Assembly (NCBI GenBank): GCA_947453445.1
Contig: CANGGP010000007.1
Span: 1-64,000, forward strand
Direction: 5' to 3'
From: Sphingobacteriaceae bacterium
GTDB taxonomy: Bacteria; Bacteroidota; Bacteroidia; B-17B0; Aurantibacillaceae
DNA length: 64,000 nt
This document shows, piece by piece, positions 1 to 64,000 of the stretch. Positions within the stretch are counted from its first letter, which is position 1. Each line of letters starts with the position of its first letter. Made by a program: the position numbers and the translations under genes. The notes under the pieces are model-generated. The model did not search any database and had not been told where the DNA came from. It saw only the letters and a program-made list of their open reading frames with translations.

Positions 1-329
1 AAAACAGGACCAAGAGAAGGTTCGCGTAAAACCACCATGGCTTTTTTACCAATTTTGTTTAAGCCGTCGGTAAGGCCTATGGATACAGTTGTTTTACCTT
101 CGCCTGCGGGAGTAGGATTAATGGCTGTCACCAAAATTAAATTGCTATTGGCTACTTTTTTTTCATCAATTAAAGTGAGTGGCAATTTTGCTTTGTATTT
201 GCCATAGTGTTCAAGTTCTTCGGTATCGATGCCCAATTTTTTGGCAATGTTATTGATGTGTTCAATTTTGGCGCTTTGGGCCACTTCTAAATCTGTTAAA
301 ACTTTTTTTGTTGCAGTTTTTGTTTCCAT
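1..329 (-). CDS. fhs: Formate--tetrahydrofolate ligase, N-terminal part (runs off the window)
   Basis: Leftward reading frame with an ATG at 329-327 that stays open to base 1, giving about 109 residues of the N-terminus. It would activate formate with ATP onto tetrahydrofolate to give 10-formyl-THF in cytosolic one-carbon metabolism. The visible segment contains the family's nucleotide-binding motif TPAGEGKTT at about residues 70-78 and the following LREPSLGP motif near the window edge; both are hallmarks of Fhs. The full enzyme is about 555 residues, so roughly four fifths lies outside. It is divergent from the response regulator at 638. Identification is firm; nothing can be said about the C-terminus. 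Confidence 0.93.
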
Positions 330-637
330 AAAAGAGATATAATTAGTTAATAATATTTGCCTTTAGAATGACACACCAAAGTACTAATTTTCTGTTACAA
401 AAGATAATATGTTGAACAGAATTAAAGGATTTTAAAGCTGAGCACCTTATTATTCACTTAATTGCGAAAAGAGATGATTTATCTCACATAAAAGAACATT
501 CATTTAACCAACTTTTTCAGTATTTGTGGCCTTAATTTTGTTTTAAAACCAAGTTTAAAAAAATAATTAAGTGTGGCTTTTTATGAGTAATTGATTTGTT
601 GTATATTGACTCTTTTTACGGATATACTTTTTAGGTT
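330..637. other. Intergenic region between divergent fhs and the sigma-54 response regulator
   Basis: About 308 bases of AT-rich sequence with no plausible gene. The only promoter-like item seen is TAATTTTG at 533-540, a match to the Bacteroidota -7 box TAnnTTTG pointing rightward, about 97 nt before the ATG at 638. No TTTG lies at the expected -33 distance, so this is weak. No convincing -7 box was found for the leftward fhs gene. Confidence 0.4.
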
Positions 638-1987
638 ATGGGCAGTGTAAAAATATTTTTAGTGGAAGACGATTCGTGGATTGGCGAAATGCTAAAACAC
701 CATCTTTCATTGAACCCTGATTACCAAGTTTATTTATTTAAAACAGCTAAAGATGCTTTAAGTAATATGCACTTAAAGCCTAGTATTATTGGCATTGATT
801 TTAATTTGCCGGATATGAACGGCGATGTTTTACTCGAAAGAATTCAGGCCATTGATAAAAGTATTCCTGTAATTGTGATTAGCGGGCAAGAAGACATTTC
901 GGTAGCCGTTAATTTCTTAAAAAAGGGGGTTAAGGATTATATCGTAAAAGATGAGAACACCAAAGAAATGCTTTGGAATGCCATTTTACGTATTAAAGAA
1001 AAAATTGATCTCCAAGACGAGCTCGAAGATTTAAAAGAGCAACTTGAAAAGAAATTCAATTTTGAAAAAACCATTATTGGCAACAGCGATTCTTTAAAAA
1101 AGGTTTTTCACTTGGTCGACAAAGCAATTCGTTCAAACATTAATGTGTCGATTACCGGTGAAACAGGCACGGGTAAAGAAGTTATTGCCAAGGCCATTCA
1201 TTATAATGGCGAACGAAAAAAGAAAAATTTTGTGGCTGTTAACATGGCCGCCATTCCGTCTGAATTGATCGAGAGCGAATTATTCGGCCATGAAAAAGGC
1301 TCTTTTACCGGCGCCAGCGGCCGTAAAATAGGTAAGTTTGAAGAAGCCAACGGTGGTACCATTTTTTTGGATGAAATTGCCGAATTGGATTTAAGCTTAC
1401 AAAGTAAAATTTTAAGGGTTTTACAAGAGCGCGAATTGGTGCGTGTTGGCGGTAATGAAAGTGTGAAATTAAATTTAAGAATTATTTCGGCCACGCATAA
1501 AAATTTAGCAGAAGAAGTTAAAAGCGGCAAGTTTAGGGAAGATTTATATTATCGAATCATGGGTTTACCAATTGATTTGCCGCCTTTAAGAGAAAGGGGT
1601 GATGATGTATTGATATTGGCAAAGTACTTTGTAGATGATTATGTAAAGGAAAACAAGTTAAAATCAATAGGTATTCAAAACAAAGCGAAAGATAAATTGT
1701 TAAAGTACAATTACCCGGGTAATGTTCGGGAATTAAAATCGGTGATTGATTTGGCATGCGTGATGAGCAACGGTACAGAAATTGTGGAGGATGATATACG
1801 TTTTAATCAATTAAAAGCCGAACAAACATTTACGCAGGAAGAAAAAACATTAAAAGAACACACACATGATATCATCCATTTTTATTTAAAAAAATATCAA
1901 AATGATGTGTTGGAAGTGGCCAAGCGATTAGATATCGGCAAATCCACCATCTATAATTTAATTAATAAAGGAGAAATAAAAAAGTAA
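638..1987 (+). CDS. Sigma-54-dependent response regulator (NtrC family)
   Basis: 449-residue DNA-binding regulator expected to activate sigma-54 RNA polymerase when phosphorylated. Domains in order: receiver (about 4-120) with the acidic pair near E10-D12, phospho-acceptor D54 and conserved K104; linker helix (about 120-145); AAA+ domain (about 145-370) with Walker A GETGTGKE near 174-181, the sigma-54 contact loop as GSFTGA near 221-226, and Walker B IFLDEIAEL near 241-249; and a Fis-type helix-turn-helix at about 405-449. All catalytic elements are present. The stop is followed after one base by the H-NOX gene, so the two are probably co-transcribed and this is the likely output of the haem-sensing relay. 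In Shewanella and Vibrio H-NOX circuits one response regulator (HnoC) is likewise a transcription factor. Its targets are not evident here. Confidence 0.93.
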   Translation: MGSVKIFLVEDDSWIGEMLKHHLSLNPDYQVYLFKTAKDALSNMHLKPSIIGIDFNLPDMNGDVLLERIQAIDKSIPVIVISGQEDISVAVNFLKKGVKDYIVKDENTKEMLWNAILRIKEKIDLQDELEDLKEQLEKKFNFEKTIIGNSDSLKKVFHLVDKAIRSNINVSITGETGTGKEVIAKAIHYNGERKKKNFVAVNMAAIPSELIESELFGHEKGSFTGASGRKIGKFEEANGGTIFLDEIAELDLSLQSKILRVLQERELVRVGGNESVKLNLRIISATHKNLAEEVKSGKFREDLYYRIMGLPIDLPPLRERGDDVLILAKYFVDDYVKENKLKSIGIQNKAKDKLLKYNYPGNVRELKSVIDLACVMSNGTEIVEDDIRFNQLKAEQTFTQEEKTLKEHTHDIIHFYLKKYQNDVLEVAKRLDIGKSTIYNLINKGEIKK

Positions 1988-1988
1988 T

Positions 1989-2534
1989 ATGTACGGAATC
2001 GTTAATAAAGCCATAGAGGAGTTGGTGACCGAAAATTTTGGCGCCGATAAATGGGAATTAATTAAGGAACGCAGCGGAATAGACATTGATATGTTTGTGA
2101 GCACCGAGCCGTATGATGATGATGTAACTTTTAAATTGGCCATTGCGGCCAGTGAAGAAATGGGAATTGGATTAAATGAAGTGTTGATGGCTTTTGGCGA
2201 ATGGTGGATTTTAAGAACCGGTAAAGAAAAATATGGTTATTTGTTGGAAAGTGGTGGCGCAAATTTGAAAGAATTTTTAATTCACTTGCCATTGTTTCAC
2301 AATCGCGTTAGCATGATTTATCCTAAATTAACGCCACCCGAATTCAAGGTGAGCGATATATCCGACAATTGTTTGCATTTACATTATTATTCGAAGCGCG
2401 TTGGCTTAAAAGATTTTGTTAGAGGTTTATTGAGCGGCTTAGGAAAATTTTATTCGTGTAAGGTGGAAACAGAATTAATTGAAAGCCGCGATGAAGGCTC
2501 TGATCATGAGATTTTTAAGGTAACATGGGAGTAG
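1989..2534 (+). CDS. H-NOX (haem-nitric oxide/oxygen binding, HNOB) sensor protein
   Basis: 181-residue stand-alone cytosolic haem sensor, the typical length of bacterial H-NOX proteins. The sequence begins MYGIVNKAIEELV as in the family. It has a candidate proximal haem ligand H104 in the helix LPLFHNRV and the diagnostic YxSxR haem-propionate motif as Y133-S135-R137. Family knowledge: NO binding breaks the iron-histidine bond and alters a partner kinase or cyclase. The partner is almost certainly the next gene, whose start overlaps this gene's end by 10 bases and which carries an HNOBA domain. A distal-pocket tyrosine that would indicate O2 binding could not be judged by eye, so NO is the favoured ligand by family and not by direct evidence. 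Confidence 0.92.
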   Translation: MYGIVNKAIEELVTENFGADKWELIKERSGIDIDMFVSTEPYDDDVTFKLAIAASEEMGIGLNEVLMAFGEWWILRTGKEKYGYLLESGGANLKEFLIHLPLFHNRVSMIYPKLTPPEFKVSDISDNCLHLHYYSKRVGLKDFVRGLLSGLGKFYSCKVETELIESRDEGSDHEIFKVTWE

Positions 2535-5500
2535 GCAATAACATGCATTTTACAAAAGCGCAGGTTGATCGGATTTTTCCGTTTCATTTCGAACTAAGTT
2601 CAGACCTGAAGTTCGCCTATTTGGGACCGAGCATCAGGAAGATATTGGGTGACATAATTGGAGCGCGCTTTTTGGATACATTTGTGTTACTTCGTCCTTA
2701 TATAAAAGAACTAAACTGGGATAAAATTCTTGCTTCTAGCAGTGAGTTATTTATTATTCAGCACCAAAATCGAGAAATTGTTTTACGTGGACAATTTGAA
2801 TTTTTAGAAGAAAGAAATTCAATCATTTTTTTGGGTTCACAATGGGTGAACAGCGTTGATAAATTAAAAGAGAATAAGCTGCACATTGGTGATTTTGCGG
2901 TTCACGATCCAACATTTGATTTATTGCATATTCTCAAAAATGTAGAAATCAACAACGATGAAATTAAAACCCTTTTAAATAAATTAAGAGAGAAATCCGA
3001 AATCATTAAGCGTTCGGAAGCACAATATAAAATTACCCTCAACATGGCTTCGGAGGTAATTTATCGAACCAATGAGTTGGGCTATTTTACTTACGTAAAC
3101 TTGGCATCCGAAAAATTAACAGGATTTAGTTCTGAAGAATTGTTATCGAAACGCTTCATCGAATTAATTCGTCCTGATTATCGAAAAAAAGCACTAGCCA
3201 AATATGCTTCGCAAATTAAAGGCAACCGCGAATCTACTTATTTTGAATTTCCGATTGTAAATCGTTTTGGCGAAGAAAAGTGGTTGGCGCAAAGTGTTCA
3301 ATTGTATCACAATGCAGATAGTATCGAATTTATTGCATTGGCCATCGATATTACACAACAAAAAATCAACGAGCAAGCATTACTTGAATCGAATCGGAAA
3401 TTAAAACTTTTTCAAACCTTAATCGATAATACGAAAGATGGAATTCAAGTGGCCTTAGAAGATGGTCAAATGGTTTATGTTAACCTAGAAGCATCGCGAA
3501 GGCTTGGTATTCCTATTGATGAGGTGTCAAAATATTATGTTACCGATTTTGAGAAAACAATTCCTGATTCTAAAGCATGGTTTAAACATTTAAGAACAGT
3601 TCGATTAAAGGGTCCGCTTATTATTGAAGGCGAAAATGTAAACCTCGTGACCGGCGCCAAACTGCCGGTTGAGGTAACAGTTGGTTTTTTTGAAATCAAT
3701 AATGTTGGATATGTGATTGCAAACTCACGTGACATTACACAAAGAAAATTAATTGAAGAAAGTTACCGTAAGCAAAAAGAAAAATACCAAAGAATTACGG
3801 CCAATATGAATTTGGGATTAATGGAGGTTGATTTAGCTGACAGAATTCAATATGTCAATCCTTGCTTTGAGCAAATGTGTGGTTATAGTACTGATGAACT
3901 ACTGGGACAAAAAGCGAATAAGTTGTTCCTTCCTGAAAAGACAAGGGTTTTGATGGATAATAAAATTCAAGAAAGAATTGATGGGCGATCAGACATGTAT
4001 GAGATTCTTGTCAGAAATAAATTTGGTGAAGAGCGTTGGTGGATGATCAGTGGAGCGCCCAATTATAATGAATTGGGTGAATTAATTGGTTCCATAGGAA
4101 TACATTTAGATATTACCGAATCAAAATTTCTCGAATTAAATTTAGAAATTGCTAAGGAGAAAGCAGAGGAATCATCGAGAGCCAAAGAAGCTTTTTTGGC
4201 GAATATGAGCCATGAAATTCGAACACCTTTAAATGCCATCATCGGCATGATTCGTGAATTGAATAAAGAAAAACTATCCGACAAACAAGCTTATTTTGTG
4301 AACAATACTTCGGTTGCTTCGCAACATTTATTGTCGGTATTAAACAACATTTTAGATATTTCTAAAATTGAAGCGGGCGAATTACAAATAGATGCCAGTG
4401 ATTTTGATTTAAAAGATATTTTAAATGAAGTAAAATCAATCATGATTGCCCGTTGTTTGGAAAAGAATTTATACTTCCAGATCAATCAATTGAATAAAGC
4501 CGATACCGTTTTTATAGGCGATGCATCACGCTTGCGTCAGGTGCTGATTAACTTGGTGGGCAATGCCATTAAGTTTACTGAAGAAGGTGGTGTTTTGATT
4601 GAGTACTCAATTCATGATTTGAATAACGGCAACAAAAAATTAATGTTAACCGTAAAGGATACAGGGGTGGGTATGGACCATTCTTATTTAGAAAAAATAT
4701 TCAACAAATTCTCGCAAGAAGACGGCTCAGTTTCTCGAACTTACGGCGGCTCAGGTTTAGGAATGGCCATTACGAAGGAGTTAACACAATTAATGAACGG
4801 CAGCATTGAAGTGCAAAGTAAAAAAAATGTGGGTACTTCAATGATTTTAACTTTCGAATTACCGGCGGGCATATTATCCTCTGATGCAATCGATAGTGTG
4901 GTGTTGAATTCGGATGTTAAGGTAAAAGTGTTGTTGGTTGAAGACAATGAATTTAATCGCATTGTGGCCAGAAATACCCTCGAGAATTTTAATTGTGAAG
5001 TATTTCAATGTAACAATGGTTTGCAGGCAGTCAATATTTTAAAAACAGGTGAAGAATTTGATGTGATTTTAATGGATTTGCAGATGCCGATAATGGATGG
5101 ATTTGAAAGTACCATCATTATTCGTAATGAACTTAAAATAAATACGCCAATCATTGCTTTGTCGGCCAATGCTATTAAAAGTGTTTTAGAATACTGCAAA
5201 AAAATTGGCATGAATGATTGTGTTACCAAGCCTTTTGAAGAAATTGTTTTGATGGAATCTATTTACAAGTTAATTGATGCCGATCAAACTGTTCTGCAAA
5301 AACAAGCAGCTGAAAAAAATAATGATCAAGAGCCATTGTTTAAATTGGATCGTTTGAATAATTTATTTAGAGGCGACCAAGCACAAATTAACCGCATGAT
5401 TAGCATTTTTATTGAGCAAACCGAAGAGGCTTGTCAGCAAATAGGGGAGGCTAACTTAATGGGTAATTTATTATTAATATACCAAATCGTTCATCGTATC

Positions 5501-5671
5501 AAGCCTAGTATTGATAGCATGGGTATAGTTTCCTTAAAAGAACCCATTCGATTAATCGAAAAATTAACCAAGGAAAACCAAAGCTCAAATCATTTGCAAG
5601 ATTTGCTAACACAACTTTTAAGTACCCTTGAATTGGTGCTTTCGCACTTAAAACGCTTGCCAAAAAATTAG
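2525..5671 (+). CDS. HNOBA-PAS hybrid sensor histidine kinase with receiver and Hpt domains
   Basis: 1048-residue soluble hybrid kinase; no membrane segment is seen. Order: HNOBA (H-NOX-associated) domain at about 8-135, with FPFHF at 18-22, FLGSQW at 102-107 and DFAVHDPT at 123-130; a short coiled coil (about 140-162); three PAS domains (about 165-280, 290-405, 415-540); HisKA with the phospho-accepting H563 in SHEIRTPLN; HATPase_c with N-box NLVGNAIKF near 676, DTGVGMD near 712 and GGSGLGMAI near 740; receiver with D851 in LMDLQMP; and a C-terminal Hpt-like domain with H990 in VHRIKPSIDSMG. HNOBA normally mediates pairing of H-NOX with cyclase partners, so this kinase should read the haem state of the neighbouring H-NOX protein. 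A second ATG at 2543 (residue 7), preceded by GGGAG, is an equally good start and would remove the overlap. Inferred flow: H563 to D851 to H990 to the separate receivers. Confidence 0.93.
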   Translation: MGVGNNMHFTKAQVDRIFPFHFELSSDLKFAYLGPSIRKILGDIIGARFLDTFVLLRPYIKELNWDKILASSSELFIIQHQNREIVLRGQFEFLEERNSIIFLGSQWVNSVDKLKENKLHIGDFAVHDPTFDLLHILKNVEINNDEIKTLLNKLREKSEIIKRSEAQYKITLNMASEVIYRTNELGYFTYVNLASEKLTGFSSEELLSKRFIELIRPDYRKKALAKYASQIKGNRESTYFEFPIVNRFGEEKWLAQSVQLYHNADSIEFIALAIDITQQKINEQALLESNRKLKLFQTLIDNTKDGIQVALEDGQMVYVNLEASRRLGIPIDEVSKYYVTDFEKTIPDSKAWFKHLRTVRLKGPLIIEGENVNLVTGAKLPVEVTVGFFEINNVGYVIANSRDITQRKLIEESYRKQKEKYQRITANMNLGLMEVDLADRIQYVNPCFEQMCGYSTDELLGQKANKLFLPEKTRVLMDNKIQERIDGRSDMYEILVRNKFGEERWWMISGAPNYNELGELIGSIGIHLDITESKFLELNLEIAKEKAEESSRAKEAFLANMSHEIRTPLNAIIGMIRELNKEKLSDKQAYFVNNTSVASQHLLSVLNNILDISKIEAGELQIDASDFDLKDILNEVKSIMIARCLEKNLYFQINQLNKADTVFIGDASRLRQVLINLVGNAIKFTEEGGVLIEYSIHDLNNGNKKLMLTVKDTGVGMDHSYLEKIFNKFSQEDGSVSRTYGGSGLGMAITKELTQLMNGSIEVQSKKNVGTSMILTFELPAGILSSDAIDSVVLNSDVKVKVLLVEDNEFNRIVARNTLENFNCEVFQCNNGLQAVNILKTGEEFDVILMDLQMPIMDGFESTIIIRNELKINTPIIALSANAIKSVLEYCKKIGMNDCVTKPFEEIVLMESIYKLIDADQTVLQKQAAEKNNDQEPLFKLDRLNNLFRGDQAQINRMISIFIEQTEEACQQIGEANLMGNLLLIYQIVHRIKPSIDSMGIVSLKEPIRLIEKLTKENQSSNHLQDLLTQLLSTLELVLSHLKRLPKN

Positions 5672-5797
5672 CCTGTTTAATTGTGGAATTCCTTTCCATT
5701 TCTTGGAAAAAAAAACGATTCTATTTTATTTTAAATCATTGATATTCAGCTGATTGAAATTTTGGTATGACAATGGTATACGGCAGTGAAAAGTATT

Positions 5798-6235
5798 ATG
5801 CAAAATTTAAAGAAGATATTCGTTGTAGATGATGATTTGTTCAGTTTGAATCTATATCGTCAGGAATTAGAAAATTTGGGTCAAAGTGATATCTCTACTT
5901 TCCAAAATGGATCCATCTGTTTATATAATTTGTTTCAAAAACCAACCATTGTGTTTTTAGATTATTACATGAATGATATTTCAGGTTTGGAAGTTTTAAA
6001 AAAAATAAAGCGATTTGACCCAAACATTCATGTGGTGATGATTTCGGGCCAGGAAAATGCGCAAGTTGCTGTTGAAGCCATGAAATATGGTGCCTTTGAT
6101 TATTTGGTGAAGGGTGACAATGAAGGAGAAAAAATCTCTAAAGTATTGAATCGAATCAGCACCATTGAAAGTCAATTAAAAAGAAGCATGCCATCTTTTT
6201 TCCAACGATTCTTTGCCTCAAAAAGCGCGAATTAA
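5798..6235 (+). CDS. Single-domain response regulator (receiver only), copy 1
   Basis: 145-residue CheY-like protein. The frame is open from a GTG at 5786, but the ATG at 5798 begins right before the receiver fold (MQNLKKIFVVDDD) and is preferred. The acidic pair VVDDD, phospho-acceptor Asp in VFLDYYMND and the lysine in FDYLVKGD are all present, so it should be phosphorylatable. After the receiver there is only a short tail (about 25 residues, ending in FFQRFF-rich sequence) with no output domain. It lies 126 bases after the hybrid kinase and is closely related to the next gene. Likely a phosphate acceptor or sink for the H-NOX/HNOBA relay, or an allosteric partner comparable to HnoD of gammaproteobacterial systems; this role is inferred from position. 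Confidence 0.88.
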   Translation: MQNLKKIFVVDDDLFSLNLYRQELENLGQSDISTFQNGSICLYNLFQKPTIVFLDYYMNDISGLEVLKKIKRFDPNIHVVMISGQENAQVAVEAMKYGAFDYLVKGDNEGEKISKVLNRISTIESQLKRSMPSFFQRFFASKSAN

Positions 6236-6438
6236 TACATGCATGCTTGGTCATGGCATTGTGTTTAATTGCCATTTTTCGCCTTAAAGCTTTTGAAATG
6301 ATATTTCCATGCAAGGCCATTGCAGGTGTTTATTCATTTTGTAAATCCCATTCAAATAAATCCGAATTGTTCATTGAATTAGTCTTAACTTTAAGGCGGA
6401 TTTGAACTTTACCTGTATTCAATTAAATTGATCAAGTG

Positions 6439-6873
6439 ATGAAAAATGAAAGAAGTATTTTTTTGGTTGATGACGATATGTTTAGCATAAATTTTTACCG
6501 TCAAGTCATTGAGAATTTAGGTTATTCCAATGTTTCCACCTTTCAAAATGCATCCATTGCCTTATATAATTTAGATAAAAAACCTTCTGTTATTTTTTTA
6601 GATCAACACATGAATGATATTTCAGGCGTGGAAGTTTTGAAAAAAATTAAACGTTTTGAGCCCAACACCTATGTGATTATGATTTCGGGTCAAGAAAAAA
6701 TTCAGATTGCCTTCGATGCCATTAAATATGGGGCTTTCGATTATATTGTGAAAGGTGATACTGCAGAAGAAAAAATAAAAGAGGTATTGGAGCGCATTGA
6801 AAAATCAGAAGATGCCAATGCTACGCCAACACCAAATTTCATGAACAAATTAAAAGGGATCTTTAAGAAATAA
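6439..6873 (+). CDS. Single-domain response regulator (receiver only), copy 2
   Basis: 144-residue CheY-like protein, a clear paralogue of the gene just upstream: both share the pattern FLDxxMNDISGxEVLKKIKRF and the FDY[IL]VKGD lysine motif. The phospho-acceptor Asp lies in VIFLDQHMND. The frame opens at a GTG at 6436, immediately followed by an ATG at 6439, which is the more credible start. The C-terminal tail is short and basic (ends NKLKGIFKK), with no DNA-binding or enzymatic output. The 203-base gap before it and the convergent pepD after it suggest it is the last member of the signalling island and may have its own promoter. Function beyond phosphate acceptance is unknown. Confidence 0.87.
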   Translation: MKNERSIFLVDDDMFSINFYRQVIENLGYSNVSTFQNASIALYNLDKKPSVIFLDQHMNDISGVEVLKKIKRFEPNTYVIMISGQEKIQIAFDAIKYGAFDYIVKGDTAEEKIKEVLERIEKSEDANATPTPNFMNKLKGIFKK

Positions 6874-6909
6874 ATTTCTATTTAACGGCCCTTCATCAAG
6901 CAATAAAAT

Positions 6910-8376
6910 TTATGCTTCTTTAAGCGGGATGTTTTTCAAAATCTCGATCACAAAATTCCAGTATTTTTGAACTGAAGCAATGTTCACCCTTTCATCGGGC
7001 GAATGCGCACCTTTAATTGTTGGGCCAAACGACACCATGTCCATTTTAGGATAATTACTGCCCAATATACCACATTCCAATCCCGCATGGCAGGCCACAA
7101 CATGGGCTTTGCTGTGATATAATTTTTCATACAAATTTACCAATACTTCCAAAATTGGCGAATACACATTTGGCGTCCAACCCGGATACGAACCGCTTAA
7201 TTTAACTTCACAACCGGCCATTTCAAAACAAGATTTTAATGCTTGTGCTAAATCCATTTTAGAGGATTCAACCGATGAGCGGGTTAAACAGGCAATGCTT
7301 ATTTGTTCATCTTTTATCAGCACTCTAGCAACATTATTGGAAGTTTCAACCAAATTTGAAATATCGGCGCTCATGCGATAAACGCCATTGTGCGCGGCAT
7401 ATAAACTTTTAATAATTTGTAATTGCACTTCATAGTCCATTACCTCTTTTGGTAAGGCACAAGGATGTAATTCAATTTGCAATTGGGGTTCCATGGTTTT
7501 AAGCTCAACTTTTATTTCGTCGGCTACCTTGGCAAATATTTTTTTGAAAGTTATTTCATTGTTGTTTGGAACAACTACTGTAGCGCTGCTTTCGCGGGGA
7601 ATAGCATTTCTTAAGCTGCCGCCGTTAATGTCAGAAATTCTCAAAAAGAACTCGGTACTTGCCATGTACAACAAACGGTTCATAATCTTGTTGGCGTTGC
7701 CCAATCCTTTGTGAATATCCATACCAGAATGGCCGCCATTCAATCCCTTCACACTTATTGTATAAGCAGTGTGTTCCTTCGGGCATGTTTCGTTTTGGTA
7801 GTTTCTTGTTGCCGTAACGTCGATGCCGCCTGCACATCCGATGTCAATTTCAGAATCATCCTCAGTGTCTAAATTCAATAAAATTTCTCCGTTTAAAATA
7901 CCACCGTCTAAACCCAGTGCGCCTGTCATGCCGGTTTCCTCGTCAATTGTAAACAAGGCCTCAATGGCGGGATGCGCAATGTCTTTGCTTTCCAAAATGG
8001 CCATGATTGTGGCAACCCCAATACCGTTATCTGCGCCCAAAGTTGTACCATTTGCTTTTACCCATTCGCCTTCAATCAGCATCTCAATACCTTGGGTGTT
8101 AAAGTCGAATATTGTATCGTTGTTTTTTTGATGCACCATGTCGAGGTGCGATTGCAATACAATTGTTTTTCTATTTTCCATGCCTTTGCTGGCAGGCTTT
8201 CTGATAATCACATTTCTTACCCGGTCCTCAAAAGTTTCTAAGCCTAGTTTTTTGCCAAATTGCATCATGAACTCAATCACCTTTTCTTCCTTCTTTGAAG
8301 GACGAGGCACTGCGTTTAGGTCTGCAAAATTATTCCAAAGTGATTGTGGTTGTAATTGTCTGATTGGGCTGCTCAT
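6910..8376 (-). CDS. pepD: Aminoacyl-histidine dipeptidase (Xaa-His dipeptidase, M20C)
   Basis: 488-residue cytosolic zinc dipeptidase that hydrolyses Xaa-His and other dipeptides. Family motifs in order: the metal-binding LQSHLDMVHQ near residue 75-84, TLGADNGIG with the bridging Asp, the catalytic pair in IDEETGMTGA, LLNLDTEDDSEIDIGCAGG typical of PepD, and a late CHAGLECGILG and SFGPTIKGAHSPDE with the C-terminal metal His. The length is as expected (about 485). The ATG at 8376 follows a good promoter (TTG-N19-TACCTTTG) 22 bases upstream. It stands alone, convergent with the second receiver gene. No signal peptide is seen. Confidence 0.95.
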   Translation of the reverse strand: MSSPIRQLQPQSLWNNFADLNAVPRPSKKEEKVIEFMMQFGKKLGLETFEDRVRNVIIRKPASKGMENRKTIVLQSHLDMVHQKNNDTIFDFNTQGIEMLIEGEWVKANGTTLGADNGIGVATIMAILESKDIAHPAIEALFTIDEETGMTGALGLDGGILNGEILLNLDTEDDSEIDIGCAGGIDVTATRNYQNETCPKEHTAYTISVKGLNGGHSGMDIHKGLGNANKIMNRLLYMASTEFFLRISDINGGSLRNAIPRESSATVVVPNNNEITFKKIFAKVADEIKVELKTMEPQLQIELHPCALPKEVMDYEVQLQIIKSLYAAHNGVYRMSADISNLVETSNNVARVLIKDEQISIACLTRSSVESSKMDLAQALKSCFEMAGCEVKLSGSYPGWTPNVYSPILEVLVNLYEKLYHSKAHVVACHAGLECGILGSNYPKMDMVSFGPTIKGAHSPDERVNIASVQKYWNFVIEILKNIPLKEA

Positions 8377-8398
8377 AATTTATGTGTTAATTCTTTGG

Positions 8399-8428
8399 CA
8401 AAGGTAGGAATGATAAACGATTTAGCAA
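8399..8428 (-). promoter_or_regulatory. Bacteroidota-type promoter for pepD
   Basis: On the minus strand, TTG (8428-8426), a 19-base spacer and TACCTTTG (8406-8399) match the Bacteroidota housekeeping promoter layout of a -33 TTTG/TTG and a -7 TAnnTTTG box. The -7 box ends 22 bases before the pepD ATG, predicting a short leader of about 15 nt. Confidence 0.6.
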
Positions 8429-8496
8429 TTTCACCTATAGAGGGTCATATTTAACCGCATTTGATTCAATTTGAGTGGTGTAGGCAATAATTTGAT

Positions 8497-8504
8497 TAAA
8501 TTTG
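8497..8504 (+). promoter_or_regulatory. Candidate -7 box upstream of the PKD/T9SS protein
   Basis: TAAATTTG matches TAnnTTTG, 40 bases before the ATG at 8545. The nearest TTTG (8470-8473) lies 23 bases upstream, a little longer than the usual 18-21 spacing. Confidence 0.4.
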
Positions 8505-8544
8505 TAATGCTTAAATTTTAAAACCAAAACCAATTACCAAGCGT

Positions 8545-10251
8545 ATGAAAAAAATAATCGGACTTAGCATTGTTGCCTTATTGTGTTTATTTAACCAAAA
8601 GACCTTTGCCCAGCAAGCTCCAGTTGCCAATTTTACAGTTAGTCCTAATCCCATTTGTAGCGGCGCAATCATTACCATACATGATTTATCAACCAACAAT
8701 CCAACTTCATGGTCGTATACAGTGGCCGGTGTGATACCATTTCCTCCGCCTCAAGTTTACACAACACAAAATCCTACATTAACTTTTAATGGTCAGGGTA
8801 CTTATTCCATCACTTTAATCGCCACAAATGCAAGCGGTAATAGTGTGCCTGTTGTGCATACCATCACAGTATTGCCTGGTGCTAATGGGAATATCAATCC
8901 GGCGAATTCAAATATCTGTTTGGGAAGTACAAATCAAGCAAGCATTACTGTTGTAACCGGCGGTGGTCCCGGCGGCGGAGGTGTAAATACCTACAGCTGG
9001 TCGAATGGCTCAACTGCCACACAAATTGCCGTTTCACCGAGTGTTACAACTGTTTTTACTTGTGTTATTTCTGCCACCAATGGTTGTTCGGTTTCACGCA
9101 CCGCAACAGTAAATGTTACGCCTGCCACTGCAAGCATTTCAAGTAATCCGGCAAATATTTGTCCGGGTACCACCAGCACCTTGCAAGTGAGCGGAAGCGG
9201 CCCCGGGCCATGGACATACACTTGGTCAAACAGTTCAAACAACAATACAATTACCAGCAATGTGGCCACTATCGTAAGTGCTACCATTCAAAATAATTCA
9301 GGGTGCTTGGCCACTGCAACATATAGTTTAGGGTCTTCATCTACTTTATCGTTAACTGCTACTTCAAATCCTTTGGCCTTATGTGCAGGCGGCACAGCTT
9401 CTGTTTCTGTAAGCGGCGCTTCAAGTTACACATGGAGTAATGGAACCACTACTTCAAACGTGATTGCGGTTACGCCTTCGGCTACAACGGTGTATTCAGT
9501 GTTTGGCACTGTTGGCACTTGCACCGGTTTAACTTCTTATACCTTACAAGTAAATCATATTCCAACCATCACAATTGTTGCTTCTGCCACAACCATTTGC
9601 GCAGGAGGAACAGTTAGTTTAACAGCCAATGGCGCCAATAATTACACTTGGACACCGGGTAACTTTACCACAACTTCAATTGTTACACCTACGCTAGGTG
9701 CTAATGCAGTATTTCAAGTGCGTGGTGTAAACCAAGGTTGTGCGGCAAGAAATAACACAATTTCAATTACTGTGGCACCAAGTCCGGTTGTAAACATTAT
9801 TAGCAGTTCTACATTGGCATGTAACGGTGATATCGTTTCTTTAACTGCTTTTGGTGCAACTTCATACACATGGAGCACCGGTGGAACTGGCGCTGTAACA
9901 ATTCAGTCGCCAAGTGTATCTACTACTTATTCTGTTTTAGGTGCAAATAATAATAACTGTATTAATTCGGCCGCGGTAACCGTTTCAGTGAATGCTTGTA
10001 CCGGTTTAAAGGAAGTAAGCAATGGTAATCAACAAATTTTGGTTTATCCTAACCCAAGTAAGGGTTTGATTCATTTTCAGAGTAATTATTCTGGTGAATT
10101 TTATTTGGTGAATGAATTTGGTCAAGTGATAAAGACTTTTACCATGGATGCAAACAAGAATGAAAAAACAATTGAAGGATTAAACCAAGGTATTTATTTT
10201 GTACTGAGCAAAGATCAATCCATCAAACAAAAAATTGTAATTATGCCTTAA
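8545..10251 (+). CDS. Secreted PKD/Ig-like repeat protein with T9SS C-terminal sorting domain
   Basis: 568-residue probable cell-surface protein. Residues 1-23 form a signal peptide ending FAQQ. A PKD-like domain follows (about 28-108), then about five Ig/gliding-motility-type repeats of 75-80 residues, each with a pattern of ICxGxxxSLTAxGAxxYTW and a Thr/Ser-rich strand. The last 75 residues are a type A T9SS sorting domain (ILVYPNPSKG, then NEFGQVI, then GIYFVLS). Family knowledge: such proteins are exported by Sec, cross the outer membrane by the type IX system and are anchored or released. No catalytic domain is seen, so an adhesive or structural role is likely. Monocistronic, with a strong terminator just after its stop. 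Confidence 0.88.
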   Translation: MKKIIGLSIVALLCLFNQKTFAQQAPVANFTVSPNPICSGAIITIHDLSTNNPTSWSYTVAGVIPFPPPQVYTTQNPTLTFNGQGTYSITLIATNASGNSVPVVHTITVLPGANGNINPANSNICLGSTNQASITVVTGGGPGGGGVNTYSWSNGSTATQIAVSPSVTTVFTCVISATNGCSVSRTATVNVTPATASISSNPANICPGTTSTLQVSGSGPGPWTYTWSNSSNNNTITSNVATIVSATIQNNSGCLATATYSLGSSSTLSLTATSNPLALCAGGTASVSVSGASSYTWSNGTTTSNVIAVTPSATTVYSVFGTVGTCTGLTSYTLQVNHIPTITIVASATTICAGGTVSLTANGANNYTWTPGNFTTTSIVTPTLGANAVFQVRGVNQGCAARNNTISITVAPSPVVNIISSSTLACNGDIVSLTAFGATSYTWSTGGTGAVTIQSPSVSTTYSVLGANNNNCINSAAVTVSVNACTGLKEVSNGNQQILVYPNPSKGLIHFQSNYSGEFYLVNEFGQVIKTFTMDANKNEKTIEGLNQGIYFVLSKDQSIKQKIVIMP

Positions 10252-10270
10252 GCGCTAAATCAAATGAATG

Positions 10271-10300
10271 AAAGCCAAACTTAATCGTTTGGCTTTTTTT
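10271..10300 (+). terminator. Rho-independent terminator after the PKD/T9SS gene
   Basis: AAGCCAAAC (10272-10280), a 6-base loop and GTTTGGCTT (10287-10295) form a perfect 9-bp stem, followed by a run of T up to 10300. It lies 20 bases past the stop codon at 10251. The T-tract overlaps the end of the convergent gene at 10299. Confidence 0.85.
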
Positions 10301-12146
10301 ATTGCCTTTGTTTTTCAATTATTTTGATGATTTCATAATAACGGCTACGGCGCTCTGAATCATGAAAGATAGAATCGAGGCATTGCTTGGCAGCAATGAT
10401 ATTGTTTTGATTGATATGAATGGAAGCTAAATTTAATTTTGGTTCATCAAACCGCGGACTGATTCTTGCTGCTTCGGTATACATTGAAATAGCTGCTTCT
10501 GTGTTGCCCAACATGGCATCACTCGAAGCCAAATCATTTAAAACATTTCGTTGATAAGGATTTTGCTTATAGGCCAATTTAAAATAGTTGTTGGCTATGA
10601 AATAATTTTTTTGATTCGAATAGGCATTGCCAATGTACCACTCAATAGGCACTGAGGTAGGATCGAGGTGATAAGCAAAAGAACGGGCACTTAGGCCATG
10701 TTGAATTATTTTAAAAGCATTGGCCTGATTTTTGGCATTGTACATTTCGCGTGTGAAGTATTCGCCACGGAACCTTAAAAAACCAATATAAACAAGGCCT
10801 GCGGAAAGCAATATAAAAATTCCGAATTGCTTTGCCCTACTTTTAAGTTGAATTTTTAAAGGTAAATTAGATTTCACATCATGATGAAGAAATGCCAACA
10901 AAATGTTCAACCAAATGATGTGTTCTATACGCTCTTTTGGGAAATCAAAAAATGAAATGCACAGGAAGCCCAATAAAAAATATAAAGCCACATGTTGTAT
11001 AGATATAGATTTTGCATTTCCTGCAACATACTTATTAAAGCCGTAAACAATCAATCCAATCAAAAAAATCAAGTATAAATTAAAACCAATCAATCCCGAT
11101 TCACGCATGATCCATAAAAAATCATTGTGTGGTCTTTGAAAACTTACACCCAAATCTTCGGCACGCCACAAACCACTTAAGCCAACTGAAGGAAAATAAA
11201 TTTGCCAATTACCGCTTCCTATGCCAATGAATGGGCTGTTTGTAATGGCGTATGTTTTTTGCCAAACCGTTAAGCGTTCAATATCCATGAGCGGTGAAAT
11301 AATTTTGTTCAAGAGCTTTGGTGTTGCATTATTTTGAATGAGCTTGTAACAAATCGGGTTCAATAGGAATATAAAAAAAACGTTTACGGCAATGAATAAA
11401 AATGCAATGCTTAAAATTGGTTGTTTTGTTTTAATGAATTTATTGAAGATGAAACGTAAAATGAAAACGGTAACAAAAACGAAGGCGGAGAAAATAAATG
11501 CCAACCAAACAGCTTTGGTGCGCAAGAATAAAATTAAAATAATATTGATGCATATTCCCACAGAGGCATATTTTTTCATCATGCCGCTTTCTTTAAAGTA
11601 GGCCATGAAAAGAAAACAAAGCATTAAAAACAAAAAACTAGATGCCAAATTTTTGTGGCCGTTTAAGCCACTAATGGCATATAGATTTTCATGATCAAAT
11701 GATTTAAGCGCGCTTGCTTGCCAAATGATGACGACTGCAAGGATAATTGAAATAATAATGGCGCTTGAAAAAACACTTCTCAAAAATTTTTCAAAATGTT
11801 GTTCCAAAAAATAGCTCGAAATAAAAAACATGCCTAAGCCCAATATTAACTTTCCATTTTCAAAATAAGATACACCCGGGTTTATTGAAAAAAATGATGT
11901 TAAACATGTCCAAAAAACAAAGAATAGGTAGGCAATTGATAAAATTGTAAAGTTGATGGTCAAGCTTTTTTTTTCACGCCACATCACATAAACAAAAGCG
12001 AGTAAAAATAGGGCGGTTAGAATAAATCGAGGACTTAAAGTGTCATCTAAAATAAAAGGAGAATAAGCAATTGCAGTAACAATTAAGATAAAGGAGAGTG
12101 TTTTCCAAACATTAAAAGTAAAGTGGATGTTGTTTGGGCTTGACAT
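10299..12146 (-). CDS. O-antigen ligase/polymerase-like membrane protein with C-terminal TPRs
   Basis: 615-residue inner-membrane protein. About a dozen hydrophobic helices span residues 10-445, with a large periplasmic loop around 290-350 containing GSGNWQIYFP and RPHNDFLWIMRESG. That RxHNxFL segment is the conserved arginine/histidine region of the Wzy_C/WaaL family, which ligates or polymerises undecaprenyl-linked glycans. The last about 140 residues (470-610) are soluble and resemble tetratricopeptide repeats (IEWYIGNAYSNQ, NDLASSDAMLGN, LNLASIHINQNN), a common fusion in Bacteroidota. Substrate cannot be deduced; S-layer, glycoprotein or O-antigen ligation are all possible. Monocistronic. 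A TACATTTG -7 box lies 21 bases before the ATG. Confidence 0.82.
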   Translation of the reverse strand: MSSPNNIHFTFNVWKTLSFILIVTAIAYSPFILDDTLSPRFILTALFLLAFVYVMWREKKSLTINFTILSIAYLFFVFWTCLTSFFSINPGVSYFENGKLILGLGMFFISSYFLEQHFEKFLRSVFSSAIIISIILAVVIIWQASALKSFDHENLYAISGLNGHKNLASSFLFLMLCFLFMAYFKESGMMKKYASVGICINIILILFLRTKAVWLAFIFSAFVFVTVFILRFIFNKFIKTKQPILSIAFLFIAVNVFFIFLLNPICYKLIQNNATPKLLNKIISPLMDIERLTVWQKTYAITNSPFIGIGSGNWQIYFPSVGLSGLWRAEDLGVSFQRPHNDFLWIMRESGLIGFNLYLIFLIGLIVYGFNKYVAGNAKSISIQHVALYFLLGFLCISFFDFPKERIEHIIWLNILLAFLHHDVKSNLPLKIQLKSRAKQFGIFILLSAGLVYIGFLRFRGEYFTREMYNAKNQANAFKIIQHGLSARSFAYHLDPTSVPIEWYIGNAYSNQKNYFIANNYFKLAYKQNPYQRNVLNDLASSDAMLGNTEAAISMYTEAARISPRFDEPKLNLASIHINQNNIIAAKQCLDSIFHDSERRSRYYEIIKIIEKQRQ

Positions 12147-12167
12147 CAGATTTTATTTCGCTTGAGC

Positions 12168-12175
12168 CAAATGTA
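12168..12175 (-). promoter_or_regulatory. Candidate -7 box of the O-antigen ligase-like gene
   Basis: TACATTTG on the minus strand, 21 bases upstream of the ATG at 12146, fits TAnnTTTG. No clear -33 TTTG was seen at the right distance. Confidence 0.4.
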
Positions 12176-12272
12176 AAGAAATTATGTTTGAATCGGCATT
12201 TTGAAGCCTAAATCAATGGTTAATCAGCACAACAACACAAATTGTTGATGTGTTTAATGATGGCCCAATTAA

Positions 12273-13328
12273 TTAACGAACGATTACCTTGAGATTAAGA
12301 TGATCGATTTTTACGAGGTACAAACCCGGCATCAATTGATCGATATTCAATTCTGATTCATTGACATTTTCAAACGAACGAATTAACTGCCCCATTTCAT
12401 TGTAAACATAAATGCTTTGGTTGAGTTTTAAATTCTTTATTGTAAAACGGCCATCACTTGGATTGGGATAAATCAAAACGGATTCATTCAAGCGCTGTTT
12501 GTCATCCAAACCAACTGTACAATTTCCAACCGAAAAGGTAATGGACGCCGATGATTGGCAACCGAACGCTGTTTCACCGGTAACTGTTATTAAATAACCA
12601 CCCGATACCGAGTAATTCAAGGTGCTTAAAGTAGGCGTTAAAGCACCCGAAATAGAATAGGTGGAGGCATTGCCAAGTATGCTCAACGTTTGGCTTGATA
12701 ATCTACAGAATAAGGTGTTGCTGATAACAGGTGTAAATGAAGGCGGCGGATTTACTGTAACAGTAATGGTGGCCAAGTTTGTACACGTAGCGATACTTAA
12801 AAATAAACTGTAGGTTGTTGTAGCATTAGGATTGGCGACTACATTTAATGAATTGGTGGTGTTTAAGCTGCTGCCCGGACTCCAACTATAAGATAAACTT
12901 GAACTAGCGGAAATGATGGTAGGACTGGCCGATAAATTTGTGGATGAACCCTGGCAAAAACTTTGGGCGCCAGAAAAGGTAACAGTTGGTGTTTCATACA
13001 CTTTGACGATGAGTACGCTTGGTGAACTGGTTCCAGCGGCATTACTTGCAGTGCAAACCAAAGTATAGGTTAAGTTGGTGTTGGGAAAAGTGATGAGCGT
13101 AACACTCGATGTTGGATTGGCAATAATCACACCAGTTGAAGGGCTCATTACCGACCATTGATAAGAAGTTGGGCCATTGCTGGCATTGCAACTAAAAGTA
13201 CTGCCGGCAGCAGGAAGTGAACAAACGTTTGATGGTCCCATTATAGGCCCCATTACCGGAATAATTTGTGCTGACATTTGCAATGCAAAAATGCCAATGA
13301 TGTACGCAAAAAGCTTTCTTTTAATCAT
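12273..13328 (-). CDS. Secreted Ig-like protein with T9SS sorting domain
   Basis: 351 residues when started at the ATG at 13328, which puts the signal peptide (MIKRKLFAYIIGIFALQMSAQ) at the N-terminus; an earlier ATG at 13343 adds five residues and is less likely. After the signal come two or three Ig/PKD-like repeats of about 80 residues (PxVTFSGAQSFCQGSSTNLSA pattern) and a C-terminal sorting domain with VLIYPNPSDGRF, YNEMGQLIRSF and GLYLVKI. Predicted T9SS cargo at the cell surface; no enzymatic domain. The mature part is smaller than in the other T9SS proteins here. Monocistronic, divergent from the M4 peptidase. Confidence 0.85.
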   Translation of the reverse strand: MIKRKLFAYIIGIFALQMSAQIIPVMGPIMGPSNVCSLPAAGSTFSCNASNGPTSYQWSVMSPSTGVIIANPTSSVTLITFPNTNLTYTLVCTASNAAGTSSPSVLIVKVYETPTVTFSGAQSFCQGSSTNLSASPTIISASSSLSYSWSPGSSLNTTNSLNVVANPNATTTYSLFLSIATCTNLATITVTVNPPPSFTPVISNTLFCRLSSQTLSILGNASTYSISGALTPTLSTLNYSVSGGYLITVTGETAFGCQSSASITFSVGNCTVGLDDKQRLNESVLIYPNPSDGRFTIKNLKLNQSIYVYNEMGQLIRSFENVNESELNIDQLMPGLYLVKIDHLNLKVIVR

Positions 13329-13474
13329 GGTAGAAAATTCCATTAAAATTAAACAATAATTCCATTGCTATTTCAAATCAATTACATTTTGCCATTTTAA
13401 CATTTATAAAAAAAATGGAAATAAATTGTAAGATTTAGGGGCAATTCACTATCTTGTATGATTATATTTTTAAA

Positions 13475-16400
13475 ATGAAGAACCTTTATTTGACCATTGT
13501 TGCGCTGTTCATTTCCTTCCTGGGATTTTCACAATCAAAAAATGCCATCGAACAGATTGCCGTTGAAACTTACTACAACCAATCTAAACAATTGAATTTC
13601 GCCAGAATCAACCCTTCGCTAAACATTAGCAATATACAGATGGAAGCAATTGTGCAAAACCTCATTTCAAGTGATGGTAAAGCAAAACTTCAACTGTTGA
13701 AATCAGAACAAGATGAACTTGGTTATACTCACAAAAGATACGCCATTTATTATGGCGGGATTAAGTTGCACAATAAAATGATTATTGCTCATTTTTTACA
13801 AGGGCGATTAGAATCCTTAAATGGCGATTTATGTGCTTTGCAATCAGCGTTTATCACTTTTTCAATTGATGACAAAACCGCATTGACCAATGCTTTGGCT
13901 AAAATAAAGGCAGAAAAATACAAATGGGAAAACAAGGAAGAAGAAAACCATATGCGTGAAATTTTGAATCAGCCAAATTTCACTTATTATCCTTCTGCAA
14001 AAAGAGTATTGTTTGAATCGAAGGGCCTTTTTAAAGCGGCTTATCAATTTGAAATTTATGCTGAAATTCCTTTGTTCAAGGCCAATGTATTTGTGGATGC
14101 AAATTCAGGAATTGTATTGGCTGAGGAAAATTTGATTTGTAACATCGATGTGCCGGGCACTGCCGCTACGAAATACAGTGGAACACAAACACTCACATGT
14201 GATCAAGTCACTACTTCGAGTTACCGTTTGCGCGAAACGCAGCGTGGTTTAGGTATTGAAACCTACAACATGAATCACACCACATCGTATTTGGCAACTG
14301 ATTTTACTACTACCAGCACATCTTGGACCACAACCGGAGCTGATCAAGCGGCCACCGATGCCCATTGGGGTGCCGAAAAAACCTACGATTTTTACATGGC
14401 TCGTTTTAATCGTAACAGCATCGATAACATGGGTTATAAGTTGAGAAGTTATGTGCATTACAGCAACAACTATAACAATGCCTTTTGGGATGGAACCAGA
14501 ATGACTTATGGAGATGGTAACGGTTCGCTCTTTACCATCTTAACAGCCATTGATGTTTGCGGGCATGAAATTACGCACGGTTTGGTGAGCAATACATCCG
14601 GTTTAAACGGCGGTGGCACAGGTGAGGCAGATGCATTGAATGAAGGGTTTGCCGATATTTTTGGCACAAGTGTTGAGCGTTATGCTAGACCAAGCAATTA
14701 CAATTGGAAAATGGGTTCTGATATCACGCCGGGAGGAAATGGTATTCGTAACATGCAATTTCCGAAATTGTTAAGTGATCCAGATACATACTTGGGTCAG
14801 TATTGGGACCCAAATGGTGAACCGCATAACAATGCCGGTCCTGCCATTAAATGGTTTTATTTATTGGTGAGTGGCGGGGCAGCTACCAATGATTTAAATA
14901 ATGCGTACAACGTGGTTGGCTTGGGCAATATTGATGCTGAAAAAATAGCGTATAGGGCCTTAACATATTATTTTACTTCTTCTACCAATTATGCAGCAGC
15001 CCGCGTAGCAGCTATACAAGCAGCCAAAGATTTATTTGGTTCTTGTTCAAATCAAGTGGTGCAAACCACCAATGCATGGTATGCCGTTGGAGTGGGTGCG
15101 CAGTTTGTGCCCAATCAAATTGCTCCGAATTTTTATACATCAAATACCAGTTTTTGTGTTTTACCGGCCAGTGTTATTTTTACAAATTCTACTAACAGCG
15201 GCATTACCTATACTTGGGATTATGGCGATGGTTCTGCAATTTCTACTGCCACCACTGGTTTTCACACTTACACAGCAAATGGTTCATACAATGTGAAACT
15301 CAAGGCAAGCGGTTGTAATAATACCATCGATAGCATTATTAAAAACGCTTATATTGTTGTGAATGTTCCTTCTTATCCGGCGGTTTCTTCAGCCACCATT
15401 TGCGAAAACACATCGGCTGTGATAACTGCATCAGCCAATGCAACCATTAAATGGTACAGCAGCAGTAACACAACCACTGCTTTATATGTTGGTAGCACCT
15501 TTACAACACCTTCTTTAAATCAAACAGCCATTTATTATGTGGCCAATACAATTACAAATACCCCTGTGTTGGGTGGAAGGTTAAGCAATTTAAATGGTGG
15601 TTATTTAGCCAACGCCAATCAATGGTTGATATTTGATGTAGTGCAAAGCGGCATGCTCAATTCGGTGGTAATGTACGCGCAAACAGCCGGTAACCGTTAT
15701 ATTGAATTGCGTAACGCTACAGCTAACATTATTAATTCTACTGTTGTGAACTTAAGTGTTGGAGCCAATACTGTGATTTTGAACTTTCCGCTCACACCGG
15801 GTTCAAATTATCAATTAGGACTCACCAACGGGTCAACATGCGATTTGTACCGCTCAACGGCTAGCAATGCTTTTCCTTATAATATTGGTAATTGTGTAAA
15901 CATCACAAGCTCAAGTTCAGGAAGCGGTTTTTATTATTGGTTTTATAACTGGTCGGTAACCAAAGATGATTGTTTAAGTTCGCTTGCGCCTGTATATGTA
16001 AACGTAAACGCCTCCGTGCCATCTACCATAAGCGTGCCATCCATTTATTTGTGTAAGGATGACGCTCATGTTGTGCCTACAGCCACACCGTCAGGCGGTA
16101 ACTTTTCAGGAACAGGATTTTCCTCAGGCGCTTTTAATCCATCGATCGGCGCTGGCGTTTATTTTATTCATTATAGCACCAACGATGTGAACGGCTGTTT
16201 CCGCAGCGATAGTCTCGAAATTCAAGTAACCGAATGTTTGGGCTTTACCAAGGTAATTCAGGATGAGGCTTTGCAAATTTATCCGAATCCAGCCAAAAAC
16301 ATTTTAGTTGTGAAGCAATCCAATCCATCAGCTAAAAAGATTGTAATCACTGATATGCAAGGACGAGTGGTTTTAATTGAAGACAATGTAAACGCGTCGA

Positions 16401-16501
16401 ATAGCATCCGCTTACCATTATTGGCAAGAGGAATGTATGTATTGAGTTTGCAAGATCAAAACAATGCGGTGTTGCATTCTCAAAAGTTGTTGATTGACTA
16501 A
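13475..16501 (+). CDS. Secreted M4-family (thermolysin-like) zinc metallopeptidase with PKD and T9SS domains
   Basis: 1008 residues from the ATG at 13475; the frame is open from a TTG at 13454, but only the later start gives a clean signal peptide (MKNLYLTIVALFISFLGFSQ). Order: signal; FTP/PepSY-type propeptide (about 40-215) that inhibits until cleaved; M4 catalytic domain (about 225-545) with the zinc site H364-E365-H368 in GHEITHGL and third ligand E390 in ALNEGFADIFG; PKD domain (about 560-635); an Ig-like and a galactose-binding-like stretch; and a sorting domain (LQIYPNPAKN, then GMYVLSL). The HExxH-to-E spacing is two residues longer than in thermolysin. An extracellular protease that degrades proteins outside the cell. 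It ends three bases before the convergent heptose operon, with no terminator visible between them. Confidence 0.93.
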   Translation: MKNLYLTIVALFISFLGFSQSKNAIEQIAVETYYNQSKQLNFARINPSLNISNIQMEAIVQNLISSDGKAKLQLLKSEQDELGYTHKRYAIYYGGIKLHNKMIIAHFLQGRLESLNGDLCALQSAFITFSIDDKTALTNALAKIKAEKYKWENKEEENHMREILNQPNFTYYPSAKRVLFESKGLFKAAYQFEIYAEIPLFKANVFVDANSGIVLAEENLICNIDVPGTAATKYSGTQTLTCDQVTTSSYRLRETQRGLGIETYNMNHTTSYLATDFTTTSTSWTTTGADQAATDAHWGAEKTYDFYMARFNRNSIDNMGYKLRSYVHYSNNYNNAFWDGTRMTYGDGNGSLFTILTAIDVCGHEITHGLVSNTSGLNGGGTGEADALNEGFADIFGTSVERYARPSNYNWKMGSDITPGGNGIRNMQFPKLLSDPDTYLGQYWDPNGEPHNNAGPAIKWFYLLVSGGAATNDLNNAYNVVGLGNIDAEKIAYRALTYYFTSSTNYAAARVAAIQAAKDLFGSCSNQVVQTTNAWYAVGVGAQFVPNQIAPNFYTSNTSFCVLPASVIFTNSTNSGITYTWDYGDGSAISTATTGFHTYTANGSYNVKLKASGCNNTIDSIIKNAYIVVNVPSYPAVSSATICENTSAVITASANATIKWYSSSNTTTALYVGSTFTTPSLNQTAIYYVANTITNTPVLGGRLSNLNGGYLANANQWLIFDVVQSGMLNSVVMYAQTAGNRYIELRNATANIINSTVVNLSVGANTVILNFPLTPGSNYQLGLTNGSTCDLYRSTASNAFPYNIGNCVNITSSSSGSGFYYWFYNWSVTKDDCLSSLAPVYVNVNASVPSTISVPSIYLCKDDAHVVPTATPSGGNFSGTGFSSGAFNPSIGAGVYFIHYSTNDVNGCFRSDSLEIQVTECLGFTKVIQDEALQIYPNPAKNILVVKQSNPSAKKIVITDMQGRVVLIEDNVNASNSIRLPLLARGMYVLSLQDQNNAVLHSQKLLID

Positions 16502-16504
16502 CGT

Positions 16505-17254
16505 TTAGCGTTTAAAAAACTGACTTAACTTTCTTAAAGGTTTTAAATACAGGGTAAAGAAATAGGGCTTAAGGCCATTTATCTGCCAAGCTTTTCGGTC
16601 TTCTTGATTGGCAAAGAGTCGGTTTTTAATAGAGATATTGCTCTTACCGCCAACACGCATTTTAACTGTAAAATATGGCAGGTAGCCGATTTTAATTTGC
16701 TGCTTAAAAATAAAACGCAACATCAATTCGTAATCAGCGGCGCTTTTAAAGGATGTATTAAACACGCCGTATTTTTGATACACTGATTTTTTTACAAAAA
16801 AAGTAGGGTGTGGTGGCATCCAACCATATAAAAATGAGGAGGGATTGTATTCGCCACTTTTCCACGTTCTGATGATTTGATTGGTATTGTTTTTGTCAAC
16901 ATAAAACAAATCGCTGTACACCGCATCGCAATTTTCTTTCAAAAAAGTTTCTACATAAAGGCGAACAACACTAGGATGTGTGTAAAAGTCATCGGAGTGA
17001 ATAAAACCAATAATGTCGCCACTTGCCAACGAAATGCCTTTGTTTAAGGCATCGTATAATCCTTCATCTTTTTCAGAAACAATTTTTGCAATTTTATTTG
17101 TATGTGATTGCACAATTTTTAAAGTGTCGTCCTTCGATTGCCCGTCAATTATGAGGTATTCTATTTCGGGATAATCCTGCATCAGCACCGATTGAATGGT
17201 TTGTTCAATGGTTTTTGCAGAATTATATGTGACAGTTATAATGGAAACTTTCAA
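16505..17254 (-). CDS. Glycosyltransferase family 2 (WcaA-type)
   Basis: 249-residue cytosolic GT-A fold glycosyltransferase. The N-terminus MKVSIITVTYNSAKTI, the segment EYLIIDGQSKDDT and the metal-binding GFIHSDDFY (DxD type) at about residue 82-90 are typical of GT2 enzymes that build surface polysaccharide. The start is a TTG at 17254 whose bases overlap the gmhB stop (TTGA); no in-frame ATG exists upstream before a stop, and the first beta-strand begins at once, so TTG is the real start. Last gene of the gmhA-hddC-gmhB run, suggesting it transfers a heptose or a sugar next to it. Donor and acceptor are not determinable. Confidence 0.88.
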   Translation of the reverse strand: MKVSIITVTYNSAKTIEQTIQSVLMQDYPEIEYLIIDGQSKDDTLKIVQSHTNKIAKIVSEKDEGLYDALNKGISLASGDIIGFIHSDDFYTHPSVVRLYVETFLKENCDAVYSDLFYVDKNNTNQIIRTWKSGEYNPSSFLYGWMPPHPTFFVKKSVYQKYGVFNTSFKSAADYELMLRFIFKQQIKIGYLPYFTVKMRVGGKSNISIKNRLFANQEDRKAWQINGLKPYFFTLYLKPLRKLSQFFKR

Positions 17255-17799
17255 GATTGTAAACTTAAAGCAAATTCAATGAATGATGTAAAATTAAAAT
17301 CAATGTGTTCATGCCTTGTGGCCTGATCTGAAATAAAAGCACATTTCATTTGAAGGTTTTTTCCAAAAGCCATATCCGATAAACTATCGCCTACAATAAT
17401 GCTTTTATTAAAATCAATTTCAGGAAAATCTTTTTTTGCTTCTAAAGCCATCCCTGTGCCTGGTTTGCGGCTTGGGTGATTTTCGCTGCTTAAATAGGGC
17501 GAAAAATATACTTTATCGATGCGGCCATTGTAATAAGCAATTTCATAACACATGTTTTGGTGAATAATTTCTAAATCTTCAACACGGTATAATCTTTTGC
17601 CAATGCCTTGCTGGTTGGTGACAACAACTATTCTTCCAAAAATTTTATTACAAATTTTAAGGGCATCAAAAACACCGTCTAAAAATTCAAATTCAATCCA
17701 ATTTTTAACGTAATCGTTTTCCAGTTTTTTATTAATCACACCGTCGCGATCTAAAAACAAGGTCCAACTTTTATCAATATTTAAATCTTTCAAAATCAT
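17251..17799 (-). CDS. gmhB: D-glycero-D-manno-heptose bisphosphate 7-phosphatase (HAD, HisB-like)
   Basis: 182 residues from the ATG at 17799; an alternative TTG at 17832 would push 59 bases into the upstream gene and is unlikely. HAD motif I is LFLDRDGVINKK near the N-terminus, motif II is VVTNQQGIGK, and motif III/IV includes SIIVGDSLSDMAFG, all as in GmhB. It removes the 7-phosphate from heptose bisphosphate so the 1-phosphate can be nucleotidylated. The family's zinc loop cysteines are not obvious, and HisB-type histidinol phosphatase is the main alternative, but neighbours gmhA and hddC decide for GmhB. It overlaps both flanking genes slightly, indicating one operon. Confidence 0.87.
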   Translation of the reverse strand: MILKDLNIDKSWTLFLDRDGVINKKLENDYVKNWIEFEFLDGVFDALKICNKIFGRIVVVTNQQGIGKRLYRVEDLEIIHQNMCYEIAYYNGRIDKVYFSPYLSSENHPSRKPGTGMALEAKKDFPEIDFNKSIIVGDSLSDMAFGKNLQMKCAFISDQATRHEHIDFNFTSFIEFALSLQS

Positions 17800-18484
17800 G
17801 TTGTGCTTGTTTAAAATCTTCAGGTAATCCAATATCTATAAAATAGGCTTCAAATTCAATGCCTCCAAAATAGATATCGGATAATTTTTTCTCAAAAAAA
17901 TCTTTCTCAATTGAAAAAGAAAAGTTTGCAGGCGTGTGTTTAAAATACAATTCCTTATTTAAAATGTAAAGGCCCGCATTAATGGTGCCTGCTTCTTCGC
18001 GCATGGTTTTTTCTTGAAAAGCAACAATGCGTTTTTGTGCATTACAATGAATGGTGCCAAAACGCGCCGCATTACTTACAGTTCTTAAAGCCAAAGAACA
18101 TTCAGCTTTTGATGCCAAATGGCTTTGAAAGTATTGTTGTAAATCACAATCAAAAAATGAATCACCGTTTAACACCAAACAATTTTCATCTTGACATTTT
18201 TCTAAAGCCAAGCGAATACCGCCTCCCGTGCCCAAAGGATTTTCTTCAAGGGCGTATTGAATGTTTAGTCCCAAATATTGATTGCCAAAATATTTTTCAA
18301 TCACCTCATGTAAATGGCCAACCGAAAAAACAATGTTTTGAATGCCGAAATGTTTAAGGTATAAAACTTGGTAATGTAAAAATGGCTTACCAAGAATTGG
18401 CGCCATGGGTTTTGGCACATCACTTACAACAGATTTTAATCTGGTGCCGAAGCCCCCGGCTAATATGATGGCAGTATTTAACAA
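17774..18484 (-). CDS. hddC: D-glycero-alpha-D-manno-heptose 1-phosphate nucleotidyltransferase (HddC-type)
   Basis: 236-residue sugar-nucleotide transferase. The N-terminal glycine-rich loop AIILAGGFGTRLKSV followed by DVPKPMAPILGKPFL is the NTP/sugar-phosphate signature; NPLGTGGGIRLAL, VLNGDSFFD (metal-binding Asp) and the late FIDIGLPEDFKQA complete the pattern of COG1208/HddC enzymes. In other species it makes GDP-D-glycero-D-manno-heptose. The start is a TTG at 18484, four bases after the gmhA stop: the G-loop begins within a few residues and no ATG is available. It sits between gmhA and gmhB in one operon. Substrate choice (GDP versus another nucleotide) is inferred from family and context. 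Confidence 0.87.
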   Translation of the reverse strand: MLNTAIILAGGFGTRLKSVVSDVPKPMAPILGKPFLHYQVLYLKHFGIQNIVFSVGHLHEVIEKYFGNQYLGLNIQYALEENPLGTGGGIRLALEKCQDENCLVLNGDSFFDCDLQQYFQSHLASKAECSLALRTVSNAARFGTIHCNAQKRIVAFQEKTMREEAGTINAGLYILNKELYFKHTPANFSFSIEKDFFEKKLSDIYFGGIEFEAYFIDIGLPEDFKQAQHDFERFKY

Positions 18485-18488
18485 GGAT

Positions 18489-19070
18489 TTACTTTTTTGG
18501 AAATAAATTCATTTCAACCATTTCGCAAATGGTATGGCCTAATAACATATGACACTCTTGAATTCTTGGTGTATCGGTACTAGGAATATTAATTAAATAT
18601 TGGCTAATGTCTTTTAATTTACCGCCTGTTTCACCGGTAAACGAAACAGTAATCATGCCTTTGGCATTGGCTTTTTCTATCGCTTTTACAACGTTGCCGC
18701 TGTTTCCGCTGGTACTCAGGCCAATTAAAACATCGCCTTTTTGCCCCATGGCTTCCACCAAACGGCTGTAAATAACATCATAACTATAATCATTGGCTAC
18801 GGCTGTAGTATAGCTTGTGTTTACGTGCAAAGCTTCTGAAAATAAAGGTGGGCGATCGTAATAAAACCTTCCACTTAATTCAGCTGCCAAATGTTGGGCA
18901 TCGGCTGCACTGCCGCCATTGCCGCACCAAAGCACTTTTCCGCCTTTTTGATAACATTGCGTGATGTGATTCACAATAGCATCAATATTGCTTAATATAT
19001 TTTGATCAAGTAATAAACGACTTTTTAAGTCGATGGAATTTTCAATCTTGCGTTTAATAAAGTCAATCAT
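18489..19070 (-). CDS. gmhA: Phosphoheptose isomerase (sedoheptulose 7-phosphate isomerase)
   Basis: 193-residue SIS-domain protein, the usual GmhA length. It isomerises sedoheptulose 7-phosphate to D-glycero-D-manno-heptose 7-phosphate in the cytosol. Signature stretches are WCGNGGSAADAQHLAAEL at about residues 50-67, the sugar-phosphate loop GLSTSGNSGNV near 118-128, and the late IQECHMLLGHTICE carrying the conserved catalytic His/Glu region. First gene of the heptose operon, followed by hddC after four bases. A heptose kinase (HddA or HldE) should act next but is not in this window. Confidence 0.95.
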   Translation of the reverse strand: MIDFIKRKIENSIDLKSRLLLDQNILSNIDAIVNHITQCYQKGGKVLWCGNGGSAADAQHLAAELSGRFYYDRPPLFSEALHVNTSYTTAVANDYSYDVIYSRLVEAMGQKGDVLIGLSTSGNSGNVVKAIEKANAKGMITVSFTGETGGKLKDISQYLINIPSTDTPRIQECHMLLGHTICEMVEMNLFPKK

Positions 19071-19415
19071 GCAATAAATTTATGTTTTTTTGAGGACATT
19101 CGTGCTGAAATACACTGTCAAGTATCATTTTTAATGTGCTTTGATTGCATTTTGTATGAATTTCAAAAATCGCTATAAGAGAAGGCTTAAATTCTTTGTC
19201 GGTTAAATGATTCTCATATTGCCAAAACCCGCGAATTACATTCAAACCAAGGGCAATTTATTCGATTTAAAGGTTGAGCAGCACAAAATATTAAAAGGCT
19301 TCGGTTAAAAAATAAATTAATCTGAAAAACACATTGCCGTGATTTGTAAATTAAAATAAAATGTTAAGTTTGTTGTAATGATTCGCCAAAATTGAATCTA
19401 AAGCTGACACGATCC
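19071..19415. other. Divergent intergenic region between gmhA and comB
   Basis: 345 bases with no recognisable gene; a leftward 60-codon frame at 19063-19245 has no family resemblance and is treated as chance. It contains the comB promoter (19343-19372). A promoter for the heptose operon must also lie here but no good -7 box was found for it. Confidence 0.5.
19343..19372 (+). promoter_or_regulatory. Bacteroidota-type promoter for comB
   Basis: TTTG (19343-19346), an 18-base spacer and TAAGTTTG (19365-19372) fit the -33/-7 consensus well. The -7 box ends 43 bases before the preferred comB ATG at 19416. Confidence 0.6.
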
Positions 19416-20171
19416 ATGCAAATTGAAGTTTGTTATAGTCCAAATTCTTTTCATCTCTTTCAAAATCCCAATGCAATTGTGGTGGTAATTGATGTTTTGA
19501 GGGCTACTTCGGCCATAACCACAGCTTTTTACAATGGCGTCTCGAAAATGATTCCGGTGGCTACGGTTGATGAGGCATTGGTTTATAAGGAGCAAGGATT
19601 GATGGTGGCTGCTGAAAGGGATGGCGAAATTGTAAACGGTTTTGATCTTGGGAATAGTCCTTTTGGATACATGAATACCCGTGTAAAAGGAAAAACAATT
19701 GCCATTACAACTACCAACGGAACCCAAGCCATAGAAGCCGCAAAGGCATCAAAGCAGGTGGTGATTGGCAGTTTCTTAAATATGGATACTTTAATCTATC
19801 ATTTAAAGAAGGAAAAGAGTCCGGTAATTTTTTTATGTGCCGGATGGAAAAACAAATTTAATTTAGAAGATACTATTTTTGCCGGTGCCATTGCCCAGGC
19901 TTTGATTTACAAACATGGTTTTAATACAGAGTGTGACTCAGCCATTGCAGCCATGGAATTATACAAGCTTGCCAAGCACGATGTGTATGGTTTTTTGGCC
20001 AATTCATCACACCGAAATCGCTTATCAAAGCTTGATTTAGAAAGAGATATTAATTATTGTTTAACACCAAATCAATGTCCTGTTTTACCTGTGCTTGAAG
20101 GTAAATTTTTGGTAAAAATGGAACTTCCAAAACACGATTTATTGGTCAATAGTAAAATTTTGAACACATGA
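19416..20171 (+). CDS. comB: 2-phosphosulfolactate phosphatase (ComB family)
   Basis: 251 residues from the ATG at 19416; a TTG at 19392 would add eight residues but is not needed. The sequence matches ComB: VVVIDVLRATSAITTAF near the N-terminus, VAAERDGEIVNGFDLGNSP, the ITTTNGTQAI motif, VIFLCAGWKNKF and EDTIFAGAIA. ComB dephosphorylates 2-phospho-3-sulfolactate to 3-sulfolactate, the second step of coenzyme M-type sulfonate synthesis. The first-step enzyme, ComA, is encoded at 48192-48980, so the pair is complete in this window though unlinked. The stop overlaps the next gene by four bases (ATGA), so they are translationally coupled. Confidence 0.9.
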   Translation: MQIEVCYSPNSFHLFQNPNAIVVVIDVLRATSAITTAFYNGVSKMIPVATVDEALVYKEQGLMVAAERDGEIVNGFDLGNSPFGYMNTRVKGKTIAITTTNGTQAIEAAKASKQVVIGSFLNMDTLIYHLKKEKSPVIFLCAGWKNKFNLEDTIFAGAIAQALIYKHGFNTECDSAIAAMELYKLAKHDVYGFLANSSHRNRLSKLDLERDINYCLTPNQCPVLPVLEGKFLVKMELPKHDLLVNSKILNT

Positions 20172-22168
20172 TAAAAACCAGATTAATCGCTTTACTCTTA
20201 TTTTTTAGTCTCGTTACCGGTGCTCAAACCACATCGAGCGTGCCTTACCGCGCCAAAACCATGGCCGTGAACATTTACGGATTTGCACGTTATTTTGATT
20301 GGCCTAATTTAGATGTAAACGGCGATTTTAAAATTGGATTATTGGGTGCTGATGAACAATTGGTAAAGGAATTTAATAATCTGGCTCGCTTTAGAAGGGT
20401 GGCCAACCACAATATTTCAATTCTCATTTTAGATGGTTATACCGATTTAAAACGTTTGCAACAAACCGAAATGTTATATGTAAACACGCAGAAGGTGAAG
20501 GCATTTCAGGTGAAGGACATCAAAAAAGGCACCTTGGTGATTACCGACAATGAAATGAATTTCAATAATACCATGATAGGTTTTTATGATGAAAGTGATA
20601 AATTGAAATTTGCCTATAACGAATACTTAGCTTACAATTCAGGTGTTGTGATCAGTGAGTCATTCAGGGCTATTCCGAATGTGAATTTTAAATTGGCCAA
20701 AGTTGATTGGAAAGAAGAAGAACGCATCAGAGAAGATAGAACCATTTCGAAAGATGCCTTAAAAATTGTTTACAATACGGATAAAGATCCAAAAACCATC
20801 AAAAAAGGAAATTCAAGCGATCCTGCTGGTTCAGTGTTTGATGCCAAGGAAGCGCGTAAAGATTGGGACAATGTGATTGATAAAATTCTAGGGAATGCTG
20901 ATAATACTGTGTTTTCGAAGGATGAATTAAAAGAGGTGGCGGGTAAAATATCGGCACAAGAAATGCGACTTCGTGAACAAAAGGCAAAAATTGATTTGGC
21001 TTTGGCCTCAATGACTTCGCAAGAAGAACGCATTAAATTGCAAGAAGAACGTTTGGCCTTAACGGTTTCGCAAAATAAATTACAAGAATACGAGCTCCAC
21101 AATCAAATATTGAGGATGGAGAAACAAAAGAAAATTTTGGATGACCAGAAAAAACAAATGGAAGTTCAAAAAGCCAGCATTGTAAAACAATTGGCGCAAA
21201 TCAACATGCAAAGAACCATTCTTTGGTTGGGCTTATTAGCTGTGTTGGCTGTATTGTTTAGTTTGTACATGGTTTACCGAAATTATAAGCGTACCAAAAA
21301 AACCAATGAATTGTTGGAAATTCAAAAACTCGAAATTCAAGAACAAAAACATTTGGTGGAAGAAAAACACAAAGAAATTTCGGATAGTATCAACTACGCC
21401 GAAAGGATTCAACGCACATTTTTGGCCAGTAAAGATTTAATGGATGAAAATTTAGGCGAGTATTTTGTATTCTTTAAACCTAAAGATGTGGTGAGTGGTG
21501 ACTTTTATTGGGCCGCAAAAATTGACAATTCAACCAATCTATTAAACACAGGCAGCAACAGTAGAATTAATGATGGTAAATTTGTAATGGCAACTGCAGA
21601 TAGCACCGGGCACGGTGTGCCGGGCGCCATTATGAGTTTATTAAACATTTACAGTTTAGAGAGGTCAATTGAATTGTACACCGAGCCGGCTGAGATTTTA
21701 AACCACACCCGTAAATTAATTATCGATCGTTTAAAAAAGGATGGCAGTAAAGAGGGTGGAAAAGATGGGATGGATTGTAGCTTAATTTCATTTGATTTAA
21801 AGAATTTACGTTTAAGTTATGCCGCCGCTAATAATCCGGTTTGGGTTGTAAGAAAAAATGAACTACTCGAATTCACGGCCGATAAAATGCCGGTTGGAAA
21901 ACATGATAGAGACGGCATTTCATTTGTGCAACATTCAGTAAACCTTGAAAAGGGCGATATGGTGTATGCTTTAACCGATGGTATGCCTGATCAGTTTGGC
22001 GGACCAAAGGGTAAAAAATTCATGTACAAAAAATTAAAGGAGTTGTTGATTTCAATTTCAATGCAGCCTTTACATGAGCAACGTATGCGATTGGAACGTG
22101 AAATTCTTGACTGGATGGGCGACAATGAACAAGTGGATGATATCACACTCATTGGTGTGAGAATTTAA
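20168..22168 (+). CDS. Membrane SpoIIE-type PP2C phosphatase with YfiR-like N-terminal domain
   Basis: 666 residues. Signal peptide at 1-20 (ends VTGAQ), then a globular domain at about 25-175 resembling YfiR/DUF4154 (VNIYGFARYFDWP, then FNNTMIGFYDE), which in other bacteria is a periplasmic regulator. A long charged coiled coil follows (about 240-345), one membrane helix (about 350-372, LGLLAVLAVLFSLYMVY), a second short coil and a cytosolic SpoIIE/PP2C serine phosphatase (about 410-665) with VVSGDFYWA, TADSTGHGVPGAIM, GMDCSLISFDL and ALTDGMPDQFGG, so the metal Asp residues are present. It should dephosphorylate an anti-sigma-factor antagonist or other Ser/Thr-phosphoprotein in response to an envelope signal. 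Coupled to comB by an ATGA overlap, with no obvious functional link. Confidence 0.87.
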   Translation: MIKTRLIALLLFFSLVTGAQTTSSVPYRAKTMAVNIYGFARYFDWPNLDVNGDFKIGLLGADEQLVKEFNNLARFRRVANHNISILILDGYTDLKRLQQTEMLYVNTQKVKAFQVKDIKKGTLVITDNEMNFNNTMIGFYDESDKLKFAYNEYLAYNSGVVISESFRAIPNVNFKLAKVDWKEEERIREDRTISKDALKIVYNTDKDPKTIKKGNSSDPAGSVFDAKEARKDWDNVIDKILGNADNTVFSKDELKEVAGKISAQEMRLREQKAKIDLALASMTSQEERIKLQEERLALTVSQNKLQEYELHNQILRMEKQKKILDDQKKQMEVQKASIVKQLAQINMQRTILWLGLLAVLAVLFSLYMVYRNYKRTKKTNELLEIQKLEIQEQKHLVEEKHKEISDSINYAERIQRTFLASKDLMDENLGEYFVFFKPKDVVSGDFYWAAKIDNSTNLLNTGSNSRINDGKFVMATADSTGHGVPGAIMSLLNIYSLERSIELYTEPAEILNHTRKLIIDRLKKDGSKEGGKDGMDCSLISFDLKNLRLSYAAANNPVWVVRKNELLEFTADKMPVGKHDRDGISFVQHSVNLEKGDMVYALTDGMPDQFGGPKGKKFMYKKLKELLISISMQPLHEQRMRLEREILDWMGDNEQVDDITLIGVRI

Positions 22169-22173
22169 TACAC

Positions 22174-23373
22174 TTATCGGCGCGTCATTGTGTCGGGATT
22201 TTTCACAGCTTTTTTACTTCCACCGTACAATTCAAATTTTAAATAGCGGCACTCCAATGCACCGTTGTAAATTTGAATTTTACGTGAAGGCCGCAAGCCA
22301 ATGCTTTTAATGGCTTCGGGATTACTGGTAATAATCCACGCATTAAAATTTTGAAAATCTTTTTTTAGTTTATCGCCAATTTCTTTGTAAAGCGCTGTAA
22401 TTTCTGCAACCGGTAAACGCTCGCCGTATGGGGGATTAAGTATCACCACGCCCGCATTACGACTCGGCTTCATGTCAAAAAAGGATGATTCGCTACATTT
22501 TACAACATCATCTACTTTTGCATTTTTGGCATTGCTGATGGCCTTTTTAAGTGTAAAGGCATCGATGTCGTTTGCAATAATTTCAACCGATTCTTCACGT
22601 ATTTTATTGATAGCACTTTCAAAAATGGTGTCGTAAAGTTTTTCATCGTAATTGCGCCACAACATAAAACCGAAATTATTTCTGTAATAGCCCGGTGGAA
22701 TATTATTGGCCCATAGCGCCGCTTCAATAGCAATGGTGCCGGCACCGCACATGCCGTCAACAAGCAATAAGTGCTTTTCCCATTGACTTAATTTTACCAA
22801 ACCTGCTGCCAATACTTCTTTCATGGGTGCTTCGTTGATGTCGGCGCGATAACCCCTTTTGTATAAAGGATCACCGCTACTGTCGATGTTTAAGCTGACT
22901 TCGTTTTTGTATATATGCACATACAATTTAAAAATTGGCCTTATTAAATCTACATCAGGGCGTTTACCGGTTTTTTCACGGAAGCGATCAACAATGCCAT
23001 CTTTTACTTTTTGAGATACAAATAAGCTGTGTGAAAAAATTTCAGAGTTGGTCACACCTTCCACCATGAGGGTGTCGGTATTCGAAATAAATTCTTCCCA
23101 AGCAATTGATTTAATGTGATCGTAAAGTTCTTGTTCGTTATTCGCAACAAACTTAGCAATGGGAACAATCACTTTTAATGCCGTGTGTAAACACAAATTG
23201 GCTTTGTATAAAAAGCCCAAATCACCGGTAACAGCAACGCCACGTTTAAAAGGCAGGATGTTTTTGCCGCCCAATTGTTGTAATTCTTTCGCAAGAATTT
23301 CTTCCAAGCCAAAAAATGTGGTCACCTTCATTTCGAAGTCACCGCTGTGTTTGTATGTGTAGTTAAGATTCAA
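22174..23373 (-). CDS. THUMP-domain RNA (guanine-N2) methyltransferase, RlmL N-terminal type
   Basis: 399 residues from a TTG at 23373; an ATG at 23331 would shorten it by 14 but cut into the start of the THUMP/ferredoxin-like region, whose homologues usually begin with a few residues before FEMKVTTFFGLEE. Order: ferredoxin-like/THUMP RNA-binding part (about 15-165), then a Rossmann methyltransferase (about 170-385) with the SAM site LLVDGMCGAGTIAIEAAL and catalytic motif VVILNPPYGERL. The family makes m2G in 23S rRNA (E. coli RlmL, position 2445). The RlmK half found in the E. coli fusion is absent, as is common in Bacteroidota. The exact target nucleotide is inferred from family. Confidence 0.88.
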   Translation of the reverse strand: MNLNYTYKHSGDFEMKVTTFFGLEEILAKELQQLGGKNILPFKRGVAVTGDLGFLYKANLCLHTALKVIVPIAKFVANNEQELYDHIKSIAWEEFISNTDTLMVEGVTNSEIFSHSLFVSQKVKDGIVDRFREKTGKRPDVDLIRPIFKLYVHIYKNEVSLNIDSSGDPLYKRGYRADINEAPMKEVLAAGLVKLSQWEKHLLLVDGMCGAGTIAIEAALWANNIPPGYYRNNFGFMLWRNYDEKLYDTIFESAINKIREESVEIIANDIDAFTLKKAISNAKNAKVDDVVKCSESSFFDMKPSRNAGVVILNPPYGERLPVAEITALYKEIGDKLKKDFQNFNAWIITSNPEAIKSIGLRPSRKIQIYNGALECRYLKFELYGGSKKAVKNPDTMTRR

Positions 23374-23382
23374 AATAATGTT

Positions 23383-24258
23383 TTAAGGAAATAAAATTTC
23401 GGTTGTATTGGTTTGTATTTTATCGGCGATTTCGTCGGTAGGTAAATCATTGTCGTCGGTGCCAAATGGATCTTCAATTTCTTCACTGATTAATTCCAAT
23501 GAGGCAAAAGCATAAAACATCACCATCACAATTGGAATAGACCAATAACCCATGCTTAAGCCAAATGAAATGGGCATGGTGATGATGTAAAGGAAAACAA
23601 TTTTTTTGATGAAAATGCTATACGAATATGGAATAGGTGTGTTCTTAATCCGTTCGCAAGCCCCGCAAACATCAGTCATTTCATTGATGTTTTGATGGAT
23701 AAATAAATAATCATCATGATGATTGTTTTGTTTCTTTAAATATTTCAAAAGATAAGCCGTTAATAATTTTGCAATGTAATTGGGTTTATGGGCAGCGTTG
23801 AGGTATGATTCTTTTTTAAAATAATTTGAATAGGTTAAAAGCGATTCAGCTGTTTTGCCGCGAAGATGTTCCTTTAATGACAAAGCATAATTCGCAATGA
23901 GCAATTGTATTTCCTTTCTAGCAGATTCGTCTTCTTCAGGAAATAGCGCATTTACTTTGATGGCCAAATTGCGAGCATTGTTTAACAATGAACCCCACAG
24001 TTTGCGGCCTTCCCACCAACGGTCGTAAGCCGAATTAATGCGAAAAACCAAAACCAAAGAAATTATGAAACCTGAAATTTGGTGAAATACGGTAAGATTG
24101 CTAGGTAAGAAATCTTTCAAAAAGTGCTGCTCCAAATAACTTACGCCTGCTGTGATAAATCCAAGTAAAAGGATTGAAGGAAATAAAATTCGCAAAGTGT
24201 CTGATTTGTGAAAATGCACAATCAGTTTAATCCAGTCTTTTGGGTTATAGGTAACCAT
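23383..24258 (-). CDS. Bestrophin-family anion channel-like protein
   Basis: 291-residue inner-membrane protein. The segment RINSAYDRWWEGRKLWGSLLNNARNL at about 74-98 is the signature of the bacterial bestrophin (UPF0187/YneE) family; four hydrophobic helices are seen (about 22-42, 50-72, 213-230, 235-255), and the C-terminus has the acidic EDPFGTDDNDLP motif that in bestrophins forms the cytosolic gate/Ca-clasp-like region. Family knowledge suggests a pentameric ion channel; homologues conduct anions or cations. Eight bases separate it from rocD upstream, so they may be co-transcribed, but no functional link is evident. Confidence 0.9.
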   Translation of the reverse strand: MVTYNPKDWIKLIVHFHKSDTLRILFPSILLLGFITAGVSYLEQHFLKDFLPSNLTVFHQISGFIISLVLVFRINSAYDRWWEGRKLWGSLLNNARNLAIKVNALFPEEDESARKEIQLLIANYALSLKEHLRGKTAESLLTYSNYFKKESYLNAAHKPNYIAKLLTAYLLKYLKKQNNHHDDYLFIHQNINEMTDVCGACERIKNTPIPYSYSIFIKKIVFLYIITMPISFGLSMGYWSIPIVMVMFYAFASLELISEEIEDPFGTDDNDLPTDEIADKIQTNTTEILFP

Positions 24259-24266
24259 TGATTGTC

Positions 24267-25499
24267 TTAATTAAAATTAAGAATCACTTCTCTGATTATG
24301 TGCACACAATCCATCAATTGTACTTCGGTAATCATTAATGGCGGTGCAAAGCGGATAATATCGCCATGTGTAGGCTTGGCCAACAAGCCATGTTCAGCAA
24401 ATTTTACGCATACATCCCATGCGGTTTTGCCATTTCTTTCTTGAATCACAATGGCATTAAATAAACCTTTTCCTCTAACGGTTGTGATGAGGTTACTTTC
24501 TTGCTTAAGTTTATTCATTTCTTGGCGAAATAATTTCCCTAAGTGTTCAGAATTTTCAGCCATTTTTTCATCCTTTAAAACTTGGAGCGCTTCCATGGCA
24601 ACAGCGCAGGCCAGCGGATTGCCACCGTAGGTTGAGCCATGTTCACCGGGCTTAATGGTTAACATAATTTCATTCGAACACAATACGGCACTCACCGGAA
24701 TGGTGCCGCCACTCAAGGCTTTGCCCAATACCAAAATATCGGGTTTTACTTCTTCATGATCACAAGCCAACATTTTACCGGTGCGACACAAACCTGTTTG
24801 TACTTCGTCGGCAATAAACAAAACGTTATACTTTGAGCACAAGGCACGAACGCCTTTTAAATAGCCTTCATCGGGCACTACCACGCCGGCCTCGCCTTGA
24901 ATGGGCTCAACCATAAACGCCGCGGTGTTCGGGTCTTTGATGGCTTCTTCCAAGGCTTGTAAATCATTGTAATCTACCAACTCATAGCCGGGTAAAAACG
25001 GACCAAAGCCTGAAAAGCTGCTAGGGTCGTTGCTTGCAGAAATTGCAGCCAATGTACGGCCCCAAAAATTGCCTCTGGCAAAAACCATTTTGGCACAATT
25101 TTCTTTAACACCTTTTACATCATAAGCCCAACGACGTGCAAGTTTCAAAGCCGTTTCGCCGCCTTCTACGCCTGTATTCATAGGTAGTACCTTGTCGTAA
25201 CCAAAATAATTGCAAATGTATTTTTCATATTCACCCAGTACAGAATTGTAAAATGCACGAGAGGTTAACGTTAATTTTTGTGCCTGAAGTGTCAGTGCCT
25301 TAATAATACGCGGATGACAATGCCCTTGATTGACCGCACTATATGCCGCCAAAAAATCATAATACTTTTTGCCTTCAACATCCCATACAAAAACACCTTC
25401 TCCTTTTTCAATCACCACCGGAATGGGATGGTAATTATGTGCCCCGTAACAATCTTCCAATTCAATTAAGTGAGCACTTTTTGTCATCTCGTCAATCAT
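24267..25499 (-). CDS. rocD: Ornithine aminotransferase (class III PLP enzyme)
   Basis: 410 residues. Converts ornithine plus 2-oxoglutarate to glutamate semialdehyde and glutamate in the cytosol. The N-terminal [23 protein letters not shown] is specific to ornithine aminotransferases. Further motifs are [28 protein letters not shown], the PLP-phosphate region [14 protein letters not shown], the Schiff-base lysine in [10 protein letters not shown], and [12 protein letters not shown]. The start is an ATG at 25499, with a second ATG four codons later (MTKSA) also possible. A TATATTTG -7 box lies 16 bases upstream. Strong identification by full-length pattern. Confidence 0.95.
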
Positions 25500-25515
25500 A
25501 AAAGTAAATAATGTT

Positions 25516-25523
25516 CAAATATA
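25516..25523 (-). promoter_or_regulatory. -7 box upstream of rocD
   Basis: TATATTTG on the minus strand, an exact TAnnTTTG, 16 bases before the rocD ATG. No -33 TTTG at the expected spacing. Confidence 0.5.
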
Positions 25524-25582
25524 CGAAAATGCCTGCAAATAGGCTTATTCAATGCCCTAAAAGCATCGGGCATGGACAAAAA

Positions 25583-27052
25583 TTACATTTTTTGATTCGG
25601 TGAATTTTTTTGAATACGGAACAATTTAAAATCCGCATTGGCATAAATCAATTTAAATCGGCTGCTGTCTTGCAGAGGATACTGTTTTAAAACATCGGTA
25701 CTTTGTGTTTCATGGCTCAAATAATAGCCTGCTTTGAATTTTTTTAAATCTTCGGCAATTTGCTCTGAATTGGCTGCCGGAAAAATGGCAAAGGATTGTA
25801 CATGGGTGTATAAACACAATGCCCTGGGTTTATCGAATGCCACTATGCTGTTTGAAACGATATGTGCGTTGATGTATTGAAAGGCTTCAACGGCAGTTTT
25901 ACTCTGCGGACCATCGAGTACTTCTGTTTCTCTACTTTGAATGCGTTGAATTTCTTCATGGTAAGAAAAAAGCACAAGTGAGCCCAGTAATAGTGCCAAA
26001 TAGTGTTGTTTTTGAATCCAAGGTAAAATCGCTTTTTTTAATCCGATTACAGCAAATAAAAAAAGTAAAAACAAAACCGGATATAAGAAGCGCATGCCTG
26101 CATGACTGAATTTATAACTAATCACCATGAGTACATATACAGGTAAATAATAGACATAAATTGATTTTTTATTTTCAGAATAGAAATGAAAGACACCAAA
26201 TAGCGCGAACACCAATAATGCGGCCGATGCCATAATGCCAATATGCCAATATGACTCAACAGGATAGCCTCTAAAAAACATTGAGAGATGGTAAAGATTA
26301 TAAGATAAGTGTTCATTCACAGTGCGCCAATAGTGTTCGGTTTCAAAAAAGCCCGGATAATTGGTGTTGCATGGCCAAGCTAATTTTAGGCCCAGGTAAA
26401 ATAAAATGCATGTGAATAGGGTAATGCCGGTGTTTACATTTGCCTTTAACGAAAAATTGCGAATTGATGCTTGCAAAAAAACTTGATTAAAGAGGTAGGT
26501 GAATACCAATAATACGCCAACACTTCTGATGTGAATACTAAATGCGATGAGCAGTCCTAATAAAATACTTAAAAACACATTTTGTTTTTTTTGCATGAGA
26601 TACAAACTAAACATCGAAAAAAAAGTAAATGATAAATCAGAAATGACTTCGGTTTTAAAATTCAAGAGCATGGGGTTGTAAGCCACAATTAAACTCACAA
26701 ATATTGCAGTTAAAAATGAACTGTATTGGCGAATCATCAAAAAGCCAAGCAAACAGCTAAGGGCCAAAAACAAACTTTGCAATAAATTAAAGTAATAAAA
26801 GTCGAGGCCCCAAAATTTTACAATCGGACTCAACAACAATGGAAAGCCAACAGGGTAGGCGATAGGGCCGGTAAAGCAATTTTCATTAAAAATATAACCT
26901 GTTTGGTTTTGGGATACGCCGCTATTAATGTTTTTGGCTTGGTGCACATATTGGGCAAAATCATCTCCCCAATCATGCGAATTTTTTACATTAATAAAGA
27001 ATAATGGAATTAAGCATACAATTATGAGCGCAACTTCAATAATCTTTTTCAT
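25583..27052 (-). CDS. GT-C type membrane glycosyltransferase (PMT/ArnT-like)
   Basis: 489-residue multi-pass protein with about eleven hydrophobic helices. After the first helix comes an external loop with HDWGDDFAQYVHQAKNI; an Asp pair in this loop is the catalytic/metal feature of GT-C enzymes such as PMT, ArnT and AglB relatives that use polyprenyl-phosphate sugars. IAYPVGFPLLLSP and the ISDLSFTFFSMFSLY segment also suit the glycosyltransferase family 39 superfamily. The C-terminal about 110 residues (from 375) are soluble and probably periplasmic. Donor and acceptor are unknown. It stands between rocD and a small secreted protein, all leftward, with gaps large enough for independent promoters. 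Confidence 0.75.
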   Translation of the reverse strand: MKKIIEVALIIVCLIPLFFINVKNSHDWGDDFAQYVHQAKNINSGVSQNQTGYIFNENCFTGPIAYPVGFPLLLSPIVKFWGLDFYYFNLLQSLFLALSCLLGFLMIRQYSSFLTAIFVSLIVAYNPMLLNFKTEVISDLSFTFFSMFSLYLMQKKQNVFLSILLGLLIAFSIHIRSVGVLLVFTYLFNQVFLQASIRNFSLKANVNTGITLFTCILFYLGLKLAWPCNTNYPGFFETEHYWRTVNEHLSYNLYHLSMFFRGYPVESYWHIGIMASAALLVFALFGVFHFYSENKKSIYVYYLPVYVLMVISYKFSHAGMRFLYPVLFLLFLFAVIGLKKAILPWIQKQHYLALLLGSLVLFSYHEEIQRIQSRETEVLDGPQSKTAVEAFQYINAHIVSNSIVAFDKPRALCLYTHVQSFAIFPAANSEQIAEDLKKFKAGYYLSHETQSTDVLKQYPLQDSSRFKLIYANADFKLFRIQKNSPNQKM

Positions 27053-27118
27053 GTATCAGGCTCAGTTGTATATAAATAAATTTATTCACGCAGTTTGGTT
27101 GCGTTAACAAGGCCTTTT

Positions 27119-27646
27119 TTAATCCTTGATGCTGTATAGTATTTTTTGGAAATCGGCTTTGAATTTTTCTTTGTTTTCTACCGCTGCCCAAGAAAGTACC
27201 TTGTAAAAGGCATTTTTTGTTTCAACAATGCCAACCAAATAATAAATTTCAGTCTTGGCCTCATTGTCGTAATACGAAGCATCACTTTCGGCGAAATTTA
27301 CATCACCAATTTTTTGATACACCACCCTTGAAATTCTGCGTTTCTTTTCATCCTTCAAAAAATCCTTAATGAAATTATCATAAAAATCATTGATTGAAAC
27401 GAATGTCATTTCAGCCAATTTAAGTTCTTCTTTGGTGTCTAATATTACAAATCCGTAAACATCTTTCACCACACTTTTATATTGAATGGTGGCTGAATTA
27501 TTTAATCCAAATGTTTTGCTCATGTATTCAGGTAAGCTAATGTCGAATACGTGGCCGGCTTTGTAGGGAACTAAATTGCTTTGTGCGTTTAAATTGGCTT
27601 GCAAAATCAATATACAAGTGATGAATAAGGTTAAACGTGTTTTCAT
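27119..27646 (-). CDS. Small secreted protein of unknown function
   Basis: 175 residues with a Sec signal peptide (about 1-22, ending LNAQS). The mature part is a mixed alpha/beta, charged domain of about 150 residues with a recurring pattern of aromatic residues (YGFVILDTKEEL, FYDNFIKDFLKDE) and no Cys. It resembles a class of short periplasmic proteins seen throughout Bacteroidota, but I do not recognise a named family. No lipobox and no T9SS tail, so periplasmic localisation is expected. Confidence 0.65.
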   Translation of the reverse strand: MKTRLTLFITCILILQANLNAQSNLVPYKAGHVFDISLPEYMSKTFGLNNSATIQYKSVVKDVYGFVILDTKEELKLAEMTFVSINDFYDNFIKDFLKDEKKRRISRVVYQKIGDVNFAESDASYYDNEAKTEIYYLVGIVETKNAFYKVLSWAAVENKEKFKADFQKILYSIKD

Positions 27647-27884
27647 GTTTTTTTAGATTGAGAAAATTGTTTTTAAATCATTTGCACTAAAGATTGAATG
27701 AAAATAGGTCCAACCAAAAGATGTGAATAAAAGTACAAAATGCCTTTAATTCAAAAAAATAATTATGAAAAAGAGGAAGCCATAAAACAAATCTTTTTTA
27801 CAACAAAAGTTTTCCATAACTGAAACTTTCATCAGATATAGCATAAGTATTTCATACAAGGCTTAATGTGCGATTAACTGAGCA

Positions 27885-29288
27885 CTAGTTGTGGCTGTCG
27901 ATTAAATATAGCAGGGCTCCAATAGCGGCTGCGCCTAAATTGAGTTCCCTTTTATTGATCTTATCAAAAGTGTCGGCAGCTGTGTGATGGATGTCGAAAT
28001 ACCTTTGTGTATCGGGTTCAAAGCCAATGCATGGCACACCTTGTTTTTCAAGTGCAGAAATATCTGCGCCACCGCCACCTTGTTCGATGCGGTCGATAAA
28101 ATAAGCTTGAAACAAGGGTTTCCATTGCAATACCTGCTTATACAAACCCATGGCTGTATCAACGCCAAATCCGCGCGGTGTATAACCACCGGCATCCGTT
28201 TCCAAGGCAGCGATGTGCTTTTCTTTGTGGTCTTTAGCCCACTGTGCATAAGCCATACCGCCGGCCAAACCATTTTCTTCATTCATAAATGCAACTGCCC
28301 GAATACTGTGTTTTGGTTGAATGCCCAAGGCTTTAAAGGCTGCCAAAATCTCAATACTTTGAACCACGCCCGAGCCATCGTCGTGCGCGCCTTGACCGTT
28401 ATCCCAACTGTCTAAATGCCCGCCTGTAATAATGTATTCATTGGGTTTTTGTTTGCCGGTAATTTGACCAACCACATTATAAGATAAAACATCGGGCAAG
28501 GTTTGGCAATTGGTTTGGATAAACAATTCTATATTTTTTTCTGATAATAGTGCATTGTGCAAAAGATCGGCGCCTTTATAACTGATGGCAATGGCCGGAA
28601 TTTTGGTTTTGGAAATGCTTGTATCGTAACCCATATTGCCGGTATGTGCTTCGTCGTCGGCCACAGAGGTCATGCTTCTCACCACCGAAGCAATGGCACC
28701 AAATTTTGCCGCCATACTGGCACCTTTTCCTCTGTATTTCACAGCTTCGCCATATGCATTGCCTGTTCTTATTTTACTTTGATCGAAAAACACATTGTAA
28801 AAAACAATATTGCCTTTAATGGTTTTTTCTCCGAGTTTTTCTAATTCCTCAAAATTATTCACTTCAATCACTTTTGCTTTTACACCCTTTTCGCCGGTAC
28901 CAACCGAACTACCCAAAGCAATACAATTTAAGCTCATCATTTGATTTGATTTGGTCACAAAATAACATTCTTCTTTTGCGCCTCTTACCCAATGCGGCAC
29001 CATACATGGCTGAAGAAATACCGTATCGGCACCAGCGGCATACATTGCGCGTTTGGCCCAAACAACGGCATTGGCAGCTTGTTGACTTCCGCTAATACGG
29101 CCGCCAATTTTTAAGCACAATGCTTCAAGATTACTGTAGGTTTTGCTTTGTGTTAAATAATAATCATACAACTTTCGAATGGTAACCGAATCTTGGTTTT
29201 GCGAGTTAATCGGCTTTGCGTAAAACAAGGTGCCAATCAAAACGAATAATAAATTTAAGTTGAGGTATTGTGTTTTTTTTGTTGCCAT
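27885..29288 (-). CDS. Secreted M28-family zinc aminopeptidase/carboxypeptidase Q-like
   Basis: 467 residues with an N-terminal signal anchor or peptide (about 12-29, ending PINSQ). It has a protease-associated insert (about 130-240) and the M28 catalytic domain with ITGGHLDSWDNGQGAHDDGSG (zinc His and bridging Asp), MNEENGLAGG (catalytic Glu and zinc Glu), LETDAGGYTP (zinc Asp) and FDIHHTAADT (last zinc His). All five metal ligands of the di-zinc site are present. The order and motifs are closest to the plasma glutamate carboxypeptidase (CPQ) subgroup. It likely digests peptides in the periplasm. It begins five bases after the DUF721 gene and is the last member of the lpdA-purE run. Confidence 0.9.
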   Translation of the reverse strand: MATKKTQYLNLNLLFVLIGTLFYAKPINSQNQDSVTIRKLYDYYLTQSKTYSNLEALCLKIGGRISGSQQAANAVVWAKRAMYAAGADTVFLQPCMVPHWVRGAKEECYFVTKSNQMMSLNCIALGSSVGTGEKGVKAKVIEVNNFEELEKLGEKTIKGNIVFYNVFFDQSKIRTGNAYGEAVKYRGKGASMAAKFGAIASVVRSMTSVADDEAHTGNMGYDTSISKTKIPAIAISYKGADLLHNALLSEKNIELFIQTNCQTLPDVLSYNVVGQITGKQKPNEYIITGGHLDSWDNGQGAHDDGSGVVQSIEILAAFKALGIQPKHSIRAVAFMNEENGLAGGMAYAQWAKDHKEKHIAALETDAGGYTPRGFGVDTAMGLYKQVLQWKPLFQAYFIDRIEQGGGGADISALEKQGVPCIGFEPDTQRYFDIHHTAADTFDKINKRELNLGAAAIGALLYLIDSHN

Positions 29289-29293
29289 AAATT

Positions 29294-29587
29294 TTATTTA
29301 ATCACTATTGTATCGACCAATTTATAGCCTACAAAAGTGTTGATGTTATTCAACAGCTCTTCTTTTCTAAAAGATAATTCATGTTTGAGGGCTGCAGAGC
29401 TTAAACCTACAAAAATGGTTTTATTGTTAAAATAAATTTCAGAAGTGTTTTTAGCAATCACACTTCCGGCAATGTCGGTCCAACTGTTCTTCACGGTAAA
29501 TTGCGAAATTTTCACATCCAGTTTTTCATTTTTGAATAGCTGATCAATGGCATCTCCCAATTTTATTAGATTTGATTTTTTTGCCAT
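29294..29587 (-). CDS. DUF721 (DciA-like) small protein
   Basis: 97 residues. The pattern NSWTDIAGSVIAKNTSEIYFNNKTIFVGLSSAALKHELSF, with a tryptophan-containing helix and a hydrophobic LxVxxSSxALxxEL strand, is that of DUF721. Some members (DciA) load the replicative helicase DnaB at the origin in bacteria without DnaC; whether this short version does is unknown. It starts with ATG at 29587, three bases after the stop of the YhcG-type gene, and ends five bases before the M28 peptidase. Confidence 0.82.
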   Translation of the reverse strand: MAKKSNLIKLGDAIDQLFKNEKLDVKISQFTVKNSWTDIAGSVIAKNTSEIYFNNKTIFVGLSSAALKHELSFRKEELLNNINTFVGYKLVDTIVIK

Positions 29588-29590
29588 TTC

Positions 29591-30613
29591 TTAATTGTTG
29601 TGCAAAATTTCTTTAACGCGTTTTTCCAACACTTTTTGATCAGGCAAATACAGTTGGTATTTCGAAACAAAAATTTTATTCGATAATCCTCCTGTTGCAT
29701 ATTCTACAAGCACTTCGTCTTTTTCAGCTGATAAAATAATTCCTATTGGTTCTGCATCACCGGCAACATTTTCTTCCTTTTTGAAATAATTTAAGTAAAG
29801 ATTCATTTGGCCAATATCATTGTGTTTCACGTGCCTGGTTTTTAAATCAATTAGCACAAAGCACTTTAATATGCGATGGTAAAAAACCAAATCAATATAA
29901 AAATGGTTGTTCCTTATGGTTAGTTTATATTGTCTGGCAACAAAGGCAAATCCTTTTCCTAATTCAAGTAAAAACAATTGAATATTTGAAATTAATTTTT
30001 GTTCGAGGTTTTTTTCTGTTAACCGGCTGCTCATCGGAATTTGCATGAAGTCGAGCACATAAGGGTCTTTGATGATGTGTTCACTTTTCTTTACAACATT
30101 TCCTTTTTTTGATAATTGAAGAATTTGTTTTTTATTTTTACTCAATGCCAGTCGCTCAAATAATGAAGCATTTATTTGCCGCTCCAATTCACGCATCGAC
30201 CAATTTTCAATGATACATTGTTTCTGATAAAAGGCTCTGCCAATATCGTTTGTAATACCTAGCAAAGCTACATAATGACTCCAACTCAATTTGGCAGACA
30301 CTGTCTGCCATTTTGGATAACACAAAAAAAACCGACGCATATCCAAAAGGTTTCGTCTGCCAAATCCTTTGCCATGAATTTTTTGTAAATCAGCCGAAAG
30401 CTTTGTTAATAGGGCACTTCCATACTCTGCCCGTTCATTCCCCTGTTGTTCAAATTGCACCAAGTGTCTGCCAATTTCCCAATTGGCTTTTACCAATTCA
30501 GCATTCACAGTTTTAAATGCAACTTGTCTCGCGCATTCAATACTAACCCCAATGTTTTTAATCAGGGCATTGTATTTGCTTTTCGATATTTTCAACTTTC
30601 CAACCGATGTCAT
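29591..30613 (-). CDS. YhcG-type PDDEXK nuclease-domain protein (DUF1016)
   Basis: 340 residues. The N-terminal half (about 15-165) is the DUF1016 N domain with WEIGRHLVQFEQQG and the segment GFGRRNLLDMRRFF; the C-terminal half (about 195-330) is the PD-(D/E)xK nuclease domain with FYIDLVFYHRILKCFVLIDLK holding the catalytic Asp and xK residues, then IGQMNLYLNYF. Family knowledge: such proteins occur in accessory islands, sometimes next to restriction-modification systems, and bind or cut DNA. The gene is wedged between purE and DUF721 with gaps of 13 and 3 bases, in an otherwise housekeeping operon. Natural substrate unknown. Confidence 0.87.
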   Translation of the reverse strand: MTSVGKLKISKSKYNALIKNIGVSIECARQVAFKTVNAELVKANWEIGRHLVQFEQQGNERAEYGSALLTKLSADLQKIHGKGFGRRNLLDMRRFFLCYPKWQTVSAKLSWSHYVALLGITNDIGRAFYQKQCIIENWSMRELERQINASLFERLALSKNKKQILQLSKKGNVVKKSEHIIKDPYVLDFMQIPMSSRLTEKNLEQKLISNIQLFLLELGKGFAFVARQYKLTIRNNHFYIDLVFYHRILKCFVLIDLKTRHVKHNDIGQMNLYLNYFKKEENVAGDAEPIGIILSAEKDEVLVEYATGGLSNKIFVSKYQLYLPDQKVLEKRVKEILHNN

Positions 30614-30626
30614 TTTTACAACAGTC

Positions 30627-31139
30627 TTATTTTTTCATCTCATTGCTTGCGGCAATAACCTTGTCTTTTAAACCGGTTTTAAATTCAATCATTTTTTGCA
30701 ATACCTCGTGATTTGCGCTGCCTATAATTTGCGCTGCCAAAATACCTGCATTTTGCGCAGCATTCACTGCTACAGTGGCAACAGGTACGCCATTTGGCAT
30801 CTGCACAATACTCAATAAACTATCCCAACCATCAATGCTGTTGCTGCTTTTAATTGGCACACCAATTACAGGAAGTGGTGTGAGCGAGGCCACCATGCCC
30901 GGCAAATGTGCCGCGCCGCCTGCCCCTGCAATAATCACTTGTAAACCTTTACTATGTGCATGTTTTGCATACTCAAACATTTTTTCCGGTGTGCGGTGCG
31001 CCGAAACTATATCCATTTCAAATGCGATGTCAAATTGTTTTAAAATGTCAGCCGCTGCTTGCATCACAGGCAAGTCGCTGGCACTGCCCATAATTATTCC
31101 AACTTTTTTTACACTCATTTCTTTTAAATTATTAGTCAT
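30627..31139 (-). CDS. purE: N5-carboxyaminoimidazole ribonucleotide mutase
   Basis: 170 residues from the ATG at 31139, whose A is shared with the lpdA stop (TAATG); a second ATG at 31118 (MSVKKVG) is equally close to the usual PurE start. It rearranges N5-CAIR to CAIR in purine synthesis. Signature GIIMGSASDLPVMQAA at the N-terminus, SAHRTPEKMFEYA, VIIAGAGGAAHLPGMVA and GWDSLLSIVQMPNGVPVATVAV are all conserved. No purK is visible nearby, so the substrate-forming enzyme must be elsewhere. Coupled to lpdA by the overlapping stop/start. Confidence 0.95.
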   Translation of the reverse strand: MTNNLKEMSVKKVGIIMGSASDLPVMQAAADILKQFDIAFEMDIVSAHRTPEKMFEYAKHAHSKGLQVIIAGAGGAAHLPGMVASLTPLPVIGVPIKSSNSIDGWDSLLSIVQMPNGVPVATVAVNAAQNAGILAAQIIGSANHEVLQKMIEFKTGLKDKVIAASNEMKK

Positions 31140-32545
31140 TAAATATGTATCGCTCTTTTGCCTGTTGCATCCAAACAAGCTTCTTTCATGCTTTCGGTAA
31201 AAGTAGGGTGGGCATGGCTCATTCGGCTAATGTCTTCCGCACTGGCTCTAAATTCCATGGCCACCACCGCTTCGGCAATCATATCAGCGGTTCTAGGCCC
31301 TATCATGTGAACGCCCAAAATTTCATCGGTGCTTTCATCACTTAATACTTTTACAAATCCATCGGTATCCATGCTGGCACGTGCTCTACCGCTTGCCTTA
31401 AATGGAAAACTTCCCACTTTGTATTTTTTGCCTTGTTCTTTTAATTGCTCCTCTGTATATCCTACAGCCGCTACTTCAGGCCAGGTATAAACCACACCGG
31501 GAATTAAATTGTAATTGATGTGCGGCTTTTGTCCTGCCATTTGCTCGGCCACATACACGCCTTCTTCTTCGGCTTTATGGGCTAACATGGCACCTTTTAC
31601 CACATCACCAATGGCATAAATGCCTTCTACATTGGTATGCAAATGATCATCGGTTTCAATTCTGCCACGGTTATCAAGCTTAAGCCCAATTTTATCCAAG
31701 CCCAAGTTTTCGGTGTATGGTTTTCTGCCAACCGAAACCAAACAATAATCGCCTTCAATTTTAACGGTTTCACCCTTTGTGTTTTCAACACTAACGGTTA
31801 CGTCTTTGCCGTTATTTTTCACACCGGTTACTTTGTGTTTTAGCAAAAACTCAAAACCTAAATTTTTCTTCAATACCCTTTGTAATTCCTTGCTCAAGGC
31901 ACCGTCCATACCGGGAATAATGCGGTCCATGAATTCAATAACCGTCACCTTGCTGCCCAATCTTGCATACACGCTGCCCAATTCCAAGCCAATTACGCCG
32001 CCGCCAATCACCATCAAGTGTTTTGGCACTTCGGTCATTTCCAAAGCTTCGGTAGAGGTAATCACACGCTTTTTATCAATCTCAATGCCTGGCAAAGTAG
32101 AGGGTTTTGAGCCTGTTGCCAAAATGGTTTTGCCGGTTTCAATCTGTTCTTTGCTGCCATCGGCTTTTAAAATCTCAATATGGTTTTTATCAATAAAACT
32201 ACCATGACCGGTGTACACAGTAATTTTGTTTTTTTTCATCAAAAAATTAATCCCGTCAACAGTCATTTTTATTACCCCGCGCTTTCGTTCAATCATCTGT
32301 TTGATATTTACTTTCGGCGCTTTAATATCAATACCGTGTTCTTCAAAATGATGAACAGCATTGTAATAATGTTCGCTCGAGTCCAACAAAGCTTTGGAGG
32401 GAATACAACCCACATTTAAACAGGTACCGCCCAATGACGCGTATTTTTCAACCAATGCGGTTTTCATGCCTAATTGCGCACAACGCACAGCAGCTACATA
32501 GCCGCCCGGTCCGCCTCCGATTATTGTTACATCAAATTTTTCCAT
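31139..32545 (-). CDS. lpdA: Dihydrolipoyl dehydrogenase (E3)
   Basis: 468-residue FAD/NAD flavoenzyme that reoxidises lipoyl groups of 2-oxoacid dehydrogenase complexes. FAD motif VTIIGGGPGGYVAAV at 6-20, redox-active C42-C47 in GGTCLNVGCIPSK, NAD motif VIGGGVIGLELGSVYARLG, the flavin Asp in IYAIGDV, and the C-terminal catalytic base in SHAHPTFTES. The length is standard. Located upstream of purE with a TAATG junction. No E1/E2 genes lie nearby; this may therefore be the general E3. Confidence 0.96.
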   Translation of the reverse strand: MEKFDVTIIGGGPGGYVAAVRCAQLGMKTALVEKYASLGGTCLNVGCIPSKALLDSSEHYYNAVHHFEEHGIDIKAPKVNIKQMIERKRGVIKMTVDGINFLMKKNKITVYTGHGSFIDKNHIEILKADGSKEQIETGKTILATGSKPSTLPGIEIDKKRVITSTEALEMTEVPKHLMVIGGGVIGLELGSVYARLGSKVTVIEFMDRIIPGMDGALSKELQRVLKKNLGFEFLLKHKVTGVKNNGKDVTVSVENTKGETVKIEGDYCLVSVGRKPYTENLGLDKIGLKLDNRGRIETDDHLHTNVEGIYAIGDVVKGAMLAHKAEEEGVYVAEQMAGQKPHINYNLIPGVVYTWPEVAAVGYTEEQLKEQGKKYKVGSFPFKASGRARASMDTDGFVKVLSDESTDEILGVHMIGPRTADMIAEAVVAMEFRASAEDISRMSHAHPTFTESMKEACLDATGKRAIHI

Positions 32546-32629
32546 ATCAAATAAAGACTAGTTTTCTTGTGATTTATGTGTGAATTTACGATTTATTTTT
32601 ACTGATTTTTGTTTTTTAAATTGGCCATT

Positions 32630-34225
32630 TTATCGCTGTTTGATACGTAAAAACAACCAAACAAATAACAAACAAATAGCAAGAATTGATGCACTGTACG
32701 ATAAGATATCGCCATGTGCCGAAAAGAATGTCAGATTTTTGTTGCCCTGCATTTTTTTCTCAATTACAGCTTCTTTCCACCAATTTGTTTGTGCCGACAT
32801 TTCACCAAATTCATCAATGAAACAACTAATGCCTGTATTTGCACATCGGGCGATTTGCCTTCTGTTTTCAATGGCTCGAAGCTTGGCGTAGTTTAAGTGG
32901 TGCACAAAACCCGGACTGTTATCCCACCAACCATCGTTGGTTATGATAAAAATATAATTGGCATCTAATCGAATGTATTCTGTGACATAATCGGCAAAAA
33001 TGCTTTCGTAACAAATCACAGGAGCAATGGCATTGTGATGTTTCGAATCGCTTAAAACACTTCTCTTGGCTTGTGTTCCCAAACTGCCCATGGTGCCGCC
33101 TAAATCAATGGCCAATTTTTCCAATGGTTTCATTAAAGCCGGAAAAGGCATGCGCTCCACACCGGGCACCAATTTCGATTTATGGTATACCTGCACGCCG
33201 TTACTGTCGATTTGAATGGCGCTGTTGTAAACATCATAATAAAAACCCCTGCCATCTTCACGCGCTGTGGCTGGCTTGGCTTGATCTCCTTTTTCAAATA
33301 ACAAATACGAATTGCATCCACTGATAATTTTTAAGTGCGGATATTTTTGCAATAAACTATCCTTAAACCATTGTACTTCATCACAATCATTGATGGCTGC
33401 CTCATTTAAATTCTCAGTAATAAAGGTTTCTGGAAGCACCAAATAATCGGTTTCCGCATTTATTTTTCCGCGAACCAAATTCAACATCTTTAAAAATTGT
33501 GAACGAAAATCCATCGTAAATTTTTCGTTGTAAGGATCTACATTGGGCTGTACCACCAATACTTTAATGCTCTCGTCTTTTAAACGCTGTTCTGAAAAAT
33601 AAATGCCGTACGATAAAACAACTGGTAACACAATCACAGCAACCATCTTGGCAATGGGCTTCGACCAAAAAGCAAGACCTTGATGTTGTGTGATGTTTTG
33701 ATAAACGATAACATTCACAAATAAAATCCAAAAGCTGCCACCCGAAACACCAGTAAATTCATACCATTGAATCCAATGGCTGTTAAAGGCAAATACATTG
33801 CCCAAGGTCAGCCAAGTCCAAGTTAAATCCCAAACCGAATGCCCATGCTCCCATGCCAACCAAATGGGAATGATTAACCAAATGGCCCAAGGCTGATTCA
33901 ACCGGTTTTTAATAGCCGAATAAAATTGAAAAACAATGGCCATTAACAAGGCATTTAAGATAATGGCCAAACAAGCCCCGCTAAAGGAAGCGTAGGCCAC
34001 CCACCAAGTCACGATTAAATTCCATAAAAAAAAGGCAATGTATAAAAAGGCAAATAATTTAAGCGAAGCCTTGCTTTTTTGTAATCCATTTCTGTAATGC
34101 GATTCAAGCATCAATAAGGGGACAAATCCAAAAAAGGCAAAAAACGCAAAATGAAAAATCCATCCGGCCGACAATAAAAGTGCCGCCAATAAACTGAGTA
34201 AAAAAGGACGCATTTTTATGGGCAT
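32630..34225 (-). CDS. lnt: Apolipoprotein N-acyltransferase
   Basis: 531-residue inner-membrane enzyme that N-acylates the lipid-modified cysteine of lipoproteins. Eight or so hydrophobic segments (about 7-25, 30-47, 60-85, 90-115, 125-140, 170-190, 200-220 and the last at 505-525) surround a periplasmic nitrilase-fold domain (about 225-500). The catalytic triad is visible: Glu in DYLVLPETFITE, Lys in VYHKSKLVPGVERMPF and Cys in PVICYESIFADY. The window encodes several lipoproteins that would be substrates. Monocistronic, divergent from the helicase at 34359. Confidence 0.93.
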   Translation of the reverse strand: MPIKMRPFLLSLLAALLLSAGWIFHFAFFAFFGFVPLLMLESHYRNGLQKSKASLKLFAFLYIAFFLWNLIVTWWVAYASFSGACLAIILNALLMAIVFQFYSAIKNRLNQPWAIWLIIPIWLAWEHGHSVWDLTWTWLTLGNVFAFNSHWIQWYEFTGVSGGSFWILFVNVIVYQNITQHQGLAFWSKPIAKMVAVIVLPVVLSYGIYFSEQRLKDESIKVLVVQPNVDPYNEKFTMDFRSQFLKMLNLVRGKINAETDYLVLPETFITENLNEAAINDCDEVQWFKDSLLQKYPHLKIISGCNSYLLFEKGDQAKPATAREDGRGFYYDVYNSAIQIDSNGVQVYHKSKLVPGVERMPFPALMKPLEKLAIDLGGTMGSLGTQAKRSVLSDSKHHNAIAPVICYESIFADYVTEYIRLDANYIFIITNDGWWDNSPGFVHHLNYAKLRAIENRRQIARCANTGISCFIDEFGEMSAQTNWWKEAVIEKKMQGNKNLTFFSAHGDILSYSASILAICLLFVWLFLRIKQR

Positions 34226-34332
34226 AGCCTACTAAGATACGATTATAGATTTTGGATAACCAATGCAAAATCCAATTGTTTAAATCTTGCAAAATTGTTA
34301 TCTATTTTTTTACCTTTTGCCTCCTTTAGCCG

Positions 34333-34340
34333 TATATTTG
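34333..34340 (+). promoter_or_regulatory. -7 box upstream of the helicase gene
   Basis: TATATTTG, an exact TAnnTTTG, ends 18 bases before the ATG at 34359. The only nearby TTTG (34316-34319) is 13 bases away, too close for a standard -33 element. The location supports starting the protein at 34359 and not at the earlier in-frame ATG at 34287, which would lie upstream of transcription. Confidence 0.5.
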
Positions 34341-34358
34341 CGAATTGCAATTTTTTAC

Positions 34359-35867
34359 ATGGAAGAAACCGTAACGGCCACTGAAACTCGAAAACTCTAT
34401 CCTTACCAGGAAAAAGCAGTGACAGATATTTTTAACAAACTAAAAGTTCTACCACCCAATGCCAACTTGCTTTTTCAACTTCCTACAGGTGGCGGTAAAA
34501 CCATTATTTTTAGTGAAATTGCTAAACGTTATATCCGCGAAAACGGCCGAAAAGTTTTAATCCTCACGCACCGCATCGAATTAGGTAAACAAACCTCTGA
34601 TGTGTTAACCGAAGCCGGTATTAGCAACAAGGTCATCAACAGCGAAGTAAAACACCTGCCCCAACAAAGCGATTACGCGGCTTTTATTGCATTGGTTGAA
34701 ACACTCAACAACCGCTTACAAGAAAACGACCAGTTTCTCGAAGACATTGGTTTGGTGGTTGTGGATGAGGCACACAACAATTCATTCCGAAAAATATTCC
34801 ATTACTTTAATGATGTAAACATCCTTGGTGTAACAGCCACACCCCTCAGCAGCAATAAAAAATTGCCGCTTTACCAAACATACAACGAATTAATTGTTGG
34901 TGATTCCATCTCAGCATTAATTGATCAAGGTTATTTGTGCGAAGGTCAAACAGTATCATTCGACGTGAATTTAAGTTCATTGCGTGTGGGCAACAACGGC
35001 GAATTTACAGTGGGTTCGCATGAGCTTTTGTACACCCAAGCCATTATGCAAGGCAAATTGGTTGAGGCTTACGAAGAAATTGCCAAAGGCAAAAAAACCC
35101 TCATATTTAACGCCGGTATCCTTACCAGCCGCGCAGTTTACGAAACATTTAAAGCCAAAGGTTATCCCATTAAACACCTCGATAGTACCTTCAGTGATAA
35201 AGACCGCGCTGATACACTCGATTGGTTCCGAAAAACAAAAGACGGCATACTCACATCCGTTAGTATTTTAACCACCGGTTTTGATGAGCCCGAAGTGGAA
35301 ACTATTATTTTAAACCGCGCCACAAAGTCCTTAACCCTTTACCATCAAATGATTGGAAGGGGATCGCGTGTGTTGCCCAATAAAAAAACATTCAACATTG
35401 TTGATTTAGGAAACAACTCACGCCGTTTTAATTTGTGGCAATATCCTATCGATTGGAAACACGTGTTTGCCGCTCCGCATCTATACTTAGAGCAACGTTA
35501 CAAAGACGAGTGGGATTATGAATTGGTGAACGATTACGATTTGCCGCCTGAAATAAAGGAACGTTTCTTAAACTCAAGCGCAGAAGCATTTGTGGTGCGC
35601 GACCGTTATCTCATGGCACTTCGCAAAGGCAAAAAACCGCAAGTAGTGGTTGAAGAAAGTTTGGAAGATCACTTTGCACGCATCAAAGACAACGCCGCTG
35701 ATTTCGACGAAGCACTCGAGTTGTTTAATTTATTGAGCGAAGAAATGAAATACCGCATGAAACAATTTGGTAAATGCATCAATTCAACCAATAACCACAG
35801 CGACTGGCAAAGCCAAACATACGCTTCTAAACTGCGCCGCCGATTAATGACTTACTACGCCGAATAA
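34359..35867 (+). CDS. Superfamily 2 DEAD/DEAH-box helicase
   Basis: 502 residues from the ATG at 34359; the longer frame from 34287 adds a hydrophobic stretch translated from the promoter region. RecA-like domain 1 carries YPYQEKAVTDI (Q-motif-like), Walker A LPTGGGKTIIFSEI, VVVDEAHNNSF (DEAH) and GVTATPLSS (motif III); domain 2 carries LTTGFDEPEVETIIL and YHQMIGRGSRVLPN (motif VI). This is the UvsW/SSL2-like group. A C-terminal about 120-residue extension has no recognised domain. Role in DNA or RNA metabolism is not determinable. The stop shares bases with the next ATG (TAATG). Confidence 0.9.
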   Translation: MEETVTATETRKLYPYQEKAVTDIFNKLKVLPPNANLLFQLPTGGGKTIIFSEIAKRYIRENGRKVLILTHRIELGKQTSDVLTEAGISNKVINSEVKHLPQQSDYAAFIALVETLNNRLQENDQFLEDIGLVVVDEAHNNSFRKIFHYFNDVNILGVTATPLSSNKKLPLYQTYNELIVGDSISALIDQGYLCEGQTVSFDVNLSSLRVGNNGEFTVGSHELLYTQAIMQGKLVEAYEEIAKGKKTLIFNAGILTSRAVYETFKAKGYPIKHLDSTFSDKDRADTLDWFRKTKDGILTSVSILTTGFDEPEVETIILNRATKSLTLYHQMIGRGSRVLPNKKTFNIVDLGNNSRRFNLWQYPIDWKHVFAAPHLYLEQRYKDEWDYELVNDYDLPPEIKERFLNSSAEAFVVRDRYLMALRKGKKPQVVVEESLEDHFARIKDNAADFDEALELFNLLSEEMKYRMKQFGKCINSTNNHSDWQSQTYASKLRRRLMTYYAE

Positions 35868-36133
35868 TGAACATTCCTCGCATTTATAAATTAAGCGGTT
35901 ATTTATCGCTTTTATTCGGCATCCTCGCCGCCCTTTGTGTGTACCGCATTCAATGGATGTATTACGGCATGGGCATGGCCATGATGGGTTTTATTTTTGG
36001 CACCATCAATATTTTTTTAAACACCAAATATTTCAACGACCAAGAAAAATGGCCAAAAGGTTATTTCGGCATTTTTTTAAGTTCCCTTCCGGTTTTGTTT
36101 TTAATGTTTGTGATTAACAAGTACAAAAAGTAA
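35867..36133 (+). CDS. Small three-helix membrane protein
   Basis: 88 residues with three hydrophobic stretches (about 10-28, 33-50, 62-82) and a basic C-terminus (NKYKK). The ATG shares its first base with the helicase stop (TAATG), so it is translated with the helicase. No known family is recognised. Likely inner membrane. Confidence 0.7.
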   Translation: MNIPRIYKLSGYLSLLFGILAALCVYRIQWMYYGMGMAMMGFIFGTINIFLNTKYFNDQEKWPKGYFGIFLSSLPVLFLMFVINKYKK

Positions 36134-36160
36134 TTACTTTAATTTTTCTGAACGTTTTTT

Positions 36161-36325
36161 GGGCGTGCCCCCTGAAGAGAAAGGCCGCGAATATTTTTTA
36201 GAAGCCTTTCTGCTTCAGGGGGCGGGCTTTACGCTGCAAGTCCAAGGCACTAAGGATTCCAATGCTAACACACCAGCTCGCTCGTTAAGCCACCGGCTTA
36301 CCGCCGTGCTGCAATCCCTCACGCA
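36161..36325 (+). repeat. Dispersed structured intergenic element, copy A
   Basis: Begins GGGCGTGCCCCC. A long stem is formed by CCCCCTGAAG (36168-36177) plus AGAAAGGC (36178-36185) against GCCTTTCT (36204-36211) plus CTTCAGGGGG (36213-36222), with a single bulged G at 36212. It continues CGGGCTTTACGCTGCAAG, then a second small hairpin (TAAGCC/GGCTTA, 36285-36300) and ends CAATCCCTCACGC. The same order of blocks is found at 50509-50715 (same strand) and 41213-41371 (opposite strand). Position between a rightward gene end and the hemF stop. Not coding; a rightward frame through it is chance. Confidence 0.75.
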
Positions 36326-36351
36326 GAATTTTGCACCTTAGTTTTTGTATT

Positions 36352-37272
36352 TCACTCCGCCCATTGTAATCCCTTTTTTAATAAAGCCAAAGTTTTTTCT
36401 TCAGCTGAATTTTTTTCCGGTTTAAAATCATATTCCCAGCCTGCTGTTTTAGGCAAACTCATCAGTATCGATTCAACACGGCCATTGGTTTCTAAGCCAA
36501 ACTTGGTGCCTTTATCATACACCAAATTAAATTCAACATAACGGCCTCTTCTTAATAGTTGCCATTGTTTGTTTTGCTCGGTGTACATTTTGTTTTTGTT
36601 GCGTGCAATCAATTCACAGTATATAGGCGCAAAGGCTTCTCCAACAGCTTGCCAAAACAAAAAGTTCTTTTCAAAACCCATTTCTTCCCCATCTTTTAAA
36701 CGATCGAAAAATATACCGCCTATGCCGCGGGTTTCTTTGCGGTGTGGAATGTAAAAATAATCATCTGCCCAATTTTTAAATTTTTCATAATAGGCCGCAT
36801 GATGCGCATCACACACTTTTTTTAAGGATTGATGGAAAAATTTAGCGTCTTCTTCAAAAATATAATGCGGGGTTAAATCAATGCCGCCACCCAACCAACG
36901 GGCGCCATCACTGGTTTCAAAATACCGCACATTCATGTGAATAATCGGTACCATTGGGTTTTTGGGGTGAATGACAATCGACACACCGGTGGCAAAAAAT
37001 TGAGGTTTTTCAGTACCCTTGTCCATGGCGCTGTGTGAATTTTCTTTGAACAAAAAATCCGGTGCAACACCCTCCACGGCACTATACAACACACCGCCTT
37101 TTTCAATCACCTGTCCTTCGCGAATAATTTTTGTAATGCCGCCGCCGCCTTCTTCACGGGTCCACTTTTCTTCACCAAAAACCGCGCCGCCATCGGCTTT
37201 TTCAAGCGCAGCGCAAATATTTGCTTGTAATTGCTGCAGCCAAGCCGAAATGTTCGCTGCGTTTATTTCCAT
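36352..37272 (-). CDS. hemF: Oxygen-dependent coproporphyrinogen III oxidase
   Basis: 306 residues. Oxidatively decarboxylates coproporphyrinogen III to protoporphyrinogen IX for haem synthesis, using O2. Hallmarks: the N-terminal GGGGITKIIREGQVIEKGG, HMNVRYFE with SDGARWLGGGIDLTPHY, CDAHHAAYYEKFKNWADDYFYIPHRKE and GRYVEFNLVYDKGTKFGL, all typical of HemF. The length matches the family (about 300). The start overlaps the end of the LysM/PBP gene by 10 bases, so it is co-transcribed with guaA. Its presence indicates an aerobic haem route, which would supply the H-NOX haem. Confidence 0.96.
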   Translation of the reverse strand: MEINAANISAWLQQLQANICAALEKADGGAVFGEEKWTREEGGGGITKIIREGQVIEKGGVLYSAVEGVAPDFLFKENSHSAMDKGTEKPQFFATGVSIVIHPKNPMVPIIHMNVRYFETSDGARWLGGGIDLTPHYIFEEDAKFFHQSLKKVCDAHHAAYYEKFKNWADDYFYIPHRKETRGIGGIFFDRLKDGEEMGFEKNFLFWQAVGEAFAPIYCELIARNKNKMYTEQNKQWQLLRRGRYVEFNLVYDKGTKFGLETNGRVESILMSLPKTAGWEYDFKPEKNSAEEKTLALLKKGLQWAE

Positions 37273-38963
37273 CCTGTTTTCTGAATTTGAAAATTGTTGT
37301 ATTTAAAAATATAAACCCCGCGGTTGTCGAAGCCGGTGCTTAAATCAGGACGTACAAAATTAAAACGCATGTAATTGCCTTCACTTGGGTGGGTATTTAA
37401 ACTGTGAACAAAATCAGGACCAATTTCTTTCAAATTTTTCAGGTAATAAAAGGCATTCTCAAACCCAATAAAATAGTAGTCGCCGGGTACTGTGTTCTGT
37501 AATACTTTATATTCTTCTTTTAATGCGTCAAATTGGTTTACGTTAGTAATGTTGTATTGATGCGGAAAGGTAAACCCTAGTTGATTTAAGTAGGCTTGGT
37601 CAATATTGTCCATACTGCGTAGGCCTTCCCAGCCGCACAAAATCACTTCTTTTTTCTCAGCCATAATGGCCAATTGTGTGGTAAAGTCGGCAATAAATAC
37701 TTCATTGCTGCTTAAGCTCACCACAATGTTGCGGGCATTTGGTTTTAATTGTTCTTTAATTTTGGTGAAATCTCTTATCACCAACAAAGTATCTTTGCTG
37801 TTTTTGTTTCTTAGCTTTATTTTATCGTTGTAATATTTTTTAAAAGCTTGGGCAAATTGAATTTCTTTTTTCTCTTTATCACCCGGCATCATTAAAATAA
37901 TACCCGATTCATTGTTCTTCAGTGAATCCAAGCAATAGTCCGCAAGGCTCTCCAGTAATGTGTATTCCGAAGGATTGGTTTTTGAAACATAAATATTATT
38001 GTACAATATTTTATTGGGTTTGGTTAATGGCGAAACAATTGGCACATGTAATTCCTTCGCTTTTTTAGCCACTGTTTTAAATCCGCCGGCAAACAAAGGA
38101 CCAAAAATCATGTCGAAGTTTTTAAATTTTGGGTCGGCCGCAAATTGCAACAATTTAAGGGAGTCTTTATCATCAATATCAAACACTTGAATGTTTAATT
38201 CAAAATCTTTTGCACGCAATGAATCGCAAGCACGCTTAAAGCCCAAATAAAAATCGTAGGCCAAGGCCGGCACCATTGGGAAATTGACTTTGTTTTTAAC
38301 GGCTTCATTCACATCCATGGCGGTTATTTCATCCAAACGAAAAGGTAGTATTAAAGCAATGGTGTAAGCGCTTTTCTTTGGTTTCGACACAAGCTTAAAG
38401 GCCGACGAATCAATCACATTGGTATTTGGTTTGACTTCCTTTACAGTGTAGTTTGGTTTGTTTTCTCGCACCACCGGCACCGGACTTTTCTTTTTATTTT
38501 TTTCACCCAACACCAGCCATTGACCTTCTTTAATGCCTTGCGCCGCGCTTGGATTAAATTGAATCAATTGTTTGTCGGTGAGTAGAAATTTATTGCAAAT
38601 TGAATACACCGTTTCGCTTTTAAGTACTTTGTGCATGATGTACTTGCTTGTATCGATGTTGTTGTTTGTAGTGTTGGTGCTGCTTGCAACGCTGTTGGGA
38701 ACATTGCTGTTAAAAGGAATTTTAATTTCCTGATAAGCATTGATGCCTTTTTTTAAAATAGGGTTGAGTTGGTAAATGTCGTCGATACTTACCTGATACA
38801 ATTTTGAAATTGCGTATAAACTTTGGCTCTTTTCAATTTTGTGGATATAATACTTCTTACCATCAATGGTTTCAATTTGCGTTGATTTGTTTTGGCCATG
38901 CATGGCTGTAATCAGCACAAATAAAAGTGCGAAGAAAAAATTATGTTTTTTTATTGGCAACAT
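37263..38963 (-). CDS. LysM-repeat protein fused to a periplasmic-binding-protein-like domain
   Basis: 566 residues from the ATG at 38963; the GTG at 38981 would overlap guaA and precede the signal peptide (MLPIKKHNFFFALLFVLITAMHGQ). Order: signal; LysM 1 (about 34-80, YYIHKIEKSQSLYAISKLY); LysM 2 (about 107-155, YIMHKVLKSETVYSICNKF); linker; and a type I periplasmic-binding fold (about 200-560, IALILPFRLDE, FDMIFGPLFAGGFK, VPIVSPLTKPN), as in branched-chain amino-acid receptors. LysM binds peptidoglycan, so this is a wall-tethered ligand-binding or sensing protein. No ABC transporter genes are near. It starts eight bases after the guaA stop. Confidence 0.85.
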   Translation of the reverse strand: MLPIKKHNFFFALLFVLITAMHGQNKSTQIETIDGKKYYIHKIEKSQSLYAISKLYQVSIDDIYQLNPILKKGINAYQEIKIPFNSNVPNSVASSTNTTNNNIDTSKYIMHKVLKSETVYSICNKFLLTDKQLIQFNPSAAQGIKEGQWLVLGEKNKKKSPVPVVRENKPNYTVKEVKPNTNVIDSSAFKLVSKPKKSAYTIALILPFRLDEITAMDVNEAVKNKVNFPMVPALAYDFYLGFKRACDSLRAKDFELNIQVFDIDDKDSLKLLQFAADPKFKNFDMIFGPLFAGGFKTVAKKAKELHVPIVSPLTKPNKILYNNIYVSKTNPSEYTLLESLADYCLDSLKNNESGIILMMPGDKEKKEIQFAQAFKKYYNDKIKLRNKNSKDTLLVIRDFTKIKEQLKPNARNIVVSLSSNEVFIADFTTQLAIMAEKKEVILCGWEGLRSMDNIDQAYLNQLGFTFPHQYNITNVNQFDALKEEYKVLQNTVPGDYYFIGFENAFYYLKNLKEIGPDFVHSLNTHPSEGNYMRFNFVRPDLSTGFDNRGVYIFKYNNFQIQKTGWK

Positions 38964-38971
38964 CCGTGTAG

Positions 38972-40501
38972 TTATTCCCACTCAATGGTAGCGGGAGGTT
39001 TGGAGCTAATATCGTACACAACGCGGTTCACGCCTTTTACTTTATTAATAATTTCATTGCTCATTTTAGCGAGGAATTCATAAGGTAAATGGCACCAATC
39101 GGCCGTCATGCCATCGGTGCTTGATACGGCGCGCAAGGCAACTACGTTTTCGTAAGTTCTTTCATCGCCCATCACCCCAACACTTTGAATTGGTAAGAAA
39201 ATAGCGCCGGCTTGCCATACTTGGTTGTACAAACCGTGTTTTTTTAAACCATCAATAAAAATGGCATCCACATCTTGTAAAATGGCTACTTTTTCGGGCG
39301 TTATATCACCCAAAATACGAATGGCGAGACCGGGACCGGGAAAAGGATGACGATTTAAAATGGCTTCATCCAATCCTAAAGTATGACCAACGCGACGCAC
39401 TTCATCTTTAAACAAACTGCGCAGTGGTTCTACAATTTTTAATTTCATGTAATCGGGTAAGCCGCCTACGTTATGGTGCGATTTAATGGTGGCTGAAGGA
39501 CCTTTCACGCTAACGCTTTCAATCACATCAGGGTATATTGTGCCTTGTGCCAACCAGGTGGCATCTTTAATTAGTTTTGATTCTTCATCAAACACATCAA
39601 TAAAAATTTTACCAATGGCTTTGCGTTTTTTTTCCGGATCACTTTCACCTTTCAGTGCATCGTAAAATTTTTGTTTGGCATCAACGCCTTTTACGTTAAG
39701 GCCCATGTGTTGGTATGAATCGAGTACTTGTTGAAATTCGTTTTTACGAAGCAAACCATTGTCTACAAAAATGCAATGTAAGTTTTTGCCGATGGCTTTG
39801 TGTAATATCATGGCTGCCACGCTACTGTCGACACCGCCGCTGAGGCCGAGTACAACTTTTTCGTCGCCAATTTTATTTTTTAATTCTTGAATGCTGGTTT
39901 CAACAAATGAGTTGGGAGTCCAATCGCCTTTACAACCACAAATATTGAACACAAAGTTTCTCAGCAATTTGGCGCCTTCGGTGCTGTGGTATACTTCGGG
40001 GTGAAATTGAATACCAAAAGTATTTTCGTTTGCCACGCTAAATGCGGCCACTTTTACATCGTGTGTACTGGCAGTAATTTTATAGTTTTCAGGTAATTTT
40101 AAAATGGTATCGGCATGGCTCATCCACACTTGTGAATGGCTCGACAAGTCATTTAAAAGAGGATCTTTATCGTCGACTACTTCCAAATGGGCACGGCCAT
40201 ATTCGCGGCTGTTTGATTTACCAACTTCACCACCAAAAAAATGGGCCAGGTATTGGGCACCGTAACAAACACCTAAAAGGGGCAATTTACCTTTTATTTG
40301 ACTTAAATCAGGTTGCGGCGGATTTTCTTCACGCACGCTGTGTGGACTTCCGGAAAGAATCACACCTTTAATGGCGGCGTTGAGTGTTGGAATTTTGTTG
40401 TATGGGTGGATTTCGCAATAAACGTTTAATTCCCTTAAACGGCGGGCAATTAGCTGTGTGTATTGTGAACCAAAGTCAAGGATTAGAATTTGTTCTTGCA
40501 T
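38972..40501 (-). CDS. guaA: GMP synthase (glutamine-hydrolysing)
   Basis: 509 residues from the ATG at 40501; a TTG at 40510 is an alternative but unneeded. It aminates XMP to GMP. The class I glutamine amidotransferase half (about 1-190) has the nucleophile in [11 protein letters not shown] and the His/Glu pair in [12 protein letters not shown]; the ATP-pyrophosphatase half (about 195-385) has the PP-loop [14 protein letters not shown]; and the C-terminal dimerisation domain ends [12 protein letters not shown], the universal GuaA tail. First gene of a run with the LysM/PBP protein and hemF. Confidence 0.97.
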
Positions 40502-40581
40502 AAAGCGCAAAAATACAATTTTATTTGCCCTTTTGGAGGCAATATTCTGTGCTTCACATCATTTAGTTTTTTAATAGATTT

Positions 40582-40611
40582 TTTGTTGGAGTGAAAATAA
40601 TTGTATATTTG
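40582..40611 (+). promoter_or_regulatory. Promoter of tRNA-Pro
   Basis: TTTG (40582-40585), an 18-base spacer and TATATTTG (40604-40611) fit the Bacteroidota -33/-7 consensus. The tRNA begins about 83 bases after the -7 box, leaving a precursor leader of about 75 nt. Confidence 0.6.
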
Positions 40612-40693
40612 CACTCTCAAAAAATACGGGAATGCAAATTTTCGGATTTTGTTTCAGAAAAAGGATACCAATTCTGAATGAAAATGAGACAAT

Positions 40694-40767
40694 CGGGGTG
40701 TAGCGTAGCCCGGTATCGCGCCACATTTGGGATGTGGAGGTCGTCAGTTCGAATCTGGCCACCCCGA
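40694..40767 (+). tRNA. tRNA-Pro (anticodon TGG)
   Basis: 74-nt cloverleaf. The acceptor stem is CGGGGTG at the 5' end against CACCCCG at the 3' end, with discriminator A at 40767. The anticodon arm is CCACA, loop TTTGGGA, TGTGG, giving anticodon TGG (proline). The T arm contains the expected GTTCGAATC. No CCA is encoded, so it is added by enzyme. Preceded by a good promoter and followed by a terminator. Confidence 0.96.
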
Positions 40768-40913
40768 CGAAAAAGAAAAGCCTTGCACGATAGTGCGAGG
40801 TTTTTTTGTTTAGAGCGAGAAAGCGCCCCAAAGGGCGTTTTCGCAGCGATAAACAAAAAAACCGCTCGACGCGCTTTTCGCGCGGCGAAGGCTTTTCTTT
40901 TTCGCTACACCCC
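40768..40913. repeat. Nested palindrome behind tRNA-Pro with an inverted copy of the tRNA 5' end
   Basis: The 17-base block at 40768-40784 (directly after the tRNA) is perfectly inverted at 40888-40904. Inside it, GGTTTTTTTGTTTA (40799-40812) is perfectly inverted at 40850-40863, and a central GC-rich hairpin lies around CGCCC (40824-40828) and GGGCG (40833-40837). Between the outer and inner arms each side has its own unrelated small hairpin. The right end, CGCTACACCCC (40903-40913), is the exact reverse complement of tRNA bases 40695-40705. The whole looks like an inverted, partial second copy of the tRNA edge plus its terminator. Confidence 0.8.
40781..40807 (+). terminator. Terminator of tRNA-Pro
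   Basis: CCTTGCAC (40781-40788), loop GATA, GTGCGAGG (40793-40800) form an 8-bp stem with one T-G pair, followed by seven T. It begins 14 bases after the tRNA 3' end. Confidence 0.8.
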
Positions 40914-40917
40914 CTTT

Positions 40918-41130
40918 CAGATCAGCGCAGCTAATCTGGAAGGTAATAATGTTTGTTGTTCTTTTTTAAGTATACCTTCCAGATCAGCGCAGCTAATCTG
41001 GAAGGCAAGAAATCTAAATCAATTTTATTTGATTTTAGACTTTTCAGTTTATCGCAGCTAATCTGGAAGGTAAATAATTTAAATTATTATTATTTTGTCT
41101 TAGTCTATCCGAATCAGCGCAGCTAATCTA
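40918..41130. repeat. Four spaced copies of a hairpin-forming repeat
   Basis: Units at 40918-40943, 40979-41005, 41045-41070 and 41111-41130 share the core ATCAGCGCAGCTAATCTGG (the third has ATCGCAGCTAATCTGG; the fourth is shortened at the 3' end). Start-to-start distances are about 61-66 bases and the spacers are AT-rich with no similarity to each other. In copy 2, CCTTCCAGAT (40975-40984) pairs perfectly with ATCTGGAAGG (40996-41005) around an 11-base loop, CAGCGCAGCTA. No cas gene is present. Confidence 0.8.
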
Positions 41131-41212
41131 ATTTTATTATTTAGTTTATTTCAGTCCGTATTGAAATTCATTCGCAGATTTGCCGGTTAAAGTTTGAGAT
41201 TTTATGCCGATT

Positions 41213-41371
41213 TCAGCGCCAAGGATGCGAAAGGTTTAGCTCTTTTTTGCGCTTGTCTTTTTGCGCAAAAAAAGCCGAAGCGAAGCGGAGCCTGTAGCAG
41301 CCTGACTCCCGAAGCAGCAAAACAAGTTGAGGGACGAAACGTAGTTTTGCGCTTTCGGGAGGGGCGCCCAT
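41213..41371 (-). repeat. Dispersed structured intergenic element, copy C
   Basis: On the minus strand this begins GGGCGCCCCTCCCG. An 18-base arm (41361-41344) pairs with 41323-41306 with three central mismatches; then come CAGGCTGCTACAGGCTCCGC, a hairpin TTTTTTGCGC/GCGCAAAAAA (41243-41273), and the terminal CTTTCGCATCCTTGG. The block order and the terminal CGCATCC match copy B at 50509-50715. It lies just upstream of the XRE/S24 regulator, in the opposite orientation. Confidence 0.7.
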
Positions 41372-41414
41372 AAAATAAACGTGAATACCACCGTAAAAAA
41401 ACAATTTGCAAATA

Positions 41415-41451
41415 ACTATAAATAGTAGTAATTTTAAACTATAAATTATAG
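41415..41451. promoter_or_regulatory. Operator-like pair of dyads upstream of the XRE/S24 regulator
   Basis: ACTATAAATAGT (41415-41426) is a perfect 12-base palindrome, and CTATAAATTATAG (41439-41451) a perfect 13-base one. Both contain ACTATAAAT, repeated 23 bases apart (about two helical turns), and the second ends two bases before the ATG at 41454. A natural candidate for autorepression by the encoded HTH protein. Confidence 0.6.
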
Positions 41452-41453
41452 CA

Positions 41454-42221
41454 ATGAGTAAAATTTCATCTAACATCCGTTTTTTACGCCAGTTAAAAGG
41501 CTTGTCACAAGAGCAATTGGCCGATGAGTTACAAGTTACGCGTTCGCGTATTGGCGGCTACGAAGAAGCCCGCAACGAACCACCCATTGATTTATTAATC
41601 AGGTTGTCGGAGTTTTTTCACATTGCCATTGATGCTTTGGTGCGTGGTGATTTAAAGAAAACCAATTTGGATGGTTTGATGAAAGTAGGTAAAAACCGCA
41701 TCTTGTTTCCCATTCTGCTCGATCCAGATGGTAACGACATGGTTGAGCTCATTCCTTTAAAAGCTTCGGCCGGTTACCTCAAAGGTTATGCCGATCCCGA
41801 TTACATCGAAAAACTGCCGCAAATGAAATTGCCTTTTTTGCCTACGGGTAAACACCGCGCTTTCCCCATTAAAGGCGATAGTATGCCGCCTATTAAAGAA
41901 GGTTCTTTCGTGATCGGTAAATTTATTGAGCGACTTGAAGACATTAAGATGGGACATACCTATGTGGTGGTAACCAAAGACGATGGTTTATCTTACAAGC
42001 GCGTGATGCAGTACATTAAAAAAGAAGGGGCTTTTGAATTGCATTCCGACAATAAAATGTACCAACCTTATAAGGTAAAAGTGAACGAAATTTTAGAGAT
42101 GTGGGAATACACTTGCTGCATTAACATGAATCAATACGACGATGCCGAACTCAACCTCGATAGCATTATGAATATGCTGCGCGGATTAAAAGTTGAGATT
42201 GCAGGCATTAAAAAACGTTAG
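41454..42221 (+). CDS. XRE-family repressor with S24 (LexA/CI-like) self-cleavage domain
   Basis: 255 residues. An N-terminal XRE helix-turn-helix (about 5-62; LSQEQLADELQVTRSRIGGYE) is followed by a linker and an S24 peptidase-like domain (about 100-215). The candidate autocleavage site is A106-G107 in KASAGYLKGY, the nucleophile S143 in KGDSMPP and the general-base K182 in SYKRV; the site-to-Ser distance of about 36 residues is as in LexA. A C-terminal helix completes it. Such proteins in Bacteroidota act as stress or prophage-type repressors. No phage genes are near. Two palindromes directly upstream could be its own operators. Confidence 0.88.
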   Translation: MSKISSNIRFLRQLKGLSQEQLADELQVTRSRIGGYEEARNEPPIDLLIRLSEFFHIAIDALVRGDLKKTNLDGLMKVGKNRILFPILLDPDGNDMVELIPLKASAGYLKGYADPDYIEKLPQMKLPFLPTGKHRAFPIKGDSMPPIKEGSFVIGKFIERLEDIKMGHTYVVVTKDDGLSYKRVMQYIKKEGAFELHSDNKMYQPYKVKVNEILEMWEYTCCINMNQYDDAELNLDSIMNMLRGLKVEIAGIKKR

Positions 42222-42247
42222 GCAAACGTGAAGCACTAATAAAGGTA

Positions 42248-43054
42248 TTACCAGCCAAAACCTAAAGCATAACCAATGTTTAGGCTTGGTAAAATGCGCA
42301 CACTCAAAAAGTCATCGGCTTTACGGTAAGTTAATTCGTTTTTTAAGGTAACCGGATTTTGAACATTCAAAAAATCATAATGTGTAAACTTAAAGGATTT
42401 TAATCCGAAGTTGATAAAAAACTCGTGCACAAAATTGTTTTTATCGCCCGACACTGAAGTAAAACCAAAGCCCACGCTGAAAGCATTCATTTTAAATTGT
42501 ATGTCGTTTTCGCCATCAACAATATTGCCGTTAATGAGTTGTGGCAATAAATAATCGATTCTTTCTCTGCGGTAATTCATTTCAAAAAAGGCTTCTTCAA
42601 ATGCTGTGCCGCTAAAATAAAGTTTTGCTCCCAAGTGCAACAGGGGAGAACTTCCTAAGTAACTTGCAGTGGCCATAGCATCTTTTGGTTCTAAAGAACT
42701 ACCATCAGAAAAGCGTGATAAACCACTCGCGATAAATGCATTTTGAAAAATATCTTTGCCAAAGGCTTTGCCAATGCCGCCCACACCAACCAAACCCTTG
42801 TACAAAGCTCTTTCATAACAAAAAAATACTTTTTGGCGTGTCAAAAGGGTGGGACAAAATTTCGCTACATTTTTAAATTCAATTTCAATGTAAGAATTTT
42901 CGTCGTAGGCTTTTTTAACCAGGTTGTTAAACATTGAACTGGCATTTGGGGTGTATTTGTCATCAAGTTCATTTTTAGGCAAGGTGATTTGCGCTGAGCC
43001 AAAAGAACAATGAATAACTAAAAGAAGTGCGTATGTGTATCGAATAAGTTTCAT
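42248..43054 (-). CDS. Secreted, probably outer-membrane, protein of unknown function
   Basis: 268 residues with a signal peptide (about 1-22, ending GSAQ). The rest is rich in alternating polar/hydrophobic beta-like segments (MNAFSVGFGFTSVSG, HEFFINFGLKSFKF, VRILPSLNIGYALGFGW) and ends in an aromatic residue (W), as outer-membrane beta-barrels do. No named family is recognised. It starts four bases after the stop of the leftward MORN/trypsin gene would be reached in reverse order: the gene order is trypsin protein first, then this one, consistent with an operon. Confidence 0.65.
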   Translation of the reverse strand: MKLIRYTYALLLVIHCSFGSAQITLPKNELDDKYTPNASSMFNNLVKKAYDENSYIEIEFKNVAKFCPTLLTRQKVFFCYERALYKGLVGVGGIGKAFGKDIFQNAFIASGLSRFSDGSSLEPKDAMATASYLGSSPLLHLGAKLYFSGTAFEEAFFEMNYRRERIDYLLPQLINGNIVDGENDIQFKMNAFSVGFGFTSVSGDKNNFVHEFFINFGLKSFKFTHYDFLNVQNPVTLKNELTYRKADDFLSVRILPSLNIGYALGFGW

Positions 43055-43058
43055 GTGA

Positions 43059-44732
43059 TTATTTCGTTTTTACCAGTACAACATAATTGGTTAATACTTT
43101 TAATTTTTCCTCCAGAGTCAATCCGGTAAGTGAGTTATTGGCAGGTAAATCAATTTTATCGTTTAATAATTCAATCAAATTTTTGATGTAGTTTAATTTA
43201 ATGGCATACGATACATTATCGGCATCGCGATACACAGCGTTAATAACGCCAATTAGTTGCCCACTTTCGTTAAATACCGGCCCGCCACTATTGCCCGGTT
43301 GAACAGGAATAGAAGTTTGAAACGAATTAATGCTTCCGTTGTAACCGGTTTTAGAACTTATTTTACCATCAGTAAACTTGGCTTCTTTGCCCATGCCTGA
43401 TAATGCGTGGGGGTAACCAATGGTAAACACGCTGCCACCCACATCGATGCTGCCATTTTCTTTAAACGCATATTTAATCTCAGGAATAGAAGTAAAGGCT
43501 TCATCTTTAATTTTAAGTATGGCCAAATCATTTTCTTTGTCCTGTAGCACCAATTCGGCTTTGTAATTGAGTTTGCCGGTAGGACCATTTAACTCAACCA
43601 CAAATTTGTTTGAATTATCAATTACGTGGTGATTGGTTAAAATATAACCGGAGGTACTGAAAAGTAAACCCGAACCGGTTGCTTTTACATCTTTATCACT
43701 TGGGGCAGGTTGGTTATTGCCGGAGGCATTGCCACCACCGCCGGTTGAAGAAAAATTCATTTCTTTAATACTGAACTTGTCGACTTTTAATTTCGATTTA
43801 CCGCTCAATACAAATCCAAAATTATTGCCATACAACTTAACGGCATCATCTTTATATTGAATTTCACCATTTACCGAAAAATAAATTTTATCACCGGTAG
43901 ATAATATTTTTAAGGCATTGTTTTGTTTAGGCTGAATAGCCGATACGTACATGGCATCAATATCGGTTGATTTAACCCCTTCGTAAAATGAACCCAAAAA
44001 CATGTTGTGTTTTGAAATCACAAAGAAGTGATAGTTTTGCCAATCTTTAAAACCAAATATGATTCCAACCTTGGCATTTTCACCATTCTCCGAATTATTG
44101 ATGATGGCTTCTATGCTATATTCACTCGATTCAACAGGATGATTGATAAAACGTGAAGTGCCTTCCTTGGTAAGTGAGGATAATTCTAATTCACCGGTAG
44201 CGTTAATGCTGGCGATACTTTTGTCACTTGAATATAGATCCCATTCATTGTAATTGTTTAAGAAATCATCTTCAAATATTTTACTTTTCGAGCCGTCTTC
44301 ATTGTATTCGGTGTAGGTGTTGTCTTTAAGTTTACCGTTTTCAAATTCAAGTTCTTTCCAAATTTTGCCTGATTCGTAATAATAGCTGGAGGTGCCGGTT
44401 TCGATGCCTTTTTCGGTAAAATTGCGTGTTTGTTTTAAGTTGCCGTTTTTGTAAAACCATTGACACATGCCGGCGTACACGTTTTTATTTTCATCTTCCA
44501 TGTCAACGGTTTTTATTTTACCGCGAAAGTAAATTTTGCCGTTGCTGGTGTAAAAACAGCGGTAGTATTGGTCGGTATCACTCTGTTGGCGATAATAATA
44601 CGACATGCTTTCATTGGTGATTTTGCCTGATTTATCAAAAAAGCTTTTTGGATTATCAACCTGTGCAACTAATTGACCTAAAAAGGTGAAAAATAGAAGC
44701 GCGAAAACAATTAATTTTTTATGCAACATCAT
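43059..44732 (-). CDS. Secreted trypsin-like (S1C, HtrA-type) serine protease with MORN-like N-terminus
   Basis: 557 residues from the ATG at 44732 (a second ATG follows at once); the open frame from a TTG at 44777 adds a non-signal stretch. Signal peptide ends GQLVAQ. Next come MORN-like repeats (about 60-140; WFYKNGNLKQTRNF, YYYESGKIWKELEF), then a beta-sandwich region like a LamG/DUF1080 jelly roll (about 155-325), a Gly/Asn-rich linker, and a trypsin fold (about 340-540) with the triad His in ILTNHHVID, Asp in ENDLAILKI and Ser in QPGNSGGPVF. No PDZ domain is seen, unlike DegP. Periplasmic or surface protease, possibly anchored by the MORN part. Confidence 0.87.
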   Translation of the reverse strand: MMLHKKLIVFALLFFTFLGQLVAQVDNPKSFFDKSGKITNESMSYYYRQQSDTDQYYRCFYTSNGKIYFRGKIKTVDMEDENKNVYAGMCQWFYKNGNLKQTRNFTEKGIETGTSSYYYESGKIWKELEFENGKLKDNTYTEYNEDGSKSKIFEDDFLNNYNEWDLYSSDKSIASINATGELELSSLTKEGTSRFINHPVESSEYSIEAIINNSENGENAKVGIIFGFKDWQNYHFFVISKHNMFLGSFYEGVKSTDIDAMYVSAIQPKQNNALKILSTGDKIYFSVNGEIQYKDDAVKLYGNNFGFVLSGKSKLKVDKFSIKEMNFSSTGGGGNASGNNQPAPSDKDVKATGSGLLFSTSGYILTNHHVIDNSNKFVVELNGPTGKLNYKAELVLQDKENDLAILKIKDEAFTSIPEIKYAFKENGSIDVGGSVFTIGYPHALSGMGKEAKFTDGKISSKTGYNGSINSFQTSIPVQPGNSGGPVFNESGQLIGVINAVYRDADNVSYAIKLNYIKNLIELLNDKIDLPANNSLTGLTLEEKLKVLTNYVVLVKTK

Positions 44733-44785
44733 GATACAAATAGAAGAAATAAATATAAGGAAAAACCTGCCTTGCAAACAAAATA

Positions 44786-44818
44786 TTTGTTCAGTGAAGC
44801 CGTTATTTACTATATTTA
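44786..44818 (+). promoter_or_regulatory. Promoter of the 44838 lipoprotein gene
   Basis: TTTG (44786-44789), a 21-base spacer and TATATTTA (44811-44818; one mismatch to TAnnTTTG), 19 bases before the ATG. Confidence 0.5.
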
Positions 44819-44837
44819 AGGGTCAGAAATCTATTTT

Positions 44838-45437
44838 ATGAAAAAACTCAGTTTATTGTTGGTTTTGGGCATTTTGTTTTCATCATGCGGCCACAAATTT
44901 TCATTGCAAAAAAGAAGATATCAAAAAGGATTTTATTTTACAGAGCACACAAGCAAACAGCATTCAGAAGCCAAGCAACAAGGCAAAATGCTGAGTTTTG
45001 AGAAAAGGAAATCTGAACCGCAAGCCAAGTCAAACGTGCCAACAACCGACAATTTGCGTGAGGAAACTTTAAACAATGTGTTACAGGTGAATGAAAATCC
45101 GAATAAAGTATTGCAAAGTGGGGTGAAGCCTGAACAATTTCTAAAAAGCAAAAATTCAAACAAACTATATCATCCGATGCAAGCCTTAAATGCAAAGGCA
45201 GTGAAGCAGTATAAGCACAAGCAAAATATTTTAAGGCAGTTGAACAAAAGGGATGGGAGAGATTTTTTAACCACCGTATACGTAGGTTACATCGTTGTGG
45301 CCTTAATCCTCCTGTTCATTAGCGCTGTGTCAACCTTAGGCTTAGCTCAAACATTAATTTTGATTGCACTAACCATACTTGGGATCATGATATTATATAT
45401 TATTGGTAAAATATTTATGTCACTTTTTGGGAGATAA
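44838..45437 (+). CDS. Putative lipoprotein with C-terminal membrane hairpin
   Basis: 199 residues. Lipobox LFSSC gives lipidation at C17. The middle (about 22-140) is charged, Lys/Gln-rich and probably disordered; residues about 145-195 hold two hydrophobic helices (YVGYIVVALILLFISAV and TLILIALTILGIMILYIIG), ending in a short basic tail. The combination of lipoprotein signal and C-terminal transmembrane hairpin is seen in a number of uncharacterised Bacteroidota proteins. No family name recognised. Confidence 0.68.
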   Translation: MKKLSLLLVLGILFSSCGHKFSLQKRRYQKGFYFTEHTSKQHSEAKQQGKMLSFEKRKSEPQAKSNVPTTDNLREETLNNVLQVNENPNKVLQSGVKPEQFLKSKNSNKLYHPMQALNAKAVKQYKHKQNILRQLNKRDGRDFLTTVYVGYIVVALILLFISAVSTLGLAQTLILIALTILGIMILYIIGKIFMSLFGR

Positions 45438-45743
45438 TTTTTCATCCTTTATTGTGTGCAATTTAATTAAAAGCCAAACAGGTCAATGGCATTGCATTTA
45501 AGCGTAAGATAGACCAAAGCTAGATTTCAATGAATCACTATCGCCTGAATGCTTTCATTGTTGTCGGGTAATCGTATTTTATTTTCACTTGTATTTGGGT
45601 TATCGGGCAGTTTGGTTTTAGCCATTCCATACATTACAAGATGCATGTTTTTGTGAAAATAAATCAAAGCAAATGAGGGTCATATTAAGAACATAAAAAA
45701 AGCCGCTAAACTTTAGCGGCTTTTTAATTTATTTGAAGGCTGA
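45438..45743. other. Intergenic region with a terminator, otherwise empty
   Basis: 306 bases between a rightward and a leftward gene end. Apart from the strong hairpin at 45695-45728 no gene, repeat or promoter was recognised. Confidence 0.5.
45695..45728 (-). terminator. Bidirectional terminator after the 45744 lipoprotein gene
   Basis: AAGCCGCTAAA and TTTAGCGGCTT form an 11-bp stem with a very small loop, flanked by A-run and T-run so it can act on both strands. It is 16 bases beyond the stop of the leftward gene at 45744. Confidence 0.85.
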
Positions 45744-46391
45744 TTAATCAGTTTTTAATTTGATACCATCAGCTTTACAAGTAACGGTTTCAATCCATGA
45801 TTTACCACCTTTACCTACAACAGTTTTTCTGTCGAAACGTACATTGATGAAATAATCAATATCCGGGTATTTTTCGATTAAGCCATAAAAAGCATAATCT
45901 CTGGCAGGATCAGCAGTAGCAACCACTGCGCTACCTGTATTTACTTTAAACTTAGAAAGTAAGTTGGCTAAAAATCCACCACCTGGTTTCTTAGCTGCGG
46001 TGCCTAAACCAACGCTTGCTGAAGAATAAATGGTATTGAAGATATCATTGTCGTACAATGTACCTGTAATGGCTTCACCATTGGCAGGTGCAAAATACAT
46101 TACTTCCGAAACTTCTGTTCTGGTAGTACGACCTTGTTTAATATTCGATGCATATGTACCGGAAAGAATTTTAGCTCTTTCTTTGGTTGCAGGATTAGGA
46201 GCACCAAAGGTACCACCAACGGTTGTTTCTGATTGTAAATTTCCAACCAAAGTAAAATCGTTGCGTGAAAGTGGTTTAAAGTGCAAAGACATGTATTTAA
46301 TGTCTTTTTGTAACGTTGTACTCGCGCTACCGCAAGACATCATCCAAAAGGCCGAAGCGGCAATGAATGAATAGGTTATTATTTTTTTCAT
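45744..46391 (-). CDS. Lipoprotein of unknown function, paralogue of the next upstream gene
   Basis: 215 residues from the ATG at 46391; the open frame from a TTG at 46415 adds eight residues before the signal. Lipobox WMMSC. The C-terminal section (about 165-215, FYGLIEKYPDIDYFINVRFD to a final VTCKADGIKLKTD) aligns with the C-terminus of the 46444-46884 product (YRLLDANPNFDYLTNIRIS to IVAKGITLNTEK), marking them as paralogues. The middle carries an extra about 70-residue segment. Function unknown; likely inner-leaflet outer-membrane lipoprotein. Followed by a strong terminator. Confidence 0.7.
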   Translation of the reverse strand: MKKIITYSFIAASAFWMMSCGSASTTLQKDIKYMSLHFKPLSRNDFTLVGNLQSETTVGGTFGAPNPATKERAKILSGTYASNIKQGRTTRTEVSEVMYFAPANGEAITGTLYDNDIFNTIYSSASVGLGTAAKKPGGGFLANLLSKFKVNTGSAVVATADPARDYAFYGLIEKYPDIDYFINVRFDRKTVVGKGGKSWIETVTCKADGIKLKTD

Positions 46392-46443
46392 TTTAAAATT
46401 TTTATGAGTTAACAATTATCTTAACTAAACAGAAAGACCTAGA

Positions 46444-46884
46444 TTATTTTTCAGTATTTAAAGTAATACCTTTTGCAACAATCTTGATTTTGGTGTTGTA
46501 CTTAGTATAAAGGAATAACCATTTTTTTGTGAACTCTTTAGAGATACGGATGTTGGTTAAGTAGTCGAAGTTAGGATTCGCATCCAACAAACGGTAAGCA
46601 GCAATTTTAGATTCTAAATCTAAATAATATCCACTTACAAATCCTTGGCGTAATTCGTTCTTTTGCTCACCAACAGCTTTAGCGCCACGTAAGCTACCAC
46701 CAAATGTAGACCAAGCTTTAATTTCTACTTCTGCACTCACATCCTTAGATAATTTGTAATCTGCACGTGTTACAGTCATACCAGGAAACGGTACCGAGTT
46801 TTTTGAATTTGATGAAATTTTACTTGTGCAAGATGCCAAGAAAAGTGCTGAAGCCGCACCTACTACTAATAATAACTTTTTCAT
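46444..46884 (-). CDS. Small lipoprotein of unknown function
   Basis: 146 residues. Lipobox FLASC at about 15-19. The body is a compact alpha/beta domain with VTRADYKLSKDVSAEVEIKAW near the N-terminus and NPNFDYLTNIRIS near the middle of the C-terminal half; the latter pattern is shared with the downstream paralogue. Members of this type (heterogeneous Bacteroidota lipoproteins with a TRxDYxLS motif) are not functionally described to my knowledge. A TATATTTG -7 box lies 41 bases before the ATG. Confidence 0.7.
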   Translation of the reverse strand: MKKLLLVVGAASALFLASCTSKISSNSKNSVPFPGMTVTRADYKLSKDVSAEVEIKAWSTFGGSLRGAKAVGEQKNELRQGFVSGYYLDLESKIAAYRLLDANPNFDYLTNIRISKEFTKKWLFLYTKYNTKIKIVAKGITLNTEK

Positions 46885-47199
46885 TGTTTTTTGTATTAAT
46901 TGTTAGATTAATTTTGAATTGCAAGCAAATATATAAGTATTATTCATATTAAAAAAAATATAAAATCAGGTTTTTGTAAAAGAAATACATTTACTCGTAG
47001 AACATTTGTCATGTTCTGTCTAAATTGTTATAATTCAATTTTTTGGGACACTCGAAGCATGAACAACCCCAAAAAATTAATGTTTGCATTGCAATCATTT
47101 AATCTGAAAGGGGTTCAATAGTGCGCAATTGACCACGATGAATGAATCGGGTAAAAAATTTAAAAGTGCTTTCGCGATTTTAAGAAATGACACATTATT
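46885..47199. other. Intergenic region with weak inverted repeats
   Basis: 315 bases. It contains the promoter box of the 46444-46884 gene, a short dyad GAACAT/ATGTTC near 46999-47015, and AATTTTTTGGG (47037-47047) inverted as CCCAAAAAATT (47068-47078). The last could be a weak bidirectional terminator for the dedA run. No gene seen. Confidence 0.45.
46926..46933 (-). promoter_or_regulatory. -7 box of the small lipoprotein gene
   Basis: TATATTTG on the minus strand, exact TAnnTTTG, 41 bases before the ATG at 46884; no -33 TTTG at the right place. Confidence 0.45.
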
Positions 47200-47829
47200 T
47201 TATTTCGCAGACCTGGCCTTAAGTGCCGATAAAATGATGGGAGCCACCGAAATAAAAATAATACCCAAACACACCAAATCAATGTGTTTACGAATAAATT
47301 CAACTTCACCCAGTAAATAACCGGCTGTGGTTAGGCTGCCAATCCACAAGGCGCCACCCAATAAATCGAAGCTTAAAAATTTACGGTAATTCATTTCACC
47401 AATACCTGCGGCAAATGGCGCAAAGGTTCTTACAAAAGGAACAAATCTGGCCATGATGATGGCTTTGGTGCCGTGCTTCTCGAAGAATTCATGCGTTTTA
47501 TCTAAATACTCGCGTTTTACCAAAGCCTTGCCCTTTAGTTTAAGATTAAAAATATTCACCCCAATTTTGCGACCAATCCAATAGTTACAATTATCGCCCA
47601 ATACAGCCGCAATAAATAACAGAATTAATAAATACGACATACTCAAATGCCCGGTTCTTGCAAATAAACCCGCAGTAAAAAGCAATGAATCGCCCGGTAA
47701 AAAAGGCATGGCCACCAATCCGGTTTCAATAAAAATTACCAAAAACAAAACCGTGTAAATGGTGCCCCCGTAATTGGCAAATAACCAGTCGAAATCTAAA
47801 TGTAAAATGTGTTGGAAAAGTTCTAACAT
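47200..47829 (-). CDS. DedA-family membrane protein
   Basis: 209 residues. The conserved DedA/SNARE-associated pattern is clear: FIETGLVAMPFLPGDSLLFTAG at about 35-56, GDNCNYWIGRKIG near 81-93, and FEKHGTKAIIMARFVPFVRTFAPFAAG near 116-142, with the arginines and the re-entrant helices of the family. Family knowledge: DedA proteins are proton-dependent flippases that recycle undecaprenyl phosphate or move phosphatidylethanolamine. It comes after the rhodanese gene with a 14-bp tandem repeat in between. Confidence 0.93.
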   Translation of the reverse strand: MLELFQHILHLDFDWLFANYGGTIYTVLFLVIFIETGLVAMPFLPGDSLLFTAGLFARTGHLSMSYLLILLFIAAVLGDNCNYWIGRKIGVNIFNLKLKGKALVKREYLDKTHEFFEKHGTKAIIMARFVPFVRTFAPFAAGIGEMNYRKFLSFDLLGGALWIGSLTTAGYLLGEVEFIRKHIDLVCLGIIFISVAPIILSALKARSAK

Positions 47830-47832
47830 GAT

Positions 47833-47881
47833 AAAAATTAAGAATTAAAAATTAAGAATTAAAAATTAAGAATTAAAAATT
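47833..47881. repeat. 14-bp tandem repeat between dedA and the rhodanese gene
   Basis: Three full units of AAAAATTAAGAATT plus seven bases of a fourth. Directly upstream of the dedA start, so it could affect its expression through length changes. Confidence 0.85.
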
Positions 47882-47885
47882 GGCA

Positions 47886-48188
47886 TTAGCCGCCAAACTC
47901 CTCTAAATAGGCCATAATGCCACCGTTCAAATTATACAAATTGGTATATCCCATTTGTGATTCAAGCGCCGCAATCACCGAAGCGCTGCGTTTACCGCTG
48001 CGGCAATGTACCACTACTTGTTTGTTTTTGTCGATTTCAGAAGCGCGTTCAAGGGCTTCTCCCATAGGTATTAAAAGACCATTGATGTTCACATCATCAT
48101 ATTCGTATTCTTCGCGCACATCAATCAATTGAAAGTCTGCCTTGGCATCCATCAATGCTTTTAATTCTTTTGCTGTAATTTCTTTCAT
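47886..48188 (-). CDS. Single rhodanese-domain protein
   Basis: 100 residues, one complete rhodanese fold. The catalytic loop is VVHCRSGKRSASVI with the Cys in CRSGKRS, about residue 61-67. It starts QLIDVREEYEYDD in the usual first motif. It would bind sulfane sulfur as a cysteine persulfide; the CRSGKR loop is common in GlpE/PspE-type. It follows comA by three bases, so a sulfur role in the same run is plausible but unproven. Confidence 0.9.
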   Translation of the reverse strand: MKEITAKELKALMDAKADFQLIDVREEYEYDDVNINGLLIPMGEALERASEIDKNKQVVVHCRSGKRSASVIAALESQMGYTNLYNLNGGIMAYLEEFGG

Positions 48189-48191
48189 TGT

Positions 48192-48980
48192 TTATTCGTA
48201 ACTGTGTTTAAAAGATTCAGGTAAAAACGTAAAAAAGGTATCGCCTCTTAAGCCTAAACGCAAGGTCTCTAAAGGAATCACATCATCAACGGCAATATTG
48301 CCAACATTCACATTGCTGCCAAACAATTTTAAAAAATATACTTGTTGACCTTTTTGTGGTGTTTCCCAGATAATATTTTCTGCCTTTACTTTGCTTACAA
48401 TACGGTTAATGAGTACGGTGTGCGCACTGCCATTCTTGTGAAAAATACCCACTGTGCCGCTTTCGCGAGCCTCGGCAATCACTTTGGTGGCACCTGCATC
48501 CAATTCTTTTTGCATCATGCTAATCCATCGTGCCGGATGAATAATAATGCCTTCTTCTTTGCTGCCAACTTCACTCAAAACCGTAAAATTTTTGGATAAG
48601 ATGTTGATGTACTCGCATTTTTTATCATGGTTTAACTCAATACTGCCATCGCTTACTTCAGCAGCATCCAGACCCAATTCTTGAATGTATTCAATGTATT
48701 GGGCAAATTGGTTGCGCACCACAAATGCTTCAAACAAGGTGCCGCCTACATACACTTTAATGCCCGCACTTTTGTATAAATTAATTTTTTCTTTTACGTT
48801 TTTCGAAATCACCGAGGTGCCAAATCCCAATTTCACAAAATCAACGTAATCGGCCGATGTGCTGATAAAATCTTCTGCTTGTCTTAAGCTAATGCCCTTA
48901 TCCATCACCATGGTCACACCATCTTTACGAGGTTTGGCGGTGCGAGTGGGTAGCGGGGAAAGTTTGATATGACTCAACAT
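48192..48980 (-). CDS. comA: Phosphosulfolactate synthase (ComA family)
   Basis: 262 residues, TIM-barrel enzyme adding sulfite to phosphoenolpyruvate to give (2R)-phospho-3-sulfolactate. Family stretches: RKDGVTMVMDKGISLRQAEDF near the N-terminus, DYVDFVKLGFGTSVI, AGIKVYVGGTLFEAFVV, DAAEVSDGSIEL, VLSEVGSKEEGIII and GATKVIAEARESGTVGIF. All residues of the substrate pocket that I know to be conserved (the K in DFVKLGFGT, E in AEVSDG, E in VLSEVG) are present. Situated between the TPR protein and the rhodanese gene with gaps of three bases each. ComB is at 19416. Confidence 0.9.
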   Translation of the reverse strand: MLSHIKLSPLPTRTAKPRKDGVTMVMDKGISLRQAEDFISTSADYVDFVKLGFGTSVISKNVKEKINLYKSAGIKVYVGGTLFEAFVVRNQFAQYIEYIQELGLDAAEVSDGSIELNHDKKCEYINILSKNFTVLSEVGSKEEGIIIHPARWISMMQKELDAGATKVIAEARESGTVGIFHKNGSAHTVLINRIVSKVKAENIIWETPQKGQQVYFLKLFGSNVNVGNIAVDDVIPLETLRLGLRGDTFFTFLPESFKHSYE

Positions 48981-48983
48981 AAT

Positions 48984-50396
48984 TTATTTTTTAAATGTAG
49001 AAATTAAATTTAAGATTTCTGAATCGTTGGCCAATACCGGTGCATATTCAAAAATCTCGGCGTGTTTGGTATAATCCATTTGCAAGGCCTGTTCAAAAAA
49101 CTCCATCGATTCTTTGCGTTTGTGACTGTCAATAAAAATCACACCTAAGCGATAATACAATTCGGCCACATCCGGAAATTTTTTAATGCCATCCAATAAG
49201 GTGTTGATGCACTCTTCCATATAACCGCTGTGGTGCAATAGTTTGGCGTAATCCAAGTAGGCATCGTAATCAGGGTAATCGAGTTCTATCACCCTTTGAA
49301 AGGCTAAGCCCGCCTCTTCAATAAAGCCCAATTTTTCTTGCACCTCCGCAAACACATACCAATACTCGGCTTCGTTGGGATTGATTTCAATTGCTTTTTT
49401 AACGTAATGTACACTTTCTGTTAATCGATTCAAAGCATCCAACACCACGCCAATTCCCAGCCAAGCATCGGCATTAGCGGGATCCAACTTCACACACTTG
49501 TTGTAATTCACAAGCGCTTCCTCATAACGGTCTAAATTTTCATAACACTCACCAATGTAATAATAAGTGGTTGGGTCGTGGTCTTCGTGTTTAAAAGTTT
49601 CACGATACACCTCAATGGCATCTTCGTAACGCTCTAATTGTGCCAATGAATTGGCTTTGTTAAAGTAAGCCGAACTAAATTGTTCGTTAATGGCAATGGC
49701 ATAATCGTAAGCCTGAATGGCTTTTTCAAACAAGCCCATACGGCTGTAACCCAAGCCCAAATTAAACCAGGCAAAATAACTGTATGGGTGGTTGTCAATA
49801 TAATCCTCAAAAAAAGCAATGGCTTCGTGCGACTTACCTGTTAAATCAAAACAAAGCGATAATTCATTCAGTGCCATTTCGTTTTTGGCATTTAATTTTA
49901 TGGCTTTTTTCAAATAATACAAGGCATCATCGGGCTTGTCTTCATTCAAAAATTCAATACCAAGCGCCACATACACCTCGTCCTTATTTTCCGCCAAAGG
50001 CAAAGCATTTTTAAAATTTTCAATGGCTTGTTCGCCCAATCCCATTTGACTGTAAATGTAACCACGGGCCATGTACAAATCAAAATTGTTGCGTTCAATT
50101 TGTTCAACTTCATTTAAAATGGTTAAAGCCTCGTGGGTGTAATGTTGACTCGATAAATACTGCGCGTATCGAATTTTAATGATGCTCGAAAAAGGGAAAC
50201 GCTCTAAGCCATAATCAATGGCTTTTTTGGCCAAATCATAATTGAGCCACTGCAAATAATAATCAATGATTTCTTCAATATCATCGGCATCAAAATAGTG
50301 CACCGTGCCGGTGTTTATCATGTCCTCGAATTGCTTTAAATGCTCTTCAAATTCTTTATCGTTCAGTCCGTCTGCTTCGTTATCAAACTCACTCAT
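48984..50396 (-). CDS. Tetratricopeptide-repeat protein
   Basis: 470 residues, no signal peptide. From about residue 40 to the end there are roughly twelve TPR units of 34 residues, e.g. AWFNLGLGYSRMGLFEKAIQAYDYAI and YYYIGECYENLDRYEEALVNYNKC. The N-terminus is acidic (DNEADGLNDKEFEE). Cytosolic scaffold for protein interaction. It is the first gene of the TPR-comA-rhodanese-dedA run; its partner is not known. No catalytic domain. Confidence 0.88.
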   Translation of the reverse strand: MSEFDNEADGLNDKEFEEHLKQFEDMINTGTVHYFDADDIEEIIDYYLQWLNYDLAKKAIDYGLERFPFSSIIKIRYAQYLSSQHYTHEALTILNEVEQIERNNFDLYMARGYIYSQMGLGEQAIENFKNALPLAENKDEVYVALGIEFLNEDKPDDALYYLKKAIKLNAKNEMALNELSLCFDLTGKSHEAIAFFEDYIDNHPYSYFAWFNLGLGYSRMGLFEKAIQAYDYAIAINEQFSSAYFNKANSLAQLERYEDAIEVYRETFKHEDHDPTTYYYIGECYENLDRYEEALVNYNKCVKLDPANADAWLGIGVVLDALNRLTESVHYVKKAIEINPNEAEYWYVFAEVQEKLGFIEEAGLAFQRVIELDYPDYDAYLDYAKLLHHSGYMEECINTLLDGIKKFPDVAELYYRLGVIFIDSHKRKESMEFFEQALQMDYTKHAEIFEYAPVLANDSEILNLISTFKK

Positions 50397-50797
50397 ACTC
50401 AGAAAATACTATTCTTTAAAATTACGGCAATAATTTCGGTAAAAAAGGTTGATTTTTTTAAAAAAAGTTATTATAAAATGGATGATTTTTTTGAGTTCTA
50501 ACTGTTTTTGGGGGCACCCCGTGAAGCAGAAAAACTCGAAACTCTCTGATTATTTTTCTGCTTCACGGGTCGGGCTGCGTAGTTTATCCCAACGAATGTA
50601 GGGAGGCTCCGCTGAACACAATCTGGCTAATTAAGCCACAGGCTTAATTCCCTGCTACAGTTTTTTGGCCGCAAAGAACGGGCGGCCAAAAGAACTACCC
50701 CTTCGCATCCCTTGCCCAAATATCCGTGCTTTGGCTTTATGATTTACTCGGCAAGTAAATTCATAGAATAGATTAATAGTAAAAAGAAATTAGGGGT
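50397..50797. other. Intergenic region carrying the structured element copy B
   Basis: 401 bases between the TPR gene start and the T9SS gene stop. The centre (50509-50715) is occupied by the structured element described separately. The remainder is AT-rich with no recognised gene. The promoter of the TPR run should lie at 50397-50460 but no clear TAnnTTTG was found. Confidence 0.5.
50509..50715 (+). repeat. Dispersed structured intergenic element, copy B (longest)
   Basis: Begins GGGGGCACCCC. CCCGTGAAGCAGAAAAA (50518-50534) pairs perfectly with its complement at 50553-50569 (17 bp). Then come GTCGGGCTGCGTAG and GGCTCCGCTGAAC, a hairpin TTAAGCC/GGCTTAA (50631-50647, loop ACA), a second hairpin TTTTGGCCG/CGGCCAAAA (50663-50691), and the end CCCTTCGCATCCCTTG. 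Copy A shares the start, the TAAGCC hairpin and the final TCCCT; copy C shares the CGGGAG/GGCTCCGC blocks and CTTTCGCATCC. Confidence 0.75.
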
Positions 50798-51694
50798 TTA
50801 ATTTTTACTCAAAATTATTTTTTCTGTCTTGATTACTGCACCATCCACCACCAAGGAATACAAATAAAGTCCGTTAGTATAATTTGAAGGCACATAAATA
50901 AAATCAAAATCACTTGTCACTTTATAGGTCTCAAGTAATTTGCCTTGCATGTCCTGCACCCTAATTTCAGCTGATTTATAATTTTTGGGTAAATCGTATT
51001 TTAATTTGATTTGATCGTTAACGGGGTTGGGGTAAAACAATGGTTCGCTATTATTATTGCCTTGGTATTCGGGGCGACCAATTGTGGTGCCGGTGGCGCT
51101 GCATTGGATGCAGGGGATTACACCAGGTAAATTGTATATTTCATAACGGTTAATTTGGGAAAATTGAGAACCGGTAACTTTAATGACTTTTAATTTTGTG
51201 CTTAAGCCGTCGAAAAACACATTGTCATAATTTGAGAAAACATTATTGCCGTTTGTTGAACTATTAGATACCCTTGAGCTTGAATCCTTATAAAAGATTT
51301 GGGTACCATTATCCTTAAAAATATAAGTTTTAGGTGGAAATGGGTTAACAGAAGAAGTATAGGTGTAAAGCACATATTCAATGTTGTTATCCAAATCGAA
51401 TAGATTATCTGACACGTAATTAACTTCAATATTTGGATTTGAACTTAATGCAATACTTGGTATTTGTATTGAGGAAAAGAGGGAATTATTCAAGTTGAAT
51501 ATTTTTATTGTTTTGGATGGACCATCAAGCAAAACATATTTGTAACCAAGACTTGTAAATTTGGTTAAGTACATAGGACTAGTACTAGCAGATGAATTTT
51601 GACTGACAGTGTAACTAGAATTTAGGCTAATTTGTGCATTGTTAAGCAGTGATGCAAAAATAAGTACGCTTGTGAATTTTAGTATTTTTTTCAT
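50798..51694 (-). CDS. Secreted protein with T9SS sorting domain
   Basis: 298 residues from the ATG at 51694, which begins a good signal peptide (MKKILKFTSVLIFASLLNNAQ); the longer frame from 51796 runs through a terminator and promoter. The central about 190 residues are a beta-rich domain with repeated aromatic/Asp pattern (YKYVLLDGPSKTIKIFNLN, NNVFSNYDNVFFDGLS) and no known motif. The C-terminal about 75 residues are a T9SS tail (FYPNPVNDQIKLKYD, VQDMQGKLLETYK, NGLYLYSLVVDG). Cargo for the type IX system. A TATATTTG box is 21 bases before the ATG. Confidence 0.82.
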   Translation of the reverse strand: MKKILKFTSVLIFASLLNNAQISLNSSYTVSQNSSASTSPMYLTKFTSLGYKYVLLDGPSKTIKIFNLNNSLFSSIQIPSIALSSNPNIEVNYVSDNLFDLDNNIEYVLYTYTSSVNPFPPKTYIFKDNGTQIFYKDSSSRVSNSSTNGNNVFSNYDNVFFDGLSTKLKVIKVTGSQFSQINRYEIYNLPGVIPCIQCSATGTTIGRPEYQGNNNSEPLFYPNPVNDQIKLKYDLPKNYKSAEIRVQDMQGKLLETYKVTSDFDFIYVPSNYTNGLYLYSLVVDGAVIKTEKIILSKN

Positions 51695-51715
51695 ATGGGT
51701 TGATTTAAGATTACA

Positions 51716-51723
51716 CAAATATA
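51716..51723 (-). promoter_or_regulatory. -7 box of the 50798-51694 T9SS gene
   Basis: TATATTTG on the minus strand, 21 bases before the ATG, directly after the acyl-CoA dehydrogenase terminator's T-run. Confidence 0.5.
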
Positions 51724-51758
51724 AAAAAATCCGCCCTTTTATGGAGCGGATTTTTTTA
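51724..51758 (-). terminator. Bidirectional terminator after acyl-CoA dehydrogenase
   Basis: AAAAAATCCGC and GCGGATTTTTT form a stem with a T-run on the minus strand that runs into the TATATTTG box of the next gene. It lies about 125 bases after the dehydrogenase stop, beyond a degenerate repeat. Confidence 0.75.
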
Positions 51759-51772
51759 CAATGGAATTTTGC

Positions 51773-51873
51773 GTCATTCTCAACTTCCCGAAACAAGTTC
51801 GGGACAATTGTTTCAGAATTGGTTCCTGAGTAAGTTTAAAACCTCAGAGATGCTGAAATAAATTCAGCATGAC
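51773..51873. repeat. Degenerate Bacteroidota intergenic repeat (GTCAT...ATGAC type)
   Basis: About 101 bases starting GTCATTCTCAACTTCCCG and ending CTGAAATAAATTCAGCATGAC. The ends are approximate inverted repeats; an internal hairpin CCCGAA/TTCGGG lies at 51787-51803, and TGTTTCAGAAT and ATGCTGAAAT are related halves. Similar GTCATGCTGAA...TTCAGCATGAC sequences are common between genes in many Bacteroidota. Confidence 0.6.
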
Positions 51874-51883
51874 TGTTTCAATT

Positions 51884-53023
51884 CTAAGCCAACACAGCTC
51901 TTGAAATCACAATGCGCTGTACTTCGCTGGTGCCTTCGTAAATCTGTGTAATTTTTGCATCACGCATCAAACGCTCAACATGGTATTCTTTTACATAACC
52001 ATAACCACCGTGCACCTGCACTGCCTCTGTAGTTACCCACATGGCTGTTTCGCTGGCAAATACTTTGGCCATGGCACTTTCTTTATCCAATGGCAAATGT
52101 TGGTCTTTTAACCAAGCAGCACGGTAAATCAATAAACGTGAAGCTTCAATTTTGGTGGCCATATCCGCCAACTTAAATTGTATGGCTTGGTGTTTCGAAA
52201 TTTCTTTTCCAAATGCTTTGCGTTCTTTTGAATAAGCCAATGCCAATTCATAAGCACCGCTGGCAATGCCCAATGCTTGAGAAGCAATACCAATGCGACC
52301 GCCACTCAAAGTTTTCATGGCAAATTTAAAACCAAATCCTTCGTCACCAATGCGGTTGGCCTTAGGCACTTTTACATTGTCGAACATCAATGAATGTGTA
52401 TCGCTTCCGCGAATACCCATTTTGTTTTCTTTAGGACCAATTGTAAAGCCCGGCATGCCTTTTTCAATAATTAAAGCATTAATGCCCTTATGGCCCGCTT
52501 CAACATGTGTTTGCGCAATCACCAAATAAGTTGACGCACTGCTGCCGTTTGTAATCCAGTTTTTGGTACCGTTCACCAAATAATGGTCACCCATATCAAT
52601 GGCTGTCGTTCTTTGTGAAGTGGCATCGCTGCCGGCCTCAGGTTCTGATAAGCAGAAAGCCCCAATTTTTTCACCCTTCGCCAAAGGCACTAAGTATTTT
52701 TGTTTTTGTTCTTCGTTGCCAAATGTTTCTAAGCCCCAACAAACCAATGAATTGTTTACACTCATAATCACACTGCAAGAAGCATCAACTTTTGAAATTT
52801 CTTCCATGGCCAACACATAAGAAATTGTATCCATGCCGCCTCCGCCGTATTTAGGATCAACCATCATGCCCAAAAAACCCAACTCACCCATCTTTTTCAC
52901 CTGTTCTGCCGGAAAGGTTTGATGTTCATCTCTTTCAATAACGCCCGGTTTTAATTCATTCTGCGCAAACTCTCTGGCTGCTGTTTGAATCATCAAATGT
53001 TCTTCTGTTAATTCGAATTGCAT
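51884..53023 (-). CDS. Acyl-CoA dehydrogenase
   Basis: 379 residues, standard for the family. FAD enzyme that introduces the first double bond in beta-oxidation; the cytosolic short/medium-chain type. Motifs: GGGGMDTISYVLAMEEISK, AFCLSEPEAGSDATSQ, NGTKNWITNGSSAS (FAD/substrate region), MGIRGSDTHSL, and the catalytic Glu in TQIYEGTSEVQRIVISR at the C-terminus. Chain-length preference is not clear from motifs, though short-chain (butyryl-CoA) type is likely. A TATATTTG promoter box lies 41 bases before the ATG. Confidence 0.94.
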   Translation of the reverse strand: MQFELTEEHLMIQTAAREFAQNELKPGVIERDEHQTFPAEQVKKMGELGFLGMMVDPKYGGGGMDTISYVLAMEEISKVDASCSVIMSVNNSLVCWGLETFGNEEQKQKYLVPLAKGEKIGAFCLSEPEAGSDATSQRTTAIDMGDHYLVNGTKNWITNGSSASTYLVIAQTHVEAGHKGINALIIEKGMPGFTIGPKENKMGIRGSDTHSLMFDNVKVPKANRIGDEGFGFKFAMKTLSGGRIGIASQALGIASGAYELALAYSKERKAFGKEISKHQAIQFKLADMATKIEASRLLIYRAAWLKDQHLPLDKESAMAKVFASETAMWVTTEAVQVHGGYGYVKEYHVERLMRDAKITQIYEGTSEVQRIVISRAVLA

Positions 53024-53064
53024 GATTTCTGTTTTTACGATTAATACTATTTTTTGTAACCTTG

Positions 53065-53072
53065 CAAATATA
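53065..53072 (-). promoter_or_regulatory. -7 box of acyl-CoA dehydrogenase
   Basis: TATATTTG on the minus strand, exact TAnnTTTG, 41 bases before the ATG at 53023. Confidence 0.5.
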
Positions 53073-53176
53073 TAGGTTTCGACGCTTAAAAAAAAGAGGA
53101 AAAACCAAGCATTTTATTTGCTTAAAAATAACAAAGCAATGAAAAAAAGGTTTAAAAAATTGACAACGTAAAGGGC

Positions 53177-54241
53177 ATGAAAATTCTTGGTTTAATGAGC
53201 GGCACATCCTTAGATGGCTTAGACATAGCACTTTGCAGGTTTAACCAAGGGCAAGCTGCTTTGCAATATGAGATTTTGCATGCCGAAACTTTTGCCTATG
53301 ATACACATTGGAAGAGTCGTTTAAGCACGGCCCAAACATTAAGTGCTGAAAATTATTTTGCTTTACATGCACAGTACGGTGCATACATAGCGGAACAAAT
53401 CAAAGTTTTTTTATCAAAACACAATCAAAGTGTTGATGCCATTGCTTCACACGGCCATACCATTTTTCACCAACCAAAGCAGGGATTTACAAGTCAGTTG
53501 GGTTGTGGCGCTACCATTGCCGCGCAAACAGGCATTCAAACAGTTTGCGATTTTAGAAGTTTGGATGTGGCCCTAAATGGTCAAGGTGCCCCTTTGGTGC
53601 CTATTGGCGATGAATTGTTATTTTCAGATGTTGAAGCATGTTTAAACATTGGCGGAATTGCGAATATTTCTATCAAGCAAAATGGTAAACGCATTGCTTT
53701 TGATATTTGCGAAGCCAACATGGTGCTGAATTTTTTAGCCGAAAAGCTGCATTTGTCCTATGATGAAAACGGCCACATAGCAGCCCAAGGTAAAATTGAC
53801 AATGCTTTATTACAACAATTAAATGCACTTTCATTTTACCAAGAGCAAGGGGCAAAGTCGTTGGGACGTGAATGGTTCGAGTTAAACATTGTGCCAATCA
53901 TAGCGACCTCAAATTTAAGCGTGCAAGATTTGTTGGCCACCTTTAGCGAACATGTGGCTCAAATCATTAGCAATACATTCAATCATTTTCGCATCACAAA
54001 ATGTTTGGTCACCGGCGGTGGTGCATTCAACGGGCATTTGATACAAGGTATAAGGAGCAAAACCAATTGTGAAATTATTTTACCGACCAAACAAATTATC
54101 AATTTTAAGGAGGCTTTAATTTTTGCCTTCTTGGCTTATTTACGCTTAAATCAACAAGTCAATACATTGGCCACTGTTACGGGGGCTGCAGCTAACAGTA
54201 TTGGTGGAGCTGTGTATTTGGGTGCCATTGTTAAAAAATAA
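53177..54241 (+). CDS. anmK: Anhydro-N-acetylmuramic acid kinase
   Basis: 354 residues. Phosphorylates and opens 1,6-anhydro-MurNAc during peptidoglycan recycling. N-terminal GLMSGTSLDGLDIALCRF is the family signature; also SHGHTIFHQP, GQGAPLVPIGDELLF, CLNIGGIANIS and DICEANMVLNFLA, and VTGGGAFNGHL and PTKQIINFKEALIFAFLA in the C-terminal half. The length is slightly shorter than E. coli AnmK (369). No etherase (murQ) lies next to it. Divergent from the acyl-CoA dehydrogenase. Confidence 0.95.
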   Translation: MKILGLMSGTSLDGLDIALCRFNQGQAALQYEILHAETFAYDTHWKSRLSTAQTLSAENYFALHAQYGAYIAEQIKVFLSKHNQSVDAIASHGHTIFHQPKQGFTSQLGCGATIAAQTGIQTVCDFRSLDVALNGQGAPLVPIGDELLFSDVEACLNIGGIANISIKQNGKRIAFDICEANMVLNFLAEKLHLSYDENGHIAAQGKIDNALLQQLNALSFYQEQGAKSLGREWFELNIVPIIATSNLSVQDLLATFSEHVAQIISNTFNHFRITKCLVTGGGAFNGHLIQGIRSKTNCEIILPTKQIINFKEALIFAFLAYLRLNQQVNTLATVTGAAANSIGGAVYLGAIVKK

Positions 54242-54289
54242 GACTTAACAAATTAATTCATTAATTTTATTTAGCTAAAAATCCAGCCT

Positions 54290-55804
54290 ATGAAAAAAAA
54301 TTACAAGGCCCAGTACATCTATATTTTATTTTTTGTTGTAACAAGTTTTATAAAAGCCCAATGTACTTTTACAACAGTACCTTATTTTGAGAGTTTTTCA
54401 GGCATCAGCAATAACAATCAATTGCCTGCTTGTTGGGCGGCCAGCAATTTAAGTAACACCTGTTTAACTTATACTTCAGTACAATCACAAAATCGAGTGC
54501 CATGCAGTACGGTTGGTTTTGCCAGTTTTTCAAATACTTTGGGTGCGCATTATTTTTACAGCAAAGGCTTATATTTGAACGCCGGCTTTACGTATTCAGC
54601 TTCACTATGGTATTTAACAGAGTATTTTGGTTATACCAATTGGACTGACTTATCTATTTTGTATGGCAGCTCCCAAAGCAGTGTTGCGTTAAATTCTATT
54701 GTGTCGAGTAACGGGGCTGCCATGTCGCCAGCATGTAAACAACTTTCGGGTACTTTCACCGTTGCGAGCTCCGGTGTTTATTATATGGCCATTCGGGCAA
54801 CATCTAACGGTACTCAGGGTGCCGATTATTTAAGCTGGGATGAGTTTTCAGTTACAGTTCCTTGTCAATTAAATGGCAGTTCATTTTCAGTTACAGCTTC
54901 TTCCAACACGGTTTGTACCGGTCAGTCACTCACCTTAACAGCCATTGGAAATCCCGGTACAACTTATACTTGGAGCAACGGCTCAACAGGTTCAGTGATT
55001 GTTGTGCAGCCAAATGCAAACACCACCTTTTCAGCACTTGGAAATAACACTGTAACTGCATGTGTGCAAATCAAAACAATTTCAATTCAAGTAAAACCAA
55101 TTCCAATCGTAAGTTTGTTTACCTTGAATTCGAATATTTGTTACGGGCAATCAGTTACACTTATCCCTATTGGCGGCAACACTTATTCATGGAGTACCGG
55201 CGCCACTTCCAATTCATTGATTGTTAGTCCGAGCGTAACAAGCACTTATACAGTAACAGGCACGAATATCAATAATTGTTCAAGCACGGCAGTTCAACAA
55301 ATTAATGTGATTCCTCTGCCCAATCTTACTGTAACGCCATCAAGTACTTTTGCCTGTGCGGGTGACGAACTGCATGTTTCTTTTGCGGGTGCTCAAACTT
55401 ATTCTTGGTTTAGCACGGTATCATCTTCTAGCGGCACCATCAACCCAATGGTAAAACAATTTGCCGCCAATGAAAATTTAGTCGTTACAGGCACTGATCA
55501 AAATGGTTGTTCACGCACCATAACATTAACTTTGAATGTAAACGAATGCGCCGGCTTAAACGAAAAAACGCTCGAAAAACGTTTGTATGTTTTCCCGAAT
55601 CCAAGTAATGAAATGTTAAACTTGATAGGATTAAACAATAATAGCAGTATTGAAATGTATGATTTAAAGGGACAGTTGGTTTACACTAAAAACACGAACG
55701 AGCGTCGTTTAACCATTGATTTAAAAAATTTTGATAAAGGTTTGTATGTTTTACAAATAGTATCAGGTGATGAAAAGGTGGAGAGAAAGATAATCGTAGA
55801 ATAA
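54290..55804 (+). CDS. Tandem T9SS adhesin-like protein 1 (choice-of-anchor-J-like + Ig repeats)
   Basis: 504 residues. Signal peptide 1-24 (ends SFIKAQ). Residues about 28-185 form a jelly-roll-like domain with the pattern PYFESFSG, QLPACWAAS, then YLSWDEFSVTVP, as in cleaved-adhesin/choice-of-anchor-J modules. Three Ig-like repeats follow (about 195-420), each with the VCTGQSLTLTAIG or ICYGQSVTLIPIGG type strand and a YTW motif. The C-terminus (about 422-504) is the T9SS domain with LYVFPNPSNEM, MYDLKGQLVYT and GLYVLQIVSG. Neighbour of a close paralogue at 55823; the C-terminal 80 residues are nearly identical. Confidence 0.87.
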   Translation: MKKNYKAQYIYILFFVVTSFIKAQCTFTTVPYFESFSGISNNNQLPACWAASNLSNTCLTYTSVQSQNRVPCSTVGFASFSNTLGAHYFYSKGLYLNAGFTYSASLWYLTEYFGYTNWTDLSILYGSSQSSVALNSIVSSNGAAMSPACKQLSGTFTVASSGVYYMAIRATSNGTQGADYLSWDEFSVTVPCQLNGSSFSVTASSNTVCTGQSLTLTAIGNPGTTYTWSNGSTGSVIVVQPNANTTFSALGNNTVTACVQIKTISIQVKPIPIVSLFTLNSNICYGQSVTLIPIGGNTYSWSTGATSNSLIVSPSVTSTYTVTGTNINNCSSTAVQQINVIPLPNLTVTPSSTFACAGDELHVSFAGAQTYSWFSTVSSSSGTINPMVKQFAANENLVVTGTDQNGCSRTITLTLNVNECAGLNEKTLEKRLYVFPNPSNEMLNLIGLNNNSSIEMYDLKGQLVYTKNTNERRLTIDLKNFDKGLYVLQIVSGDEKVERKIIVE

Positions 55805-55822
55805 TAAATAAAATTTCTTGGC

Positions 55823-57331
55823 ATGAAAATAAAAATCACAATCGGCACTTTTGTTTTAATATTCTTGTTGCTGAGCAAAAGCGTTTTGTCACAATGCACC
55901 TATACAACCGCTGTGCCATACATTGAGAATTTTAATACCGTTTCGGTTACAGGCCAGTTGCCTAGCTGTTGGGCCATCAGCAGTTTTGGATCATGTTTTA
56001 CTTTTACGGCGCCGCAAGGTTCGAATTCTGCAGCACGCACAGGTAATCAATTTGCGGCTTTTACAAATTCAGTCGGCTCGCATTATTTTTATACAAACGG
56101 TGTTTATTTAAACAGATGTGTAAATTATTCAGTGTCTGTTTGGTATTTGGGTGATATAAATGGCAGCACTAACTTCAGCAACCTTTCAATTTTATTAGGC
56201 AATAGTCAAAGCTCTGTTGGCTTAAGCAGTATTGCTTCTACGAGTGCAGCTGTTATTGCCCCAACCTATTCAAATTTATCATCTACATTTACTGTTGCCA
56301 CTAGCGGCATTTATTACTTCGCCATCAAGGCTACCAGTAACGGATCGGTGGGGGCAAATTATTTATCATGGGATGATTTTTCAGTTGAAGCACCTGCAAG
56401 CCTCAATATTTCGCCAATTAATATAGCCATTACACCTTCTATTGTTTGTCCCGGCAGCAGTGCAACTGTTTCGGCAAATGGTATTCAAAGTTTTACATGG
56501 AATAATGGTGCCAATACAAATTCATTCGTTATTTCGCCAACAGTAACAAGCACCTACAGTGTTTCAGGTACAAACACGATTAATGGCTGCATCTATGCTT
56601 CTCGAACTGCAAGCATATTTGTTCCGATCCCTTCGTTTTCTATTAACCCTTCCAGCACCTCGCTTTGTGTTGGCACTTCGGTTTCATTATTGGCTTTTGG
56701 CACCAATTCTTTTGTATGGAGTACTGGCATTTCAGGGGCCATTGTGAATATTAGTCCAACAATCAGCACCACCTATTCTGCCATCGGTTATAATCAATTT
56801 GGTTGTACAAGTACACGAACAGTACAAGTGATTGTTTGGCCATTGCCTTTAATTGTTGCGGTTCCATCAAACACGTTAATTTGTGCCGGCGATGAAGTTA
56901 CGCTTACTGTCATTGGGGCCAATACTTATTCATGGTCAAGTACACTTAATTCGCAAACAGGCATTGGTAATCCAATCATCAAGCAAATGAATCTTGGTGA
57001 AAATCTCACTATTTATGGTACCGATTTAAATGGTTGTACAGGCAGAGTCAATGCGAATTTAATCATCAGTCAATGCGCAGGCTTAAACGAAAAAACGCTC
57101 GAAAAACGTTTGTATGTTTTTCCAAATCCATGCAGTGATTATTTAAATTTAATTGGCCTAAATAACAGCACTTCAATTGAAATGTATGATTTAAAGGGAC
57201 AGTTGGTATACACTAATAACACGAACGAGCGGCGGTTAACGATTGATTTAAAAAATTTTGATAAAGGTTTGTATGTTTTACAAATAGTATCAGGTGATGA
57301 AAAGGTAGAGAGAAGAATTATTGTTGAATAA
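55823..57331 (+). CDS. Tandem T9SS adhesin-like protein 2, paralogue of the preceding gene
   Basis: 502 residues with the same architecture as the gene upstream: signal peptide (ends SVLSQ), choice-of-anchor-J-like domain (PYIENFNT, QLPSCWAIS, YLSWDDFSVEAP), three Ig-like repeats (about 195-420) and T9SS tail with LYVFPNPCSDY, MYDLKGQLVYT and GLYVLQIVSG. The starts lie 18 bases after the first copy's stop, so both are probably one transcript. In the last about 85 codons the DNA is near identical to copy 1 in two long blocks, while the middle domains have drifted, suggesting gene conversion of the sorting domain. Confidence 0.87.
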   Translation: MKIKITIGTFVLIFLLLSKSVLSQCTYTTAVPYIENFNTVSVTGQLPSCWAISSFGSCFTFTAPQGSNSAARTGNQFAAFTNSVGSHYFYTNGVYLNRCVNYSVSVWYLGDINGSTNFSNLSILLGNSQSSVGLSSIASTSAAVIAPTYSNLSSTFTVATSGIYYFAIKATSNGSVGANYLSWDDFSVEAPASLNISPINIAITPSIVCPGSSATVSANGIQSFTWNNGANTNSFVISPTVTSTYSVSGTNTINGCIYASRTASIFVPIPSFSINPSSTSLCVGTSVSLLAFGTNSFVWSTGISGAIVNISPTISTTYSAIGYNQFGCTSTRTVQVIVWPLPLIVAVPSNTLICAGDEVTLTVIGANTYSWSSTLNSQTGIGNPIIKQMNLGENLTIYGTDLNGCTGRVNANLIISQCAGLNEKTLEKRLYVFPNPCSDYLNLIGLNNSTSIEMYDLKGQLVYTNNTNERRLTIDLKNFDKGLYVLQIVSGDEKVERRIIVE

Positions 57332-57354
57332 TGATTGCTAAACGCAAATCGAAT

Positions 57355-58344
57355 CTAAATACCCAACCAAGATTTGGCACTTAAGCCCATTATTTTTTCT
57401 TTTTCAATTTCAGAAATAGGCGCACTACGCACCAATTCGCCGGGAATGGCTTCACCCAAAGGAAAAGGATAATCGCTGCCTTGCATTACTTTGTCGGCGC
57501 CAACCAAATCAATAATGTATTGCAGCATTTTGTGGTCACAAACATGTGAATCAACCCAAAATTTCCCCAAATAATTTTTTGGATTGTGGGCATTATCAAT
57601 GGCCACTAAATCAGGGCGACAATCCCAGCCATGTTCAATGCGTGAAATGGTGGGCAAAAACGAACCACCACCATGCGCAAAACACACTTTAAGCTTTTTA
57701 TATTTTTCGAACACACCACCAAATATCATGCTGCAAATGGCGCGACTAATTTCGGCCGGCATACCTACCAACCAAGGCAACCAATATTTATTCATGTGCT
57801 CTTGGCCCATCATTTGCCAAGGGTGCACCAATATTGCAGCGTTTAAACTTTCACAAGCCGCAAAAAATTCATCAAATTGAATTTCATTAAGGTTGAGGTT
57901 GTTGATATTGCTGCCAATTTGAATGCCTTTAAAACCGTTGTGCATGCAACGTTCAAGTTCTTGAATGGCAAGTTTGGTATCTTGCATCGGCACAGTTGCT
58001 AAGCCAATAAATTTATCCTGGTGCTTATTCACCGTTTGTGCAATGTCGTCGTTTAAAAATTGACTTACTTGCAAACAATCATTTGCCTTTGCCCAGTAAC
58101 TAAACATCACGGGAATCGTACAAATCACCTGCATGTCGGCCTTGTGTTCTTTCATTTGTTGAATTCGCACATCAGCATCCCAGCAATTGGCTTCAATTTC
58201 TCTGAAGCGTTTATTGCCTTGCATCATCCAAGCTTTGCCTTCGGTATGATGATCTAATGTGATAAAATCACCATACCCAAACTTCTTGGCAAAATCAGGC
58301 ACATTTTTCGGAATGATGTGGGTATGTGTATCAATCGTAAACAT
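57355..58344 (-). CDS. ACMSD-type amidohydrolase (2-amino-3-carboxymuconate semialdehyde decarboxylase)
   Basis: 329 residues from the ATG at 58344, whose A is shared with the stop of the upstream lipoprotein (TAATG); the longer frame from 58401 is less likely. Zinc motif FTIDTHTHIIP at the N-terminus, then WMMQGNKRFREIEANCWD, the metal His in ILVHPWQMMG, FAHGGGSFL, FWVDSHVCD and the Asp in VMQGSDYPFPLG: all six expected ligand/active-site motifs of ACMSD. The enzyme removes CO2 from ACMS in tryptophan/3-hydroxyanthranilate degradation, limiting quinolinate formation. No other kynurenine-pathway genes are in the window. Confidence 0.88.
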   Translation of the reverse strand: MFTIDTHTHIIPKNVPDFAKKFGYGDFITLDHHTEGKAWMMQGNKRFREIEANCWDADVRIQQMKEHKADMQVICTIPVMFSYWAKANDCLQVSQFLNDDIAQTVNKHQDKFIGLATVPMQDTKLAIQELERCMHNGFKGIQIGSNINNLNLNEIQFDEFFAACESLNAAILVHPWQMMGQEHMNKYWLPWLVGMPAEISRAICSMIFGGVFEKYKKLKVCFAHGGGSFLPTISRIEHGWDCRPDLVAIDNAHNPKNYLGKFWVDSHVCDHKMLQYIIDLVGADKVMQGSDYPFPLGEAIPGELVRSAPISEIEKEKIMGLSAKSWLGI

Positions 58345-59546
58345 TATTTCAATGGTGTTTTTTTGATTGAATAAATCAGCAAATCTTTTTTCAATGCCCA
58401 ATGGTAACCCAAGTGGAAAGGTAAATCAGGTATCGATGCGCTGTCGGTTTGAAAGGCCTTTACAATGCCGGTTTGCAGCTGTAAATAAGGGAAATCTTTT
58501 ACAGGTTGGGTATAACGTCCGTATAATTTAATGTCGAATTCTTTTGTTTTTTCAATGTCGTTATAAGGAATGCCGGTGTCATCTTCCAAAACATAATTGC
58601 TGTTTTTTAAAATGAGTTTTTTCATATTCGTCATAAAATTCGCATGCAATAAATAAGATGCGCTTTTAATATACGTAACCGATTTTTTTGTTTGCTCATT
58701 AATGAATTTATAAAACACCGTTGAATCATTAAAATATTGATTACTCACATCGTACTTAAAATAATAGATGGTTTTAATCATGTTGTTTTTTGAACAGGTA
58801 ATTTTTACGCCCATAGGCTTTACTTTTGCGTTGTAGGCTTGTTCAACCAAGCCGGTATTTTGTTTACTTAAAAATTTAATATCGATTATTTTATGTCCTG
58901 TTTTGGTGATGAAGAAACTTAACACTGGCAATAAACCATTTACTTTTTCCTGTTGAAAATCACGCAACATATAAGATGTTATGAAATAACTTTTCTGAAA
59001 AATATCGGTTAATGATTTTTGAAAGTCTTGGGCATAGTCTAATGCATCGGCACCTTTGAATTTATAGATGTTCGGCAAACTACCAATGGGTTCCAATCCC
59101 AACATGATAATTTTATCAGCATTTGGGAAAAAACAGTTGGCGGTTAAAAAATCAGGACCCGAAAATGGATAAAATACTGTTTTGCAATTTTGATTCGGTG
59201 CCGCTAATTCTTTATCTCGCCAAGCGCCCATTTTGTTTAATCGGGTATGTTCAATTTTTTTCCAATTGTCGTTGATGAAAGTTTTGTTGTTTTTCCAGGC
59301 CAATGTGTCGAATAAATAATTGAGTGAATTGGTGCTATCGTCAATACCGCCCAAAATGGAAGCGATTTCGTTAAACATAGGGCCATTTAATACAGGCGCA
59401 GTTTTCGGAAGTTTTTTAAGACTGTCTTTTTGAACGATGATGGTGTCAACTTTTGTTTTGCTGCTGTCACTGCTTGTGTTTACTTGACCACATGATTCTA
59501 AAAAAGCGCTGATAATAAATAGAAAAATAAAATTTTGGTACTTCAT
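58344..59546 (-). CDS. Lipoprotein of unknown function
   Basis: 400 residues from the ATG at 59546; the frame from a GTG at 59555 adds three. Lipobox FLESC gives lipidation at C19 of the shorter form. The mature region carries a Ser/Lys-rich linker and an about 340-residue domain with FYPFSGPDFLTANCFFPNADKIIMLGLEPIG, then a KITCSKNNMIKTIYYFKYDVSN segment. I do not recognise a family. Its stop overlaps the ACMSD ATG and its start follows the beta-lactamase-like gene by 24 bases, so the three may form one transcript. Confidence 0.72.
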   Translation of the reverse strand: MKYQNFIFLFIISAFLESCGQVNTSSDSSKTKVDTIIVQKDSLKKLPKTAPVLNGPMFNEIASILGGIDDSTNSLNYLFDTLAWKNNKTFINDNWKKIEHTRLNKMGAWRDKELAAPNQNCKTVFYPFSGPDFLTANCFFPNADKIIMLGLEPIGSLPNIYKFKGADALDYAQDFQKSLTDIFQKSYFITSYMLRDFQQEKVNGLLPVLSFFITKTGHKIIDIKFLSKQNTGLVEQAYNAKVKPMGVKITCSKNNMIKTIYYFKYDVSNQYFNDSTVFYKFINEQTKKSVTYIKSASYLLHANFMTNMKKLILKNSNYVLEDDTGIPYNDIEKTKEFDIKLYGRYTQPVKDFPYLQLQTGIVKAFQTDSASIPDLPFHLGYHWALKKDLLIYSIKKTPLK

Positions 59547-59570
59547 TGTGTTCACGATTGAATTGGCTGA

Positions 59571-60833
59571 TTATGGCTGGTTATAAAATTTAAAAGAATC
59601 TAAATTGGGTAAATATTTCTTTTTTCGGTTTTTTTCAAAACGGTACAAAGCTAAACTTAATTCTTTTAAAAATGGCAATCCGATGGTATCATATTCGTAA
59701 TTACCGCTGCCAAAACTGTTCCTTTTATTGGTGTAAATCACACAACTGAGCATAAATTCGGTATTTGTTCTAAAATCAACAATGTAGGCACAGTCAATTT
59801 GAAAGCCATAGGCCCGCCCCACAATATTAAAAATTCGCAGGCTGTCGCTGTTGATGTGTTTGGTGCTTCCTCCGTAAATAAAATACTTTTTAAATGAATC
59901 GTAAAAAAAGCTGGTGTCGTATTTAGGGTAGTCGCTTTCTTTTGGATACATGCCCAAATATTTCATTAAAAAAAGTTGGTCGTTTTTACTGATTTTATAG
60001 CGGTCTTTCAAAGGCACCTGCTCAATAAATACAAGGTTTTTAAGGCTTTGGTGTATCATGTTAAGCGATAGATAATTCGATTTTGTGAAATCTTTTTTCT
60101 GTGAAACCACTTTTTTCTTTTTACCGTAAATGTTTCGTCCCAATAACATCACCTTAAACCTAGGTTCAAAATCACTGAGCAATGAATCGGCGGCTTGACG
60201 GTAAATGCTTTCGCCTTTATCGTTCACAAAACTAACGGGGTTGTAATATCTGTTACCGCGGCCAACACAAGCAGCATCGAGGCGATGCACAATGCGCGCG
60301 CTCGGATGTCCTAATTCAGCGAAACGACTGTTGATTTCTTTCGGATTTACAAACTCGAAAACCCTGCTAAAGGCATTGTTATCGCTCACCAAAAACATTT
60401 TTTTGATATAATGTTCTATGCTTGGTTTACCGTTTTGAGCACTTGAATCGAACCAAATTTTTTTCTGACAAATATTGGCGCTATCGGTAATCATGTATGT
60501 TTCGCGATCAAGACCCGGAATGTCTAATTGATTAATTTTTTCGAGCGCAAAAATAGAGGTGGGTAATTTTACAGTACTGGCCGGATAAAAATAATTATTG
60601 CTGTCTAAAGCGTAATTGTAGTTTTTAAACGTGGCTACATTCTTACTGTCGCGGTTAATTTGGGTGTAAATGATTTGTACTTTATACTTTTTTTTCGCCT
60701 GCGCTGTTTTTTTTAAAAATTTATCGGATTTAATAATTGAATCGATTGGGTTTTTGTTTTTTTGAGCGCGCAAAGAAAGGTTGCTAAGGCAAATGATTAA
60801 AACAATTAATCGAAAAGAAGAAATGAAATGCAC
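59571..60833 (-). CDS. Secreted beta-lactamase-fold serine hydrolase (Beta-lactamase2 family)
   Basis: 420 residues. The start is a GTG at 60833; it is needed for the signal peptide (residues 1-23, LIVLIICLSNLSLRAQ) and no in-frame ATG occurs in it. The family motifs of class A-like fold are visible: SxxK as PASTVKLPTSIFAL near 84, and the SDNNAFSRVFEF region (SDN motif). A KTG-type third motif is not obvious, though GGSTKH near 320 may serve. Homologues are mostly uncharacterised; it could be a DD-peptidase or other amide hydrolase acting in the periplasm. Antibiotic hydrolysis cannot be claimed from the sequence. Confidence 0.8.
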   Translation of the reverse strand: MHFISSFRLIVLIICLSNLSLRAQKNKNPIDSIIKSDKFLKKTAQAKKKYKVQIIYTQINRDSKNVATFKNYNYALDSNNYFYPASTVKLPTSIFALEKINQLDIPGLDRETYMITDSANICQKKIWFDSSAQNGKPSIEHYIKKMFLVSDNNAFSRVFEFVNPKEINSRFAELGHPSARIVHRLDAACVGRGNRYYNPVSFVNDKGESIYRQAADSLLSDFEPRFKVMLLGRNIYGKKKKVVSQKKDFTKSNYLSLNMIHQSLKNLVFIEQVPLKDRYKISKNDQLFLMKYLGMYPKESDYPKYDTSFFYDSFKKYFIYGGSTKHINSDSLRIFNIVGRAYGFQIDCAYIVDFRTNTEFMLSCVIYTNKRNSFGSGNYEYDTIGLPFLKELSLALYRFEKNRKKKYLPNLDSFKFYNQP

Positions 60834-60873
60834 GTAGCTAAAAATGAAATATTGTTTTTGGTATGGCGAAAAA

Positions 60874-61224
60874 TTAGTCGATTTGATTGCGGAGTTGTAA
60901 TAATTTTTCTTTTATTTTTTGAAGTTTTTCGATCACTTCCATGGTAATTTCGGGCGTTGGTTTTGTTTGCCCGCGCATTTTGAGTTGTTCTTTAGCGCCT
61001 TGTAAAGTAAATCCTTTGTGTTTTACTAAATTTACAATAATGGCAATGTGTTCAATGTCTTTTTTGGTAAATAAACGATTGCCTTTTTTGTTCTTAATCG
61101 GCTTGAGTACTTCAAACTCTTTCTCCCAAAAACGAAGGGTGCTAGCGTTTAATTCAAACATTTGCGACACTTCACTGATGGAGTAATAAAGTTTATCCGT
61201 TTCTTCTTTTTGGCTTATTTCCAT
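60874..61224 (-). CDS. MerR-family transcriptional regulator
   Basis: 116 residues from the ATG at 61224; the TTG at 61242 adds six residues and overlaps a palindrome. A winged helix-turn-helix of MerR type (LYYSISEVSQMFELNASTLRFWEKEFEVLKP at about 11-41, then NRLFTKKDIEHIAII) is followed by a coiled coil (about 75-114). No Cys pair or effector domain beyond the coiled coil, so the inducer is unknown. This short RacA/MerR type is common in Bacteroidota. A perfect 14-base palindrome sits five bases upstream of the ATG. Confidence 0.9.
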   Translation of the reverse strand: MEISQKEETDKLYYSISEVSQMFELNASTLRFWEKEFEVLKPIKNKKGNRLFTKKDIEHIAIIVNLVKHKGFTLQGAKEQLKMRGQTKPTPEITMEVIEKLQKIKEKLLQLRNQID

Positions 61225-61228
61225 ATAG

Positions 61229-61242
61229 TTGATTATAATCAA
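61229..61242. promoter_or_regulatory. Palindrome before the MerR gene (candidate operator)
   Basis: TTGATTATAATCAA, a perfect 14-base palindrome, four bases upstream of the ATG at 61224 on the minus strand. TACATTTA (61251-61244 on the minus strand) resembles the -7 box and is directly before it, so a repressor bound here would block initiation. MerR proteins often repress their own gene. Confidence 0.5.
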
Positions 61243-61314
61243 TTAAATGTAAATCTTCTGTTAATAAAATCAAGCTATAGTTTTCAACACAAAATTAAAT
61301 GATATGAATAAAAT

Positions 61315-61352
61315 GAAAAAAGCCATCCGTTTTAAGGGATGGCTTTTTTTTT
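61315..61352 (-). terminator. Terminator after the 61366 lipoprotein gene
   Basis: AGCCATCC (61321-61328) and GGATGGCT (61337-61344) form an 8-bp stem, extended by A/T pairs, with an 8-base loop. T-runs on either side allow action on both strands; only a leftward gene ends here. Confidence 0.85.
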
Positions 61353-61365
61353 AATTCGCATTATT

Positions 61366-62322
61366 TTAAGGCAAGGTTACATTGTAATCTTTTCCATTTA
61401 TTGTCACAACGGCATTAAAGTCGCAGGTGCCGCTACCATAGTTGATCAGTCGGGCTGCACGGCCTGCAGGCACGTAGTTAATGGTACCACTCACAAAAGG
61501 GTGACGGTGTGGTTTTAATGGATCGGGTGCGCATTGAAAATCTCTAATTAAATCAGTAGCTGTAGCTGAATAACTTTCGCCTTTGGCATTGGTGCCGCTG
61601 GCGGTACCGTTTAATTTAACTTTTGCTCTCGACCACACGATGGCTTTGTTTTGGCCTCTGTAACAGGTTGAATCGGCTGTGTTTATTAATTCTTTTGTTC
61701 TGTTGCAGGTCCATGCAATGGTGCCACCACTGTTTGGTTTAATAATACTGATGTTGGCAGCAATCGACCAGGTTAAATTTGTGCCTGGATTTACGCCGGT
61801 TGGAATATTGGTGGAGGTTACGTTGCTAATGGTTTTGTTGCTAATGTTTACAGTATATCCATCTACCACATAATTGGCTGAACTGATATTTAGTTTAAAG
61901 CCCGGGTTTCTATAAAAAATAGCATTATTGGTTGAGCCCGAATAATCGTAAATTAATTTTCCGGTTCTGGTGCGCCCGTCGGCACCGGTACAACCTGTTG
62001 TGCCAAAATCAACGGTGAATGTTTTTAACCCGCCGCCTGCAGGAATAACTGTGGCACATGGCGCAATGTCGATGCCCCCAACTTGTGCTTCACCTGCACT
62101 ACGATAGGTTGTTAACACACTGTTTTCTGAAGCTTGTGCGCCAATGGCTTCAATATCACTGGCGGTATTTTCAGAAACGTTATTGTCGTTCGCAGTGTTT
62201 TGTTCATCATCAGTTGTGGTGGTGGTGTTTGTTTCTTCAGTTTTTTTCTTACAAGAAACAATTGTCATTGTGCCTATTAAAAAAAGTAAGGCAATGGCTG
62301 TTGTGATTTTTGTGATTTTCAT
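61366..62322 (-). CDS. Lipoprotein of unknown function with Thr/Asp/Asn-rich linker
   Basis: 318 residues. Lipobox TIVSC puts lipidation at C24, followed by a highly charged KKK and a low-complexity Thr/Asp/Asn stretch (about 28-55). The rest is a beta-rich domain with FGTTGCTGADGRTRTGKLIYDYSG and three further Cys, suggestive of disulfides, and a C-terminal NYGSGTCDFNAVVTINGK. This matches a recurring uncharacterised family of Bacteroidota lipoproteins that I cannot name. Expected on the outer membrane or exported to the surface. Confidence 0.72.
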   Translation of the reverse strand: MKITKITTAIALLFLIGTMTIVSCKKKTEETNTTTTTDDEQNTANDNNVSENTASDIEAIGAQASENSVLTTYRSAGEAQVGGIDIAPCATVIPAGGGLKTFTVDFGTTGCTGADGRTRTGKLIYDYSGSTNNAIFYRNPGFKLNISSANYVVDGYTVNISNKTISNVTSTNIPTGVNPGTNLTWSIAANISIIKPNSGGTIAWTCNRTKELINTADSTCYRGQNKAIVWSRAKVKLNGTASGTNAKGESYSATATDLIRDFQCAPDPLKPHRHPFVSGTINYVPAGRAARLINYGSGTCDFNAVVTINGKDYNVTLP

Positions 62323-62388
62323 AACTGTGTGTTTTAATTTAATACTATGATGACTGAATTCAGAAAAGGTTTAATGCCTTTTGATATT

Positions 62389-63300
62389 TTAATAATAAAG
62401 ATAATGAAATTTTATTCCGTGTTGCGCAAAATCAACGGCCGGCGCAGGAAATTTTAAAATGTTAACAACCGAAAAAACTTTTTGTAGTATCCGACTTTTG
62501 GTTTTAATTCGACTCAAATCAACATCAAGACTGAATAAAAAATGCCTTTCTCTATTAAAGGTAATTGGGCTGCCGTGTTCATCGTAAATTAAAATTTTGT
62601 TCTGAATTGCCCCCAACATGCCACTGGCATTATAACCCAAGGCAATGTTAAGCCACTTTGGAAATTTGTTTTGCGTCTTAATAAAATCAAAAGGATTGCA
62701 GGTTAACCAATATGTTTGTCCGTTATAATCTTTCAAAATTTGGGTGCTAGCATTTTTGCCTAATAATGATGGATTGTACTTTGCCAATCCACTCGAAGCA
62801 TACGAAAACTTGATTTGAATTTTTTGGCGATCCCAAGAAGCATATTGCGCTACTGCCATTGCACTGCCAATTGCATTCACCATTTCATCGCCCCACGAAA
62901 AACCCCAACCTTTGCTAAATCCATCCATCACTTCAATGCAAGTCATATAGGCAAAACCAATGCTGCCGCCATACAACAACTGTTGTTTTTTTGAGTAGCC
63001 TGCCCATTTAAAGGTGCCCATCATCAAGCGGGCCAATTGATAATTTGTCCAAGTATGCCCAACTTTATCCATTTGTAACCATTCGGCATTGTCGTTAAAA
63101 AAATGAAATTGCCCGGTATTATAGGCTGCGTACCAGGCTTGGTTTAATGACACCAATGATCCAATGGTTAGGGCAGATGCGCCGGTTGCAACGTAAATTT
63201 TTCGTTCTGTAATTTTTTTTGGCGACAAACTATCTACTTGGCAATGGATGTGCAAAGGCCAAGTGAAAATAATAAGCAGAACAATGAAATATTTTTGCAT
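62389..63300 (-). CDS. DUF2279 (YfiM-like) membrane/periplasmic protein
   Basis: 303 residues from the ATG at 63300. An N-terminal signal peptide (ends HCQV) is followed by a region with YGGSIGFAYMTCIEVMDGFSKGWGFSWGDEMVNAIGS, the DUF2279 signature, with Gly-rich and amphipathic helices. The C-terminal about 100 residues include beta segments (HFLFSLDVDLSRIK, DFAQHGIKFHYLYY) and end in Tyr, which would suit an outer-membrane association. Function unknown. The next gene to the right ends 23 bases before it. Confidence 0.75.
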   Translation of the reverse strand: MQKYFIVLLIIFTWPLHIHCQVDSLSPKKITERKIYVATGASALTIGSLVSLNQAWYAAYNTGQFHFFNDNAEWLQMDKVGHTWTNYQLARLMMGTFKWAGYSKKQQLLYGGSIGFAYMTCIEVMDGFSKGWGFSWGDEMVNAIGSAMAVAQYASWDRQKIQIKFSYASSGLAKYNPSLLGKNASTQILKDYNGQTYWLTCNPFDFIKTQNKFPKWLNIALGYNASGMLGAIQNKILIYDEHGSPITFNRERHFLFSLDVDLSRIKTKSRILQKVFSVVNILKFPAPAVDFAQHGIKFHYLYY

Positions 63301-63323
63301 CAAAACAAATATACTGCCTTAAT

Positions 63324-64000
63324 TTAAAAATCGTTATAGTCAATTAAGTCTTGAATGGATTCTAAATTTGTTTTGCTAGTTTTTTTGGCAGGCACCGGAA
63401 TTTGCGCGTTTCGATTTGGTAGTCCCATGGTATTGTTCAAATCAATGGCATCATATAAGTTTCTGTTATTGTAAATGGATTTTGTTTTTCCGATTTTAAT
63501 TAACAAGCCCAAATTAAGATAGAGGGTAGATGGTAATTTTTTTGTGTAAAAATAGGTATTATAGCTGCCAACAGCACTGCTATTATGTTTGTCGGAATAA
63601 AAGGTGATATTGTTTTTGGTGCTGAAACCCAAAGCTGTGTAAAAATTCAGGTGCTTTAACCTTAAATCAAATCTTAAGCCTGTATTGAGTTCATAACGCG
63701 TAAAATGAAAAGTTGGCACACTCTTATTAAAATAAAGCGAATCTTGGTTTGAGAAAATATACATGCCGCCCTGGGGTTTGGTATATATGCTAAAAACCGC
63801 TTTGTTGTTAAGCGGTAAATTAATGTTGATGCTGCGCGGAAATTGTATGCTGAGGTTTACCCGATCGAGTCGACCAAAACGTAAACCTATAAAGGGCAAG
63901 TAGTAACGGTTTCCCCAAAGAAATGATTTGGTGATGCCGCCACGCATATTAAAACGATCGCTAAAATTGTAACTGTATACAATTGTGCTGGCCAAGCGCG
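63324..64000 (-). CDS. Probable outer-membrane beta-barrel protein, C-terminal part (runs off the window)
   Basis: The frame stays open to the right edge, so only the last about 225 residues are present. Segments of alternating residues (FGRLDRVNLSIQFPRSINI, VFSIYTKPQGGMYIF, LRFDLRLKHLNFYTALGF, TLYLNLGLLIKIGKT) look like beta-strands of a porin-like barrel; the tail after about residue 175 of the visible part is polar. The TTG at 63995 is an artefact of the cut, as codons continue upstream. No family assigned. Confidence 0.6.
   Translation of the reverse strand, partial: RLASTIVYSYNFSDRFNMRGGITKSFLWGNRYYLPFIGLRFGRLDRVNLSIQFPRSININLPLNNKAVFSIYTKPQGGMYIFSNQDSLYFNKSVPTFHFTRYELNTGLRFDLRLKHLNFYTALGFSTKNNITFYSDKHNSSAVGSYNTYFYTKKLPSTLYLNLGLLIKIGKTKSIYNNRNLYDAIDLNNTMGLPNRNAQIPVPAKKTSKTNLESIQDLIDYNDF

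What the first reader, a model, noticed from the sequence alone, without database searches (positions are those of the whole stretch)
50509..50715. Family of long structured intergenic elements: three copies in 64 kb (36161, 41213, 50509)
Each copy has the same block order: a GGGCG/GGGGGCA-CCCC start, a 16-18 bp stem whose sequence differs between copies but whose pairing is kept (AGAAAGGC..GCCTTTCT; GTGAAGCAGAAAAA; CCCGAAAGCGCAAAAC), then a GTCGGGCT- or CAGGCTGC-type block, one or two smaller hairpins, and a terminal CGCATCC/AATCCCTCACGC. Keeping pairing while changing the bases is the mark of a selected RNA or DNA structure. I recall similar GGGCGT-CCCC...CGGGCT elements being common between genes in many Bacteroidota but know of no function.
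Basis: partly seen in the sequence, partly recalled or inferred. Interest (0 to 1): 0.68.

Follow-up and report, generated by a model that had tools for sequence, protein, structure and literature searches.

The report
Mobile folded-DNA repeat, mislabelled Flavo-1 RNA
The three intergenic repeats are copies of a dispersed, hairpin-rich DNA element that is the longer, opposite-strand form of the "Flavo-1 RNA" family; the evidence says it is a mobile piece of folded DNA, found in Bacteroidota chromosomes, plasmids and even single-stranded DNA phages, rather than the small RNA it is catalogued as.

Summary
The copies lie at 36161-36324 (+), 41216-41369 (minus strand) and 50510-50717 (+); a covariance model finds exactly these three in the window (E 4e-13 to 2e-4) and about 49 in the genome. 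They form a three-way junction: a 5-bp stem joins the element's ends, then an optional, sequence-variable hairpin, then a long interrupted helix. Base pairs covary strongly (98.8% of core cells paired; covariation 0.58 versus 0.18 shuffled), almost without G-U wobble. Rfam's Flavo-1 (RF01705, "sRNA") is the same element read on the opposite strand and cut to its inner helix; the window copies themselves score below any Flavo-1 threshold. The copies behave as mobile DNA: orientation is random relative to genes, the hemF-locus copy is missing from relatives with the same gene order, 97-100% identical copies sit at unrelated sites, one relative carries the element inside a miniature transposon with 8-bp target duplications, and two ssDNA microviruses carry it while eight relatives lack it. 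It is also fixed in two Bacteroides plasmid families. The enzyme that moves it is unknown; Y1 transposases show no association. Best reading: a mobile folded-DNA repeat. The main rival is a single-strand initiation or promoter site.

The parts
36161..36324 (+). Element copy 1, full length (type B core, long P2)
   Evidence: R1 74.4 bits, E 3.6e-13; R2 40.1 bits
36163..36167 (+). Copy 1, 5' arm of outer stem P1 (GCGTG), pairs with 36320-36324 (CACGC)
   Evidence: sequence; P1 covariation
36168..36222 (+). Copy 1, variable hairpin P2 (CCCCCTGAAG...CTTCAGGGGG)
   Evidence: sequence
36223..36319 (+). Copy 1, P3/internal loop/P4 core (CGGGCT...AATCCCT): the part that Rfam Flavo-1 models on the opposite strand
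36320..36324 (+). Copy 1, 3' arm of P1 (CACGC)
   Evidence: sequence
41216..41369 (-). Element copy 2 (minus strand; P1 GCGCC/GGCGC, P2 CCTCCCGAAAGCG...GGGAG, TCAGGCT, tail CATCCTTGGCGC)
   Evidence: R1 33.9 bits, E 3.8e-5
50510..50717 (+). Element copy 3 (P1 GGGCA/TGCCC, P2 CCCCGTGAAGCAGAAAAA...TTTTTCTGCTTCACGGG, TCGGGCT, long P4 with extra hairpin, tail CATCCCTTGCCC)
   Evidence: R1 30.4 bits, E 1.9e-4
35867..36133 (+). 88-aa ORF ending 27 nt upstream of copy 1 (context)
36352..37272 (-). hemF (coproporphyrinogen oxidase) whose 3' end faces copy 1 (context); same gene pair without the element in relatives

Best explanation
The copies belong to a non-coding, mobile DNA repeat that spans and extends the Flavo-1 motif. 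Shown: about 75-210 nt that fold into P1 (5 bp joining the ends), an optional variable hairpin P2, and a long helix P3-internal loop-P4 with conserved unpaired bases. Shown: copies are dispersed between genes without orientation bias, present or absent at orthologous sites, recently multiplied in some genomes, and able to enter plasmids and ssDNA phage genomes. Inferred: the selected form is folded single-stranded or extruded DNA, and a trans-acting recombinase or transposase of unknown identity recognises the P3 internal-loop core to move or copy it, with insertion favouring T-rich sites (WTTT before the element, RRA after it). P2 and P4 are exchangeable modules that drift or are swapped while pairing is kept. 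In one relative a DDE-type miniature transposon has captured the element and now carries it.
For: Structure: A1 95.3% cells paired, covariation 0.363 versus 0.130 shuffled and at most 0.105 slid; core A3 98.8% paired, 80 doubly changed cells, 0.581 versus 0.175 shuffled and at most 0.122 slid, no G-U cell outside one fixed column pair; no covariation in the flanks, so the fold ends at P1. DNA rather than RNA: strict Watson-Crick pairing; no orientation bias to genes (++22, --22, +-22, -+14); published F. psychrophilum data find Flavo-1 hits indistinctly sense or antisense of transcribed regions, many outside them (PMC9723704). Mobility: the hemF gene pair lacks the element in 16 syntenic relatives, with one remnant; G017 copies 97-100% identical with unrelated outer flanks, inside a TIR element with 7-8 of 8 bp target duplications read in about 14 copies; two Microviridae carry it at different positions and 8 relatives lack it; inoviruses; 82 Bacteroidales plasmids. 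Distribution: Bacteroidota, plus MAGs labelled Spirochaetota.
Against: No mobilising enzyme found. TIR and target duplication are absent outside G017 (0 of 88 above the shuffled 99% level). Some copies are retained at orthologous sites with compensatory changes (upstream of ssb in four species), and copies are fixed in two plasmid families, which suggests a useful function at least there. The wobble test on the two strands is contradictory (P2 favours the Flavo-1 strand, P1 the other). Sparse G-U pairing is an indirect argument and no matched RNA control was run. No exact empty site with near-identical flanks was obtained.
Confidence: 0.6

Rival explanations
1. It is a single-strand initiation site or ssDNA promoter (sso/ssi/Frpo-like): when the DNA is single-stranded (phage entry, conjugation, lagging-strand template) it folds and lets primase or RNA polymerase start. 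Chromosomal copies would be functional or left-over sites.
For: Present in ssDNA microviruses next to rep and in inoviruses; fixed between a recombinase gene and the ArdC-like ssDNA-binding gene in pBF9343-type conjugative plasmids; strict Watson-Crick DNA fold; in the window's genome the R1 strand sits on the C-rich strand in 20-21 of 25 cases (p 0.0009 raw, 0.004 gene-corrected).
Against: Sporadic in phages (8 relatives and FLiP lack it); opposite orientation to gene sense in microviruses versus inoviruses; strand bias not seen in G057 (8:9) and weaker elsewhere (26:13, p 0.053), and the gene-corrected skew failed its rpoC calibration in most genomes; tandem arrays and 20-50 chromosomal copies are unusual for such sites.
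Confidence: 0.15
2. It is a genuine trans-acting small RNA or cis-regulatory RNA, as Rfam Flavo-1 is labelled (sRNA).
For: Strong conserved secondary structure with internal-loop motifs; P2 wobble pattern favours the Flavo-1 strand; UNCG-type P2 loops in Flavobacterium; conserved copies upstream of ssb and citrate synthase.
Against: No orientation bias to neighbouring genes; published transcripts do not follow it (PMC9723704); nearly no G-U pairs; many copies per genome, with tandem and tail-to-tail pairs; found in plasmid and phage genomes in different contexts.
Confidence: 0.08
3. It is an ordinary MITE moved by a DDE transposase.
For: In G017: TIR GGGTCAAGCGGAA/GGATCAATCGGAA and 8-bp target duplications.
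Against: Such ends are absent in the window's genome (pattern at background in G000) and around 88 other copies; the conserved unit ends at P1, not at a TIR.
Confidence: 0.08
4. It is a REP-like repeat moved by a Y1 (RAYT/TnpA-REP) transposase.
For: Dispersed, intergenic, hairpin-based, paired in inverted orientation; Y1_Tnp next to the single R1 match in G050.
Against: No association across 150 genomes (Fisher p 0.10, Spearman 0.10, p 0.21); 10 of 38 high-copy genomes have no detected Y1_Tnp; few elements within 2-3 kb of 60 Y1_Tnp genes.
Confidence: 0.05

Closest known systems
Flavo-1 RNA (Rfam RF01705; Weinberg 2010, PMC2864571)
   Same: Same P3, internal loop and P4 core with identical pairing; hits coincide with R1 copies, on the opposite strand, in the coordinate pairs compared.
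   Different: Rfam's 76-nt model reads the other strand, ends inside the element, and has no P1 closure and no P2; labelled sRNA; it does not detect the window copies at all.
REP/REPIN elements
   Same: Dispersed non-coding intergenic hairpin DNA, many copies, inverted pairs.
   Different: Longer, three-way junction, no Y1_Tnp association.
MITEs
   Same: Non-autonomous mobile DNA; in G017 the element is inside one.
   Different: TIR and target duplication absent elsewhere.
Integron attC and CTXphi attP (folded ssDNA recombination sites)
   Same: Works-like analogy from general knowledge: stem sequence free, pairing and unpaired bases fixed, variable terminal hairpin.
   Different: Different consensus, no integrase or cassette context seen; analogy only.
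sso/ssi sites and Frpo ssDNA promoters
   Same: Folded-ssDNA cis-elements of conjugative plasmids and ssDNA replicons.
   Different: Orientation and presence here are not consistent enough to assign.

Membership tests
Flavo-1 (RF01705) | Covariance-model score at or above the gathering score (42 bits) | tested here: not met
   Window copies: no hit even at E<5. Other copies do pass, e.g. G000:C14 62.3 bits and G000:C48 59 bits, L001 55.6 bits.
Flavo-1 (RF01705) | P3, RY pair and P4 architecture with conserved internal loops | tested here: met
   Same helix order as the Rfam structure line, on the opposite strand; window copy 1 scores 40.1 bits with the core model R2, copy 2 only 16.4 bits, copy 3 not found.
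Flavo-1 (RF01705) | Acts as an RNA (sRNA) | not testable with these tools
   No transcript data here; PMC9723704 reports no consistent strand or transcription.
REP/RAYT repeats | Association with a Y1 (PF01797) transposase | tested here: not met
   p 0.10 and 0.21; 10 of 38 high-copy genomes without a detected Y1_Tnp.
MITE of a DDE transposon | Terminal inverted repeats with target-site duplication | tested here: not met
   Met only in G017; 0 of 88 other copies, window included.
Integron attC | attC consensus boxes and integron context | not tested
   No dedicated search was run; conserved motifs read as GGGCG, TCGGGCT, ATCCCTNACGC.
ssi/sso/ssDNA promoter | Supports priming or transcription on ssDNA | not testable with these tools
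   Needs an assay; orientation evidence inconclusive.

The most novel reading that the evidence does not exclude
A single folded-ssDNA cis-element is shared across Bacteroidota chromosomes, conjugative plasmids, microviruses and inoviruses, and is recognised by a host factor as an initiation, promoter or recombination site: a functional analogue of attC or ssi with no known protein partner, hidden for 15 years under an sRNA label on the opposite strand.
Probability: 0.25. Interest if true: 0.85.

Novelty: new variant of a known kind. Interest (0 to 1): 0.62.

Why it matters
Flavo-1 is listed in a survey among the most abundant bacterial sRNA families (PMC9029176) and is catalogued in Rfam as a small RNA. 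If it is a mobile folded-DNA element, that entry is wrong in kind, in strand and in extent. It would also mean that an uncharacterised system moving or using structured single-stranded DNA operates across a major phylum and reaches its plasmids and ssDNA phages, and its partner protein could be sought directly with the conserved core as bait.

Tried and rejected
RAYT/Y1 transposase as mobiliser: G050 suggested it, but 60 Y1 loci and 150 genomes did not support it. Recurrent neighbour genes: no shared transposase in the flanks. Extended outer stem or promoter in the T-rich/A-rich flanks: no covariation, no TAnnTTTG register. TIR/target duplication as a general rule: rejected. Strand assignment by wobble pairs: contradictory. 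Replication-strand bias: strong in the window's genome, but not reproduced in G057 and not calibrated by rpoC. Two further viral-contig patterns found nothing. FLiP phage carries no copy. Microvirus Xer/dif integration sites (PMC3091885) were not compared with this element's sequence. Literature searches by element sequence found nothing relevant.

Full report
What is there. A covariance model built from 34 copies of the window's genome and its relatives finds, over the whole window with filters off, exactly three matches: 36161-36324 (+), 41216-41369 (minus strand) and 50510-50717 (+); copy 1 was in the training set, copies 2 and 3 were not. The genome (3.72 Mb, 153 contigs) has 38 matches at E<=0.1, and a second model of the core adds about 11 copies, of which those read in full lack a standard P2 hairpin or carry it at the edge of recognition. 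A simple pattern for the 5' half gives 17 matches against 0 for the reversed control.

Anatomy. Each copy begins GGGCG and ends NACGC. The two ends pair (P1, 5 bp). Its inner pairs change freely with their partner: position 10/179 is GC 17, UA 9, AU 5, CG 2, and the window copies use GCGTG/CACGC, GCGCC/GGCGC and GGGCA/TGCCC. Inside P1 come P2, a hairpin whose sequence differs between copies, and a long helix: P3 (GGG/CCC), a symmetric internal loop with a covarying purine-pyrimidine dinucleotide pair, then P4, a terminal hairpin of variable length. Copies lacking P2 exist (L232, L252, L253, L548-L550). In alignment A1 the P3 pairs never vary, but in more distant copies they become CCG/CGG, GCG/CGC, GTG/CAC, CTG/CAG and others. 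On core alignment A3 (39 sequences, including two copies from Spirochaetota-labelled MAGs), 98.8% of cells pair, 80 cells are doubly changed, and the covariation score is 0.581 against 0.175 shuffled and at most 0.122 slid. RNAalifold finds the same helices on A1 independently. Flanks do not covary, so the structure ends at P1. The 5' flank is T-rich (WTTT) and the 3' flank RRA.

What it is called. Rfam's Flavo-1 (RF01705, type sRNA) hits copies in relatives, for example L001 at 55.6 bits, gathering score 42. In the coordinate pairs compared, Flavo-1 and R1 matches coincide on opposite strands. The printed alignment shows that the Rfam structure is P3, internal loop and P4 read on the complementary strand. 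The Rfam model ends inside the element: it has neither P1 closure nor P2. It does not see the three window copies at all, even at E<5. The original paper lists Flavo-1 with 'y' under 'RNA?' and 'n' for cis-regulation (PMC2864571). A F. [quoted passage not shown] A survey lists it among the most abundant sRNA families (PMC9029176).

RNA or DNA. Four observations favour DNA. Pairing is nearly strict Watson-Crick: in A3 no G-U cell occurs outside one fixed column pair. Orientation relative to neighbouring genes is random. Published transcripts do not track the element. It occurs in plasmids and ssDNA phages. A wobble-asymmetry test did not settle the strand: P2 has A-C over G-T 30:10 (by cluster 15:5), pointing to the Flavo-1 strand, while P1 points the other way. 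This part is inference, and no matched RNA control was computed.

Mobility. The 36161 copy lies between an 88-aa ORF and hemF. Sixteen relatives with the same gene pair carry no detectable element there; one has a remnant resembling P1 plus P2. In relative G017, copies 97-100% identical sit at unrelated loci. They are the body of a miniature transposon with ends GGGTCAAGCGGAA/GGATCAATCGGAA and target duplications matching at 7-8 of 8 bases in about 14 copies, read by eye. Within that frame P2 differs between copies, so P2 is an exchangeable module; near citrate synthase in three species P2 is homologous while the P4 domain is of different types. Outside G017 no TIR or duplication signal exists: 0 of 88 copies exceed the shuffled 99% level. 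Some copies are inherited: one upstream of ssb is shared by four species, with the dinucleotide pair changing GT/AC, GC/GC, AT/AT.

Phages and plasmids. A Flavobacterium copy used as query hits 82 Bacteroidales plasmids, 48 of them typed conjugative, and two phage records. The element is present in two complete-looking Microviridae: MG945641 (Phage_F capsid, Rep) upstream of rep, and IMG/VR contig L564 (5676 bp with terminal repeat, Phage_F, Rep) directly after the rep stop codon. Eight related microviruses lack it, as does FLiP. Two contigs with filamentous-phage genes (pIV-like; Zot-like and Rep) also carry it. Relative to gene sense the R1 strand runs forward in both microviruses and backward in both inoviruses, so a fixed strand role is not supported. 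In pBF9343-type plasmids it sits between a recombinase gene and an ArdC-like gene in about 30 records, and in a second family upstream of a JAB-domain gene in 29 records; there it is fixed, which leaves room for a function.

Which enzyme. Y1 transposases were the obvious candidates and fail: no association over 150 genomes (p 0.10; Spearman 0.10, p 0.21), and 10 of 38 high-copy genomes have none detected. No recurrent transposase lies in the flanks. In the window's genome the R1 strand prefers the C-rich strand (21/25 raw, 20/25 gene-corrected), but G057 shows 8:9 and five other genomes 26:13, and the corrected skew did not agree with rpoC orientation in most genomes, so no replication-strand claim is made.

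Distribution. Models confirm L296, L330 and, weakly, L279. MAG misbinning cannot be excluded for the last group.

Verdict. This is an extended, opposite-strand form of a known motif. What is new is the reading: a three-way-junction DNA element, mobile, modular, and present in ssDNA phages and conjugative plasmids. The step from structure to mechanism, the partner enzyme, is open.

Noticed in passing
window 40970-41130: Downstream of the tRNA at 40694-40767, a ~20-nt sequence (cagcgcagctaatctggaag) is repeated at least three times in direct orientation with short AT-rich spacers.
   Followed up: no
window 45630-45824: A stretch that draws many sub-threshold Rfam hits (MicC, RcsR1, Phe_leader and others) on both strands, probably a strong low-complexity hairpin.
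   Followed up: no
L381-L409 (G017), e.g. L395, L401: A miniature transposon family with 8-bp target duplications whose internal hairpin modules differ between otherwise near-identical copies, some with extra tandem hairpins.
   Followed up: partly
L056 (G000:C2:35629-36039): Tandem units of a short ORF end (MADDIDVTVFEEVKAKV-like) followed by an element copy, repeated at about 268 bp.
   Followed up: no
L115 (G050:C3:216500-221500): A lone Y1 transposase gene surrounded by short palindromic repeats (CAACCCCTGCGGGGTTG type), which look like its own REP elements, distinct from the element studied.
   Followed up: no
L431-L447 (G057): A different outer frame (AGGAGCTNNTCCCG..CGGGGCTAGG) replaces P1/P2, and many copies start right after the T-run of an intrinsic terminator.
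   Followed up: partly
L091, L092, L095, L103: An element copy 62 nt upstream of ssb conserved in four species, with P2 nearly identical while flanks diverge: possible local function.
   Followed up: partly
NZ_CP072250.1 and 28 related plasmids (L559): Bacteroides/Parabacteroides plasmids of mostly ~70-140 kb carry a fixed copy upstream of a JAB-domain gene; in L559 it is near a defence island (retron HNH, TIR, SIR2, RloB).
   Followed up: no
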